From positions 1 through 45,924 of the forward strand of contig JAPWUP010000010.1 in assembly GCA_028275505.1 (NCBI GenBank): a stretch of DNA of 45,924 nt, in the 5' to 3' direction. Origin of the DNA: Bryobacteraceae bacterium. GTDB lineage: Bacteria; Acidobacteriota; Terriglobia; Bryobacterales; Bryobacteraceae. The notes under the pieces were generated by a model. The model saw only the letters and a list, made by a program, of their open reading frames with translations, made no database searches and had not been told where the DNA came from. The position numbers and the translations under genes were made by a program. Below, in pieces: positions 1 to 45,924 of this stretch (positions are counted from its first letter, which is position 1; each line of letters starts with the position of its first letter).

Positions 1-398
1 TCCTGGACCGGCTGGAGGGACTCAGTCCCACCGAGATCCAGAGCGGCGTCACCGGCTTGGGCAACGTGCTGCGCACCGTGGCGGCGTTCCTGCTGATGTC
101 GGATCCGCGCGATCTGGGAGTGGCCGTGAGCGAAGAGTTCACCAGCGGCCTGAAGTGCTTCGAACCGGACCTGTTCCTCTACGATGCTTATCCCGGCGGA
201 GCGGGCCTCAGCCCGCAGCTCTTCCGCATCGTGCCCCGCTTGCTCCATCACGCAGCGGAATTGCTCGCGGGATGCGGCTGCGAATCCGGCTGCCCGAGTT
301 GCGTCGGCCCGACCGGAGAAATCGGCGAGCGGGGCAAGCAGGCGGCCCAGCGGATTCTCTGCGAACTGATGCGATCCTGCGGTTCGCCTGATCGTTGA
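1..398 (+). CDS. DUF1998-containing DEAD/DEAH helicase, C-terminal fragment (MrfA/YprA-like)
   Basis: This is the last ~131 codons of a gene that enters from the left edge; the frame is open from base 3 to the TGA at 396-398. The segment YDAYPGGAGLS followed by the four-cysteine pattern CGCESGCPSC is the hallmark of DUF1998, the C-terminal metal-binding domain of MrfA/YprA-type superfamily-2 DNA helicases, where the cysteines bind zinc or a related metal. The helicase motor domains lie outside the window, so activity cannot be judged. In characterised members the protein unwinds DNA 3'-5' and acts in repair of crosslinks or mitomycin lesions; that role is carried over from the family. The next gene starts 98 bases downstream on the same strand. 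Confidence 0.8.
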   Translation, partial: LDRLEGLSPTEIQSGVTGLGNVLRTVAAFLLMSDPRDLGVAVSEEFTSGLKCFEPDLFLYDAYPGGAGLSPQLFRIVPRLLHHAAELLAGCGCESGCPSCVGPTGEIGERGKQAAQRILCELMRSCGSPDR

Positions 399-496
399 CA
401 GCCGGCGCCGCCACAGGGGATAGTGACGAAAGGTGCGTCGTGCGGCGCAACGATGCGTCCGAATGCGGCGTGCCGGGAAGTTCCGGAGGCTGATCT

Positions 497-2764
497 ATGG
501 CGGCGAAGTTGCTCGATCTGGGAGAAAGTGGCAGCTTGGAGGCACTCGAGCGCGAGTACCCGGTGCGCGTGCGGCGGCAACCCGATGGCTCGGTATATTT
601 GGACTTTCGTTCCCTGCCGCTGACCCCCTTGCCGGGCGTGGACGAGGACCGCGTGCGGCGCCTGGCGCGCATCGTTCGCGGCCTCGCTTTTACGGCGGTG
701 GACGCCGCTCGCTCGGGTCACCCGGGCGGGTCCTCCTCCAAAGCCGAGGCAGTCCTCACCCTGCTCGTTTCGGGCCTGCTGGCTTTCGATGCCTGGGATC
801 CCAAGCACCCGGGCCGTGACCGCGTGGTCTGGTCCGCGGGTCATTGCACCCCGTTGTTCCACGCTCTCGTCGCCCTCATCTACGAGTGCCTGCGACGCAA
901 GGGTGAGACTCTTCCCGAGGATCGGCGCGAAGCTGTCACCTATCCGGAAGATTTGCTGCGCTTCCGGCGGCTGGGCGGCCCCAGTGGCCACGTGGAGTCG
1001 TACTCGGCCCTCGCCGATGCCTGCACGGGATCCTCCGGACATGGCCTCTCGGCGGCTCTCGGCATGGCTGCGCTGCACCGTTCCTGTGGCCTGCCCACGC
1101 GCGTCTTCGTGATCGCGGGCGATGCCGAAACCGAGGAGGGCATGAGCTACGAGGCCCGCAATCTCGCTTCCAACCTCGGCATCGAAAATCTCACCGTCCT
1201 GCTCGACTACAACCGTTTCGGCATTGACGGGCCGATTGCCGAAGTCCTGCCGTTCCCCTACCTCAACCACTGGATCAGCTTTGGCTGGAACGTCATCGAG
1301 GCCGACGGCCACAACCCAAGAGAGCTAGGGTGGGCCATCCGCCGGGCGGTGGAGGGCTTCGGCAACGGCAAGCCCACCGTCGTGCTCTACCACACCGTCA
1401 AAGGCAAGCACTACGGCAGGCTCGAAGGCACGGCGGATTCCCACGGCACGCCCCTGCCTCACGCCGAGTACGTCGAGCTGATGAAGGCTCTCGGCTTCCC
1501 GTTGGAGGAAGCGACCACGCCTGCGCAGGCGCTGGAAATCGTTCTCTCGCAGCTCGAAGAGCACGACGTGGACTATCTCATCGAGCGGCTGCGCGCGGCG
1601 AGCTCGCGCGTGCCTCCCGAGCCACACCTGGTCTCCGTGATGAAGGACGCCCTCGGCGAACAGGAATTGCGGGATTACCGCGGCCTCCGCCGGCCCGATC
1701 CCCTGCCGCCTGAACTGGTTTTCCCGGAAGGCGAAAAGGTCCCGACCCGTCGGGCCACGGAAGCATGGTTCGCCTGGGTGATGGAACGCTGCCCGTTCTT
1801 CTGGGTGGGCGCGGGCGATCTGGCCAAATCCATTCTTACCGGCAAGGCCGAGCAGGTCCGCGGCATCCTCAGTCGCGAGCATCCCCGCGGGCGCGGCATC
1901 CGCTTCGGGATCGCGGAGCAGAACATGGCCATGATGTCGGTCTCCATGGCTGCCGACTGCTTGCCCGGCGGCTTCCGTCCCATGACCGCTTTCGCCAGCT
2001 ACGGCGTCTTCTCGGTGATGATGGCGAACGCGGTTCGCATGGCGTTGATCGGCAACGACGTCAATCCGCGCTCGCGCGCCTTCTTTATCCTGCTGGCGGC
2101 GCACGACGGACCGGAGACCGGCGAGGACGGCCCCACCCACCAAGGCCTGTTCTGGATGTCCCTGTACTCGGCCTATCCGGGCATCAAAGTCTACAAGCCG
2201 CTGGACGCCAACGAGGCCATCGAGATGCTCTTCCATGCCGTGAGCCGCGGCGAGCCGGTGGCGTTCTCGGTCGTGCGACCGCCGGTGCCTGTTTTCCGTC
2301 GCGGCGATGGCGTGCCGCCGGCCCGCGAAGCCATCCACGGCGCCTACGTCTTCCGCGATTACCGCAACAACGGCAAGCCCAAAATTGCGCTGGCCGTCTG
2401 CGGCGGTCAGGTGATGGCCAACGTCCTGGAGGCCCTGCCCGAGCTGGAGAGCGAGGCCGACTTCAAGATCATCGCCGTCACTTCGCCCGAGCTCTTCGAG
2501 GAGCTGCGCGAACGCGACCCCGAGCGCGCCGCGCAGATTCTTTCCGACGAGGACCGCACGCGTCTGATGGCCTTCCACAACGGCTGGAGCGGGTTCCTCT
2601 ACCCGTTCCTGCTGCCGCCGGATTGGAAGCGCCGCGTTTTCGGGATTGACCGGTTCCAGCGTTCCGGCATCCCGCCCGAGATTTACGCGGCCGCGGGCTT
2701 CGACGCCAGCGGCATTCAGCAGAAGATTCTTTCCTACCTGCGAAGCCGCAGCGGCGGAGCCTGA
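497..2764 (+). CDS. Divergent full-length transketolase-like, thiamine-diphosphate enzyme
   Basis: The 755-residue product is longer than usual transketolase (about 660) because of a ~50-residue N-terminal extension. Visible family signatures: GHPGG (74-78), the ThDP/Mg motif starting GDAETEEG (208-215) and ending DYN (237-239), FGIAEQNM with the proton-relay Glu474, and HDGPETGEDGPTHQG (536-550). Departures: the usual TGPLGQG loop reads TGSSGHG (177-183), and the region before it is short. A GGAGG at 485-489 sits 7 bases before the ATG, supporting this start. A second, split transketolase is encoded at 37282-39083, so this copy may have a different substrate. Transketolases move two-carbon ketol units between sugar phosphates in the cytoplasm; the specificity here is not known. 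Confidence 0.8.
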   Translation: MAAKLLDLGESGSLEALEREYPVRVRRQPDGSVYLDFRSLPLTPLPGVDEDRVRRLARIVRGLAFTAVDAARSGHPGGSSSKAEAVLTLLVSGLLAFDAWDPKHPGRDRVVWSAGHCTPLFHALVALIYECLRRKGETLPEDRREAVTYPEDLLRFRRLGGPSGHVESYSALADACTGSSGHGLSAALGMAALHRSCGLPTRVFVIAGDAETEEGMSYEARNLASNLGIENLTVLLDYNRFGIDGPIAEVLPFPYLNHWISFGWNVIEADGHNPRELGWAIRRAVEGFGNGKPTVVLYHTVKGKHYGRLEGTADSHGTPLPHAEYVELMKALGFPLEEATTPAQALEIVLSQLEEHDVDYLIERLRAASSRVPPEPHLVSVMKDALGEQELRDYRGLRRPDPLPPELVFPEGEKVPTRRATEAWFAWVMERCPFFWVGAGDLAKSILTGKAEQVRGILSREHPRGRGIRFGIAEQNMAMMSVSMAADCLPGGFRPMTAFASYGVFSVMMANAVRMALIGNDVNPRSRAFFILLAAHDGPETGEDGPTHQGLFWMSLYSAYPGIKVYKPLDANEAIEMLFHAVSRGEPVAFSVVRPPVPVFRRGDGVPPAREAIHGAYVFRDYRNNGKPKIALAVCGGQVMANVLEALPELESEADFKIIAVTSPELFEELRERDPERAAQILSDEDRTRLMAFHNGWSGFLYPFLLPPDWKRRVFGIDRFQRSGIPPEIYAAAGFDASGIQQKILSYLRSRSGGA

Positions 2765-2967
2765 AGGCCTCGTTCCGGATCGAAACAGGGCGTACGGAAC
2801 ACAGCGTTCCGAATCGGTTCAGGCTCAGGTGAGTCGCTCGGCCTGGCTCGGAGCGCGTCTGCGGCGCGTTTCCGGTAAGCGGCTGGAACTTCTAAGGTTT
2901 TTCTCCTGGCCTTTCTCAGGGATTCCGCCGATGGCAGTCGCCGCGCGTTGGAGGCACGCTTGCTGTT
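2765..2967 (+). other. Intergenic region before the sigma-factor gene
   Basis: This 203-base gap holds a short perfect hairpin, CGGAAC-acagc-GTTCCG (2795-2811), with no run of T after it, so it is a weak terminator at best. I see no convincing TTGACA/TATAAT pair for the downstream sigma gene and no open frame with coding character. Confidence 0.4.
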
Positions 2968-3783
2968 GTGTCTGCCCGAACGGCGATGTCGAGAGCAAAC
3001 ACAGCAGCGGTTCAGAAAACCAGGCAAACGGTCCGCTCCCCGCAGGCGCTGTCCGCGGAGGAACAGACTCAGCGGGACCGCATCATTCTGGAGCATTTGC
3101 CCCTGGTGCGGGCAATCGCGTTGCGCGTGCACGAAAGCCTGCCCGTCCACGTGGATCTGGACGATCTGGTGCAGGCCGGCATCCTCGGTTTGTTCGATGC
3201 GGTAGCCAAGTACAACCCTGACAAGAAAGTCGCCTTCTCCAGTTACGCCAAGCACCGCATCAAAGGCGCCATCCTGGACAGCCTGCGTCAACTGGACTGG
3301 GCCTCGCGCGACATGCGGCGACGGCACAAGAAACTCGAGGCGGTCACGCGCGATCTGGCCGCCATCCTGCACCGCAACCCCACCGATGCCGAGGTGGCCG
3401 AGCGCATGGGCGTGGATCTGGAGCGTTGGCGCCAGATGCTGGCGGACTTGCAGCACGTCGGCCTGGTCTCGATGGGATCCCGGCGCGAGGGCGATGACTT
3501 GCCCCCGCCCGATGTGCCGGCGCGGCCCGACAGCCAGCCTGACCGGATCTGTGCGCGCAGTGAGCTGCGACAGGCACTGGCCCGCGCCATGCAGTCGCTT
3601 CCCGAGCGTTATCGCAAGGTCGTCGTGCTGTACTACAGCGGAGACCTCACCATGAAAGAAATCGGCGGCATGCTCGGCATCAACGAGAGCCGCGTTTCCC
3701 AGATCCACAAGTCGGCGCTGGCCAGGATGGCTGTAGCGCTTGAGTCAGCCGGGCTGGACGCCAGCCACTTCCTGGCGTCTTGA
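2968..3783 (+). CDS. RNA polymerase sigma factor of the FliA/WhiG/SigB class
   Basis: A 271-residue alternative sigma-70-family factor that directs RNA polymerase to a subset of promoters. Region 2 lies at about 40-115 (DLVQAGILGLFDAV, then YNPDKKVAFSSYAKHRIKGA), region 3 at about 120-185 and region 4 at about 205-265, with the helix-turn-helix MKEIGGMLGINESRVSQIH. The presence of region 3 and the length separate it from ECF factors. The start is uncertain: GTG 2968 has a GGAGG about 14 bases upstream, while ATG 2986 has no clear ribosome site. The first ~30 residues are probably unstructured. FliA members serve flagella and SigB members stress response; no flagellar genes are nearby. An RsbW/RsbV-like pair, the classic controllers of SigB/SigF factors, lies about 4.4 kb downstream. 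Confidence 0.85.
   Translation: MSARTAMSRANTAAVQKTRQTVRSPQALSAEEQTQRDRIILEHLPLVRAIALRVHESLPVHVDLDDLVQAGILGLFDAVAKYNPDKKVAFSSYAKHRIKGAILDSLRQLDWASRDMRRRHKKLEAVTRDLAAILHRNPTDAEVAERMGVDLERWRQMLADLQHVGLVSMGSRREGDDLPPPDVPARPDSQPDRICARSELRQALARAMQSLPERYRKVVVLYYSGDLTMKEIGGMLGINESRVSQIHKSALARMAVALESAGLDASHFLAS
3757..3779 (+). terminator. 8-bp hairpin at the end of the sigma-factor gene
   Basis: GACGCCAG (3757-3764), a 7-base loop and CTGGCGTC (3772-3779) form a perfect stem just before the TGA stop (3781-3783). There is no U-tract afterwards, so intrinsic termination is uncertain; a role in 3'-end stability is equally possible. The arms lie inside the last coding codons. Confidence 0.35.
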
Positions 3784-3840
3784 GGGACGCGATGGCGAAA
3801 TTTTGGCGCCGCCTGACGGGATCCTGTCGCCGGGCCGCCT

Positions 3841-4719
3841 TCAGGCGCCCGCACTCCCGCTCACGTTCTGGCCGCCCTCCAGGATCCGGTCCACGCGCCG
3901 GCTCACGTCTCTCAAATACTCGGCATCGCCGCCCGGCAGCTCCACCGTCGCCGGTCCCCTGTAGCCGATCTCGGCCAGGCTCCGGTACACCGCCGGCCAG
4001 TTTACGTCCCCCTCGCCCAGATTCACGAACTCCGCCACCCGTTTGCGGAAACGGAAGTCCTTGAAATGGAGGCGGACGATCCGCTTGCCCAGCGTGCGGA
4101 TCCAGTCTTCGGGGAAGCCGAAAAGCAGCACGTTGCCCACGTCAAAGTAGGCCCGCACCCACGGACTGGCGAACTCGTCCACGTAGCGGGCGAACTCCAG
4201 CGGGCTCAGCAGGAACTTGTTCCAAACATTTTCGACCGCAATTGTTACTTTGTATTTCTCGGCCAGCGGCAGCAGCCGCCGGATCTGCCGCTGCGAGCGC
4301 TCCCATGCCTCGCGGTAACCGGTCTCCGCGTTGACCACCGCCGGCACCAGCAACACCACGTCGGCGCCCCACAGGCGCGCGTTTTCAAGACTCGTCCGCA
4401 TTCCCTCGATGCTGCGCTCGACCACCGCCGGATCGGCCGAGGACAGCGGATACTTCCAGTGCGCCTGGTTCATCACCGAGTGAATCGGCAAACCCGCGGC
4501 GTCCGCCGCCTTCTTGATCTCGGCGGCCTCCTTGGGATCCTCGACCGTCCCCACTTCCAGCACTTCGAAGCCTGCTTCCCGGGCCAACCGGCAACGCTCG
4601 GCGTAATCGAGCTTTCCCGGCAGCATGCCCCAGTAGACTCCTTTCTTCACAGGCAGACGGCCCGCGGCGGGCGCTGCTGCTGCCGCCGCGCTGAAAGCCA
4701 GAAAATCGCGTCGTCTCAT
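3841..4719 (-). CDS. Tat-exported sugar phosphate isomerase/epimerase-like TIM barrel (1)
   Basis: A 292-residue protein of the xylose-isomerase-like TIM-barrel (AP endonuclease 2) superfamily. It starts with a twin-arginine signal, MRRRDFLAFSAAAAAA, so folded export through Tat is expected. Family features are visible: VLEVGTVEDP in the first strands, IAVENVWN (a metal-ligand Glu strand), YFDVGNVLLFG (Asp strand), HFKDFR (His strand) and ATVELPGGD (final Glu). These match the usual Glu/Asp/His/Glu metal set. AAGGAG lies 7 bases before the ATG. It follows the related gene 4734-5651 by 14 bases, so the two are probably co-transcribed. In Acidobacteria and Planctomycetes such proteins are commonly linked to sugar or inositol catabolism; the substrate cannot be read from sequence. 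Confidence 0.75.
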   Translation of the reverse strand: MRRRDFLAFSAAAAAAPAAGRLPVKKGVYWGMLPGKLDYAERCRLAREAGFEVLEVGTVEDPKEAAEIKKAADAAGLPIHSVMNQAHWKYPLSSADPAVVERSIEGMRTSLENARLWGADVVLLVPAVVNAETGYREAWERSQRQIRRLLPLAEKYKVTIAVENVWNKFLLSPLEFARYVDEFASPWVRAYFDVGNVLLFGFPEDWIRTLGKRIVRLHFKDFRFRKRVAEFVNLGEGDVNWPAVYRSLAEIGYRGPATVELPGGDAEYLRDVSRRVDRILEGGQNVSGSAGA

Positions 4720-4733
4720 GGATTCACTCCTTC

Positions 4734-5651
4734 TCAGGCCAGGCTCAAACCCAGTTCACCGGCCAGCTTTTGAATATACCGCTTGCCCTCCTCGTACTCC
4801 TCGGGGGTCTTCAGGTGTTCCAGCATGAGTGGGACCTCCCCGGGCAGGCGCGCCAGTTCACTAAGGTAAGTGCGGTAGTCCAGTTGACCGCGCCCCGGGA
4901 CCACTTCCACGAAGTGCACGTTCATCTCGACGACCCATTCCAGATCCTTGGCGTGACACGATACCACCCACGGCCCGAGCACGCGAAAACACTCACGGAT
5001 GAACTCGCCGTTACGGTAAAAACGGCGGGGGCAGTTAATGCCGTTGGCCACGTCCACATGAACGCCGAAAGCCTTGCGATCTATCGCCTTCAGCAGCTTA
5101 AGGTAGCTTTCCGGGCCATCGGGAATGGCCCAGCCCATCATCTCATAGGCGAAGCGGGTGCGCCGCGGCTTGACCTCGTCAATCAGGCGGCGAGCATTCT
5201 CGACCGCGGCGTCGAAGAACGTTTGCGAGAAGTTTTCCGGGTGCGGCCCGTACCAGACTTTGGGGTTGAAAGATCCTGCGATATTGACGCAGCAGCGGGC
5301 GCCAACCGCGTCCGCCAGAGCCAGCCGATCCCTCACGTACTCGTAGTTTTTGCGGCGGCGGGCGGCATCGGGGTCGAGCAGGTTGCACCAGGCTCCGACC
5401 TCGGCAAGGACGACGTTTTCCGCGGCAAAGGCCTGCTCGATCTCGCGGAGCCGCTCTCTGTCCTCCAGGCGCGCGGGCGGGCAGTAGGCAGCGCGGTAGC
5501 CCAGGCGGCGATGTTCGCGCGCCAGCTCGCGCGGATCCTCGCTCTTGAGGAACACAGGGCCGCCCAGCCGCAGAAGCTTCGCACTTCCAGCCGGGCTGAG
5601 AATGCCGGCGGCCAAACCGATCGCATGGCGACGACTGATTCGATGCGCCAT
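4734..5651 (-). CDS. Tat-exported sugar phosphate isomerase/epimerase-like TIM barrel (2)
   Basis: A 305-residue relative of the gene downstream, again with a twin-arginine-like leader (HRISRRHAIGLAAGIL) ahead of a TIM-barrel isomerase domain. Strand-end residues that normally bind the metal are recognisable in FAYEMMGWAIPDG, HVDVANGINCPRRF, SCHAKDLEW and LMLEHLKTPEEY. The gene has no Shine-Dalgarno sequence; a TAGAAT box ends 6 bases before the ATG, suggesting a leaderless transcript. It is first of a two-gene unit with 3841-4719. The two proteins share fold but little sequence, so they may act on different substrates or successive steps. Function beyond the fold is not assignable. Confidence 0.72.
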   Translation of the reverse strand: MAHRISRRHAIGLAAGILSPAGSAKLLRLGGPVFLKSEDPRELAREHRRLGYRAAYCPPARLEDRERLREIEQAFAAENVVLAEVGAWCNLLDPDAARRRKNYEYVRDRLALADAVGARCCVNIAGSFNPKVWYGPHPENFSQTFFDAAVENARRLIDEVKPRRTRFAYEMMGWAIPDGPESYLKLLKAIDRKAFGVHVDVANGINCPRRFYRNGEFIRECFRVLGPWVVSCHAKDLEWVVEMNVHFVEVVPGRGQLDYRTYLSELARLPGEVPLMLEHLKTPEEYEEGKRYIQKLAGELGLSLA

Positions 5652-5657
5652 GCGTCA

Positions 5658-5663
5658 ATTCTA
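5658..5663 (-). promoter_or_regulatory. -10 box TAGAAT positioned for a leaderless mRNA
   Basis: Read on the minus strand, TAGAAT ends 6 bases before the ATG at 5651-5649, so a start site 7 bases downstream would be the A of the ATG. No ribosome-binding sequence is present between them. No good -35 hexamer is visible, so this is a tentative call. Confidence 0.4.
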
Positions 5664-5700
5664 TCCCGCGCCAGCCTCGGGTTATCGGGTCGCTGGAGGG

Positions 5701-6366
5701 CTAGGCCAGAGTCGGGATCTTGATGATCTTCTTTTGGATGGCGTACTGGACCAACTGCGCCTTGTTGTGAATGTCCAGCTTGCGCATCAGGTTGAACTTG
5801 TGCGCCTCTACCGTCTTCACGCTCAGGTTCAACTGGCAGGCGATTTCTTTGACCGAGTTGCCTTCGGCCAGCAGCTTCAGAACTTCTTTCTCCCGTGCCG
5901 TCAAAGTGGCGAAGCGCGGCACGCGGGCGCCGGTCTTCAGCCGCGAGCGAAAGTCGTCCACCAGTTGGGACAGCATGCGCGGACTCAGGTAACTGCCGCC
6001 CCGGTACACATCGCGGATGGCAGCAAGACATTGCGCGGCCGGAGTGTCTTTGAGCACGTAGCCGCTGCCCCCCACTTCCATGCTTTCCACCAGGTAGTCC
6101 TCGTCGTCGTACATGGTCAGGAACAAAACCTTGGTTTCCGGCCGGTTCCTGCGGATCTGGCGAGCCGCCTCGAAGCTGGAGGAGCCTGCCATGCCGATGT
6201 CCATCAGAACTACGTCAGGACGCAGTTCCGCAGCTTTGGCGACCGCTTCGGCGGCATCGCCCGCCTCCCCGACGACCTCCATGTCGGGCTCCGAGGAGAT
6301 CAACCCTCGCAAGCCTTGGCGGAAGAGCGTGTGATCGTCCACCAGCAGGATTCGAATCTTGCCCAT
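5701..6366 (-). CDS. NarL/LuxR-family response regulator
   Basis: A 221-residue two-domain regulator. The receiver domain (about 1-122) carries the acidic pair D10/D11, the phosphoacceptor D56 in VVLMDIGM, T84 and K106. The C-terminal LuxR-type helix-turn-helix (about 148-212) contains LTAREKEVLKLLAEG and KEIACQLNLSVKTVEAHK. Phosphorylation should drive dimerisation and DNA binding. It lies 4 bases after the stop of the histidine kinase at 6371-8071 and is evidently its partner. Target genes are unknown. A second such pair is at 35816-37229. Confidence 0.93.
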   Translation of the reverse strand: MGKIRILLVDDHTLFRQGLRGLISSEPDMEVVGEAGDAAEAVAKAAELRPDVVLMDIGMAGSSSFEAARQIRRNRPETKVLFLTMYDDEDYLVESMEVGGSGYVLKDTPAAQCLAAIRDVYRGGSYLSPRMLSQLVDDFRSRLKTGARVPRFATLTAREKEVLKLLAEGNSVKEIACQLNLSVKTVEAHKFNLMRKLDIHNKAQLVQYAIQKKIIKIPTLA

Positions 6367-6370
6367 GGCA

Positions 6371-8071
6371 TTACTTCCCTTGCCCCGGCCCCAGTCCGGC
6401 TCCCCGCGAGGCTGCCCGTCGCCCTCCCGCAGCGATCTCGGGTGCCGGCAGCTCGATCAGCACGCGTGTCCCTTTGCCCGGCGCGCTTTCCAGCTCCCAT
6501 CGCCCGCCGAGCAATTCCACGCGCTTTTGCATGCCCAGGAACCCGAAACCGCGCGAGTGGGCCAGTGCTCTCGCCACATCGAAACCCACGCCGTCGTCCT
6601 CCACGCGCAGCCTCACACCCTTATCGTCGGAGTGCAACGAAAGGTTTAGCTGGCGCGCTCGCGAGTGTTTGCCCGCATTGGTCAGGCATTCCTGCACGAG
6701 GCGGTAGACCACGCGTTCCAGGCGCTTGGGTACGCCGCGGCCCAGGCGCACGCTGGCGGCCACTTTGATGCCATAGGTCCTTTGAAAGCGCGAGACCAGC
6801 CGGCGGATCGCGGCCTCCAGACCCAGATGCTCGAGCACCGCCGGGCTCAGATCCGCCACCACCCTTCGAATTTCCTCCACGCTGCGCTCGACCATCCGCC
6901 GGGCTTCCCCCAGGCTGGCCTGCAGGCCCGCATCCAGTCCCGCCGCCTGCTGTTCCAGCATTTCCAGCCGCAAGCGCAGGCACAACAGGCTCTGCCCAGC
7001 TTCATCGTGCAGCTCTTCGCTGATGCGACGCCGCTCGGTTTCTTCCAGGTGCACCATCTGCTCGGCAAGCCGCCGGATCTGTTCTTCCCGCGCCGCCAGT
7101 TCCTCGGCCATCCGCGCCTTTTCGGAGGCGGCCAAAATACGCTCCGCGGCCAGACAAAGCACTCGCAGTTCGCGGGGTAGCCATTCGTACTGCCTGGGGA
7201 ACGCCAGTTGCAGTATGCCCTCGAGGCCTGCAGCGCCCACCAGAGGCACGGACCAGCAAGTCGCATAAAGGTCACGCCATGCCGGCGCCAGGACCAGTTC
7301 CCACCCCCGACCGCCGGCAAGAATCAGGCGCGGGCGGCGGAGCCTGCGCTCCCAGCCGCCCGCCGCAAGCTGCTGCTCGGCGCGCTCGGTAGCCGGCCAG
7401 CTTCCCGCCAGCACCCACCTGCGCGCTCCCCAGTCTTTCAGGTAAAGCCGGGCAGCGTCGGCACGCGACCAGCACCCCAGGATTTCCAGGCATCGGGCGA
7501 TCAATTCCTGGTGACTGCGCGCTTCGAGCTCGGCGCGGAAAAGTTCCTGGAATGCCTCGGATTCCGCTTCCCGCACGCAATAGTAGGCATGGTGCAGCAC
7601 GAGCAGGGCGACCAGATCCAGTTGCCGCCGCAGGGCATCCAGCTCGCCGATTTGCCCGGGCGCGGCACTCTTCAGGCGCTCCGAGATCAGCCGCCCGGCC
7701 CGCTCGATTTCCCGCGCCACTGTGGCGGCGGGGACGTCCAGCTTGGCCAGGCGCCGCCCGTGATAGTCCACCTGTTCGAGAAATGCTTCCGGGAAGCGAC
7801 CCTCGCTCGCAGAGGCCAGTGCGCCCAGCGAGGTCACGGAAGCCAGTGCTTTGCGCTGCCTGGCATCGAAGCCACGTTTTTTCCAGGCAGCCGCGAGTTG
7901 CTTGTGGAGCCGGAGCAGTTCAGGTCGCAAAAAGCGGGCGAGCTGGCGCACCTGCCCGACCACGTTCCCGCCCAAGAAACTCACCAGCTCGGCAAGCTGC
8001 TCGGATCGTGTGGCCGCCACCCCCAATGTATCGTGCCGGAGCCGGCACGGCTTTAGGGCCTTTGTGGGCAA
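6371..8071 (-). CDS. NarX-type sensor histidine kinase with N-terminal helical sensor and GAF-like domain
   Basis: A 566-residue kinase with no membrane segment, so probably cytoplasmic. From N to C: an all-helical domain (about 20-180), a GAF-like region (about 185-315), a coiled coil (about 315-345), the HisKA_3 dimerisation box with H355 (RRISEELHDEAGQSL), and an HATPase domain with QECLTNAGKH and DDGVGFD. The helical domain holds H104 in YHGRRLAKLDVPA, which resembles the proximal-His region of globin-coupled sensors in position and spacing; I offer this only as a possibility. The start is uncertain: TTG 8071 opens the frame, GTG 8020 is an alternative, and neither has a good ribosome site. 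The gene is followed directly by its response regulator. Confidence 0.85.
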   Translation of the reverse strand: MPTKALKPCRLRHDTLGVAATRSEQLAELVSFLGGNVVGQVRQLARFLRPELLRLHKQLAAAWKKRGFDARQRKALASVTSLGALASASEGRFPEAFLEQVDYHGRRLAKLDVPAATVAREIERAGRLISERLKSAAPGQIGELDALRRQLDLVALLVLHHAYYCVREAESEAFQELFRAELEARSHQELIARCLEILGCWSRADAARLYLKDWGARRWVLAGSWPATERAEQQLAAGGWERRLRRPRLILAGGRGWELVLAPAWRDLYATCWSVPLVGAAGLEGILQLAFPRQYEWLPRELRVLCLAAERILAASEKARMAEELAAREEQIRRLAEQMVHLEETERRRISEELHDEAGQSLLCLRLRLEMLEQQAAGLDAGLQASLGEARRMVERSVEEIRRVVADLSPAVLEHLGLEAAIRRLVSRFQRTYGIKVAASVRLGRGVPKRLERVVYRLVQECLTNAGKHSRARQLNLSLHSDDKGVRLRVEDDGVGFDVARALAHSRGFGFLGMQKRVELLGGRWELESAPGKGTRVLIELPAPEIAAGGRRAASRGAGLGPGQGK

Positions 8072-8079
8072 GGGTCATG

Positions 8080-8109
8080 TTGACTTTGCGCCCGGCCATT
8101 CAGTACCCT
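8080..8109 (+). promoter_or_regulatory. Predicted sigma-70-type promoter for the RsbW/RsbV-like pair
   Basis: TTGACT (8080-8085) and TACCCT (8104-8109) are separated by 18 bases, about 55 bases before the ATG at 8164. It lies next to the start of the divergent histidine kinase gene. Confidence 0.45.
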
Positions 8110-8163
8110 ATCGGTTCAACCCGGCGGGCCGCCGGCAGCGCGCGGCGGCGCTGTCGGAATGCC

Positions 8164-8604
8164 ATGGCCGAAGACACCGCCAGGGAGACGTCGCCGATCG
8201 AGCTTTCCTTGGATTCGCGCCTGGAAAGCGCGGATGCCGCCGAGGAACTGGCCATCCGCGTAGCCAGGGAGGCTGGTTTCAGCGAGGAGGAGCAGCACCG
8301 CTTCGGCATGGCCGTCCGTGAGACCGTGGTCAATGCCGTGGTCCACGGGAATCGCTATAATGCGCGCAAGAAGGTTTACTTGCGCATCGCGGCCGACAAA
8401 GACCGGCTGACGGTGACGGTGACCGACGAAGGGGAAGGTTTCCAGGTCGAGAACCTGCCCAATCCGGTCGCCGAGGAGAATATCTTGCAACAATCGGGGC
8501 GCGGCATCTTTCTGGTGCGCGCTTTCGTGGACGAGTTCCGCGTCCGCCGGGCCGCGCCCAAGGGCGCGGAGGTCACGCTGGTCAAATATCGGCGGCGCGA
8601 CTGA
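8164..8604 (+). CDS. RsbW/SpoIIAB-like anti-sigma factor serine kinase
   Basis: A 146-residue GHKL-fold protein. The ATP-site boxes are present: an N box with ETVVNAVVHGNRYN, a G1 box with TDEGEGF, and the lid/G2 region SGRGIFLVRAFVD. Proteins of this type bind and inhibit a sigma factor and phosphorylate a STAS-domain antagonist, which then releases them. The antagonist is encoded 39 bases downstream, giving a complete kinase/antagonist pair. The ATG at 8164 fits the expected start of the domain; the frame stays open further upstream, but that part would overlap the divergent kinase gene and lacks coding character. No RsbU-type phosphatase is nearby. The likeliest sigma partner in view is the SigB/FliA-class factor at 2968-3783, which is inference. 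Confidence 0.85.
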   Translation: MAEDTARETSPIELSLDSRLESADAAEELAIRVAREAGFSEEEQHRFGMAVRETVVNAVVHGNRYNARKKVYLRIAADKDRLTVTVTDEGEGFQVENLPNPVAEENILQQSGRGIFLVRAFVDEFRVRRAAPKGAEVTLVKYRRRD

Positions 8605-8643
8605 GCCAAGGCAGCTACCTAAGTTCGAACGAGGAGGTTTCAA

Positions 8644-8991
8644 GTGAGCGTACGATTGAACACCCGGCAGGTAGGCGACGTGGTTGTCGTGGACGTCTCC
8701 GGAAGGATCACCCTGGGAGAAGGCTCCAGCACGCTGCGCGAGGGGATCCGCGAGTTGCTGGCCAAAGGCCATCGCAAGATTCTGCTCAACCTGGCCGACG
8801 TCTCTTACATTGACAGCTCCGGAATCGGCGAGCTGGTTTCTGCGTACACCTCGGTGACCAACGCGGGCGGCCAGCTCAAGCTGGTCAACCTCACCAAGCG
8901 GGTCAACGATCTGTTGCAGATCACCAAGCTCTACACGATTTTCGACATCTACGACAACGAACTTACTGCCATCCGCAGCTTCGCGAGCTGA
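8644..8991 (+). CDS. RsbV/SpoIIAA-like anti-sigma factor antagonist (STAS domain)
   Basis: A 115-residue single STAS domain. The signature VSYIDSSGIGEL (53-64) places the phosphorylatable serine at position 58, directly after D57. In its unphosphorylated form the protein should bind the RsbW-like kinase encoded just upstream and free the sigma factor. A strong AGGAGG (8632-8637) sits 6 bases before the GTG start, one of the best ribosome sites in the window, which suggests that the antagonist is made in excess over the kinase. The pair is typical of partner-switching control. Confidence 0.92.
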   Translation: MSVRLNTRQVGDVVVVDVSGRITLGEGSSTLREGIRELLAKGHRKILLNLADVSYIDSSGIGELVSAYTSVTNAGGQLKLVNLTKRVNDLLQITKLYTIFDIYDNELTAIRSFAS

Positions 8992-9020
8992 GGCTGCTGC
9001 GGAGGGCGCGGCGCAGCGCG

Positions 9021-9029
9021 TGTTAGAAT
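9021..9029 (+). promoter_or_regulatory. Extended -10 promoter for the TPR membrane protein
   Basis: TG-T-TAGAAT (9021-9029) is an extended -10 element without a good -35. It lies 27 bases before the GTG at 9057, which is preceded by GAGG (9047-9050). Confidence 0.45.
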
Positions 9030-9056
9030 CGTTCTGGTTACTCTTCCGAGGTTTCC

Positions 9057-9758
9057 GTGGACCGGATCAGCCGCAAGGAACTCAAGACCGACAAGTTCGT
9101 CGCTGAGGTCAGCGAGACGGTCGAGTTTTTCCAGGAGCACCGGCGCCAGATCATCCGCTACGGCTCGATCGTCCTGGCCGTGCTCGTGCTGCTGGCGGCG
9201 GGTATGTGGTACCGTCGCCACCAGCGCGCGGTGCGCCAGGAGGCGCTGAACGCAGCCCTGGCCATCTATAACGCTCCCGTAGGCCAGACCGGCAATCCTT
9301 TCCTGCCCGGTTACCCGAGCGAGGAAGAGAAGAACAAGGCGGCGCTGAAGGCTTTCAGCGATCTGGTGGCCCGTTATTCGGGATCCGACGAAGCTCTCAT
9401 TGCCACTTACTACCTGGGCACGATGGCGGCGGACCGCGGCGATCTGGCGGAAGCCGAGAAACGCCTGCGACAGGTCGCCGAATCCCGCCATCCCCAGTAC
9501 GCTTCGCTCGCCAAGGTCGCGCTGGCCGATATTTACCGTGCCCAGGGCAAGATCGCCGAGGGCGAAAAGCTCCTGCGTTCGCTCATCGAGAAGCCGACCG
9601 ACTTCGTTTCCCGGGAGCACGCCACGATCTTGCTGGCCGAACTCATCAAGGACAGCCGCCCGGAGGAGGCGCGCAAGCTGCTGGAGCCTTTGCGCACCAG
9701 CCGCAGTGTAATCAGTCGCCACTCCCTTACCGTCTTGGCTGAGCTTCCCCAGAAGTGA
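9057..9758 (+). CDS. Membrane-anchored tetratricopeptide-repeat protein (YfgM-like)
   Basis: A 233-residue protein with a cytoplasmic N-terminus, one transmembrane helix (about 33-51, QIIRYGSIVLAVLVLLAAG) and an extracytoplasmic helical-repeat domain. The repeats are visible as AATYYLGTMAADRGDLAEAEKRL-type units spaced about 35 residues apart (about 100-220). The layout matches the TPR_21/YfgM family, whose members assist protein secretion and envelope quality control; the match is by architecture, so the role is tentative. Start GTG 9057 is supported by GAGG 6 bases upstream. It lies 10 bases before the dGTPase gene and may share a transcript with it. Confidence 0.75.
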   Translation: MDRISRKELKTDKFVAEVSETVEFFQEHRRQIIRYGSIVLAVLVLLAAGMWYRRHQRAVRQEALNAALAIYNAPVGQTGNPFLPGYPSEEEKNKAALKAFSDLVARYSGSDEALIATYYLGTMAADRGDLAEAEKRLRQVAESRHPQYASLAKVALADIYRAQGKIAEGEKLLRSLIEKPTDFVSREHATILLAELIKDSRPEEARKLLEPLRTSRSVISRHSLTVLAELPQK

Positions 9759-9768
9759 AGCGCTGCGG

Positions 9769-10890
9769 ATGGAGCCTCTGCCGGCCAACCTCCGCTTCGA
9801 CGTAGCCCTGAGCCGGGGCCGCCGCTATCCCGAACCCGAACATCCCTACCGCAATCCCTTCCAGAGGGACCGCGACCGCATCGTGCACGCGCGCGCCTTC
9901 CGGCGCCTGGAGGACAAAACCCAAGTCTTCCCTCCCGACCTCTCCGATCACTTCCGCAACCGGCTCACCCACACGCTCGAGGTCGCTCAGATCGCGCGCA
10001 CGGTCGCCAACGTCCTGGGCCTCGATCAGGATCTTACCGAAGCCCTGGCCCTGGCCCACGACATCGGTCATCCGCCTTTCGCCCACGCCGGCGAGGAAGA
10101 ACTCGACCGGCAGATGCAGCGCTTCGGCGAGCGCTTCGATCACAACCTGCACGCGCTGCGCATCGTGGAATCGTTCGAGCAACGCTACGCACGTTTTCCC
10201 GGCCTGAACCTGACCTTCGAAGTCCGCGAGGGCATCGTCAAGCATTCTCGCGATTTCCAGCCCGGCGAGCAGCCCGACCTCGACGAGTACCTGCCCGGGC
10301 TGCGGCCACCGCTGGAAGCTCAGCTCATAGACCTGGCCGACGAAATCGCCTACAACACGGCGGACCTCGACGATGCCTGCTCGGCCGGCTTCTTCCGCCT
10401 CGAAGAGGCGGCCGCCGAGATTCCGGGCTTCCGAGAGCTGGCGGACCTGGTCGCGCGCGAATACCCCGAGGTCAGCGAGCGGCTCCGCTTTCACGAGATC
10501 TTGCGCCGGCTGATCGACCGGCTCGTGACCGGCCTGATCGAGGGGACCCGGCAGGCGGTCCTCGAGGCCGGGGTGAAAACCGTCGAACAGGTTCGCCATC
10601 ACCCCGAACGTCTGGTGCGCATGACGCCGGAGACGGCACGGCTCAGCGCCGATCTGAAAAGCTTCCTACGCCGCAGGGTGTACGATTCCGAACCGGTGCG
10701 TGTGGAGCGGCGCCGCTCCATGGCTCTCATCGCCGCCCTGTTCGCTTACTATCTGGAAGATCCGGATCGGTTGCCGGAGCCTTACGCCCGGCAAGCGCGG
10801 CTGATGCCGCCTCACCGGGTGATCTGCGACTACATCGCGGGCATGACCGACGGCTTTCTGCGCCGCACTTGCCGACGACTCGGCTTATGA
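9769..10890 (+). CDS. dgt: Deoxyguanosinetriphosphate triphosphohydrolase-like HD protein
   Basis: A 373-residue HD-superfamily hydrolase of the dGTPase-like group, expected to split dNTPs into deoxynucleoside and triphosphate. The metal site is complete: H68 in NRLTHTLEV, H97-D98 in ALAHDIGHPPFAHAG, and D191 in LADEIAY. The usual YNTHDLDD reads YNTADLDD here, a His to Ala change next to the metal site that is worth noting. The N-terminal PYRNPFQRDRDRI-HARAFRRLEDKTQV segment is characteristic of the family. The ATG at 9769 follows the TPR gene by 10 bases. The last 6 bases overlap a short opposite-strand ORF. Confidence 0.9.
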   Translation: MEPLPANLRFDVALSRGRRYPEPEHPYRNPFQRDRDRIVHARAFRRLEDKTQVFPPDLSDHFRNRLTHTLEVAQIARTVANVLGLDQDLTEALALAHDIGHPPFAHAGEEELDRQMQRFGERFDHNLHALRIVESFEQRYARFPGLNLTFEVREGIVKHSRDFQPGEQPDLDEYLPGLRPPLEAQLIDLADEIAYNTADLDDACSAGFFRLEEAAAEIPGFRELADLVAREYPEVSERLRFHEILRRLIDRLVTGLIEGTRQAVLEAGVKTVEQVRHHPERLVRMTPETARLSADLKSFLRRRVYDSEPVRVERRRSMALIAALFAYYLEDPDRLPEPYARQARLMPPHRVICDYIAGMTDGFLRRTCRRLGL

Positions 10891-11058
10891 AGGCTGTTGC
10901 GCGCCCGGCTCGACGTGTGTGTAGTAACTGGAAAGCTCGGCGGCCCGCACGCCGTGCAGCTTGCGCAGATAGCGGCAGAGTTCTTCGGCCAGGTCCTCGG
11001 GCCGTTCCCAACTGTCATGCTCGATCTGGACTTTCAGGAACACGTCGGTACGCGGCAT
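10885..11058 (-). CDS. Small conserved-looking hypothetical protein, 57 aa
   Basis: The ORF reads MPRTDVFLKVQIEHD and continues for 57 residues as a strand-helix-strand-like unit (VFLKVQIEHD, PEDLAEELCRYLRKLHGV, AAELSSYYTHV) with an acidic to basic pattern like a compact alpha/beta domain. It has no recognisable motif and I do not assign a function. The codon composition looks coding rather than a shadow, and it lies between two convergent or divergent neighbours in space that is otherwise unused. It overlaps the end of dgt by 6 bases. A possible TATCCT -10 (11074-11069) would give a leader of only a few bases; no ribosome site is visible. A longer start at 11178 would overlap the next gene and is rejected. 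Confidence 0.5.
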   Translation of the reverse strand: MPRTDVFLKVQIEHDSWERPEDLAEELCRYLRKLHGVRAAELSSYYTHVEPGAQQPS

Positions 11059-11064
11059 TTCACG

Positions 11065-11074
11065 TGATAGGATA
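11065..11074. promoter_or_regulatory. Possible bidirectional -10 element
   Basis: On the plus strand TG-A-TAGGAT (11065-11073) is an extended -10 for the gene at 11108. On the minus strand the same bases read TATCCT (11074-11069), suited to the 57-aa ORF starting at 11058. The overlap of both -10 boxes suggests a shared bidirectional promoter. Confidence 0.35.
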
Positions 11075-11107
11075 AAAACAAGTGCCAGCGCCAGGAAAGA
11101 CCCCCCG

Positions 11108-11764
11108 ATGAGCAAGGAAGATACGAATCGGTGCGAACTGTGCGAGACGCGTCGCGCCCGCCGTGCGTGCCCGGGCATTCGCGGCCAGATCTGCTCGGTC
11201 TGCTGCGGCGCCGAGCGCGAAGTGACTGTGAACTGTCCACTGGACTGCCCTTACCTGGAGGAGGCGCGGCGTTTCGAGCGCGTGCCTGAGCCCGATCCGG
11301 CGACCCTGCCCTCGCCCGATGTCCCGATCAGCGACGAGTTCCTGCGACGCCATGCCGGCTTGATCGCGCTGATCAGCCAGACGATCGTGGAAACCTTCCG
11401 GGACGTTCCCCAGGCCGTGGATTCCGACGTGCGCGAGGCCCTGGATTCGCTCGTGCGCACCTACCAGACGCTGCAGAGCGGCCTCTACTACGAGACGCTG
11501 CCCACGAATCCCCTGGCGGGCATCTTCCATCAGGCCATCCGGCGACAGGTAGAGCAGACGCGACGCGAGGTCCGCGAAGCCACCGGATCCACGCCTTACC
11601 GGGACGTGGACATTCTGGGTGCGCTCGTCTTCCTGCAAAGGGTCCACTACGCGCACGACAATCGCCGTCCCCGCGGCAGGGCTTTCCTTCACAGGCTGCT
11701 GGTTCAGTCGCAGCGCTACGCGCAGGCGCGCCAGGAACAGGAGTCCCCGATCATTCTGCCCTGA
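11108..11764 (+). CDS. Conserved Cys-rich (zinc-ribbon-like) hypothetical protein
   Basis: A 218-residue protein whose first 50 residues hold eight cysteines: C9-x2-C12, C21, C29-x2-C32-C33, C43 and C47 in NCPLDCPYLEEAR. The CxxCCG-x-R and CPxDCxYL signatures recur in unannotated proteins of Acidobacteria and Deltaproteobacteria as far as I recall. Two metal sites are plausible. The rest (about 75-215) is helical without known motif, including YHQAIRRQVEQTRREV-like amphipathic helices. No function can be given. An extended -10 lies 35 bases upstream. The end overlaps pdxT by 14 bases on the opposite strand. Confidence 0.7.
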   Translation: MSKEDTNRCELCETRRARRACPGIRGQICSVCCGAEREVTVNCPLDCPYLEEARRFERVPEPDPATLPSPDVPISDEFLRRHAGLIALISQTIVETFRDVPQAVDSDVREALDSLVRTYQTLQSGLYYETLPTNPLAGIFHQAIRRQVEQTRREVREATGSTPYRDVDILGALVFLQRVHYAHDNRRPRGRAFLHRLLVQSQRYAQARQEQESPIILP

Positions 11765-12353
11765 CTTTGTTCTGTTCCACGAGCCGCAAAAACAGACGGT
11801 GGACGCGGCGATCCGCACTGAGTTCCGGGTGGAAGGTGGCCGCCATGTGGAGTCCCTCGGCCACAAGCACGGGATCCCCCAGGTAGCGCAAAAGCACCCG
11901 CACGCCGGGGCCGGTGCGGCGGATGATGGGCGCGCGAATGAAGACCGCCTCCAGCTCGCCGTCTCCGGCCTCGCGGACGAACTCGGGCTCGGGCTGCAAT
12001 CGCACGACGCGACTCTCGATCTGCCGGCCGTAAGCGTTGCGCTCGACGGCGATATCCATCAGGCCCAGCGCCGGCTGCGCCGGGCGAAAGACATCGCTGG
12101 CCAGCAGGATCGCTCCGGCGCAAGTCCCGAAGATGGGGCGCTCGCGCCCGAACTCGCGCAGCGGCTCGAACAGGCCCTCGTCCTCGAGCAGGCGCAGCAT
12201 GGTCGTACTCTCGCCTCCCGGGATCACCAGAGCTTCCACCTGGGCCAGTTCCGAGGCTTTGCGAACGAGCCGGGTCTGCGCGCCCGCTTCCTGGAGTGCG
12301 CGGGCATGCGCCTCGAAATCCCCTTGCAGAGCGAGCACGCCGACGGTCTTCAT
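11751..12353 (-). CDS. pdxT: Pyridoxal 5'-phosphate synthase, glutaminase subunit
   Basis: A 200-residue class-I glutamine amidotransferase that supplies ammonia to PdxS. The triad is visible: C78 in IFGTCAG, with H175 and E177 in FHPEL. The PdxT-specific GGEST lies at 46-50 and the N-terminus MKTVGVLALQGDFEAH is typical. I prefer ATG 12353, preceded by AGGGCGG, over GTG 12371, which would overlap the pdxS stop. It follows pdxS by 14 bases and is translated from the same mRNA. Twelve PdxT subunits normally decorate a PdxS dodecamer in the cytoplasm. Confidence 0.95.
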   Translation of the reverse strand: MKTVGVLALQGDFEAHARALQEAGAQTRLVRKASELAQVEALVIPGGESTTMLRLLEDEGLFEPLREFGRERPIFGTCAGAILLASDVFRPAQPALGLMDIAVERNAYGRQIESRVVRLQPEPEFVREAGDGELEAVFIRAPIIRRTGPGVRVLLRYLGDPVLVAEGLHMAATFHPELSADRRVHRLFLRLVEQNKVRAE

Positions 12354-12367
12354 CGCCGCCCTATCGC

Positions 12368-13255
12368 TCACCAGCCGCGCACGGCGAGGCGCTCGGATTC
12401 AGGCAGTCGCGCCACGTCGAGCCCGGGCATGCCCATGCCCAGCTCTTCGCTGGCTTCGAGCAGCTTCTGCGGGTCGTTGTAATAGGTCACGGCCTTGACG
12501 ATGGCGCGGGCGCGGGCCTCCGGATCCTCGCTCTTGAAGATTCCGGAGCCAACGAAGACGGCCTCGGCGCCAAGCTGCATGACCAGGGCCGCATCCGCCG
12601 GAGTGGCGATGCCGCCGGCGGAGAAATTGGGCACCGGAAGCTTGCCGTGCTCGGCCACCCACTCTACCAGCTCCAGCGGAGCGCCCAGACGCTTGGCTTC
12701 CGCTGCTCGCTCCTCCTTGCCCAGCACGGTGAGTTGCCGGATCTCGCGCTGGATGGCGCGCAGGTGACGCACGGCTTCCACCACGTTGCCCGACCCCGCC
12801 TCGCCCTTGGTGCGAATCATGGCCGCACCTTCGGCGATGCGGCGCAGGGCCTCGCCCAGGTTGCGCGCCCCGCACACAAACGGCACTTTGAAGGCGCGCT
12901 TGTCCACGTGGTGCTCTTCGTCCGCGGGCGTGAGCACCTCGCTTTCGTCAATGTAATCCACACCGAGCGCTTCCAGGATCTGGGCTTCGGCGAAATGCCC
13001 GATGCGGCACTTGGCCATCACCGGGATGGAGACCGCCTCCATGATTTCGCGAATCTTGCGGATGGGCGCCATGCGCGCCACACCGCCCTCGCGGCGGATA
13101 TCGGCAGGCACGCGCTCCAGCGCCATGACGGCTACTGCGCCTGCCCTCTCCGCAATTTTGGCCTGCTCGGCGTTGGTGACGTCCATGATGACGCCACCTT
13201 TGAGCATTTCCGCCAGTCCCACTTTGACGCGAAACGCGTCGTCCAGAAACATCAT
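12368..13255 (-). CDS. pdxS: Pyridoxal 5'-phosphate synthase, lyase subunit
   Basis: A 295-residue TIM-barrel enzyme that makes pyridoxal 5'-phosphate from ribose 5-phosphate, glyceraldehyde 3-phosphate and ammonia. Strong family features: GGVIMDV (D25), [32 protein letters not shown] with the Schiff-base K82, [13 protein letters not shown], and [11 protein letters not shown]. Length matches the family (about 294). GGGAGG lies 5 bases before the ATG. It sits 42 bases after pdxR and 14 before pdxT, so the three genes likely form one unit. This is the DXP-independent B6 route. Confidence 0.97.
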
Positions 13256-13297
13256 CTCGACCTCCCGTCGCCGCGCTCGGGCGCGGCGTTCCGAATT

Positions 13298-14770
13298 TCA
13301 AACCAGTGCCGGCGCGGGTTCGTAACGCTCGTGACCGCGCGCCTGGCGCAACTCTTCGCCAACCAGCCGGCCCAGGATTTCCACTCCCCGTCGGATCTCC
13401 TCGGGAGCAAGGCCGGCGAAACTCAATCGCAAAGCCCCGGTGTGTTGCCGGGTGACCTCGAAGTAGCGTCCGGGCAGGTAGCTGACGCCGTGGCGTTGCG
13501 CGCGGGTCAGCAACCCGGCCGCATCCAGCCCGCCCGGCAGGCGAACCCAGACGTTCATGCCTCCGGCCGGGCGCGAATAAACCGTTCCTTTCGGGAAATG
13601 TTTTTCCAGCGAGGCCAGCAACGTGCGCAGCCGCTCCGCCCCGGCTTGCCGCACGCGTTGCCGGTGCGCTTCCAGCCGTCCCGATTCGGCGAAGCGCAAC
13701 AGCAGGGCTTGGGAGAGCTGGTCGGTATGCAGATCGCAAGCCTGCTTCGCCTCCGTCAGCCTCAACAGAAGAGGACGCGGTGCGATCACCCAGCCCACGC
13801 GCAGTCCGGGAAAGGCAATCTTGGAGAAGCTTCCCACCAGCACGGTGTCGCCCGAATCATCCAGTTGCTTGAGGGAAGGCTGCGGCGCGCCCTCATAGCG
13901 CAGCTCGCGGTAAATGTCGTTTTCCACCAGAACCGCGCCTGCCGCGCGCACCATCCGCAACAGGCTCTGGCGGGCCGCTGCCGGCAGGGTGGCGCCGGTG
14001 GGATTCTGAAAATCGGGCGTGACCACGACCAGCCGGGGCCGGTGGCGTTCGAGCAGCAGGGCCAGCTCTTCCAGATCCACCCCGTCCGCTCCCACGGAGA
14101 CGCCCATCACGCGCGCGCCCGCCCGCTGGAAAAGCGTCTTCAACCCCGGGTACACCGGGTCTTCCAGGATCACCGCGTCGCCGGGGCGCACCAGCACGCG
14201 CTGGAGCAGATCGAGCGCCTGCTGGCAGCCGCTGGTGACCAGCACGTCATCCTTTTCGCGCAGCACGCCACGTTGCCGGGCCTCATCCGCCAGATATTCG
14301 CGCAGGGGACCATAGCCGGCAGGCGACCCCAGTTGCAGGATGGTCCGGGCGTGCGGGCTGCCCAGAACCTCTTCCGCCGTGCGGCGGACGTCCTCCAGCG
14401 GGAAAAGCTGCTCCGCGGGCCGGGAGGTAGCGAAGCTGATCAGCCCGGCGGACGTCGGCTGGGGAGGCGCCGGAGCCGACTCCCATGAGGGCAGAATTTT
14501 GTCCCACGGGATGCCGGGCATAGCAGGCCCGGTGGCGACGTAGCTGCCGCGCCCGACGTGGCCGCGGATGAGGCCTTCCGCTTGGAGGAGTTCATAGGCG
14601 GCGGTGATCGTGGTGCGGTTCAGACCAAGCCGACCAGCCAATTCCCGACTGGCAGGCAGCCGCTCCCCGGGGCGAAGCTGGCCCGAGAGGATCATCTCCT
14701 TCAGCCGCGCGAAGAGCTGGCGGTAGAGCGGAACCCCGGAGGACGGCTCGAGCTGGATCTGTTCGATCAC
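13298..14770 (-). CDS. pdxR: MocR/PdxR-type GntR-family regulator with aminotransferase-like domain
   Basis: A 490-residue regulator with an N-terminal GntR winged helix (about 1-78; ASRELAGRLGLNRTTITAAYELL) joined to a class-I aminotransferase fold (about 110-465). The cofactor-site residues are present: N256 in FQNPTG, D285 in VENDIYREL and the PLP lysine K317 in SFSKIAFPGLRVGW. MocR proteins sense PLP or an aminated ligand with this domain. Position directly upstream of pdxST indicates that it controls vitamin B6 synthesis, hence PdxR. In most described cases pdxR is divergent from pdxST; here it reads in the same direction, which allows self-coupled control. Start is GTG 14770. Confidence 0.85.
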   Translation of the reverse strand: MIEQIQLEPSSGVPLYRQLFARLKEMILSGQLRPGERLPASRELAGRLGLNRTTITAAYELLQAEGLIRGHVGRGSYVATGPAMPGIPWDKILPSWESAPAPPQPTSAGLISFATSRPAEQLFPLEDVRRTAEEVLGSPHARTILQLGSPAGYGPLREYLADEARQRGVLREKDDVLVTSGCQQALDLLQRVLVRPGDAVILEDPVYPGLKTLFQRAGARVMGVSVGADGVDLEELALLLERHRPRLVVVTPDFQNPTGATLPAAARQSLLRMVRAAGAVLVENDIYRELRYEGAPQPSLKQLDDSGDTVLVGSFSKIAFPGLRVGWVIAPRPLLLRLTEAKQACDLHTDQLSQALLLRFAESGRLEAHRQRVRQAGAERLRTLLASLEKHFPKGTVYSRPAGGMNVWVRLPGGLDAAGLLTRAQRHGVSYLPGRYFEVTRQHTGALRLSFAGLAPEEIRRGVEILGRLVGEELRQARGHERYEPAPALV

Positions 14771-15006
14771 CTGACAGACCTACCATACCATATTGGATGC
14801 CAGCTCGCCATCCGCACGGCCTTGAGCGGGGCCTCACGCATCGTTTGACAGTTCGCCGAAGCCGTACCTATGATGAATAGTCGAGCCTTTTCGCCACCAG
14901 CATCATCCTGACGCCAGTCGCTGGCGCCGGCGGGACTTGCCACGAGCAGGCGAAAGCGCGAACCGGGTCCCGCGCGGCGCTGCGCGCACAGTCCAGTGAG
15001 GGTCCG
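14771..15006. other. Divergent intergenic region between pdxR and the ABC exporter
   Basis: This 236-base gap contains the exporter promoter (14845-14874), a tandem TATGGTATGGTA on the minus strand close to the pdxR start (14781-14792) that could serve as its -10 region or a regulator site, and a small hairpin CGCCAG-tcg-CTGGCG (14913-14927) in the exporter leader. Confidence 0.45.
14845..14874 (+). promoter_or_regulatory. Strong sigma-70-type promoter for the Gld-like exporter operon
   Basis: A perfect TTGACA (14845-14850) and TATGAT (14869-14874) are 18 bases apart. It is the best consensus promoter in the window. The predicted start near 14881 gives a leader of about 125 bases before the ATG at 15007. 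Confidence 0.65.
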
Positions 15007-15978
15007 ATGATCAAAGTCGAGGGATTGACGAAACGTTACGGCCGCGTTGTCGCCGTGGACGACATTTCCTTCGAAGTTCAAAAAGGCCAGATCGTGGGCT
15101 TCCTCGGGCCCAACGGCGCGGGCAAGACCACGACCATGCGCGTGCTCACCTGCTTTCTCCCCCCCACCTCCGGCACAGTTCGCATCGCCGGCTTTGACGT
15201 GCTCGAGCAGCCGCTGGAAGTCAAGCGACGCATCGGGTACCTGCCCGAGTCCCCGCCGCTCTATCCGGAGATGGAGGTCACCGAGTATCTGAGTTTCGTG
15301 GGGCGGCTCAAGGGCATTCCCAAACGGGATCTGAAGCGGCGCGTGGATGAAGTCTGCGACCGCTGCGCGATCGGCGAATACCGCAACAAGCTCATTTCCA
15401 AGCTTTCGCGCGGTTACCGGCAGCGCGTGGGGCTGGCGCAGGCCATCATCCACAACCCCGACGTGCTCATCCTGGACGAGCCCACCGCCGGCCTGGATCC
15501 CAAGCAGATCATCGAAACCCGCGAGCTCATCAAGAGTCTGGCCGGCGAGCACACCATCATTCTGAGCACGCACATCCTTTCCGAGGTCGAGCAAACCTGC
15601 CAGCACGTGATCATCATCAACAAAGGCAGGCTGGCGGCGCCGCCGGATACGGTGGAGAATCTCACGCGGCGGCTGCGTGGCGCAGAATCGGTGGCGGTGG
15701 AAATCGAGCCGCGCGACGGCGTCCCCGACGCTGCCACGGCCCAGCGCCGGCTGGAGCAGGTGGCCGGCGTGAGCCGCGTTCTGCCGCGCGACGGGCGCGA
15801 GGGACGCCTGCTCTTTGAAGTGGAAAGCCTGCAAGGGCGGCAGGTGCGCGCCGAGCTGGCGCGGGCGGTGGTGGAAGCGGGCTGGAACCTTACCGAACTC
15901 CGGCCCGTGGCGCTCAGTCTGGAGAAAATCTTCCTCGAACTGACGGCATCCGAGCAGGCTGCGGGAGGCGCCCAATGA
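15007..15978 (+). CDS. ABC transporter ATP-binding protein (GldA/CcmA-like)
   Basis: A 323-residue ATPase subunit. Walker A is GPNGAGKTT (34-42), the signature is LSRGYRQRVGLAQA, Walker B is VLILDEPTAGLDP and the switch His lies in LSTHIL. A C-terminal extension (about 225-323) of mixed strands and helices is typical of the GldA/NatA-type subfamily. The stop overlaps the permease start (ATGA, 15975-15978), so the two are translationally coupled. With the next three genes it forms a unit of ATPase, ABC-2 permease, GldG-like protein and DUF4340 protein. Confidence 0.95.
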   Translation: MIKVEGLTKRYGRVVAVDDISFEVQKGQIVGFLGPNGAGKTTTMRVLTCFLPPTSGTVRIAGFDVLEQPLEVKRRIGYLPESPPLYPEMEVTEYLSFVGRLKGIPKRDLKRRVDEVCDRCAIGEYRNKLISKLSRGYRQRVGLAQAIIHNPDVLILDEPTAGLDPKQIIETRELIKSLAGEHTIILSTHILSEVEQTCQHVIIINKGRLAAPPDTVENLTRRLRGAESVAVEIEPRDGVPDAATAQRRLEQVAGVSRVLPRDGREGRLLFEVESLQGRQVRAELARAVVEAGWNLTELRPVALSLEKIFLELTASEQAAGGAQ

Positions 15979-16742
15979 GAAACATTCTCACCATTTACCG
16001 CAAGGAGCTCAAAAGCTACTTCGCCTCGTGGGTAGGCTACGCCATCATTGCTTTCTTCGCCGTGGTGTTCGGCTACTTTTTCTACGTGGCCACGGCTATC
16101 TTCGTCAACCAGAGCTTCCAGTCCCAGATGATGGGGCGCGGCTTCCCCATGGACATGCACGAGTGGGTGATCCGCCCGCTCATGATGAACGTCAGCGTGA
16201 TCGGGCTGTTCATCATTCCCATGATCACCATGCGGCTGTTCGCCGAGGAAAAGCGCTCGGGCACGATCGAGCTGCTGATGACCTCGCCGGTGCGCGACGT
16301 GGAGATCGTGCTGGGCAAGTGGCTGGCCGCCACCACTTTCTATGCTTGCGTGCTGGCGATCTCGGCGCTGGATTTGATTTTCCTGTTCGTCTACGGCAAT
16401 CCCGACTGGAAGCCCATCCTGGTGGCTTACCTGGGCTTGCTGCTCCAGGGCGCCTGCCTGCTGGCTTTCGGCACCTTCATCTCCAGCCTCACGCGCAACC
16501 AGATCATCGCTGCGGGCGGCACCTTTGCCGTGTGCCTTCTGCTGTGGGTTTTCGAGTGGGTGACGGCTTATGAGACCTCGACCTGGGCGCGCGTGGTCTC
16601 CTACCTCTCCGTGCTCACCCATTTCGAGCCGTTCGCCAAGGGGTTGCTCGACAGCAAGGACGTGGTCTACTACATCTCGACGATTTTCCTGGGTCTGTTT
16701 CTAACGGTTCGTTCCCTGGAATCGCTGCGCTGGAGGGCATAA
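15975..16742 (+). CDS. ABC-2 type permease (GldF-like)
   Basis: A 255-residue polytopic membrane protein with about six transmembrane helices, including YAIIAFFAVVFGYFFYVATA near 20-40 and IAAGGTFAVCLLLWVFEW near 175-195. The cytosolic loop ITMRLFAEEKRSGTIELLMTSP is a classic ABC-2 signature. Its ATG overlaps the ATPase stop, and the next gene begins with no gap after its TAA. It should form the channel for the ATPase encoded upstream. GldF with GldA and GldG is required for gliding in Bacteroidetes; in Acidobacteria the exported substrate is unknown. Confidence 0.93.
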   Translation: MRNILTIYRKELKSYFASWVGYAIIAFFAVVFGYFFYVATAIFVNQSFQSQMMGRGFPMDMHEWVIRPLMMNVSVIGLFIIPMITMRLFAEEKRSGTIELLMTSPVRDVEIVLGKWLAATTFYACVLAISALDLIFLFVYGNPDWKPILVAYLGLLLQGACLLAFGTFISSLTRNQIIAAGGTFAVCLLLWVFEWVTAYETSTWARVVSYLSVLTHFEPFAKGLLDSKDVVYYISTIFLGLFLTVRSLESLRWRA

Positions 16743-18125
16743 ATGAAGGTCAAGTTCGGCTGGTTGAAGACGCGTCAAACCAAATACACGCTTTACCTCA
16801 CGGCGTACCTGCTGGTCGTGCTGGCGGCCTTGACCGCGGCCAACTGGCTGGCCAACCGGCACAACCGTTCCTGGGACTCCACCCAGAACAAACGCTTCAG
16901 CCTGGCGGATCAGACGGTCAAAGTGGTGCGCGGACTCAAGCAGGACGTGCGCATCACTTACTTTGACGAGACCCGTAACTTTGACCGCGCTCGCGACCTG
17001 CTGGATCGCTACGACAATCTGTCGCCGCGCTTGACCGTGGCCTATGTGGATCCTTACAAGAAGCCGCAGGTGGCGCGCGCGGCGGGCATCAAGACCATTC
17101 CCACCATCGTCGTCGAAACCGCCGGGCGACGCGAGGAGACCACTAGCCTCACCGAGGAACAGGTGACTAGCGCCCTCATCCGCGCCCTCAAGAGCGGGGA
17201 ACGCCACGTCTGTTTCGTGAAAGGCTCGGGTGAGCACCTGCTGGACGACACCAGCCAGCGCGGCTACTCCAACTTCAAGGATCTGCTGGAGAGGAACAAT
17301 TACAAAACACGCGAGATCTCGCTGCTGGAGAAGCCGGAGGTGCCCTCGGACTGCACCCTTCTCGTGGTGGCAGGTCCGCGCTACGACTATCCTCAGCCGC
17401 AGGTCGAGGCCATCAAGAAGTATGTCGAGAACGGCGGGCGCGCGCTGTTCATGCTGGATCCGCCCCTGAAGATGGGTAAGGAAGAAGTGAGCGAAAACGA
17501 GGCTCTCACCAAGCTGCTGGAATCCTGGGGCGTGGTCCTGGACAAGAATCTCGTGCTGGACACCAGCGGCATCGGTTCGCTGTTCGGCTTGGGGCCGGAA
17601 GTGCCGCTGGTGGCCAACTACGAGTACCACCCCATCGTGCGCGAGATGAAAGGCACGGCCACGGCGTTTCCCATCGCCCGCTCGGTAGATACGAAAACAG
17701 CGGACAAAGTTACGCTCGACAAGCTGTTCTCCACCACCTCCAACAGCTATGCGACCACCAATCTGACCAGCACTTCCATCCGTCTGGATCCCTCCAAGGA
17801 CCGCAAAGGCCCGTTCAACCTAGCCGTAGCAGGAACGTACCGCACGGGCAAGGAGAACCAGGATGGGCGCTTCGTGGTGGTGGGCAGCTCGGACTGGGTA
17901 GCCAACTACATCCTGCGCTTCCAGGGCAACCGCGATCTGGCCATGAACATGGTGAACTGGCTGAGTTCGGATGAGGATCTCATCTCGATCCGTCCCAAGG
18001 AGCCCGAGGACCGGCGGCTGACCTTGACCCGCGCGCAGATGCGCACCGTGTTCTACTCCAGCGTCGTGCTGCTGCCGCTGGTGGTCATCGCGGCGGGCTT
18101 CTCGGTCTGGTGGCGCAGGAGGTAG
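16743..18125 (+). CDS. GldG-like auxiliary ABC exporter protein
   Basis: A 460-residue protein with a transmembrane helix near the N-terminus (about 15-35) and another at the C-terminus (about 437-457, ending WWRRR). The large domain between them faces the periplasm and has the GldG/IFT52-like pattern: NKRFSLADQTVKVVRGLKQDV, YVDPYKKP, a central VVAGPRYDYPQPQVEAIKKY segment, and GGRALFMLDPP. It follows the permease without a spacer. The protein probably forms part of the exporter complex or handles its substrate. Its role outside gliding bacteria has not, to my knowledge, been established. Confidence 0.88.
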   Translation: MKVKFGWLKTRQTKYTLYLTAYLLVVLAALTAANWLANRHNRSWDSTQNKRFSLADQTVKVVRGLKQDVRITYFDETRNFDRARDLLDRYDNLSPRLTVAYVDPYKKPQVARAAGIKTIPTIVVETAGRREETTSLTEEQVTSALIRALKSGERHVCFVKGSGEHLLDDTSQRGYSNFKDLLERNNYKTREISLLEKPEVPSDCTLLVVAGPRYDYPQPQVEAIKKYVENGGRALFMLDPPLKMGKEEVSENEALTKLLESWGVVLDKNLVLDTSGIGSLFGLGPEVPLVANYEYHPIVREMKGTATAFPIARSVDTKTADKVTLDKLFSTTSNSYATTNLTSTSIRLDPSKDRKGPFNLAVAGTYRTGKENQDGRFVVVGSSDWVANYILRFQGNRDLAMNMVNWLSSDEDLISIRPKEPEDRRLTLTRAQMRTVFYSSVVLLPLVVIAAGFSVWWRRR

Positions 18126-18129
18126 AACC

Positions 18130-19482
18130 ATGAGGATCCGCGGCTTGCTCGTCGCTGCCGCCGTCCTGGCGGTCCTGGCGGCCGGCGTGTGGTGGTCCAA
18201 CCGGGCGAAAAAAGCCGAGGAAGGCAAACCGCGGCCGGACGAGCCGCCCAAGATCCTCTCGCTGGCCGAAGATCAGATCCGACGGATCGAGATCCGGAAA
18301 AAGGGCGTCGAGCCCACCGTTCTGGAGAAGAACCAGGCCGGCAACTGGGAGATGACGGCGCCCCGGCCGCTGCGCATTGACCGCGACGCGGTCAGCTCGT
18401 TGACCTCCACCCTCAGCTCGCTCAACTCTGACCGGCTCATCGAGGAGAAAGCCGAAGACCTCGCCCCCTACGGACTGAACCAGCCGGCGGTTGAAATCCT
18501 CGTCACGCTGAAAGACGGCAAGACGCACAAGCTGCTGATCGGCGATGAGACTCCCACGGGCGGCGGCTTTTACGCTCGCCTGGATGGAGATCCTCGCGTC
18601 TTTACGATCGCTTCCTGGAACAAATCCAGCCTGGACAAGAGCTGGCAGGACCTGCGCGACAAGCGCCTACTCACGTTCGATCAGGACAAACTGCTACGCG
18701 TCGAGCTGACGGCAAAAGGCCAGACCATCGAATTCGGCAAGAACGCGCAAAACGAATGGCAGATCCTGAAGCCGCGGCCCCTGCGCGCGGATAACTTCCA
18801 GGTGGAGGAACTGATCCGCAAGCTTCGCGACGCACGTATGGACACCTCGGTTTCCGAAGCCGAAGCCAAGAAGGCTGCCGCGGCCTTCGCGCAGGCTACG
18901 CGGGTGGCCATCGCCCGTGTGACCGATTCCTCGGGCACGCAGGAACTGGAGGTCCGCAAGGACAAGGACAAGAATTATTACGCCCGCAGCAGCGTTGTGG
19001 AAGGCATTCACAAGATCTTTAGCGACATCGGTGACGGCCTGGACAAGGGCCTCGACGACTTCCGCAACAAGAAGCTGTTCGATTTTGGCTGGAGCGAGCC
19101 CTCGCGGATCGAGGTCCGCCGCGAGGGCAAAACCGTCGTCTACCAGAAAGTGGGCGACAAGTGGATGTCGGGGGATCAGGCGATGGATTCGCCCAGCGTC
19201 CAGGCGCTGATTGACAAGTTGCGCGATCTGAGTGCGGTGAAGTTCCCCGAGAAAGGCGGAGGCGCGCCCGTGCTCGAGATTACGGTGACTTCCAACGAGG
19301 GCAAACGCGTCGAGAAGGTCATCCTTTCCCGGCAGGGCAACAGTTGGTTCGCGACGCGGGAAAAGGAGCCGGCAGTCTACGAGCTGGAGGCGTCCGCCGT
19401 CGAGCAACTGCAAAAGGCGCTCGGCGAGGTGAAGCCCGCCCCGGCCAGCCAGAAGCAGGGCGGAACGCAAGGCAAGAAGTAA
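18130..19482 (+). CDS. DUF4340 domain-containing envelope protein
   Basis: A 450-residue protein with an N-terminal membrane anchor or signal (RGLLVAAAVLAVLAAGVWW, about 4-22) followed by repeated beta-rich units. Each unit has an I-R-R-I/V-E-I-R start and a W-x-M/L-x-x-P-x-P-L-R/x-D core (NWEMTAPRPLRIDRDAV; EWQILKPRPLRADNFQV; KWMSGDQAMDSPSVQAL), the pattern of DUF4340. It follows the GldG-like gene by 4 bases and closes the operon. DUF4340 genes commonly accompany GldAFG-type exporters, so it probably works with that complex at the outer face of the membrane. Biochemical role unknown. Confidence 0.9.
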   Translation: MRIRGLLVAAAVLAVLAAGVWWSNRAKKAEEGKPRPDEPPKILSLAEDQIRRIEIRKKGVEPTVLEKNQAGNWEMTAPRPLRIDRDAVSSLTSTLSSLNSDRLIEEKAEDLAPYGLNQPAVEILVTLKDGKTHKLLIGDETPTGGGFYARLDGDPRVFTIASWNKSSLDKSWQDLRDKRLLTFDQDKLLRVELTAKGQTIEFGKNAQNEWQILKPRPLRADNFQVEELIRKLRDARMDTSVSEAEAKKAAAAFAQATRVAIARVTDSSGTQELEVRKDKDKNYYARSSVVEGIHKIFSDIGDGLDKGLDDFRNKKLFDFGWSEPSRIEVRREGKTVVYQKVGDKWMSGDQAMDSPSVQALIDKLRDLSAVKFPEKGGGAPVLEITVTSNEGKRVEKVILSRQGNSWFATREKEPAVYELEASAVEQLQKALGEVKPAPASQKQGGTQGKK

Positions 19483-19520
19483 GAAGTAACTCGAGTAAGA
19501 TCTGAAAAACTAAGTCATCG

Positions 19521-19552
19521 GGAGGAAGGGGCCGGCGGCTGGCCCCCCTGTC
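19521..19552 (+). promoter_or_regulatory. Shine-Dalgarno with hairpin-shortened spacer before pncB
   Basis: GGAGG (19521-19525) is 27 bases from the ATG at 19553, too far for normal initiation. Between them GGGGCC (19528-19533), a 7-base loop and GGCCCC (19541-19546) form a perfect G+C stem of 19 bases in total. Folding it leaves 8 bases of spacer, an optimal distance. Confidence 0.5.
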
Positions 19553-20914
19553 ATGCTCGGCATTCTCACCGATCTTTACGAGCTCACGATGGCGGCCGGC
19601 TATGTGCAGGCCGGCAAAACCGATGAGATCGCGACCTTCGAGCTGTTCATCCGGCACCTTCCTCGCCGGCGCAACTTCGTGATCGCCGCTGGTCTCCAGC
19701 AGGCGGTCGAGTACTTGCTCGAGCTTTCCTTCACCCGGGAGGAGATCGCCTACCTGCGCAGCCTGCCCCAGTTTGCGCGCGCACCCGAGGAGTTCTTCGA
19801 GCTGCTCGCCCGGTTGCGCTTCACAGGCGATCTGTGGGCCGTTCCCGAAGGGACTCCGGTCTTTCCCGGTGAACCCGTTTTGACCGTGCGGGCTCCGCTC
19901 GTTCAGGCGCAGATCGTCGAGACGTACCTGCTCTCCACGGTGGCCTACCAGACCATGGTCGCCACCAAAGCAGCGCGCATCGTGCAAACCGCCGCCGGGC
20001 GCGCCGTGGTGGAGTTCGGCACCCGCCGCGCACACTCGCCTCAGGCCGGCGTGCTGGCCGCCCGCGCCGCCTACATCGGAGGGTGCATCGGGACCAGTAA
20101 CACGCTGGCGGGCATGAAATTCGGGATTCCGGTGTACGGCACGGCGGCCCATTCCTGGGTCCAGTCCTTCGCGGATGAGCTGGAAGCCTTTCGTGAACTG
20201 CAGAAGCTGCTGGGACCCGCCACGATCTACCTGATTGACACCTATGACACGCTGGAAGGCGCCCGCAAGGCAGCCTCGTTGGGGCGGCCCCTATGGGGCG
20301 TCCGGCTCGATAGCGGCGATTTGCTGGCGCTTTCCCGCCAGGTCCGCGCCATCCTCGATGAGGCGGGACTGCACGAGGCGCGCATCATGGCCAGCGGCGA
20401 TCTCAACGAGTACAAGATCGGAGAGCTGGTTCGCGCCCAGGCGCCGATTGACGCCTTCGGCGTGGGCACGGAACTGGCGACTTCAGCCGACGCGCCCGTT
20501 CTGGGCGCCGTCTACAAGCTGGTGGAGCTGGAGCGCGCCGGGCAGCGACGCTACACCGCGAAACTGAGCGAAGACAAGGCGACCCTGCCGGGCGCCAAGC
20601 AAGTCTACCGCTTCGCTGATCATGATCTGGTGGCCTGTGCGGAGGAGCCGCCGCCCCCGGGTGGCGAACCCCTGTTGCGTCCGGTGATCCGGGCGGGTCG
20701 GCTGTTGGAGGCTTTGCCCGATGCGACCTCGGCCCGGGCTTACGCTGCCCAGGCGCTCGTTCGCTTGCCGGAGGGCGTTCGAAAGCTGGAGCAACCCGAG
20801 CCGTATCGGGTGGAGTATAGCCAGGCGCTGCTCGCGCTGGCCGAGCAAGTGCGCCGGCGTCCCGCCCCGACGCTCGCCCGCGATCCCGTGCATCAAAAGA
20901 AGGAGACGCCGTGA
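19553..20914 (+). CDS. pncB: Nicotinate phosphoribosyltransferase
   Basis: A 453-residue enzyme that joins nicotinate and PRPP to nicotinate mononucleotide, helped by ATP, in the Preiss-Handler NAD route. Signatures: LTDLYELTMAAGY (5-17), FGTRRAHSP (155-163), and GTAAHSW with the phosphorylated H200. YDTLEGARKA and GVRLDSGDL further on form the phosphate-binding part of the barrel. The ATG is right for the family, since LTDLYELTM normally lies near the N-terminus. The downstream nicotinamidase gene overlaps its stop (GTGA), so the two steps from nicotinamide are coupled in translation. Confidence 0.94.
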   Translation: MLGILTDLYELTMAAGYVQAGKTDEIATFELFIRHLPRRRNFVIAAGLQQAVEYLLELSFTREEIAYLRSLPQFARAPEEFFELLARLRFTGDLWAVPEGTPVFPGEPVLTVRAPLVQAQIVETYLLSTVAYQTMVATKAARIVQTAAGRAVVEFGTRRAHSPQAGVLAARAAYIGGCIGTSNTLAGMKFGIPVYGTAAHSWVQSFADELEAFRELQKLLGPATIYLIDTYDTLEGARKAASLGRPLWGVRLDSGDLLALSRQVRAILDEAGLHEARIMASGDLNEYKIGELVRAQAPIDAFGVGTELATSADAPVLGAVYKLVELERAGQRRYTAKLSEDKATLPGAKQVYRFADHDLVACAEEPPPPGGEPLLRPVIRAGRLLEALPDATSARAYAAQALVRLPEGVRKLEQPEPYRVEYSQALLALAEQVRRRPAPTLARDPVHQKKETP

Positions 20915-21495
20915 GGACCATCTTTTTCGACGTAGATACGCAGCTCGATTTCCTGTTGCCCGCCGGCGCCCTCTATGTTCCCGGCGCGGAACAGTTGCTG
21001 CCTGCCCTCGCCCGCCTGCGCGATTACGCGGCCAGCCGGAACATCGTGATCGTATCCAGCACCGACGCACACGAGGAGGATGACCCCGAGTTCGCGCAGT
21101 GGCCGCCCCACTGCGTGCGGGGTACGCTGGGCCAGCAAAAAGCGCCCGAGACGCTGTTGGAGCCGCGCGTCGCCATACCCACGCAGCCCGGCGACTACAA
21201 CATTGACTCGGCCCGGCAGATCATCATCGAGAAGCAGGCCCTCGACGTGTTCACGAACCCCAACTTGCCCGGCTTGCTCGAGCGGCTGGGCGTCGAGAAT
21301 TGCGTGGTCTACGGCGTGGTGACGGAATACTGCGTGCGTTGTGCGGCGCTAGGCTTGTTGGAGCGTGGCTACCGCGTCGAACTGGTCACCGATGCCATCC
21401 GCAGCCTGGATGCCGAGGCGGAGAGGCGGACGCTGGAAGAGGTGACCAAAGCCGGCGGGCGGCTCACGACGGTGGGTGAGGTCTGCGCGCGCTGA
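20911..21495 (+). CDS. pncA: Nicotinamidase / isochorismatase-family cysteine hydrolase
   Basis: A 194-residue hydrolase expected to convert nicotinamide to nicotinate. The triad is visible as D9, K108 (IIIEKQALDVF) and C141 (VTEYCVRCA). Metal ligands D52, H54 and H67 appear in SSTDAHEEDD and WPPHCVRGTLG, the last being typical of nicotinamidases rather than other isochorismatase-like enzymes. The GTG start overlaps the pncB stop by 4 bases. Pairing with pncB makes NAD salvage from nicotinamide the clear reading. A hairpin follows 8 bases after the stop. Confidence 0.9.
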   Translation: MRTIFFDVDTQLDFLLPAGALYVPGAEQLLPALARLRDYAASRNIVIVSSTDAHEEDDPEFAQWPPHCVRGTLGQQKAPETLLEPRVAIPTQPGDYNIDSARQIIIEKQALDVFTNPNLPGLLERLGVENCVVYGVVTEYCVRCAALGLLERGYRVELVTDAIRSLDAEAERRTLEEVTKAGGRLTTVGEVCAR

Positions 21496-21503
21496 ATCCC
21501 GGC

Positions 21504-21525
21504 CGCCCGCTCGCCGGAGCGGGCG
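21504..21525 (+). terminator. G+C-rich hairpin after pncBA
   Basis: CGCCCGCTC (21504-21512), loop gccg and GAGCGGGCG (21517-21525) form a perfect 9-bp stem with a 4-base loop right after the pncA stop. No U-tract follows, so termination may be partial, but it separates the NAD salvage unit from the next promoter at 21589. Confidence 0.5.
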
Positions 21526-21588
21526 CGGAGGCCGCCAATTTCGGACTTTGGTCCCCCGAACGGCGCCGATTGAGCGGGAAAGTTTGCG

Positions 21589-21618
21589 TTGACGCCCGTG
21601 CGCGGCCGGACCTAGAAT
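21589..21618 (+). promoter_or_regulatory. Sigma-70-type promoter for the GWxTD operon
   Basis: TTGACG (21589-21594) and TAGAAT (21613-21618) are 18 bases apart. The predicted start near 21625 gives a leader of about 30 bases; GAGAGG precedes the ATG at 21655. Confidence 0.6.
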
Positions 21619-21654
21619 GAAGGTAGCCGTGGTACTGGCCAACGGAGAGGGCTT

Positions 21655-23331
21655 ATGAAGGCACGTGCTTTGCTGGCTGGTTTGGGCGTGCTGGCTCTGC
21701 TGCCTTGGCTTGGCGACGGCTTGAGCTGGGCCCAGGAACGGCACCGTCCCGCCGGCGTTCCCAACCGTGGTTCCCGTCCGGTCACGGAGAAGGAGCAACG
21801 CCGGCGAGAAGAGAAGCTCCGCAAGGAGCTGGAAAGCCCTTACCGCAAGTGGCTGGAAGAGGACGTTGCCTACATCATCACGGATGAGGAGCGGGCAGCC
21901 TTCAAACGCCTCTCCACGGACGAAGAGCGGGAGCAGTTCATCGAGCAGTTCTGGCTGAGGCGCGATCCCACGCCCGATACCGCCGAGAACGAATTCAAGG
22001 AAGAGCACTACCGCCGGATTGCCTACGCCAATGAGCGTTTCTCCTCCGGCATCCCCGGCTGGAAGACCGATCGCGGCCGCATCTACATCATGTACGGTCC
22101 GCCGGACGAAATCGAGTCCCATCCTTCGGGCGGCACCTACGAGCGCCCGATCGAGGAGGGCGGCGGCACGACCTCGGTCTTCCCCTTCGAAAAATGGCGC
22201 TACCGCTATATCGAGGGCATCGGCACGGACGTCATCATCGAGTTCGTGGATCCGACCATGACCGGCGAGTATCACATGACGATGGATCCCTCCGAGAAGG
22301 ACGCTCTGCTTTATGTCCCCAACGCCGGTCTTACCCTCTACGAGCAGATGGGCCTGACCAGCAAGGCCGATCGTTTCAACAGGACGGACGGCACCCGCCT
22401 GGGCGTCGGCGACATGCCTTTGCCCGCCCGCATGAACCAGTTCGAACGCCTGGAGCAGTACGCCAAGCTGCAGAAGCCGCCCGCCATCAAGTTCAAGGAT
22501 CTGGAAGCGGCGGTCACCTCGCGCATCACGTATAACCTGCTCCCCATCAAGGTGCGCGCCGATTTCATCCGCATCACCGACACCACCATCCTGACCCCGA
22601 TCACGATCCAGGTGGAAAACAAGGATCTCCAGTTCGAGAACAAGGAAGGTGTGGCGCGGGCCACGCTCAACATTTACGGGCGCATCACCTCGATGTCGCG
22701 GCGGGTGGTGAACGTTTTCGAAGACGTGGTCACCGTGGAATCGCCGCCCCAGATGCTGGAGGCCGCGACCAGGCGCTCTTCGGTGTACCAGAAGACGGTT
22801 CCGCTGGCGCCTGGCCTGTACCGCCTGAACGTCGTGGTCAAGGACGTGGTGGGCGGCAACATGAACAATTACGAGATGGCGTTGCGCGTGCCCTTCTACG
22901 AGGAGGAAAAACTGGCGTCCTCGAGCCTGATTCTGGCCGACCTCATCGAGAAGGTTCCCACCCGTTCCATCGGCAGCGGCCAGTTCGTGATCGGCGCTTC
23001 CAAGGTCCGCCCACGGGTGACCGAAACCTTCCGCCGCGACGAGCGGCTGGGGATCTACCTCCAGCTTTACAACTTCAAGCCCAACGAGAAGACGCAGAAG
23101 CCTGACGGACTCATCGTCTACGAAATCATCCGGAACGGCACCAACGAGAAGATCTTCGAGTACAGCGAGGAAGTTGCTTCCATCGAAGGAGCCTCGGCGC
23201 AGCAGGTCACCATCGAAAAGCTGCTGCCGCTGAAGAACTTCGAGCCCGGCCAGTACACCTTGCGCGTCAAGGTGACCGACCGGAACGCCCAGCAAACTTT
23301 GACCCAGACGGCGACGTTTACGGTAACCTAG
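21655..23331 (+). CDS. GWxTD domain-containing exported protein
   Basis: A 558-residue protein with an N-terminal signal peptide (about 1-27, ending SWAQ). The GWxTD domain covers about 60-215: PYRKWLEEDVAYIITDEER, FIEQFWLRRDPTP, and GIPGWKTDRGRIYIMYGPP with the signature GWKTD at 135-139. The remainder (about 240-558) is beta-rich with YRLNVVVKD and YTLRVKVTD units that look like Ig-type or carbohydrate-binding modules. GWxTD proteins are common in Acidobacteria and some neighbours, and no biochemical function is established to my knowledge. It has its own promoter, and the next gene (an outer-membrane barrel) starts 34 bases later, suggesting that they work together at the outer membrane. 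Confidence 0.9.
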   Translation: MKARALLAGLGVLALLPWLGDGLSWAQERHRPAGVPNRGSRPVTEKEQRRREEKLRKELESPYRKWLEEDVAYIITDEERAAFKRLSTDEEREQFIEQFWLRRDPTPDTAENEFKEEHYRRIAYANERFSSGIPGWKTDRGRIYIMYGPPDEIESHPSGGTYERPIEEGGGTTSVFPFEKWRYRYIEGIGTDVIIEFVDPTMTGEYHMTMDPSEKDALLYVPNAGLTLYEQMGLTSKADRFNRTDGTRLGVGDMPLPARMNQFERLEQYAKLQKPPAIKFKDLEAAVTSRITYNLLPIKVRADFIRITDTTILTPITIQVENKDLQFENKEGVARATLNIYGRITSMSRRVVNVFEDVVTVESPPQMLEAATRRSSVYQKTVPLAPGLYRLNVVVKDVVGGNMNNYEMALRVPFYEEEKLASSSLILADLIEKVPTRSIGSGQFVIGASKVRPRVTETFRRDERLGIYLQLYNFKPNEKTQKPDGLIVYEIIRNGTNEKIFEYSEEVASIEGASAQQVTIEKLLPLKNFEPGQYTLRVKVTDRNAQQTLTQTATFTVT

Positions 23332-23365
23332 GAGAAGCTGTCGGCAGAAGCTTCGGAGATTGCCC

Positions 23366-25162
23366 ATGCGGGCGCGGACAGCCAGGGCGCTGTGGGCGGG
23401 ATTGGCGGTACTGCTCTGCATCCAGACGTTGCCCGCAGCCTCCCCTGCGAAACTGTACGGTGGCATCAGCGGAATCGTGAGGAGCGCTTCGGGCGTGCCC
23501 CAAATGGGCGCGCTCGTTGTCTTGTATAACCGCAGCGACCGGCCTGTCCACCGCGTCTACACCAACGAGAAGGGCGAGTTTGGTTTCGCCTCGCTGGCGC
23601 CCGGCGTCTACACGGTGCGGGTCACGTTGGCCAGTTTCCTGCCCGCGCTCAAGCGCAACATCAAGGTGCAGCCGGGCATGCGGACTCTGCTCGAAGTGAA
23701 CCTTGCCAGCGTGTTCAGTACTATCGAGCTGGTGGGTCTGGCGCCGGGACCCGTGTCGCTGGTTTCCGAAGACTGGAAATGGGTCTTGCGCGGCGCGGGC
23801 GACACGCGGCCGGTTCTTCGCGCGCTGCCCGACTTCAGCTCGCCTGAGGAGCGGCGGTCGCGGGAGGCTGCCTTCAGTCGGACTCGCGGCGTTTTCAAGG
23901 TGACGGGCGGGGACGCAGGCACGATCTCCACGCTGGGCGCCGAACCTGATCTCGGCACAGCCTTCGCTCTGGCGACGACCTTGTTCGGGGCGAACCATCT
24001 TCAGGTGGCGGGAAATTTCGGGTACTCCCCGGACACGAACCTGCCCGCCGCCGCCTTCCGTACCAGCGTGCGGCGCGAGTTGCCTGGCGGCGCCGCGCCT
24101 CAACTCGGCGTGACCATGCGGCAGCTCGGCCTGCCCGTGCGCGCCTCGGCAGGTCAGGCGCTGCTCAGCGGTCAAAGGTCGGGCTATCCCGCCTTGCGCG
24201 CCCTCTCGGCCACGCTTTATGATCGCAACGTCTTGTCCGAGGGCTTGACGCTGGAATATGGCGCAGCCCTCGATTCGGTGGCCTTCTTCGATCGCCTCAA
24301 TTACCTGAGTCCCTTCAGTCGCCTGACGTACGACGCCGGGTCGTGGGGCACGTTGCAGTTCAGTTATGTTTCAGGCTCGCCGCCGGCGGAAATGTTCTCG
24401 TCCGGCGTGGAGCAGGGGCCGGAGTTCGAACATGATCTCGCGCTGCTGGCGCTGTTCCCGCGAGTGTCCCTGCTGGGCGGACGCGCCCAAGTGCAGCGAT
24501 CTGCCAGTTACGAAGCGGGCTATCGGCTCCGCATCGGTTCGCGCGTGCTCACGGCCGCGGTGCACAGCGAGCGAATCGGCAACGCCGCGGTGACGCTGCT
24601 GGCGCCCTCGGGGCTGGCTTCGGGCGTGGATCTGCTCCCTGACCTGTTTTCCCGCGGCTGGGTGCTCAACGCCGGGGCCGTGCAGCGGGCCGGGTTCGCC
24701 GCCTCCCTGGCGCAGTCACTGGGTGACCGGTTCGAGGTGGCGCTCACCTACGCAAACCACGGCGCGCTGACGGCGCTGGACCGGGAATTGATGCGCGGCG
24801 ATTCGGAGGAGTTGCGTTCCGTGTTGCGACCGGGCCGTCGCCACAGCGTGACTGCCCGCGTGGCCGGCACAGCGCCGTGGTCGGGCACCCGATTCGTGAC
24901 CAGCTACCAGTGGGCCAGTCTTCACTCCGCGCTTCCGCCGCACGTCTATCTCACGGAGGGACTGCGCCAGAATCCCGGCCTGAACGTAGCCCTCCGGCAG
25001 CCCATCGGATCGCTTGGATCTTTGCCCGGCCGGCTGGAAGCCTCCGCCGAGCTCCGCAATATTCTGGCCCAGGGTTACGTGCCGCTGAATCTGAGTGGCC
25101 GCAAGGCGTACCTGGTTCACGCGCCGCGCAGCGTGCGTGGCGGTCTCAGCTTCATCTTCTGA
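23366..25162 (+). CDS. Outer-membrane barrel-like protein with carboxypeptidase-regulatory-like N-terminal domain
   Basis: A 598-residue exported protein. A signal peptide (about 1-27) precedes a carboxypeptidase-regulatory-like beta sandwich (about 33-112: GGISGIVRSASGVPQMGALV, TNEKGEFGFASLAPGVYTVRV). Then comes a conserved-looking EDWKWVLRGAGDTRPVLR linker (136-152) and a long C-terminal half of alternating residues that ends in Phe (SFIF), as outer-membrane beta-barrels do. It lacks a TonB-dependent-receptor plug. ATG 23366, with GGAG 7 bases upstream, is preferred over TTG 23360. It probably partners the GWxTD protein encoded before it. Ligand or cargo unknown. Confidence 0.7.
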   Translation: MRARTARALWAGLAVLLCIQTLPAASPAKLYGGISGIVRSASGVPQMGALVVLYNRSDRPVHRVYTNEKGEFGFASLAPGVYTVRVTLASFLPALKRNIKVQPGMRTLLEVNLASVFSTIELVGLAPGPVSLVSEDWKWVLRGAGDTRPVLRALPDFSSPEERRSREAAFSRTRGVFKVTGGDAGTISTLGAEPDLGTAFALATTLFGANHLQVAGNFGYSPDTNLPAAAFRTSVRRELPGGAAPQLGVTMRQLGLPVRASAGQALLSGQRSGYPALRALSATLYDRNVLSEGLTLEYGAALDSVAFFDRLNYLSPFSRLTYDAGSWGTLQFSYVSGSPPAEMFSSGVEQGPEFEHDLALLALFPRVSLLGGRAQVQRSASYEAGYRLRIGSRVLTAAVHSERIGNAAVTLLAPSGLASGVDLLPDLFSRGWVLNAGAVQRAGFAASLAQSLGDRFEVALTYANHGALTALDRELMRGDSEELRSVLRPGRRHSVTARVAGTAPWSGTRFVTSYQWASLHSALPPHVYLTEGLRQNPGLNVALRQPIGSLGSLPGRLEASAELRNILAQGYVPLNLSGRKAYLVHAPRSVRGGLSFIF

Positions 25163-25202
25163 AGCGCAGGATCCCCGGCGCGGTTTCGTATCATAGGCTG
25201 TG

Positions 25203-26171
25203 ATGGCCCACCGCGAAGCGGTTCGCTCGCGTCCCGCTGTGCTGGATCGGCTTGCCGAACTGGAGGCCGCTCTGGGCTCGGTCATCCGGGGCAAGGCAGA
25301 AGTGATCCGGCTCGCGCTGGTGTGCCTGTTCGCCAAAGGCCATCTGTTGGTGGAGGACGTCCCGGGCGTAGGCAAAACCACGCTCGCCCAGGCGCTGGCC
25401 CGTTCGGTGAACTCGAGCTTCCACCGCCTGCAATTCACGGCGGACATGTTACCCAGCGACGTGCTGGGCGTGACGGTCTATAACGCGAGCACAGGGGCCT
25501 TCGAGTTCAAACGTGGTCCCATCTTCACGAATTTCCTCCTGGCCGATGAGATCAACCGCACGCCGCCGAAGACTCAGTCCGCTTTGCTGGAGGCCATGAA
25601 CGAACGGCAGGTCACTGTGGACGGGCGCTCCTACCCGCTGGCCGAGCCCTTCATGGTGATCGCCACCCAGAATCCCGTCGAGCATCACGGCACCTACCCG
25701 TTGCCGGAATCCCAGCTCGACCGCTTCTTGATGCGCATTCGCATTGGCTATCCCGATCCGTCCAGCGAGCGGGAGATCATCCGCCGCGGCGGGCAGATGC
25801 CCGCGCTGGAAATCCGGCCCGTGCTCACGGCCGAAGAAGTCGTGGAGATTCAAGCCTGGGTGCCCCAGGTGCGCGTGGATGAAAGCCTGGTGGACTATAT
25901 GCTGGCCATCGTGGAAAAGACGCGCACCCACGAGTCCTTCTCGCTGGGCGTAAGCCCCCGCGGCGCTCAGGCGCTCTATCGCGCCACACAGGCCCTGGCC
26001 ATGCTGGAAGGCCGCGATTACGCCGTACCGGACGACGTCAAGCGCCTCGTGATCCCGGTTTTCGCGCACCGCGTGGTGCTGAATCCGCGCGTCATGGTCG
26101 CCCACCGCTCGGCCGACCTGAGCGACCGCATCCTTCAGGAGCTGCTCACGCTGGTCGAGGTTCCGCTGTAA
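25203..26171 (+). CDS. MoxR-family AAA+ ATPase
   Basis: A 322-residue AAA+ ATPase with Walker A VPGVGKTT (53-60), Walker B LLADEINR (112-119), sensor ATQNPVEHHGTYPLPESQLDRF and a C-terminal lid. MoxR proteins are chaperone-like ATPases that usually sit next to DUF58 and VWA-domain genes; none is present here, so this is an isolated member located between the outer-membrane barrel gene and the YchF-like gene. There is no ribosome site; a TATCAT at 25189-25194 would place transcription start at or next to the GTG 25200/ATG 25203 codons, suggesting leaderless translation. I annotate the ATG. Its client is unknown. Confidence 0.9.
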   Translation: MAHREAVRSRPAVLDRLAELEAALGSVIRGKAEVIRLALVCLFAKGHLLVEDVPGVGKTTLAQALARSVNSSFHRLQFTADMLPSDVLGVTVYNASTGAFEFKRGPIFTNFLLADEINRTPPKTQSALLEAMNERQVTVDGRSYPLAEPFMVIATQNPVEHHGTYPLPESQLDRFLMRIRIGYPDPSSEREIIRRGGQMPALEIRPVLTAEEVVEIQAWVPQVRVDESLVDYMLAIVEKTRTHESFSLGVSPRGAQALYRATQALAMLEGRDYAVPDDVKRLVIPVFAHRVVLNPRVMVAHRSADLSDRILQELLTLVEVPL

Positions 26172-26192
26172 GCTGAGAAGGCGGAGCGTTCC

Positions 26193-27263
26193 GTGCGTAC
26201 TGCCATCATCGGGCTGCCGCAGACAGGCAAAACTTCGCTGTTCACGATTCTGACCGGGGCCCAGCAATCCACTCGCCTGGGTACGCTCTCGGCGCGCGTG
26301 GGCATCGCCCGCGTCCCGGATCCGCGGCTGGAAGCCGTGGCGGCGGTCTTCCGTCCCGCCAAAATCACGCACGCCACGATCGAGTATCTCGATACGCCCC
26401 CGATTTCGAAGGAAGCCCTGCGCGATCCCGGCTACCTGGCGGGTCTCCGCATCGTGGACGCCTTTGCGCACGTGCTGCGCCTGTTCCAGGATGATCGCGT
26501 GCCCCACGAGTTCGGCAGCCTGGATCCCATGCGCGACCTCGAGCACGTGGAGACCGAATTGATCCTCAGCGATCTGGCGGTGATCGAGAAGCGGCTCGAG
26601 CGACTGGAAAAGGATCGCAAGAAGGTCAAGAGCGCCGAGCTGGACCAGGAGGCCGAGCTGCTGGAGCGGATCAAGGTCCTGCTCGAGTCCGGGCGGCCCC
26701 TGCGCGAAATGTCGCTTTCCGAGGAACAGGAAAAACGTCTTCGCGGCTTCCAGTTTCTTTCGCAGAAGCCGATGTTGTGGGTCTTGAATCTGGGCGAAGA
26801 GGAAGCGCCGCGGTTGCACGAGATCGAGAACGATTTTCGGTCTCGCATCGGCTCGCGGCCGCGCACGCAGGTGGTCGCGGTGTGCGGCAAGATCGAGGCC
26901 GAGCTCAGCGAGTTGTCGCCTGAAGAAGCGCGGCAGTACCGCGAAAGCTTCGGTCTGCCGGATTCGGGCCTGGAACGACTCATCGCGGCCACGTTCTCCC
27001 TGCTTGGGCTGATCAGCTTCTTTACCGGTTCCCAGCCCGAGGTGCGCGCCTGGACCGTGCCCCGCAACACCACCGCGCTGAAAGCGGCCGGGACCATTCA
27101 CAGCGACTTCGAAGAGCGTTTCATCCGCGCCGAGGTCATTGCATGGAAGGATTTGGTCGAAGCCGGAAGCCTGGCCGCGGCACGCGAGCGCGGCCTGCTC
27201 CGTCTGGAAGGCAAGGATTACATCGTGCAGGACGGCGACGTCCTGCAAATCCGCCACGGCTAG
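26193..27263 (+). CDS. YchF-like P-loop NTPase with C-terminal TGS domain
   Basis: A 356-residue relative of YchF/OLA1. The P-loop is GLPQTGKTS (7-15) rather than the standard YchF GLPNVGKS. G3 is D67-T-P-P70 instead of D-x-x-G. The fourth motif is N-L-G-E (199-202), agreeing with the NxxE of YchF that favours ATP. A coiled-coil insert (about 120-180) and a C-terminal TGS domain (about 275-355, ending YIVQDGDVLQIRHG) complete the layout. YchF proteins bind ribosomes. The sequence differences suggest a diverged paralogue rather than the universal copy. Start GTG 26193 has GGAG upstream. Its stop shares the CTAG tetramer with the stop of lnt. Confidence 0.8.
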   Translation: MRTAIIGLPQTGKTSLFTILTGAQQSTRLGTLSARVGIARVPDPRLEAVAAVFRPAKITHATIEYLDTPPISKEALRDPGYLAGLRIVDAFAHVLRLFQDDRVPHEFGSLDPMRDLEHVETELILSDLAVIEKRLERLEKDRKKVKSAELDQEAELLERIKVLLESGRPLREMSLSEEQEKRLRGFQFLSQKPMLWVLNLGEEEAPRLHEIENDFRSRIGSRPRTQVVAVCGKIEAELSELSPEEARQYRESFGLPDSGLERLIAATFSLLGLISFFTGSQPEVRAWTVPRNTTALKAAGTIHSDFEERFIRAEVIAWKDLVEAGSLAAARERGLLRLEGKDYIVQDGDVLQIRHG

Positions 27264-28723
27264 GCGGACGGGCGGTAACGCGGGATCTGGCCGGCGATCA
27301 AGGCGCCCGCGGCTCCGAGCGCGCACAACAGGACAAACCAGTCGCCCCAGCGGACATAGAGCGTGCGCTCGTCCAGCCACGAGTACGCCACGCCCATGGC
27401 GGCTTGCGTGAACGGCGGAAGCTGTCGCCGGATTCGTCCTGCGGGGTCGATCGCCGCGGTGATCCCGTCGTTGGTGGCGCGCAGAAGCCACCGGCGAGTT
27501 TCCACTGCCCGCATGCGCGCGATCTTCAGATGCTGCTCGCGTGCAGCGGTACGGCCGTACCAGCCGTCATTGGAGATGTTCACCAGAACCTGGGCTCCTT
27601 CGGCGACAAAGCGGCGGACCAGTTCCGGGAACACGGCCTCGTAGCAGACGAAGGCGCCGATGCGGTGTTCGCCCGCCGCCAGCACGACCAGACGCTCGCC
27701 CGCTGCAAAATCGCCCGCCTCGTCACTGACCTTGCGCAGGAATCCGAACGGGCGCGGCACGTACTCGCCGAACGGGACCAGGCGCATCTTGTCGTAGCGG
27801 CCCGCGGGCCGGCCCTCGGGCGAAATCAGCAGGGCGGAATTCAGGGGGGCCCCGGCAGCGTTGTGGGGGACGGCGTTGATCAGCAGCCAGGCCCCGGTAC
27901 GTTGGGCCAGATCGTTCACCATGCCGCGAAAACGGGGATCCGAGTCGTAATACACCGGGGCCGGCACCTCCGGCCAGACGATCAGATTCACCGGACCGCT
28001 TCCCCGCGCCGCGTGTTCGGAGAGCAAGACCAGCCGCTCGTGCTGCCGCAGGATCCAGCTGTCGGTCCAGTCTGCGTTCTCTGGGATCGCCGGCTGCACG
28101 AGCACCGCGGTTTCCTGCCCGGGTTGTGGCGCCGGGAGTTTCGGCAACAGGTACAGGACCACGAGCACGCCCGCCGGCGCGAGCCTTCCAGGAGGCCGCC
28201 TGCGAATTACCAGAGCCAGCGCGGTCCCCATGAGCGCAAACACGAAGGAGACGCCGTAGACGCCCGCGTACGGCGCGGCGCGAGCCGGCAGTTCCATTTC
28301 GATCCCGGCATTTCCCAAGGCCAGCCACGCGAAGCCCAGCGGCCCGTGCGTGCGCTCGATGGCCACCCAAAGGGCCGGAATCGCGAGCACCGCCCAGCGG
28401 TTGGATAACAACGCGCCGGCCAGCAAGCCGAACAATCCCGTGTGCAGGCCTTTGATGAGGGCCAGCAACGCGACCGCAGCCCAGGCTGCCGCCGGGGCAA
28501 GCGAACCGTGAACCGCGAGCGGGTAATGGATCCAATAACAGGCGCCGGCCCAGAAGATCACGCCCGCGATATAGCCCAGCAGGAAACGCTTCCCGGGGCG
28601 AGGTTCGCGATCCAGCGCTACCAGCAGCGGCGCCAGCGAAAGGGGCGCGAGCCAGCTCGCGTCCAAAGGCGGAAACGCCAGCACGAGCAAGACGCCGCTG
28701 GCTGCGGCCAGCAGCAGGTTCAC
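27260..28723 (-). CDS. lnt: Apolipoprotein N-acyltransferase
   Basis: A 487-residue inner-membrane enzyme that adds the third acyl chain to lipoproteins. About six N-terminal transmembrane helices (within 1-195) precede the nitrilase-like periplasmic domain (about 205-450), and a final helix is near 465-480. The catalytic triad is visible as E252 (IVWPEVPAP), K312 (RYDKMRLVPFGEYVP) and C360 (GAFVCYEAVFPEL). Start is GTG 28723, overlapping the lipA stop by 4 bases (GTGA), so it is the last gene of an envelope-related cluster. Its stop overlaps that of the convergent YchF-like gene in CTAG (27260-27263). Confidence 0.95.
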   Translation of the reverse strand: MNLLLAAASGVLLVLAFPPLDASWLAPLSLAPLLVALDREPRPGKRFLLGYIAGVIFWAGACYWIHYPLAVHGSLAPAAAWAAVALLALIKGLHTGLFGLLAGALLSNRWAVLAIPALWVAIERTHGPLGFAWLALGNAGIEMELPARAAPYAGVYGVSFVFALMGTALALVIRRRPPGRLAPAGVLVVLYLLPKLPAPQPGQETAVLVQPAIPENADWTDSWILRQHERLVLLSEHAARGSGPVNLIVWPEVPAPVYYDSDPRFRGMVNDLAQRTGAWLLINAVPHNAAGAPLNSALLISPEGRPAGRYDKMRLVPFGEYVPRPFGFLRKVSDEAGDFAAGERLVVLAAGEHRIGAFVCYEAVFPELVRRFVAEGAQVLVNISNDGWYGRTAAREQHLKIARMRAVETRRWLLRATNDGITAAIDPAGRIRRQLPPFTQAAMGVAYSWLDERTLYVRWGDWFVLLCALGAAGALIAGQIPRYRPSA

Positions 28724-29595
28724 GCCCGGCCTCCTCCGGCCAGCGCCGAGTGTGCTACCAGTTCCGCCATGTAAGAGCTGCGCACGAAAGGTCCGCTGAA
28801 GACCGCCCTGAAGCCCAACCGGAGGCCTGTCTCACGGTAGGCTTCGAAGCGTTCCGGCGGCACGTATTCCGCCACGGGCAGATTGCGTCGGGTGGGTTGC
28901 AGGTACTGGCCGATGGTCACGATGGACACGCCGCAGCGACGCAAGTCGCGCAGGACTTCTTCGACTTCCTCGCAGCGCTCGCCGAGTCCCACCATCAGGC
29001 CGGATTTCACGAGCGTGCCGGCGTTGCGCGCGGCGAACTCCAGTACCGCCAGGGAACGTTCGTAACGGGCCTGTGGGCGCACCCGCGGATACAGTCGCGG
29101 CACTGTCTCCACGTTGTGGTTGAACACGTCGGGTCTGGCTTCGAGGACGGTCGTCACAGCTTCGAGATCGCCGAGGAAATCCGGCGTCAGTACCTCGATC
29201 GTGGCGGCGGGTAGAGCGGCGCGGATGGCGCGGATGGTTTCGGCAAAGTGACCCGCCCCGCCGTCAGGCAAATCGTCGCGATTCACGCTGGTGACCACCA
29301 CGTGGCGGAGATTCATGGCGCGCGCCATTTGCGCCACGTGAGCGGGCTCATTCGGATCCGGAGGCGCCGGATGGCGAGCCTTGGGGACAGCGCAGAAGCC
29401 GCAGCCTCGCGTGCACCGGTCGCCCAGAATCATGAAGGTCGCCGTGCCTCGGCGGAAGCACTCGTGAATGTTCGGACAGCGCGCGGACTCGCAAACCGTG
29501 TGCAGTTCCAGCCGTCGCAGTTCCCGTTTGATTTCATGCAGCGCCACGAAAGCCGTTTCCGGCTTGCGCAGCCATGCTGGCAGGCGCGGTCCCAC
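28720..29595 (-). CDS. lipA: Lipoyl synthase
   Basis: A 291-residue radical-SAM enzyme that inserts two sulfurs into protein-bound octanoyl groups. Both iron-sulfur sites are complete: the auxiliary cluster C35/C40/C46 (CESARCPNIHEC) and the SAM cluster C61/C65/C68 (CTRGCGFC). The C-terminal RSSY motif that binds the auxiliary cluster is present in PFVRSSYMAELV. Start is GTG 29595, two bases after the SPOR gene stop, and it overlaps lnt by 4 bases. No octanoyltransferase (lipB) gene is in the window. Cytoplasmic. Confidence 0.96.
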   Translation of the reverse strand: MGPRLPAWLRKPETAFVALHEIKRELRRLELHTVCESARCPNIHECFRRGTATFMILGDRCTRGCGFCAVPKARHPAPPDPNEPAHVAQMARAMNLRHVVVTSVNRDDLPDGGAGHFAETIRAIRAALPAATIEVLTPDFLGDLEAVTTVLEARPDVFNHNVETVPRLYPRVRPQARYERSLAVLEFAARNAGTLVKSGLMVGLGERCEEVEEVLRDLRRCGVSIVTIGQYLQPTRRNLPVAEYVPPERFEAYRETGLRLGFRAVFSGPFVRSSYMAELVAHSALAGGGRA

Positions 29596-29597
29596 GG

Positions 29598-30248
29598 TCA
29601 GTATTTCCGCACGTAACTGGAACGGAACCCTGCCTCTTCCAGCCGCTGGCGCGTGCGGGCGATGTCGTCCTCGTCCTTGAGCGGCCCCACGAGCACGCGG
29701 AACAGGGTTTCGCTGGGACCGGGCGCGACGAGGGCAGGGAAGCCCTTCCGCTTGAGTACGTCCACCAGGGATTCGGCTTCCGCGCGCCGCACCGCGGCCA
29801 CTTGGAGGAAGGTCTGCCCCGGTGCAGGCTCGGGGTAAGGAGGCGCGCCGGACCCCGCAGCCGTGGCCGCAGCCGAAGGGGGCTTCGCGGCAGGCGTGGC
29901 TTCAGCGGTGGGAGGCGGGGCGGGCGGGGGCGTGGCTGTGGCCTCGGCGCCGGCGGGCGCACCGACCTTCACTTCGCCCGGCTCCAGAGGTTGGCCGGCA
30001 GTGGGCTGCGCCTCGGGCGGATTCTGCGCCACCGGCTCCCCCGAAGCCTTCGGCCTGGCAGCGGGCGATGCCGGCACTTCCTTGGCGGCGTTTTCGCTCA
30101 CGCCGGGCAACTGCCCGGCCGTGCTGCGCCCGAGGTAATAGCCCGCTGAAAATACCACTCCCAGCAGAACGACAAGAAGGAACACGACGGTGAGCAACTG
30201 CGGCGTGCCCAGCACAAGTTCGTATTCGCCTTCTTCGTTACGCGGCAT
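29598..30248 (-). CDS. SPOR domain-containing membrane protein
   Basis: A 216-residue bitopic protein: a short cytoplasmic tail, one transmembrane helix (about 17-38, LLTVVFLLVVLLGVVFSAG), a Pro/Ala/Gly-rich flexible linker (about 45-140), and a C-terminal SPOR domain (about 143-216; FLQVAAVRRAEAESLVDVL, FRVLVGPLKDEDDIARTRQ). SPOR domains bind glycan strands lacking stem peptides and recruit proteins to the division septum. It lies 3 bases after the slipin gene and 2 before lipA. The linker composition is low-complexity, so length may vary between relatives. Confidence 0.88.
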   Translation of the reverse strand: MPRNEEGEYELVLGTPQLLTVVFLLVVLLGVVFSAGYYLGRSTAGQLPGVSENAAKEVPASPAARPKASGEPVAQNPPEAQPTAGQPLEPGEVKVGAPAGAEATATPPPAPPPTAEATPAAKPPSAAATAAGSGAPPYPEPAPGQTFLQVAAVRRAEAESLVDVLKRKGFPALVAPGPSETLFRVLVGPLKDEDDIARTRQRLEEAGFRSSYVRKY

Positions 30249-30251
30249 GGC

Positions 30252-31037
30252 TCATGCGCTGCTCTTTCCGTCCCCCGACGCCATCTTGTCCAGCAAGGTT
30301 TTGACGCTGGTGATGATGTCAATGGGGATGGGGAACACGACGGTGGTGTTTCTCTCAGTCCCGATTTCCACCAGCGTTTGCAGGTACCGCAACTGCAACG
30401 CGACGGGCTGGCGCTGTATCATTTCCGCCGCCATGGTGAGCTTTTCGGCGGCTGTGTACTCGCCCTCGGCGTGGATGATCTTGGCCCGCCGTTCGCGCTC
30501 GGCCTCGGCCTGCCGCGCGATGGCGCGGATCATCTGCTCGGGCAGGTCCACCTGCTTGATCTCGACCATGGTCACCTTGACGCCCCACGGCCCGGTGTGC
30601 TGATCCAGCACGCTTTGCAGGCGCAGGTTCAGCTTCTCACGCTGGCTCAGCAACTCATCCAGCTCGACCTCGCCCAGCACGCTGCGCAGCGTGGTCTGCG
30701 CGAGCTGCGAGGTGGCGTAGAGATAGTTGGCCACCTCGATGACGGCGCGGATGGGATCGATCACCCGGAAATAGACCACGGCGTTGACCTTCACCGTGAC
30801 GTTGTCCCGGGTCACCAGATCCTGCGGCGGCACTTCCAGCGTCTCGATTCGCAGGGAGATGCGGACCATGCGGTCAATGGGCGCGAAGACCAGAATGATC
30901 CCCGGGCCCTTGGGCTGGGGAAGCACACGCCCCAGACGAAAGATGACGCCCCGCTCGTACTCCGCCAGGATCTTGATCGAGGACAGCAGGTAGAGGCCGA
31001 CGATCAGCGCCGCGAACCACCAGATCGAGAACTCCAT
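30252..31037 (-). CDS. Slipin (stomatin-like SPFH-domain protein)
   Basis: A 261-residue protein with an N-terminal membrane hairpin or helix (about 5-24) and an SPFH domain (about 25-190). Signatures include [58 protein letters not shown] and [40 protein letters not shown] precedes the ATG. The gene follows an NfeD-type gene by a single base, the classic NfeD/stomatin partner arrangement in which the protease is thought to act on or with the slipin in the membrane. Probably part of a membrane microdomain. Confidence 0.95.
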
Positions 31038-31038
31038 C

Positions 31039-32325
31039 TCACTCCCCCTTTCCTTGTTGCACGGGCTCCACCCGGAGGGTCAGCCCGCGCACGTCCACAA
31101 CCTTGACCGGCTTGCCGGCTTCCACCGGCTCGCTGCTCACCGCATCCCACAGTTCCCCGTGCACGAAGACCTTGCCCGCAGGGGTCAAGCTGGTGTAGGC
31201 GACGCCGACCTCGTCGATCATTCCTGCCGTCCCGGTAGCCACCTTGCGGGCGCGCGCGCGGACGACCAGCGTCACCAGAAACGAGGTGATCAGGGCAAAG
31301 GGCAAGGCCAGCCCCACCGCCACCGAAAACTTGATGCGCATCTCGGGCAGCGGACTCTCGATCAGCAACATCGCGCCGAGCACCATCGAGACCACGCCCC
31401 CAGCGCCCAGAATCCCGTGAGAGGCAAGCTTGGCCTCCAGGATGAACAGGATCACGGCCAGCACCAGCAACGCTACGCCCACCCAGTTGATGGGCAGCAC
31501 CGAGAGCGCCGAGAGGCCCAGCAGGACGAGAATTCCGCCCAGCACGCCCGGCGCGATCAGGCCCGGAGAACTGAACTCGATGTAGACCCCCAAGGCGCCC
31601 AGCACCAGCAGCGCCAGTGCAATGTTCGGATCGGCGATGGCCGCCAGAATCTCTTCACGCAACGAGCGTTCGTAGGTGACGACGGCGGGCTGCTCCAGGA
31701 CCAGTCTCACCTTGCGACCATCAAAGCGCGTGACCTCACGCCCGTTCAAGCGGGCCAGCAGCTCGGCCTCGTCGCGCACCACAAGGTCCACCAGCTTGTT
31801 GTCCAACGCCTCCTTGTCCGTGAAAGAGCGGGCCTCGAGCACGGCTTTCTCCGCAAGGCCGGCGTTGCGTCCGCGCTTGCTCACGATGCTTCGCATGAAA
31901 GCCGCGGCATCGCTCTGGACCTTCTCGCGCATGACCTTGTCCATCTCGCCGCCCAGCAGAACCGGGCTGGCGGCGCCGGTGCGCGTGCCCGCCGCCATGG
32001 CCGCAACGTCGCCCGCCTGCAAGAGGAAAAAGCCCGCGGAAGCCGCCCGCCCCCCGCTGGGAGTCACGAACGTCACCACCGGCACCGGAGACGCCAGCAT
32101 CTTTTCGACGATCTGCCGCGTTGCTTCGAAAAGGCCACCGGGGGTATTCAGGCGCATCAGGAGGATTTCGGCGTTCTCCCTCTGCGCCTGCGCCAGGGCG
32201 TGAGTCACGATTTCCACCGTGATGGGGTGAACGACACCATCCACGTCCACCGCCACCACCTTGTTCACTGCGCCCTGCGCCCACAGCGCCGAGAGCAGCC
32301 CGAGGATCAGCTTGCTGCTTCGCAA
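31039..32325 (-). CDS. NfeD-type membrane-bound serine protease (ClpP class)
   Basis: A 428-residue protein. A signal or leader (about 1-18) is followed by a ClpP-like protease domain (about 22-210) with catalytic S96 in [10 protein letters not shown], in the same context as the Ser/Lys dyad of PH1510-type NfeD. Four to five transmembrane helices (about 230-350) follow, and a C-terminal OB-fold NfeD domain (about 370-428). The frame is open far upstream into the permease gene; I choose TTG 32325 (reading [14 protein letters not shown]) because it gives a proper leader, although no ribosome site is visible and ATT codons just upstream are possible. Paired with slipin at 30252-31037. Confidence 0.85.
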
Positions 32326-32366
32326 TGCAATCTCAATATAGCACCAGCCGGATTGCGTGGCTTCGC

Positions 32367-33620
32367 TTATTCGTAGCGCAGGGCCACCACCGGGTCCAGC
32401 CGCGCCGCTTTCATCGCCGGCCAGACCCCGAAGAACAGGCCGACCATCACGGAGACACCGAAACCCGCGGCCACGGCCCACAGCGGCACTTGCGAGGGCA
32501 GCGAGGGCAGAAGCTTGCCAATGAGCAGGGTTACCGCCATCGCCAGCCCCAGTCCCACGATCCCGCCGCTGCCCGTCAACGCCACCGCCTCCAGCAGGAA
32601 CTGCGCCACGATGTCTTGCCTGCGGGCCCCGATGGCTTTGCGCACGCCGATCTCGCGCGTGCGCTCGGTGACCGACACGAGCATGATGTTCATGACGCCA
32701 ATGCCCCCCACCAGCAATCCCAGCCCCGAAATGGCGAGCGTAGCCAGCACGATGAGACGCGTCATGCTGTCGAATTGCTGCACGATGGAATCCGGGGTGG
32801 AAATGGCGAAATCGTTCGGCTCGCCCGGCGGTGTGCGGCGGATCCGGCGCAGGATGCCTTCCACTTCCTCGAACGCCGCCTGCCGCATTCCCGGGCGCGC
32901 TTTGGCCGTGATGAGGATGCGGTCCTGTTGCGGGTAGCGCAGCCGCGCCGTTTCGAAGGGGATGACGATCTCCTGGTCCTGGCGGTTGCGTCCGAAAAAG
33001 CCTCCCTTGGCTTTGGCGAATACTCCCAGGACCTCGAATTCGGCGCCGTCCACAATGATCTTGCTGCCCACGGCGTTGCCCGCCGGGAACAATACGGCTG
33101 CGATATCGGCCCCAAGCAGCGCCACACGCGCGCCCCGGTGTTCTTCTTCCGGCGTGAAGACGCGACCCGCAGCCAGTTCGCGCGGCGTGATCGAGAAATG
33201 ATTGGCCGTCACCCCGGTCAGATAAAGGCTGTCCGTTTCATAGCCTGGAACGCGCGCCGTCAGCGGCCTGCCGCGAAACACGGGCGGGACGTAAAGCGTC
33301 ACGCTGGCGTCCTGGACCGAGGGACACAGCCGCCGCAAGATGTCGGCATACTCGGGACGAATGGGTTTGCGCCTCTGTTCCTTGGGCGACGGGAACGACT
33401 CCTGCGGATCGCCGCTGGTCTTGTAGACGAAGATGTTGTCCGGTCCCTGTTCCTCGAAGAGCGTGACAATGCCCCGGCGCAATCCGGTCAGCAAGGAGGC
33501 TACCGTCACTACGGTGGTGATTCCGATGACGATGCCCAGGATGGTCAACGCCGACCGGAAGCGATGCGACCACACCGCTGCCAGGGCCATCCCCAGGTTT
33601 TCGCCCCAGCTCAGCCGCAT
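32367..33620 (-). CDS. FtsX/MacB-type ABC transporter permease (2)
   Basis: A 417-residue permease with a transmembrane helix at about 20-45, a large periplasmic MacB-PCD domain (about 50-270) and three C-terminal helices. The FtsX-family loop GVMNIMLVSVTERTREIGVRKAIGAR (split around 310-340) and the ending WPAMKAARLDPVVALRYE are characteristic. Together with the paralogue just upstream (33624-34892) it could form a heterodimeric MacB-like transporter that exports lipids, peptides or lipoproteins mechanically from the periplasm. No ATPase gene is adjacent on either side, so the ATP-binding subunit must be elsewhere. Confidence 0.92.
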   Translation of the reverse strand: MRLSWGENLGMALAAVWSHRFRSALTILGIVIGITTVVTVASLLTGLRRGIVTLFEEQGPDNIFVYKTSGDPQESFPSPKEQRRKPIRPEYADILRRLCPSVQDASVTLYVPPVFRGRPLTARVPGYETDSLYLTGVTANHFSITPRELAAGRVFTPEEEHRGARVALLGADIAAVLFPAGNAVGSKIIVDGAEFEVLGVFAKAKGGFFGRNRQDQEIVIPFETARLRYPQQDRILITAKARPGMRQAAFEEVEGILRRIRRTPPGEPNDFAISTPDSIVQQFDSMTRLIVLATLAISGLGLLVGGIGVMNIMLVSVTERTREIGVRKAIGARRQDIVAQFLLEAVALTGSGGIVGLGLAMAVTLLIGKLLPSLPSQVPLWAVAAGFGVSVMVGLFFGVWPAMKAARLDPVVALRYE

Positions 33621-33623
33621 CGC

Positions 33624-34892
33624 TTACTCCTGACGCAGCGCCACCACCGGATCCAGGCGTGCTGCACGCACCGCCGGATACCAGCCCGCAGCGATGCCGA
33701 CCGCGCCTGACACCAGCAACGCCAGCGCGGCGTATTGCCAGGTTACCGGAAGCGTGGTCCCCAGAATCTGTTCCAAGGCTCGTGCTCCCGCCACCCCCAG
33801 CCCCAGGCCCACGGCACCGCCCAGGCTGGTCAGTAGCACGGCTTCCAGCAGGAACTGCAACCGGATGTCGAACGGGCGGGCGCCCACGGACTTGCGGATG
33901 CCGATCTCGTGGGTGCGCTCGGTCACCGACACTAACATGATGTTCATCACCACGATGCCGCCGACCACCAGCGAGATCGAGGTGAGCGGCACGGCGACGG
34001 ACGAAATCATGGCCAGAATGTTCTGGGTCCAGGTGCGCACCGCCTCCGGCGTCAAGGTGTCGAAACGATCCGGCTGATTGGGTCGCAGGCGAAACCGGGC
34101 CCGCAGCGCTGCGCGCGTCACGTCCAGGGCTTCGTCCAAACTGAGCCCCAGGCCCGCCCGGGCCCGCGCGAACAGCGTGATCGAGTTCGGCGTTCCGAAC
34201 ATGCGGCGGTAGACCGTAACGGGGATGAACACCGCGTTGTCGCGCAGGCCGCCCATCACGTTGCCCAGCTTTTCCTGCACGCCCACCACCGTGAAGTCAA
34301 CGCCCTGGATCTTGATCTTCCGGCCAATGGGCGAGCCTGTGGGGAACAGGGTCGTGCGCACGTCCTCGCCGATCACGGCGACGGCCTGGCGGTTGCGCTC
34401 CTCTTCAGGCGTGAAGAAACGACCCTCCGAGGTGCTCACATCGCGCAGGAAAGAAAGCGTCCACGAGACGCCCTGGACGAGACCGTCGTCAAAGATGCGG
34501 TTTTCCGCCTTGATCTCCGCGGGCCGCGACATGTAGGGGCTGTAAAGGATGCGATCGCCGGTAGTGGCTTCCAGGTACTTGAGATCTTCCCAGCGGATGG
34601 GCCGGTTCCGCTTGAGCTTGTCGTAGTACTCGCGGCGGCCCACGGCGCGCGCCACCTGCGCCACCAGGAAGGTCTCCGTACCGAACGTTTTGGCCGCGCT
34701 TTGTTCCGCGTAGACGCCGAGACCCTCCACAGCCGCCCCCACGATCACCACGCTGGCCACCCCAATGATGACACCCAGCAGCGTGAGGAAGCTCCGCAGC
34801 TTGTGGGCCCGGATGGATTCCGTCGCCAGCCGCAGCGCGGTCCAGACGATGTAGGCCGCTCGCACCCCGACGCCTGTATGCCGCACAAACAC
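33624..34892 (-). CDS. FtsX/MacB-type ABC transporter permease (1)
   Basis: A 422-residue paralogue of the next gene, with the same plan: one N-terminal helix (about 35-57, SFLTLLGVIIGVASVVIVGAA), a periplasmic domain, and three C-terminal helices with VVMNIMLVSVTERTHEIGIRKSVGAR and the terminal YPAVRAARLDPVVALRQE. The start is GTG 34892 or GTG 34886, both close behind GAGAGGGG. It is separated from its partner by 3 bases. MacB-type permeases are fused to or encoded with an ATPase; here it is missing from the locus. Confidence 0.92.
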   Translation of the reverse strand: MFVRHTGVGVRAAYIVWTALRLATESIRAHKLRSFLTLLGVIIGVASVVIVGAAVEGLGVYAEQSAAKTFGTETFLVAQVARAVGRREYYDKLKRNRPIRWEDLKYLEATTGDRILYSPYMSRPAEIKAENRIFDDGLVQGVSWTLSFLRDVSTSEGRFFTPEEERNRQAVAVIGEDVRTTLFPTGSPIGRKIKIQGVDFTVVGVQEKLGNVMGGLRDNAVFIPVTVYRRMFGTPNSITLFARARAGLGLSLDEALDVTRAALRARFRLRPNQPDRFDTLTPEAVRTWTQNILAMISSVAVPLTSISLVVGGIVVMNIMLVSVTERTHEIGIRKSVGARPFDIRLQFLLEAVLLTSLGGAVGLGLGVAGARALEQILGTTLPVTWQYAALALLVSGAVGIAAGWYPAVRAARLDPVVALRQE

Positions 34893-34953
34893 CCCCTCTC
34901 ATTATGCATGGACTCGGTCAGCGCGGACCAGCGGCAGCTCGGAATACCGGGCC

Positions 34954-35751
34954 TCAGGCCGCGTCGCGCCCGGCTTGGTCCTGGCGGAAAACGATTCGCT
35001 CGCCCGGGTGGCCGCAGCCGCACAAGCGCCGCGTGAGATGGCCGCGCCAGGGGGTGGCCAGACGGATCATGGGGAACGCGAGGTCCGTGAGGGAGGTGAC
35101 GAGCAGCTTCGGGGTGGCATGCGGCCCACAGGCTTCGAAGATTGCAGCGTCTTCGACGGTGTGCAAGCCTGAGTGCGCTTCGCATTCCCACGCCAGCAGT
35201 TCCCCGTCAAAGCCGATGATTTGCTGGAAAACCGGCACGCGGAAGACCTCCCACAACCGGCCACGCTGTTCCTCGTCCAGGAGAGGTTGGTTCGGGCGCA
35301 CGAGCGCGAGCAAAGCATGCGTGGGGCCGGCAGACAGCAGGCCGTCGCGTCGGGCCTGCGCGAGCTGCTCTAACCTTTCGGGAGAACCGGCAACCACTTC
35401 GGGGCGGAAGCGGGCGAGGCCGTTGCGGAAGCCGTTCGGGAAGATCCGGACGCGCCACGAACTCTCGAAGCCCTCGGTGAGAACCGCGATGCGCGGTTTG
35501 CCGGGAAGCGGGTGGGTCAGGCGGGCCAACTCCGGCCGGCGTCCCAGTTGGCTCGCGAATCTCTCAGGCTGACGGAGGTAAAGATCAGGCTCGAGCACAG
35601 GCAATCGCGCCAGAATCTCCGCCTGCCCGCCGATGCCAAGGAGTTTTTCCGCAGAGTCAAGCGAGGCTGCTTCGAGCCACGGCCGGTAGTAGGACGTTCC
35701 CAGCGCAGCCGCCAGGAGCCGGCGAAAACGTGCCAGCCGCGCCGCTTGCAT
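34954..35751 (-). CDS. Degenerate PaaK/CapK-like (phenylacetate-CoA ligase family) protein without ATP loop
   Basis: A 265-residue protein that matches scattered parts of the PaaK/CapK adenylate-forming family (about 430 aa). The N-terminus (RLARFRRLLAAALGTSYYRP, then LARLPVLEPDLYLRQPERF) resembles the family start. The middle has EVVAGSPERLEQLAQ, then ECEAHSGLHTVEDAAIFE, and the end has LLVTSLTDLAFPMIRLATP and CGCGHPGERI, all family-like. Missing are the phosphate-binding SSGTTGKP loop, most of the N-terminal ATP domain between residues 75 and 95, and a clear YGxTE. Adenylation is therefore unlikely in the usual form. The frame is intact, so it may be a repurposed binding protein rather than a pseudogene. 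Confidence 0.6.
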   Translation of the reverse strand: MQAARLARFRRLLAAALGTSYYRPWLEAASLDSAEKLLGIGGQAEILARLPVLEPDLYLRQPERFASQLGRRPELARLTHPLPGKPRIAVLTEGFESSWRVRIFPNGFRNGLARFRPEVVAGSPERLEQLAQARRDGLLSAGPTHALLALVRPNQPLLDEEQRGRLWEVFRVPVFQQIIGFDGELLAWECEAHSGLHTVEDAAIFEACGPHATPKLLVTSLTDLAFPMIRLATPWRGHLTRRLCGCGHPGERIVFRQDQAGRDAA

Positions 35752-35815
35752 CGCCTGGGCCTTCCCTTGCGGGAAGCGGCTCTATGAGATTGGTGCAGCG
35801 GCGCGGGCCGGCTTC

Positions 35816-36505
35816 TCAGCCGGATGTGGATCCTGAACGACTTTCGGGCGTGGGCAACCGCATCAGACCGGAAGCCAGCGCCAGTTGGGTCAGACCCGCC
35901 ACGTTGTTGGCGCCGACCTTCTTCATCATGGTCTTGCGGTAGCTGCGCACGGTTTGCAGGCCCAGATCCAGGATCGCGGCGATCTCCTTGCTCGTCTTGC
36001 CCTCGGCCACCAGACGCAACACCTGCAACTCCCGGGGCGAAAGCACGTCCAGCACGGAAGAACCGGTGCGCGGCTCCAAGTCACCTCTCTGGATGCGCGC
36101 TTGCACGCGGCTGGCCACCTCCGGGCACAGATAGAATCCGCCCTTGGCGACCGTGCGCAGCGCGTCCAGCAGGTCCTCCGAGGTTGCGCTCTTGAGGACG
36201 AAGGCGCGAGCACCGGCCCGGATCGCCCCGACCACGGAACCATCGTCGTTGTACATGGAAAGAATCACGACTTTGGTCTCCGGGCAGTGCCGCGTGATCT
36301 CGGACGTGGCCTCGATGCCGTTGAGGCCCGGCAAGCCGATGTCCATGAGCACCATGTCGGGCCGGTTCTTCTTGCAGAACTGGACCGCGTCGGATCCCGT
36401 GTCCGCCTCGCCGATCACCTGGAATTCTTCCCGGCGCTCGAGCAACGACTTCAAGCCGTCGCGAAAGATCTTGTGATCGTCCACCAGAAGGATTGTGTAC
36501 GCCAT
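35816..36505 (-). CDS. NarL/LuxR-family response regulator
   Basis: A 229-residue regulator. The receiver domain carries D9/D10, phosphoacceptor D55 (VLMDIGLPG), S83 and K105. The LuxR helix-turn-helix (about 155-215) includes LSPRELQVLRLVAEG and SKEIAAILDLGLQTVRSYR. The Ser83 position holds Thr in many regulators. The frame is open well upstream, but the receiver begins at ATG 36505 and this is the start. It follows the sensorless kinase by 4 bases and is its partner. The short C-terminal tail (PTPESRSGSTSG) is disordered. Confidence 0.93.
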   Translation of the reverse strand: MAYTILLVDDHKIFRDGLKSLLERREEFQVIGEADTGSDAVQFCKKNRPDMVLMDIGLPGLNGIEATSEITRHCPETKVVILSMYNDDGSVVGAIRAGARAFVLKSATSEDLLDALRTVAKGGFYLCPEVASRVQARIQRGDLEPRTGSSVLDVLSPRELQVLRLVAEGKTSKEIAAILDLGLQTVRSYRKTMMKKVGANNVAGLTQLALASGLMRLPTPESRSGSTSG

Positions 36506-36509
36506 AGAA

Positions 36510-37229
36510 CTACCTTTTTCCGCCAGGCCTGGTCGGCCGCCGGGTCGCTGCCCGTTTTGGCTCGGACCGGGCGGCTGGCGGCGACCACCACGCTGAGACA
36601 ATTGTACCTTTTTCTGGTTCGCTCGCCAACCGGAATTCCAGCCCGGCCACCTGGGCCTCGTATCGCATGAGCCGGAGGCCGGGAGCGGCTGAACGCTCCA
36701 GGATCTGCGGGTAGTCAAAACCCCGGCCATTGTCGCGAACTTCCAGGCGGGCACGGTCAGCGCCGGCACTGGCCTGCAGGCTGATCTGACTGGCCCCGGA
36801 ATGACGGACGGCGTTATCCAGCGCCAGTTCCGCAATGCGGTACAAAGCCGCGGCCTGCAAGGTCTGGGCTTGGGGGTCGCCTTCGTAGCTCCAGTGAAGC
36901 TCGCCCGCGAAATTCCTCCCGTATCGTCGTATCAGCCGCTGCAGCGATGCCTGCAAACCCAGCCGCTCGACGATGGCGGGGTTTAACTCGTAGCTCAGCT
37001 CGCGAACTTGCTCCAGCGCGCCGGCCAGCAGCTTCTGCGTTCCGGCGATGCGTTCGGCCACGCCCGGCACGTCGCTCAGATCCATCCGGAGCAATTCCAG
37101 TTGCAGGCCCAGCGCGCTCAACACCTGTCCGACTTCATCGTGAAGCAAGCGCGCGATGCGCAGGCGTTCCTCCTCGCGAGCCTGCTTGAGGCAGGCCACC
37201 CAGTCCGTCCGCTTTGTCGCAGCTCCCAA
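36510..37229 (-). CDS. Soluble NarX-type histidine kinase without sensor domain
   Basis: A 239-residue minimal kinase made of just a HisKA_3 dimerisation box and an HATPase domain. H30 lies in RIARLLHDEVGQVLSAL, the N box reads ELALDNAVRHSGA and the G1 box VRDNGRGFD. There is no membrane segment or sensory domain, so the signal must come from a partner or the kinase is constitutively active. A basic tail (about 215-239) ends the protein. Start TTG 37229 is the only credible one; the frame upstream is out of the coding pattern. It lies 52 bases after the transketolase C-subunit gene and directly before its response regulator. Confidence 0.85.
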   Translation of the reverse strand: MGAATKRTDWVACLKQAREEERLRIARLLHDEVGQVLSALGLQLELLRMDLSDVPGVAERIAGTQKLLAGALEQVRELSYELNPAIVERLGLQASLQRLIRRYGRNFAGELHWSYEGDPQAQTLQAAALYRIAELALDNAVRHSGASQISLQASAGADRARLEVRDNGRGFDYPQILERSAAPGLRLMRYEAQVAGLEFRLASEPEKGTIVSAWWSPPAARSEPKRAATRRPTRPGGKR

Positions 37230-37281
37230 CCGTGTTCCGTCCTGGGCGGCCCCTTCGCCCCGGCTGACTCCTGCCCGCGGC

Positions 37282-38253
37282 TCAACGGCCGCGTTTGCGA
37301 GCCAAGGCCCGCCGCGCGGCAGCGGCGATGTGCGGGGCCGTCAAGCCGTATTTTTCCAGCAACGCCTCGGGCGGTCCGGATTCCGCGTAGGTGTTCTGAA
37401 TACCTACGAACTCCATGACGCAGGGATGCAATTCGGCGACTGCCTGCGCAACGCGGACTCCCGTTCCGCAGTCCACCAGGTGCTCTTCCGCCACGACGAT
37501 GGCGCCCGTCTCGACCGCTGCCCGGCGGATGGCCTCCCGGTCCAGCGGCTTCACCGTGTGCAGATCCAGCACGCGGGCCGATATGCCTTCCGCATCCAGA
37601 ATTTCCGCCGCGCGAATGCATTCAGCCACCATCAGTCCGTTGGCGATCAGAGTCACATCGTCGCCGTCGAGCAACTGGATGGCCTTGCCGATCTCGAAGC
37701 GCTGGTCCGGCGAATATACGATCGGCACGCGCGGACGCCCGGTGCGGATGAAGACCGGGCCGACGTGCTCCGCGGCGGCGCGCACCAGCGCCCGCGTGGC
37801 CACCTCGTCAGCGGGCGCCAGCACCACGAACCCGGGCAGCGAGCAGGCCAGGCTGATTTCTTCCACACTCATCTGCGACGGGCCGTCCTCGCCGATCGAG
37901 ATCCCGCTGTGCGTGCCCACGATCTTCACATTCAGACCGGGGTAGGCCACCGCTACCCGCAATTGCTCGAAAGCCTTGTTGAGCAAGAAACAGGAGAAGC
38001 TGGCGGCAAACGGGATCTTGCCGTGGCTGGCCAGCCCGGCGGCTACCCCTACCATGTTGGCCTCGGCAATCCCGCAAGAGACGAACCGCTCGGGGAACTC
38101 CTTGGCGAACAGGTGGGTGAAGGTGGACTTGGAGAGGTCCGCGTCCACCGCCATGATGTCGGGATTCTCGCGCCCCAGTTCCACCAGGGCGCGCCCGAAC
38201 GCCTCGCGCGTGGCCATACCCAGCTTCAGTTCGTAACGCGTCTTCAACGCCAT
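37282..38253 (-). CDS. Transketolase, C-terminal subunit (split type)
   Basis: A 323-residue protein equal to the pyrimidine-binding and C-terminal domains of transketolase. The catalytic glutamate E64 is in CGIAEANMVGVAAG, and THSGISIGEDGPSQM and LDLHTVKPLD are recognisable. It cannot work alone because the ThDP diphosphate and magnesium site is in the N-terminal subunit encoded just upstream. The ATG at 38253 overlaps the stop of the N-subunit by one base (TGATG), ensuring equal synthesis. Split transketolases are common in Acidobacteria, Firmicutes and archaea. Confidence 0.95.
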   Translation of the reverse strand: MALKTRYELKLGMATREAFGRALVELGRENPDIMAVDADLSKSTFTHLFAKEFPERFVSCGIAEANMVGVAAGLASHGKIPFAASFSCFLLNKAFEQLRVAVAYPGLNVKIVGTHSGISIGEDGPSQMSVEEISLACSLPGFVVLAPADEVATRALVRAAAEHVGPVFIRTGRPRVPIVYSPDQRFEIGKAIQLLDGDDVTLIANGLMVAECIRAAEILDAEGISARVLDLHTVKPLDREAIRRAAVETGAIVVAEEHLVDCGTGVRVAQAVAELHPCVMEFVGIQNTYAESGPPEALLEKYGLTAPHIAAAARRALARKRGR

Positions 38254-39083
38254 CAGGCCAGCTCCTTCAAGGCGAGTTCGACTTCTTCCGGCGTGGGAGC
38301 CACGCCATGGAACTTGGGGTTGTTCTCCATGAAGGACACCCCTTTGCCCTTGACCGTATGAGCTATGATCACGGTCGGCTTGCCGCGCACCTCGCGGGCC
38401 AGAGTGAAAGCTGCGAACAGAGCGGGGAAGGAGTGCCCATCCACCTCCAGAACGTGCCAGCCGAAGGCCTGCCACTTGGCCACCAGCGGCTCTACCTCCA
38501 TGACGTCCTTGATGAAGCCATCCAACTGCATCTTGTTGTAGTCCACGATGGCGGTCACGTTGTCAATCTTGTGGTAAGCGCCGAACATGGCCGCTTCCCA
38601 GATCTGACCTTCCTGGATCTCGCCATCGCCCAGCAGCACGTAGGTGCGCGACGGGTTGCCGTTGAGGCGAGCCGCAAATCCCATGCCCATGGCGATCGAA
38701 AGTCCCTGTCCCAGGGAGCCGGTCGAAGCCTCGAGCACAGGCAGGAACCGCTTGTCCGGATGTCCCTGATAGGGCGAACCGAGCTTGCGCAGAGTTTTCA
38801 GCAATTCGCGCGGCGCGGCTTCGTAACCGCATTCAGCCAGCACGGCATACAGTGCAGGAGCGCCGTGCCCTTTGGACAAAATGAAGCGGTCCCGTTCCGG
38901 CCAGTCCGGGCGCTTGGGATCGTGCCGGAGCACGCCTCCGAAGAACAGCGTGACCAGAATTTCCACCGCGGAGAGCGAACCGCCCGGGTGCCCGGACTTG
39001 GCCGCACCCGTCATTTCGACAATATGACGCCGGATTTGTTTGGCGATGGCCTGGAGTTCTTCCAAGCTGCGTGTGGGTTGCAT
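38253..39083 (-). CDS. Transketolase, N-terminal subunit (split type)
   Basis: A 276-residue protein that forms the ThDP-binding half of a split transketolase. Signatures: SGHPGGSLSAVEIL, SKGHGAPALYA, ASTGSLGQGLSIAMGMG and the ThDP/Mg motif GDGEIQEGQ ending with DYNK. TVKGKGVSFMEN near the C-terminus is also typical. The usual GSLGQG is intact here, unlike the enzyme at 497-2764. The start is ATG 39083. Linked to the C-subunit gene by a one-base stop/start overlap. Role in the non-oxidative pentose phosphate pathway is expected. Confidence 0.95.
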   Translation of the reverse strand: MQPTRSLEELQAIAKQIRRHIVEMTGAAKSGHPGGSLSAVEILVTLFFGGVLRHDPKRPDWPERDRFILSKGHGAPALYAVLAECGYEAAPRELLKTLRKLGSPYQGHPDKRFLPVLEASTGSLGQGLSIAMGMGFAARLNGNPSRTYVLLGDGEIQEGQIWEAAMFGAYHKIDNVTAIVDYNKMQLDGFIKDVMEVEPLVAKWQAFGWHVLEVDGHSFPALFAAFTLAREVRGKPTVIIAHTVKGKGVSFMENNPKFHGVAPTPEEVELALKELA

Positions 39084-39136
39084 AAGCCGACAAGATCTAC
39101 ACTTTAACACAGGGCGGCGGGCCGGACGCAGCTCGC

Positions 39137-40081
39137 TCAGATGTGAAACTCCAGAATGTCCTGATCCTGCACGACGTAGGTCCGCTCCACCATGATGCCG
39201 TCGCGGTCCCCGTCCAGCCGGTAGAGGCGCGCGAACTTCAGTTTTTCGGCGAAATCCTTGTGCACCATGCGCGCCACGTCCACCACGGTGTCGCCGCGAC
39301 GGGCTACGAAAGGCGCCGTGAGATCGGGCTTTTTGCCCGGGGCTTTGGTGTAAACGCGGACCAGCTCCAGGCCCTCGAACACGGCGCGGGCGAAACGATC
39401 CAGCCCCTCGCCCGTCTGCGCAGAGATCAGCAGGCACCGATAGCGCTCGCCGAACAGATCTTCCAGCGCCTGGAAGTTTTCGCGCGCGCCAGGCAAGTCT
39501 CCCTTGTTGGCCACCAGCAAGCTCGGGCGGCGCACGCGCCACGCGTCCAGTCGCTGCTCGATGTATTCGATCTGCTCGAGCACCGCCGGCTCGTTCACGT
39601 CCACCATGAGCACGCCCAGATTGGCGTAGCGCAGCACCTGGGGCAGCCAGGGCTCGGTGAACTCGGGCGCAATCGGCGGCAGATCCACGAGCTGGATCTG
39701 CACGTCCTCGAAGTTCATCATCCCGGGCAGGGGAATCCTTGTCGTGAAGGGATAATCGGCCACCTCGGGCCGGGCGTTGGTGAGGCGGGCGAGCAACTGG
39801 GACTTGCCGGCGTTGGGCGGTCCGATCAAGACCACTTGGCCGGCGCCCTCGCGTTCTACTTGGTAGAACGGGGTCGCGTGCGCCCCGCCCTTCTTCTGCT
39901 GGGCTTCCTTGCGGGTCTGCGACAGTCGCCGCTTGATGTCGGCCTGGAGCTTTTCCGTCCCCTTGTGCTTGGGGATGGTGGCCAGCATCCGCTCCAGGGC
40001 GGCGATCTTCTCGGCCGGGGTTTTTGCTTCGCGATATTGCTGTTCAGCCTCGAGGTATTCCGGGCTCAGGTTGGCCGGCAT
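39137..40081 (-). CDS. DRG/Obg-like GTPase with TGS domain
   Basis: A 314-residue translation-type GTPase of the Obg/DRG class. A helical N-terminal segment (about 1-70) precedes the G domain: G1 is GPPNAGKS (87-94), G3 is D133-L-P-P136 rather than D-x-x-G, and G4 is NKGD (192-195). A C-terminal TGS domain (about 240-313) ends YVVQDQDILEFHI, strikingly like the end of the YchF-like protein at 26193-27263. GAGAGGG lies before the ATG. The lack of the G3 glycine suggests an altered switch II. Ribosome or RNA binding is likely by family; exact target unknown. Confidence 0.85.
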   Translation of the reverse strand: MPANLSPEYLEAEQQYREAKTPAEKIAALERMLATIPKHKGTEKLQADIKRRLSQTRKEAQQKKGGAHATPFYQVEREGAGQVVLIGPPNAGKSQLLARLTNARPEVADYPFTTRIPLPGMMNFEDVQIQLVDLPPIAPEFTEPWLPQVLRYANLGVLMVDVNEPAVLEQIEYIEQRLDAWRVRRPSLLVANKGDLPGARENFQALEDLFGERYRCLLISAQTGEGLDRFARAVFEGLELVRVYTKAPGKKPDLTAPFVARRGDTVVDVARMVHKDFAEKLKFARLYRLDGDRDGIMVERTYVVQDQDILEFHI

Positions 40082-40117
40082 AACCCTCTCGACAGCAAGA
40101 TTAACACGCCCGCGGAA

Positions 40118-41086
40118 TCAGCCCGCAGCACGCCTGGTGAGCCGTTCGAGCCGCCGGAAGAAGGTCTCGGCGCGCCGGATGTCAGCCAGAATCTGGTTCC
40201 GTAAGGCCGAAGCATCGGGGAACTTGCGCTCGGCACGCAGGCGGCGCAGGAACTCGAGGCGGAGCGTGGCCGGAGGCTCAGGCGGCGGCTGGTCCAACAA
40301 GTGAGTCTCGATCACCAGTTCGTCGAGATCGAAGGTGGGGCGGCGACCGACGTTAGTCACGGCTCGCCAGCTCCGCCCGCTGGCCGGATCCCGGGCTCGA
40401 GTGATGTAGACGCCTTCGGCGGGCAACAGCAACTGGCCGGGCGGCAAGTTGAGCGTGGGCACGATGCGGCGTGCGCCCTCGCCGCGTCCCGGTTGCACTG
40501 GCCCTTCCACCGCGTGCGGCCGCTCGAGCAGCCGGCAAGCGAGCGAAACTGCCCCGCTCTGGATCAGGCGGCGGATCTCGCTCGAGGAAACCACGCGGCC
40601 GCGCATCTTCACCGCGGGCACCGTTTCCGTGAGGAAGCCTAATTCGCGGCCGAGCTGCTCCAGCACTCGCACGTCTCCGGCGTGCTGATAACCGAAACGG
40701 AAGTTGTCGCCCACGACCACAGCGCGCACATCCAGCGCTTGCCTGAGAACCTGGCGCGCGAAAGTCTCCGGGCTCAGCCGGGAAAGTTCCGGCGTAAATG
40801 GCAGGATGAGAACCTGCTCGATGCCTTCCTCGTGCATCAGCCAGGCGCGCTGTTCGGGTGTGGTCAGCAGGCGCGGCGCTCGCTCGGGTGCAACGATGAC
40901 GGCGGGATGGGGATCGAAGGTCATGGCCGAGGGCTTCCAGCCGTGCTCGCGCGCGATCTCCACCACGCGGCGCAGGATGCGCCGGTGACCGGCGTGCACG
41001 CCATCGAAATTGCCGATGCTCAGCGCGCAAGGCCCGAAGTCGCGTGCCTGTTCCAGGTTGCGGCAGATGCGGAACGAGGCGCTCAT
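40118..41086 (-). CDS. ribF: Bifunctional riboflavin kinase / FAD synthetase
   Basis: A 322-residue enzyme making FMN and FAD. The N-terminal nucleotidyltransferase domain contains SIGNFDGVHAGHRRIL (23-38), a FDPHP stretch and VVSSSEIRRLI. The C-terminal flavokinase domain (about 190-310) shows VPTLNLPP, GVYITRA and YNVG-equivalent TNVGRRPTFD. The ATG at 41086 overlaps the stop of the upstream MBL gene by 4 bases, so the two are co-translated. No flavin riboswitch is visible ahead of the unit. Confidence 0.95.
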   Translation of the reverse strand: MSASFRICRNLEQARDFGPCALSIGNFDGVHAGHRRILRRVVEIAREHGWKPSAMTFDPHPAVIVAPERAPRLLTTPEQRAWLMHEEGIEQVLILPFTPELSRLSPETFARQVLRQALDVRAVVVGDNFRFGYQHAGDVRVLEQLGRELGFLTETVPAVKMRGRVVSSSEIRRLIQSGAVSLACRLLERPHAVEGPVQPGRGEGARRIVPTLNLPPGQLLLPAEGVYITRARDPASGRSWRAVTNVGRRPTFDLDELVIETHLLDQPPPEPPATLRLEFLRRLRAERKFPDASALRNQILADIRRAETFFRRLERLTRRAAG

Positions 41087-41880
41087 CGGCCTTCTCCCTC
41101 CACCGTGATCTCCAGCCCGTCGTACGCCAGTCTTACGTGGGGAGGAAGGTCGCGCTCGGTTTCTTCGTGGGGGAGATCGTGGCAGATGTGGGTGAAGAAA
41201 GCGCGCCGGGGCCGGAGCTGCTCGACGTACTGGAGGGCGCGAGCCACGGTGGTGTGGGTGGGATGGGGGCGATGGCGCAGGGCGTCGAGAAACAGCACGT
41301 CGAGATTCTGGAGCAGCGGCAACGATTCCTCGGGGATTTCGCTGTGATCGGTCAAATAGGCGGCGGCGCCAAAGCGGAAGCCGTAAACGTTGCCGCGACC
41401 GTGCTTGAGCGGTACCGGCGTCACCTGGAGGCCGAACAGTTCGAAGGGGCGCCCATCGAGCTCATGGACTTCGAGGCGGGGCACCGAGGACTCGCTGTGG
41501 TAATCCGAAAACACGTAATCGAACACACGCCGGATCGTCCCCAGCGTTTCCCGGGAGCCATAAATGGGAATCGGGCCGCCCATCAAGTGGTTGAAGGGAC
41601 GGATGTCGTCCAGCCCGAGGATATGATCGGCGTGCGCGTGGGTGAACAGGACGGCATCCAGCCGGTTGAGGCCGGCGCGCAAGGCTTGCTGCCGGAAATC
41701 CGGAGTCGTATCCACCACCACGGCGCGTCCGTTGTAACGGATGAGCACGCTGGGGCGCAGCCGCCGATCCCGCGGATCCGCAGAACGGCACACGCGGCAC
41801 TGACACCCGATGGTGGGCACCCCTACGCTGGTCCCCGATCCCAAAACGAGAATGCTGAGTCTTCCAGCCGCGGCTTCCAT
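41083..41880 (-). CDS. MBL-fold metallohydrolase (PhnP-like)
   Basis: A 265-residue metallo-beta-lactamase-fold hydrolase with HAHADH (81-86) and further ligands in PLKHGRGNVYGFRF and YLTDHSE. The early cysteines of VPTIGCQCRVC (C26, C28, C31) match the extra zinc knuckle of PhnP, a cyclic ribose-phosphate phosphodiesterase, while similar proteins are annotated tRNase Z-like. The substrate is open: cyclic nucleotides or RNA 3' ends are both possible. It directly abuts DUF1844 (its ATG follows the DUF1844 stop with no gap) and overlaps ribF by 4 bases. Confidence 0.88.
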   Translation of the reverse strand: MEAAAGRLSILVLGSGTSVGVPTIGCQCRVCRSADPRDRRLRPSVLIRYNGRAVVVDTTPDFRQQALRAGLNRLDAVLFTHAHADHILGLDDIRPFNHLMGGPIPIYGSRETLGTIRRVFDYVFSDYHSESSVPRLEVHELDGRPFELFGLQVTPVPLKHGRGNVYGFRFGAAAYLTDHSEIPEESLPLLQNLDVLFLDALRHRPHPTHTTVARALQYVEQLRPRRAFFTHICHDLPHEETERDLPPHVRLAYDGLEITVEGEGR

Positions 41881-42228
41881 TCAGGATTTCTTGCGACTTT
41901 CCTCCAGGATCTGCACGTAGCGGAAGCGCAGCTCGGTGATGGAGTTCTCGAGCAGGCGTTTCTCCTCGGGCGTGAGGTTGCCGCGGGTTTTCTCCTCCAG
42001 CATGGCCATCAGGTCAATCGTGTGGCGAGCGCGACGAAAGTCGGGCTTGGGCGGCTCCCCTTCGCCCGTGCCCAGCAACCCCAGGTACGCCTCGGCTTGC
42101 ATGCGCAGCGACCAGGTGAGGAATTCGAAGGTCGGAGGAGGAAGCGGTAACTCTTCCTGCGCGGCTTCGCGGCGCTCCTCGGTCTGCGACGTTTCCGCGG
42201 CGACTTGTTCCGTCCTCGGCTCGTCCAT
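41881..42228 (-). CDS. DUF1844 domain-containing protein
   Basis: A 115-residue protein with a charged, disordered N-terminus (about 1-30) and a DUF1844 domain (about 33-110): FEFLTWSLRMQAEAYLGLLG, ARHTIDLMAMLEEKTRGNLT and EEKRLLENSITELRFRYVQI. DUF1844 proteins are small, mostly helical, and found widely in Acidobacteria and Deltaproteobacteria without known function. It opens the minus-strand unit with the MBL hydrolase and ribF. No ribosome-binding site is visible; a TAAAAT box (42245-42240) lies 11 bases before the ATG, so its leader would be very short. Confidence 0.92.
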   Translation of the reverse strand: MDEPRTEQVAAETSQTEERREAAQEELPLPPPTFEFLTWSLRMQAEAYLGLLGTGEGEPPKPDFRRARHTIDLMAMLEEKTRGNLTPEEKRLLENSITELRFRYVQILEESRKKS

Positions 42229-42315
42229 ACCAAATTTTTATTTTAGCCCGCAGAACGCCGTCTCCCCGTGGCGTGCTACATTGGTTGCTCGCCCTGCGCT
42301 GCGCACAACGAGCCC
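42229..42315. promoter_or_regulatory. Divergent promoter region between DUF1844 and mazG
   Basis: On the plus strand TG-C-TACATT (42274-42282) is an extended -10 that fits mazG starting at 42316 and argues against an upstream GTG at 42268. On the minus strand TAAAAT (42245-42240) is a -10 for the DUF1844 gene. The region is AT-rich near 42230-42245. Confidence 0.45.
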
Positions 42316-43119
42316 ATGCCGCTTGCTGATCCACAACGCGCCGGCGAACAGTTCCGGCGGCTGATCGAGATCATGGCCCGGTTGCGGGGCCCCGATGGCT
42401 GCCCCTGGGATCGCCGGCAAACCTTCGACAGCCTCAAGCCCTATTTGCTGGAGGAAACCTACGAGGCTCTGGACGCGGTGGATCGCCGCGACTGGACCGC
42501 CCTGGCTGAAGAGCTGGGCGACTTGTTGTTGGAGGTGGCCTTCTTTTCTCAGGTCGCGGCCGAACAGGACCTCTTCAACGTCGAGGACGCGCTGCGGGCC
42601 ATCAACGAGAAACTGATCCGCCGCCATCCCCACGTCTTCGGTGACGCCGTGGCCAGCACGCCCGAGGAAGTCAAGCAGCGCTGGGACCAGATCAAAGCCG
42701 ACGAGCGCAGAGAACGCGGCCGCGAGGGCGCCGGCCTGCTTGATTCGGTGCCTCGCGCGCTGCCCGCGCTGGTGGAGGCCTCGCAGATCTCCTCGCGCGT
42801 GGCGGCTGTGGGCTTCGACTGGCACAATGCGGACGAAGTCCTGGAGAAGCTCAACGAGGAACTGGCCGAGCTGGCCTCAGCCCGACGCGCGGCCTCCCGC
42901 GAGCTGCTGGAAGAGGAGATCGGGGACCTTCTGTTCACGCTGGTGAACCTGGCGCGTTTTCTGGGCGTGGATCCCGAGCAGGCGCTGCGCCGCACAAACG
43001 CCAAATTCCGGCGTCGCTTCGCGTGGCTGGAGGAACGCCTGCGCGAACAGGGTCGTTCGCCCGCCGAGGCTACTCTGGAAGAAATGGAAGCTCTCTGGCA
43101 GCAGGCCAAGCAGGACTGA
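42316..43119 (+). CDS. mazG: Nucleoside triphosphate pyrophosphohydrolase
   Basis: A 267-residue tandem MazG protein that removes pyrophosphate from (d)NTPs, acting as housecleaner or ppGpp modulator. Both halves are visible: MARLRGPDGCPWDRRQTF followed by EETYEALDAV and EELGDLLLEVAF in the first, and NEELAELAS with EEEIGDLLFTLVNLAR in the second. Length equals the E. coli enzyme (about 263). ATG 42316 is chosen from the family N-terminus and promoter placement. The last 50 bases overlap the 3' end of the convergent racemase gene. Confidence 0.95.
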   Translation: MPLADPQRAGEQFRRLIEIMARLRGPDGCPWDRRQTFDSLKPYLLEETYEALDAVDRRDWTALAEELGDLLLEVAFFSQVAAEQDLFNVEDALRAINEKLIRRHPHVFGDAVASTPEEVKQRWDQIKADERRERGREGAGLLDSVPRALPALVEASQISSRVAAVGFDWHNADEVLEKLNEELAELASARRAASRELLEEEIGDLLFTLVNLARFLGVDPEQALRRTNAKFRRRFAWLEERLREQGRSPAEATLEEMEALWQQAKQD

Positions 43120-43966
43120 AACGGCGCCGCCAGGCCTCGACCAGCTCCTGAGCCAGCACGTCGAGCGGATCAATCATGGGCAGCCCGGGGACGTCCTCTG
43201 TTTGCAGGGCCAGCGGAATCTCCGTGCAGCCCAGGATCAGCACTTCGGCGCCCAGCTCCCCGAGACGTTCGGCCGCCCGCCGCAGCAGAGCGCGCGGTTG
43301 AGGATAGCCCCGGGCGGCATCGCAGCCGGATTTGATCCCCCATTCCGCGTTGGCAATCGCGTGGTGTACGTCGTTTTGAAGCGGTTCCAGCTTGCCCGCC
43401 AGGATGGCATCGCGGCGCGCGGCCTGTTCCTCCAGGGAAAAGGCGCGGGCTTCGTATGCGAGCGTCACGGGCTCAATGCCCGTTTCAGCGAGGGGCTGGG
43501 CATAAATGCGGTGCAGGTAGGTCCCGTTCGTGGAAAGGATTCCCACTCGCCGCACCGCTGGCCACTGGCTGACCACTCGCTCGCAGGTGGCCCGAATCAT
43601 GTGGACGACAGTCACGCCGCGTTCCCGCCACGGCTGAATCTCATGCTCGAACACGCCGAAGACGGCAGGGGCGTGGAAGGTGTTGCAGGGGATCCCGAAC
43701 ACGCGAGCCCCAGCCCTGGCTAGCAAATCCAAGGCGCGCGCTACACCGTAGGCGGGATTTTCGCCGGCCTCGCCGCGGCAGAGTTTATCCAGGTATTCGG
43801 TGCGGTCTTCCACCACGGGCGCCCACTGGGCGAGCAGAAGCGGGATTGCTTCCTGGTCACGACGCATGCCCAGTGCGCTTTGATAGACCAAGAGCTTTTC
43901 GAGCAGCAGCGGGTCCACCCACGGCCCCATCCCGCCGATAATGCCGATGGAGACCGGGATGGGCAT
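43070..43966 (-). CDS. Aspartate/glutamate racemase-family protein
   Basis: A 298-residue protein of the Asp/Glu/hydantoin racemase superfamily. The start IGIIGGMGPWVDP, C94 in GIPCNTFHAP, and C247 in LILGCTEIPLAL give the two-cysteine active site for proton abstraction from either face of the substrate. VGILSTNGTYL is also typical. The spacing between the parts fits aspartate-racemase-like proteins more than glutamate racemase MurI, but substrate choice is not certain. The length is above the usual 230-250 because of an insert around 30-75 and an extended tail. It overlaps mazG by 50 bases at the 3' end. Confidence 0.85.
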   Translation of the reverse strand: MPIPVSIGIIGGMGPWVDPLLLEKLLVYQSALGMRRDQEAIPLLLAQWAPVVEDRTEYLDKLCRGEAGENPAYGVARALDLLARAGARVFGIPCNTFHAPAVFGVFEHEIQPWRERGVTVVHMIRATCERVVSQWPAVRRVGILSTNGTYLHRIYAQPLAETGIEPVTLAYEARAFSLEEQAARRDAILAGKLEPLQNDVHHAIANAEWGIKSGCDAARGYPQPRALLRRAAERLGELGAEVLILGCTEIPLALQTEDVPGLPMIDPLDVLAQELVEAWRRRFSPAWPAARELPFLPE

Positions 43967-44019
43967 GAGCCTTTCGAGCCGGCGCGGGGAAGCCGCGATT
44001 CAGAGCGTGATCAAGAAGT

Positions 44020-44370
44020 TCAACTCTTGGCGCCGGGCTTGGCGTGGCACTTGTTGCAGTTGCCCATGCTGGCGAACGACTTGCCGCCCGCCACGTGGCA
44101 GAAGGCGCAAGAGATCTTCTTGGCCTCGGCCGGCTTGTGCATGCCTTCCTTGAAGTTCAGCGGCGCCTTGGCGTCCTGCGGCCAGAGCTTGTCGTGGCAA
44201 ACTTTGCAGTCGCCGTTCACGCGCTCCGCGTGCTTGGCGTGCAGGAACGTCACGTTGCCAAACTTGGTGTTAAAGACCAGCTTCTCCGGCTCCTTCTTCT
44301 GCTGGGCGCTGAGCAGCGCGACAGCGCAAACAAGAATCAAACTCAAAAGCATTCGGCTCCAAAAGCGCAT
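44020..44370 (-). CDS. Small triheme cytochrome c (c7/c3-like)
   Basis: A 116-residue exported protein with a signal peptide (about 1-22, LLSLILVCAVALLSAQ) and three heme c sites: CKVCH (55-59), CAFCH (88-92) and CNKCH (105-109). H44, H47 and H78 are available as distal ligands, the pattern of the triheme c7-type domain. Such proteins shuttle electrons through the periplasm. GGAGG precedes the ATG, and an extended -10 lies 50 bases upstream within an 11-bp inverted repeat. It stands alone; no other redox partner or haem-assembly gene is in the window. Confidence 0.9.
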   Translation of the reverse strand: MRFWSRMLLSLILVCAVALLSAQQKKEPEKLVFNTKFGNVTFLHAKHAERVNGDCKVCHDKLWPQDAKAPLNFKEGMHKPAEAKKISCAFCHVAGGKSFASMGNCNKCHAKPGAKS

Positions 44371-44383
44371 TTATGTCCTCCCA

Positions 44384-44484
44384 GTGTGCCTGGCGGTTGC
44401 CTCGCCGGCCAACCCGCCATTGTAGCACCGGGTCGCCGTGTTGCAGGTCGTCCCCAGGGGGTCAAGGTCGTCGGCCAGGCACAC
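44384..44484. repeat. 11-bp inverted repeat around the cytochrome promoter
   Basis: GTGTGCCTGGC (44384-44394) and its exact reverse complement GCCAGGCACAC (44474-44484) flank the cytochrome promoter, with 79 bases between. Possible operator pair or looping site. Confidence 0.5.
44419..44427 (-). promoter_or_regulatory. Extended -10 promoter for the triheme cytochrome
   Basis: On the minus strand TG-C-TACAAT (44427-44419) is a near-consensus extended -10. It lies about 50 bases before the ATG. Confidence 0.5.
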
Positions 44485-44520
44485 CAGGCCAGGGATCAGA
44501 GCATGGCAGCTCGCAATGGG

Positions 44521-45390
44521 CTACCTTGGATCTACCCGGTAGACGTAAATCGAGTACCCCACCCTTGCGAGCGGTTCCCTTTCGCGGAAGTACTTGTAAA
44601 AATCCTGGTGCTGCGGTTCGAAGAAATGCCAAAGCAACAGGCAGACCAGTGCGAGCTTAGGCCGAGAGGCCGTGCGCAATAAAACAAGCAGCGGCGCCAC
44701 GGGCACCAGGAGCAGCATGGAGAGCTTGGCCAGTACTGCTGCTAACAGAGCCAGTCCCACGGAGGCAGCACGCGTAGGATTAGGTTGCTGCCAGAATTTC
44801 CAGGCTGCGTACCAGAAGGCCAAGTAACCGAAAGTTCCGGCCAGGTCGTTCTTGAAGAGCGCGCCGTGCGCCAAGGCGGTGGGTTCGAGCGCAAACAGGA
44901 GAGCGACCAGCAGCCCTGTCCACGCCCCGAAGAACTCGCGCCCCCATCGCCAGAGCAACAGCGCGGTGAGCAACGGGAAGATCAACAGCGACATTCGGGC
45001 CAGAAAGAAGACCTTGCGAATCTGGCCAGCCTTCATCCGCTCCATCATCACCAGCGAAGCCGTCCACTCGTCGCGTTCCTTCCACGACGGGTGGTCCACC
45101 GGCAGCGGCAGGCCTGTAATGGTTGGCGCCCAGCCGCCCGCCATTTTGATTAGCGGAGGCATGTCCCGCGGGCGCAGAGTAGCCTCGCCGCGCCAGTACA
45201 GGAAGGCCGAGAGCAAGTGAGCTGGCTCGTCCACTGTGACCCCGACTTGCCACGCTTGATAAAGGAGTGCGGCGGCGAGGGCTGCCAGCAAGAGCGTCAG
45301 GCAAACCTTCTCGCCACGCGGGCTGGCCCCGGTCCGAACGGGGTCCTCTGCGAAAGCATTGCGTACACCCTTCGGCAAGCTGTCTGACAT
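44521..45390 (-). CDS. Shortened GT39/PMT-like membrane protein
   Basis: A 289-residue polytopic protein with about five to six transmembrane helices. The N-terminal half has the dolichyl-phosphate-mannosyltransferase-like plan: TVDEPAHLLSAFLYWRGEA with the acidic pair, then a RPRDMPPLIKMAGG loop and KNDLAGTFGYLAFWYAAW. The C-terminus FREREPLARVGYSIYVYRV resembles the very end of full-length relatives, which usually have 450-550 residues. The join LLWHFFEPQHQDFYKYF suggests that the middle (several helices and the periplasmic domain) is missing. Either an in-frame deletion or a natural short form. Glycosyltransfer is doubtful. Confidence 0.6.
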   Translation of the reverse strand: MSDSLPKGVRNAFAEDPVRTGASPRGEKVCLTLLLAALAAALLYQAWQVGVTVDEPAHLLSAFLYWRGEATLRPRDMPPLIKMAGGWAPTITGLPLPVDHPSWKERDEWTASLVMMERMKAGQIRKVFFLARMSLLIFPLLTALLLWRWGREFFGAWTGLLVALLFALEPTALAHGALFKNDLAGTFGYLAFWYAAWKFWQQPNPTRAASVGLALLAAVLAKLSMLLLVPVAPLLVLLRTASRPKLALVCLLLWHFFEPQHQDFYKYFREREPLARVGYSIYVYRVDPR

Positions 45391-45431
45391 TTGGCGCCCC
45401 CCGGAGGTACGTCCGGCAGTGCCGCCCGAGA

Positions 45432-45461
45432 ATCATAACCGATCCTCTCCCGGAATGCCAC
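45432..45461 (-). promoter_or_regulatory. Promoter for the GT39-like gene
   Basis: On the minus strand GTGGCA (45461-45456) and TATGAT (45437-45432) are 18 bases apart, about 40 bases before the ATG at 45390. Confidence 0.4.
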
Positions 45462-45621
45462 TTCGCATCGGGTTTCCACGCGCCGGAAGGGTTCCAAGAG
45501 GCCTCACGCGCAGTCGGGGCGATGATTCTCCAAGCCAGGTCCGCGCAAGCGTGTGGGGTGCGGCCGGGCGCCGGGATTGAGGGACGGGCGGCGAAGTGAG
45601 GTCTGTCCAGCCAGGTGCCGA

Positions 45622-45650
45622 TTGACGGCGGCCTCGAAGCAAGGTAGGCT
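45622..45650 (+). promoter_or_regulatory. Promoter for the right-edge membrane protein
   Basis: TTGACG (45622-45627) and TAGGCT (45645-45650) are 17 bases apart, with AAGGAG shortly before the ATG at 45674. Confidence 0.45.
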
Positions 45651-45673
45651 TGAAGGTGGGGAAGGAGAAGCGC

Positions 45674-45924
45674 ATGACTCGCTATACGCCATCGCGTCAA
45701 TACCTCAAAGCCGGCCTCGCAGCGCTGGCGTTTGCCGCCTTCTCCGCCTGGTGCGGCGCGAACTGGCCGCCCGCGTTCATCCCCGCTGCACTGTTGCTGG
45801 CCAGCGGCATCGTCCTGCTCTTCCTGGCCCTTCAGCCCGCCATCGAGATCCACGAAAAGCATCTCGTGATCGGACGACGCCTCATCCGGTGGGCTGACAT
45901 TCGCCGGGTGGATCGCACCGGCTG
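45674..45924 (+). CDS. Small PH-like membrane protein, partial (runs off right edge)
   Basis: An open frame from ATG 45674 to the end of the window (83 codons). It encodes two close transmembrane helices (about 12-30 and 36-54; FAAFSAWCGANWPPAFIPAA lies at the turn) and then a beta-rich start, EIHEKHLVIGRRLIRWADIRRV, typical of a bacterial PH-like domain following a membrane hairpin. AAGGAG lies 5-10 bases upstream. Because the gene is cut, its full length is unknown. No function can be assigned beyond membrane localisation. Confidence 0.7.
   Translation, partial: MTRYTPSRQYLKAGLAALAFAAFSAWCGANWPPAFIPAALLLASGIVLLFLALQPAIEIHEKHLVIGRRLIRWADIRRVDRTG

Follow-up and report, generated by a model that had tools for sequence, protein, structure and literature searches.

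A short PaaK-type protein without its ATP site is conserved across the Bryobacteraceae and probably keeps a structural zinc site

Results

The short gene and its place in the window

The window, a stretch of 45,924 nucleotides from a Bryobacteraceae genome, carries at 34954-35751 of the minus strand an intact frame of 265 codons that, by ORF reading, opens with ATG and contains no internal stop. Close 5' of this ATG lies AAGGGAAGG, read by eye. The first-pass annotation had described a PaaK-like protein of about 265 instead of 430 residues, missing its ATP loop in an otherwise unbroken frame. The frame is indeed open, the family segments quoted there are all found in the protein, and the difference in size fits, with all but one of 22 full-length paralogues spanning 409-480 residues from their chosen starts. 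On the upstream side, a NarL-type regulator frame is separated from the ATG by 64 bases; farther upstream lie a sensor kinase and an ORF pair that, naming it from the sequence, we take to be a transketolase (Table 1).

Table 1. The short gene, its parts, and neighbouring genes in the window
Feature	Position	Strand	Basis
Gene for the short PaaK-like protein (265 aa, unbroken frame)	34954..35751	-	ORF reading
N-terminal helices (residues 1-66), corresponding to the start of PaaK (SYYRP, LARLPVLEP)	35554..35751	-	Model and profile
Residues 66-115, shortened stretch; about 54 residues including the A3 ATP loop missing	35407..35556	-	50 vs 104 residues, medians
Residues 155-200, best-conserved core (W167, P173, ELLAWECEAHxGLH); A5 YGxxE replaced	35152..35289	-	Alignment
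Predicted zinc ligands C190 and H197, at the positions of NatL2 Cys248 and His254	35161..35184	-	Motif match; NatL2 ligands from PMC7204872 (excerpt)
Predicted zinc ligands C244 and C246 in CGCG, at the positions of NatL2 Cys308 and Cys310	35014..35022	-	Motif match; NatL2 ligands from PMC7204872 (excerpt)
NarL-type response regulator, directly upstream of the short gene; in the recurring row	35816..36505	-	
HisKA_3 histidine kinase; in the recurring row	36510..37229	-	Domain search
Presumed two-piece transketolase, ORFs 37282-38475 and 38253-39542, starts unsettled; in the recurring row	37282..39542	-	
Two MacB/FtsX-type permeases downstream of the short gene; elsewhere no recurring neighbour	32367..34892	-	

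The short form has lost the elements of adenylation

Including the window, 114 short entries were collected, two of which appear to be pieces of one G036 gene at contig ends. Nine entries, lying at contig edges or broken (L054, L061, L082, L165, L175, L190, L199, L201, and L210), were left out, giving a set of 105 complete short members that we compared with the 22 full-length paralogues; L211 was counted as full-length, and L144 was dropped because it gave no profile match. Lengths were compared in an alignment of 42 long-form short members with 21 full-length paralogues, the latter from the window's family and from other relatives. The stretch corresponding to window residues 66-115 has a median of 50 residues in the short form versus 104 in the full-length form, and the part after residue 254 a median of 19 versus 108. 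Read from these sequences, two parts are lost, the A3 region and a C-terminal domain of about 90 residues. The missing ATP loop and its surroundings, about 54 residues around A3, had been recognized before, whereas the loss of the C-terminal domain is additional and had not been named.

The A3 phosphate-binding loop is found in 21 of the 22 full-length paralogues, with the 22nd showing it when given a longer start, and in none of the 105 short members, including when their whole stop-to-stop frames are read. The A5 motif YGxxE (pattern YG..E) follows the same division (0/105 versus 21/22), as do the A7 motif Y..GD, whose Asp holds the ribose (0/105 versus 22/22), and the adenine clamp, sought with one pattern in both sets (0/105 versus 17/22). 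The A10 lysine is absent from the short form together with the C-terminal domain. The roles of A3, A5, A7, and A10 are described in an excerpt of PMC8388817, and reasoning of the A3-A5 type derives from working enzymes (PMC8388817, excerpt). In one acetyl-CoA synthetase, replacement of the A7 aspartate left no detectable activity (PMC3438747, excerpt). These motif losses argue that adenylation has been lost and that the short proteins almost certainly cannot adenylate.

A PaaK-type fold is predicted for the short form

Neither the window protein nor any of 21 aligned short members matches a Pfam model at E 0.01. Single-sequence searches with the window protein returned weak matches, to the NCBIfam model DVU1553_fam_AMP (6.3e-7, over the second half) and, in the PDB, to 9s3l (0.0042) and 4r1l (0.021). 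A 21-row profile reached 4r1l (BT_0428) at 2.6e-8, with an additional faint N-terminal match. An AlphaFold2 model of the window protein from the 21-row alignment (pLDDT 90.6, pTM 0.88) superposes on BT_0428 (4r1l_D) with a Z score of 19.6 and an rmsd of 4.0 over 256 residues, and on PaaK1 (2y4n_A) with a Z score of 19.0 over 253 residues. The ligases NatL2, AjiA1, and ClxA match at Z 17.6-18.6, and the next kind of entry after the PaaK type is a phenazine biosynthesis protein at Z 12.3. Since the matches to BT_0428 and PaaK1, the latter a comparison that the first-pass annotation had proposed, stand well above this value, we consider kinship with PaaK settled: on the evidence of the model, the short protein is a descendant of a PaaK-type ligase. 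It shares with these phenylacetate/aryl-CoA ligases the fold over 253-256 residues, comprising the N-terminal part and the central sheet, but is without their A3 loop, A5 YGxxE, A7 Asp, and C-terminal domain.

A much smaller member of 187 residues is likewise predicted to adopt the PaaK core fold (pLDDT 85.5), with its best match at Z 11.0 (ClxA) and the first match outside the PaaK type at Z 8.9. In a viral structure library, just two acyl-CoA synthetases were matched at E below 0.001.

Retained zinc-ligand residues and a new conserved face

The residues corresponding to the zinc ligands, C-H-C-C (pattern C..H..CxC), are present in 104 of the 105 short members and in all 22 full-length paralogues; the sole short exception, L230, is missing the first zinc Cys. 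In NatL2, four such residues bind a zinc more than 20 Å from AMP, which the authors call structural (PMC7204872, excerpt). By analogy, and given the retained ligand residues, the short protein probably binds zinc as a structural brace. The wider EC...H...CxCG segment occurs in 22/22 full-length paralogues, as do E189, C190, and H197 together; among the short members, E189 is conserved in 102/105 and H193 is replaced by R or Q in 22/105.

In addition to these inherited residues, there is conservation peculiar to the short form. W167 is found in 103/105 short members versus 0/22 full-length paralogues, P173 in 104/105 short members, and Q177 in 81/105. Because 49 of the 105 dispense with the N-terminal domain and nearly all keep the core, a function shared by the family is to be expected in the W167-to-CxC core.

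Spread, length, and selection in the family

At E 1e-10, the profile matches 114 of 150 sampled Bryobacteraceae genomes. After the loci were read, 113 of the 150 hold a short-type match; one genome (G018) has a full-length match only and 36 further genomes have no match, so that 37/150 show no short member. This search for equally short homologues, also proposed with the first-pass annotation, thus identifies a conserved family: instead of full-length homologues only in close relatives, which would have marked the window copy as a recent deletion, the short form is the rule. Outside the family, 10 non-family genomes among 200 of the class match at E 1e-12, with frames of 298-541 aa. Five of the matching loci were read: three of the frames measure 405-458 aa, and the remaining two, the shortest, belong to full-length proteins that are truncated at a contig end or contain unread bases. 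No short member occurs among the non-family places read, in a search that weaker or very short relatives could escape.

The 105 short members are 143-324 aa long, with a median of 243, apart from one longer member of 407 with an unsettled start. The profile match begins before position 30 in 47/105, which keep the N-terminal part, and at position 70 or later in the 49/105 where the N-terminal helical domain is absent. In 36 of these 49, an upstream gene of the recurring row described below has been identified, and its end lies no more than 200 bases away in 32, so that in these members the absence of the N-terminus does not come from a misplaced gene call.

Values of dN/dS range from 0.06 to 0.35 in 28 near pairs with finite dS, or 25 after removal of three repeats (L213 and L044 are one gene); two more pairs are saturated, and a few rows are contig-edge pieces. 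By this sequence measure, the short gene is held by purifying selection. In genome G145, the short-type match contains stops. Two quick, unrooted trees on 158 columns, built from about every second short member (57 and 54) and the 22 full-length paralogues, contain one branch that splits short from full-length (SH-aLRT 96 and 81). In the first of these trees, some of the smallest members (L079, L202, L204, L206, L208, and L212) cluster with the window's own genus (SH-aLRT 99); L079, L202, L206, and L208 measure 144-177 aa, and that tree does not include other small members.

One full-length protein stands apart in its signature. L244 (G128 C4), a 422-aa frame with A3, A5, and A7 present, nevertheless shows the signature that marks the short proteins, AWECEAHxGFH, and its genome holds a short member as well. 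We rejected L244 as a missing link, as its profile score of 61.0 bits ranks 16th of the 22, no nearer to the short group.

Gene neighbourhood

The short gene is often the last of a recurring row that comprises the N and C parts of a transketolase, a HisKA_3 kinase, a NarL-type regulator, and an Amidohydro_2 protein. Across 82 loci whose upstream sequence extends for 4.5 kb or more (L109-L112, L082, L199, and L210 left out), the amidohydrolase is found upstream in 46, the regulator in 48, the kinase in 32, and each transketolase half in 35; any row gene is present in 57/82 and none of the five in 25/82. The amidohydrolase ends at most 400 bases away in 43/82 loci, and the regulator is so placed in 8 more. 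In the window, the row is present without the amidohydrolase, none being found in this genome at E 1e-25. The order of the row alone is no proof of joint function, because in L127-L130, from four genomes of the family that have no short member, the transketolase and the amidohydrolase stand in the same order, with the regulator in three and a kinase match in two.

Of 37 genomes from the family and the order, 28 encode the Amidohydro_2 protein. Six of the nine genomes without it at E 1e-25 still carry the short gene (G000, G001, G002, G015, G016, and G020), and in 14/14 relatives sampled from outside the family the amidohydrolase is present and a short gene absent. We therefore rejected an obligatory partnership, as either gene occurs without the other across genomes. 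The amidohydrolase itself (L035:3883-4794 and relatives), of about 304 aa, has no NCBIfam name and no PDB relative by sequence at 1e-5. The window kinase (36510-37229) matches kinase domains alone; the kinase at the same place in L206 has a longer N-terminal part that is PAS-like by eye.

The two FtsX-type permeases that the first-pass annotation placed beside the gene do lie downstream in the window, but the arrangement does not recur. Among 94 loci with 2 kb or more of downstream sequence, a same-strand permease match starting within 2 kb is found in two (the window and L203), and a link to FtsX was rejected; other permease matches are on the opposite strand (L195 and L202) or upstream (L076). 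No downstream partner recurs beyond a handful of loci. Likewise, 30 row-less loci with at least 1.5 kb upstream have no common neighbour, the maximum of 4/30 being reached by a divergent gene resembling nadD and by a sensor kinase, both named by eye. A search of the gene's own strand up to 1.5 kb away for an A3-like motif gave 0/105 loci, the full 1.5 kb being available upstream in 91 and downstream in 94. PADLOC returned no defence-system match for the three proteins submitted, and a promoter and terminator scan gave signals no higher than those of shuffled sequences.

Discussion

Our main reading, to which we assign a probability of about 0.5, is that the short protein is a lineage-specific, non-adenylating, zinc-braced pseudo-ligase that works through protein contacts. 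In a PaaK/CapK-type acyl-adenylating ancestor, the ATP site and the mobile C-terminal domain would have disappeared before the Bryobacteraceae began to diversify or soon after, and the remnant would be a small alpha/beta unit under purifying selection that carries the residues of the ancestral structural zinc site. The conserved face from W167 to H197 could then be presented to a partner protein, with the short protein acting as an adaptor or allosteric subunit; the amidohydrolase, the NarL-type regulator, and the sensor kinase of the same row would be the first candidates. A more detailed form of this proposal, in which a ligase was converted stepwise into an interaction module that is anchored by zinc and as small as about 145 residues, and in which W167, P173, and Q177 form a new face serving a partner, seems to us to have a little less than an even chance.

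The first-pass annotation had suggested a repurposed fold that may bind an acyl or aryl group without activating it. A PaaK fold without its ATP loop, put to a changed use, agrees with our results. That the ancestral pocket still takes up an acyl or aryl acid, making the protein a carrier or sensor, we regard as quite unlikely: the fold is retained and the N-terminal part is kept in 47/105, but the A5 stretch, which in NatL2 (Glu235 to Thr239) also seats the aryl ring (PMC7204872, excerpt), is replaced in 105/105, leaving such binding unsupported, and the N-terminal part is absent from 49/105. A ligand of another kind may still be bound. Another proposal, of low probability in our view, is a different metalloenzyme in which E189, E191, H193, and a metal take part in catalysis, perhaps with the amidohydrolase product as substrate. 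The conservation of these residues, with E189 in 102/105, leaves chemistry possible, and the two-enzyme route of NatL2 and NatAM offers a remote parallel (PMC7204872, excerpt). However, H193 is R or Q in 22/105, the amidohydrolase is frequently absent, and E189, C190, and H197 occur in 22/22 paralogues that carry ATP motifs and in which, to judge from NatL2, these residues form part of a structural zinc site. That the short protein is half of a split ligase, its ATP-binding half being encoded elsewhere, would account for the missing parts being those that hold ATP. We consider this highly improbable, since the A5 and A7 residues of the kept part are gone too, no A3-like motif lies within 1.5 kb on the gene's strand at any of the 105 loci, and both halves are present in each of the two full-length paralogues of the window's genome.

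A sensory or regulatory partnership with the neighbouring histidine kinase and NarL-type regulator appears rather unlikely, even though the regulator is upstream in 48/82 loci and the kinase in 32/82, and the window regulator lies 64 bases from the ATG beside a kinase that matches kinase domains only. No regulator is found upstream in the other 34/82 loci, L127-L130 keep row genes without a short member, and common descent alone can preserve a gene order. The spread in length from 143 to 324 aa, the one longer row, and the stops in the G145 match might suggest a decaying pseudogene or a recent deletion; the chance of this is close to nil, the idea being refuted by 105 open frames, presence across the family, and dN/dS of 0.06-0.35.

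The fold and the zinc site are already known, and in the open-licence literature we found no description of an ATP-less short PaaK form conserved throughout a family. Such short proteins risk annotation as CoA ligases although they are probably unable to act as such. If our reading is correct, the family offers about 100 natural forms on the way from an ATP-using enzyme to a non-catalytic protein, almost all of them with one zinc core, and these would make up a naturally occurring series of intermediates leading to a pseudoenzyme; why a dead enzyme is retained would then become approachable through the partner of the shared core.

Among known systems, NatL2 resembles the short form in its C-H-C-C zinc-ligand residues and in being a PaaK-type protein next to an amidohydrolase gene. 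It requires ATP, however, and the residues with which it holds ATP and the aryl group are not retained in the short form; the structure of its partner amidohydrolase NatAM covers about 493 residues (PMC7204872, excerpt), compared with 304 aa for the amidohydrolase here. The full-length CapK-like paralogues of the family (e.g., G000 C35 and C96) share the EC...H...CxCG segment but have open frames of 422-623 aa with ATP motifs present. The nearest curated model is NCBIfam NF045666 (DVU_1553), whose 331 positions end near CxCG; to judge from this length, its family may also lack the C-terminal domain. The window protein matches only positions 178-324 of the model, at 28.8 bits, and does not reach the cut-off of 300. 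EhpF is an ANL protein without the mobile domain, and an ANL-fold protein of the kinetoplastid mitoribosome has a non-catalytic role. The latter ANL-like protein (7aih_Ai and 6hix_BC) matches the 187-aa member at Z 8.6 and 8.2, modest values from an unrelated setting, and is a possible parallel for a ligase fold built into a larger assembly.
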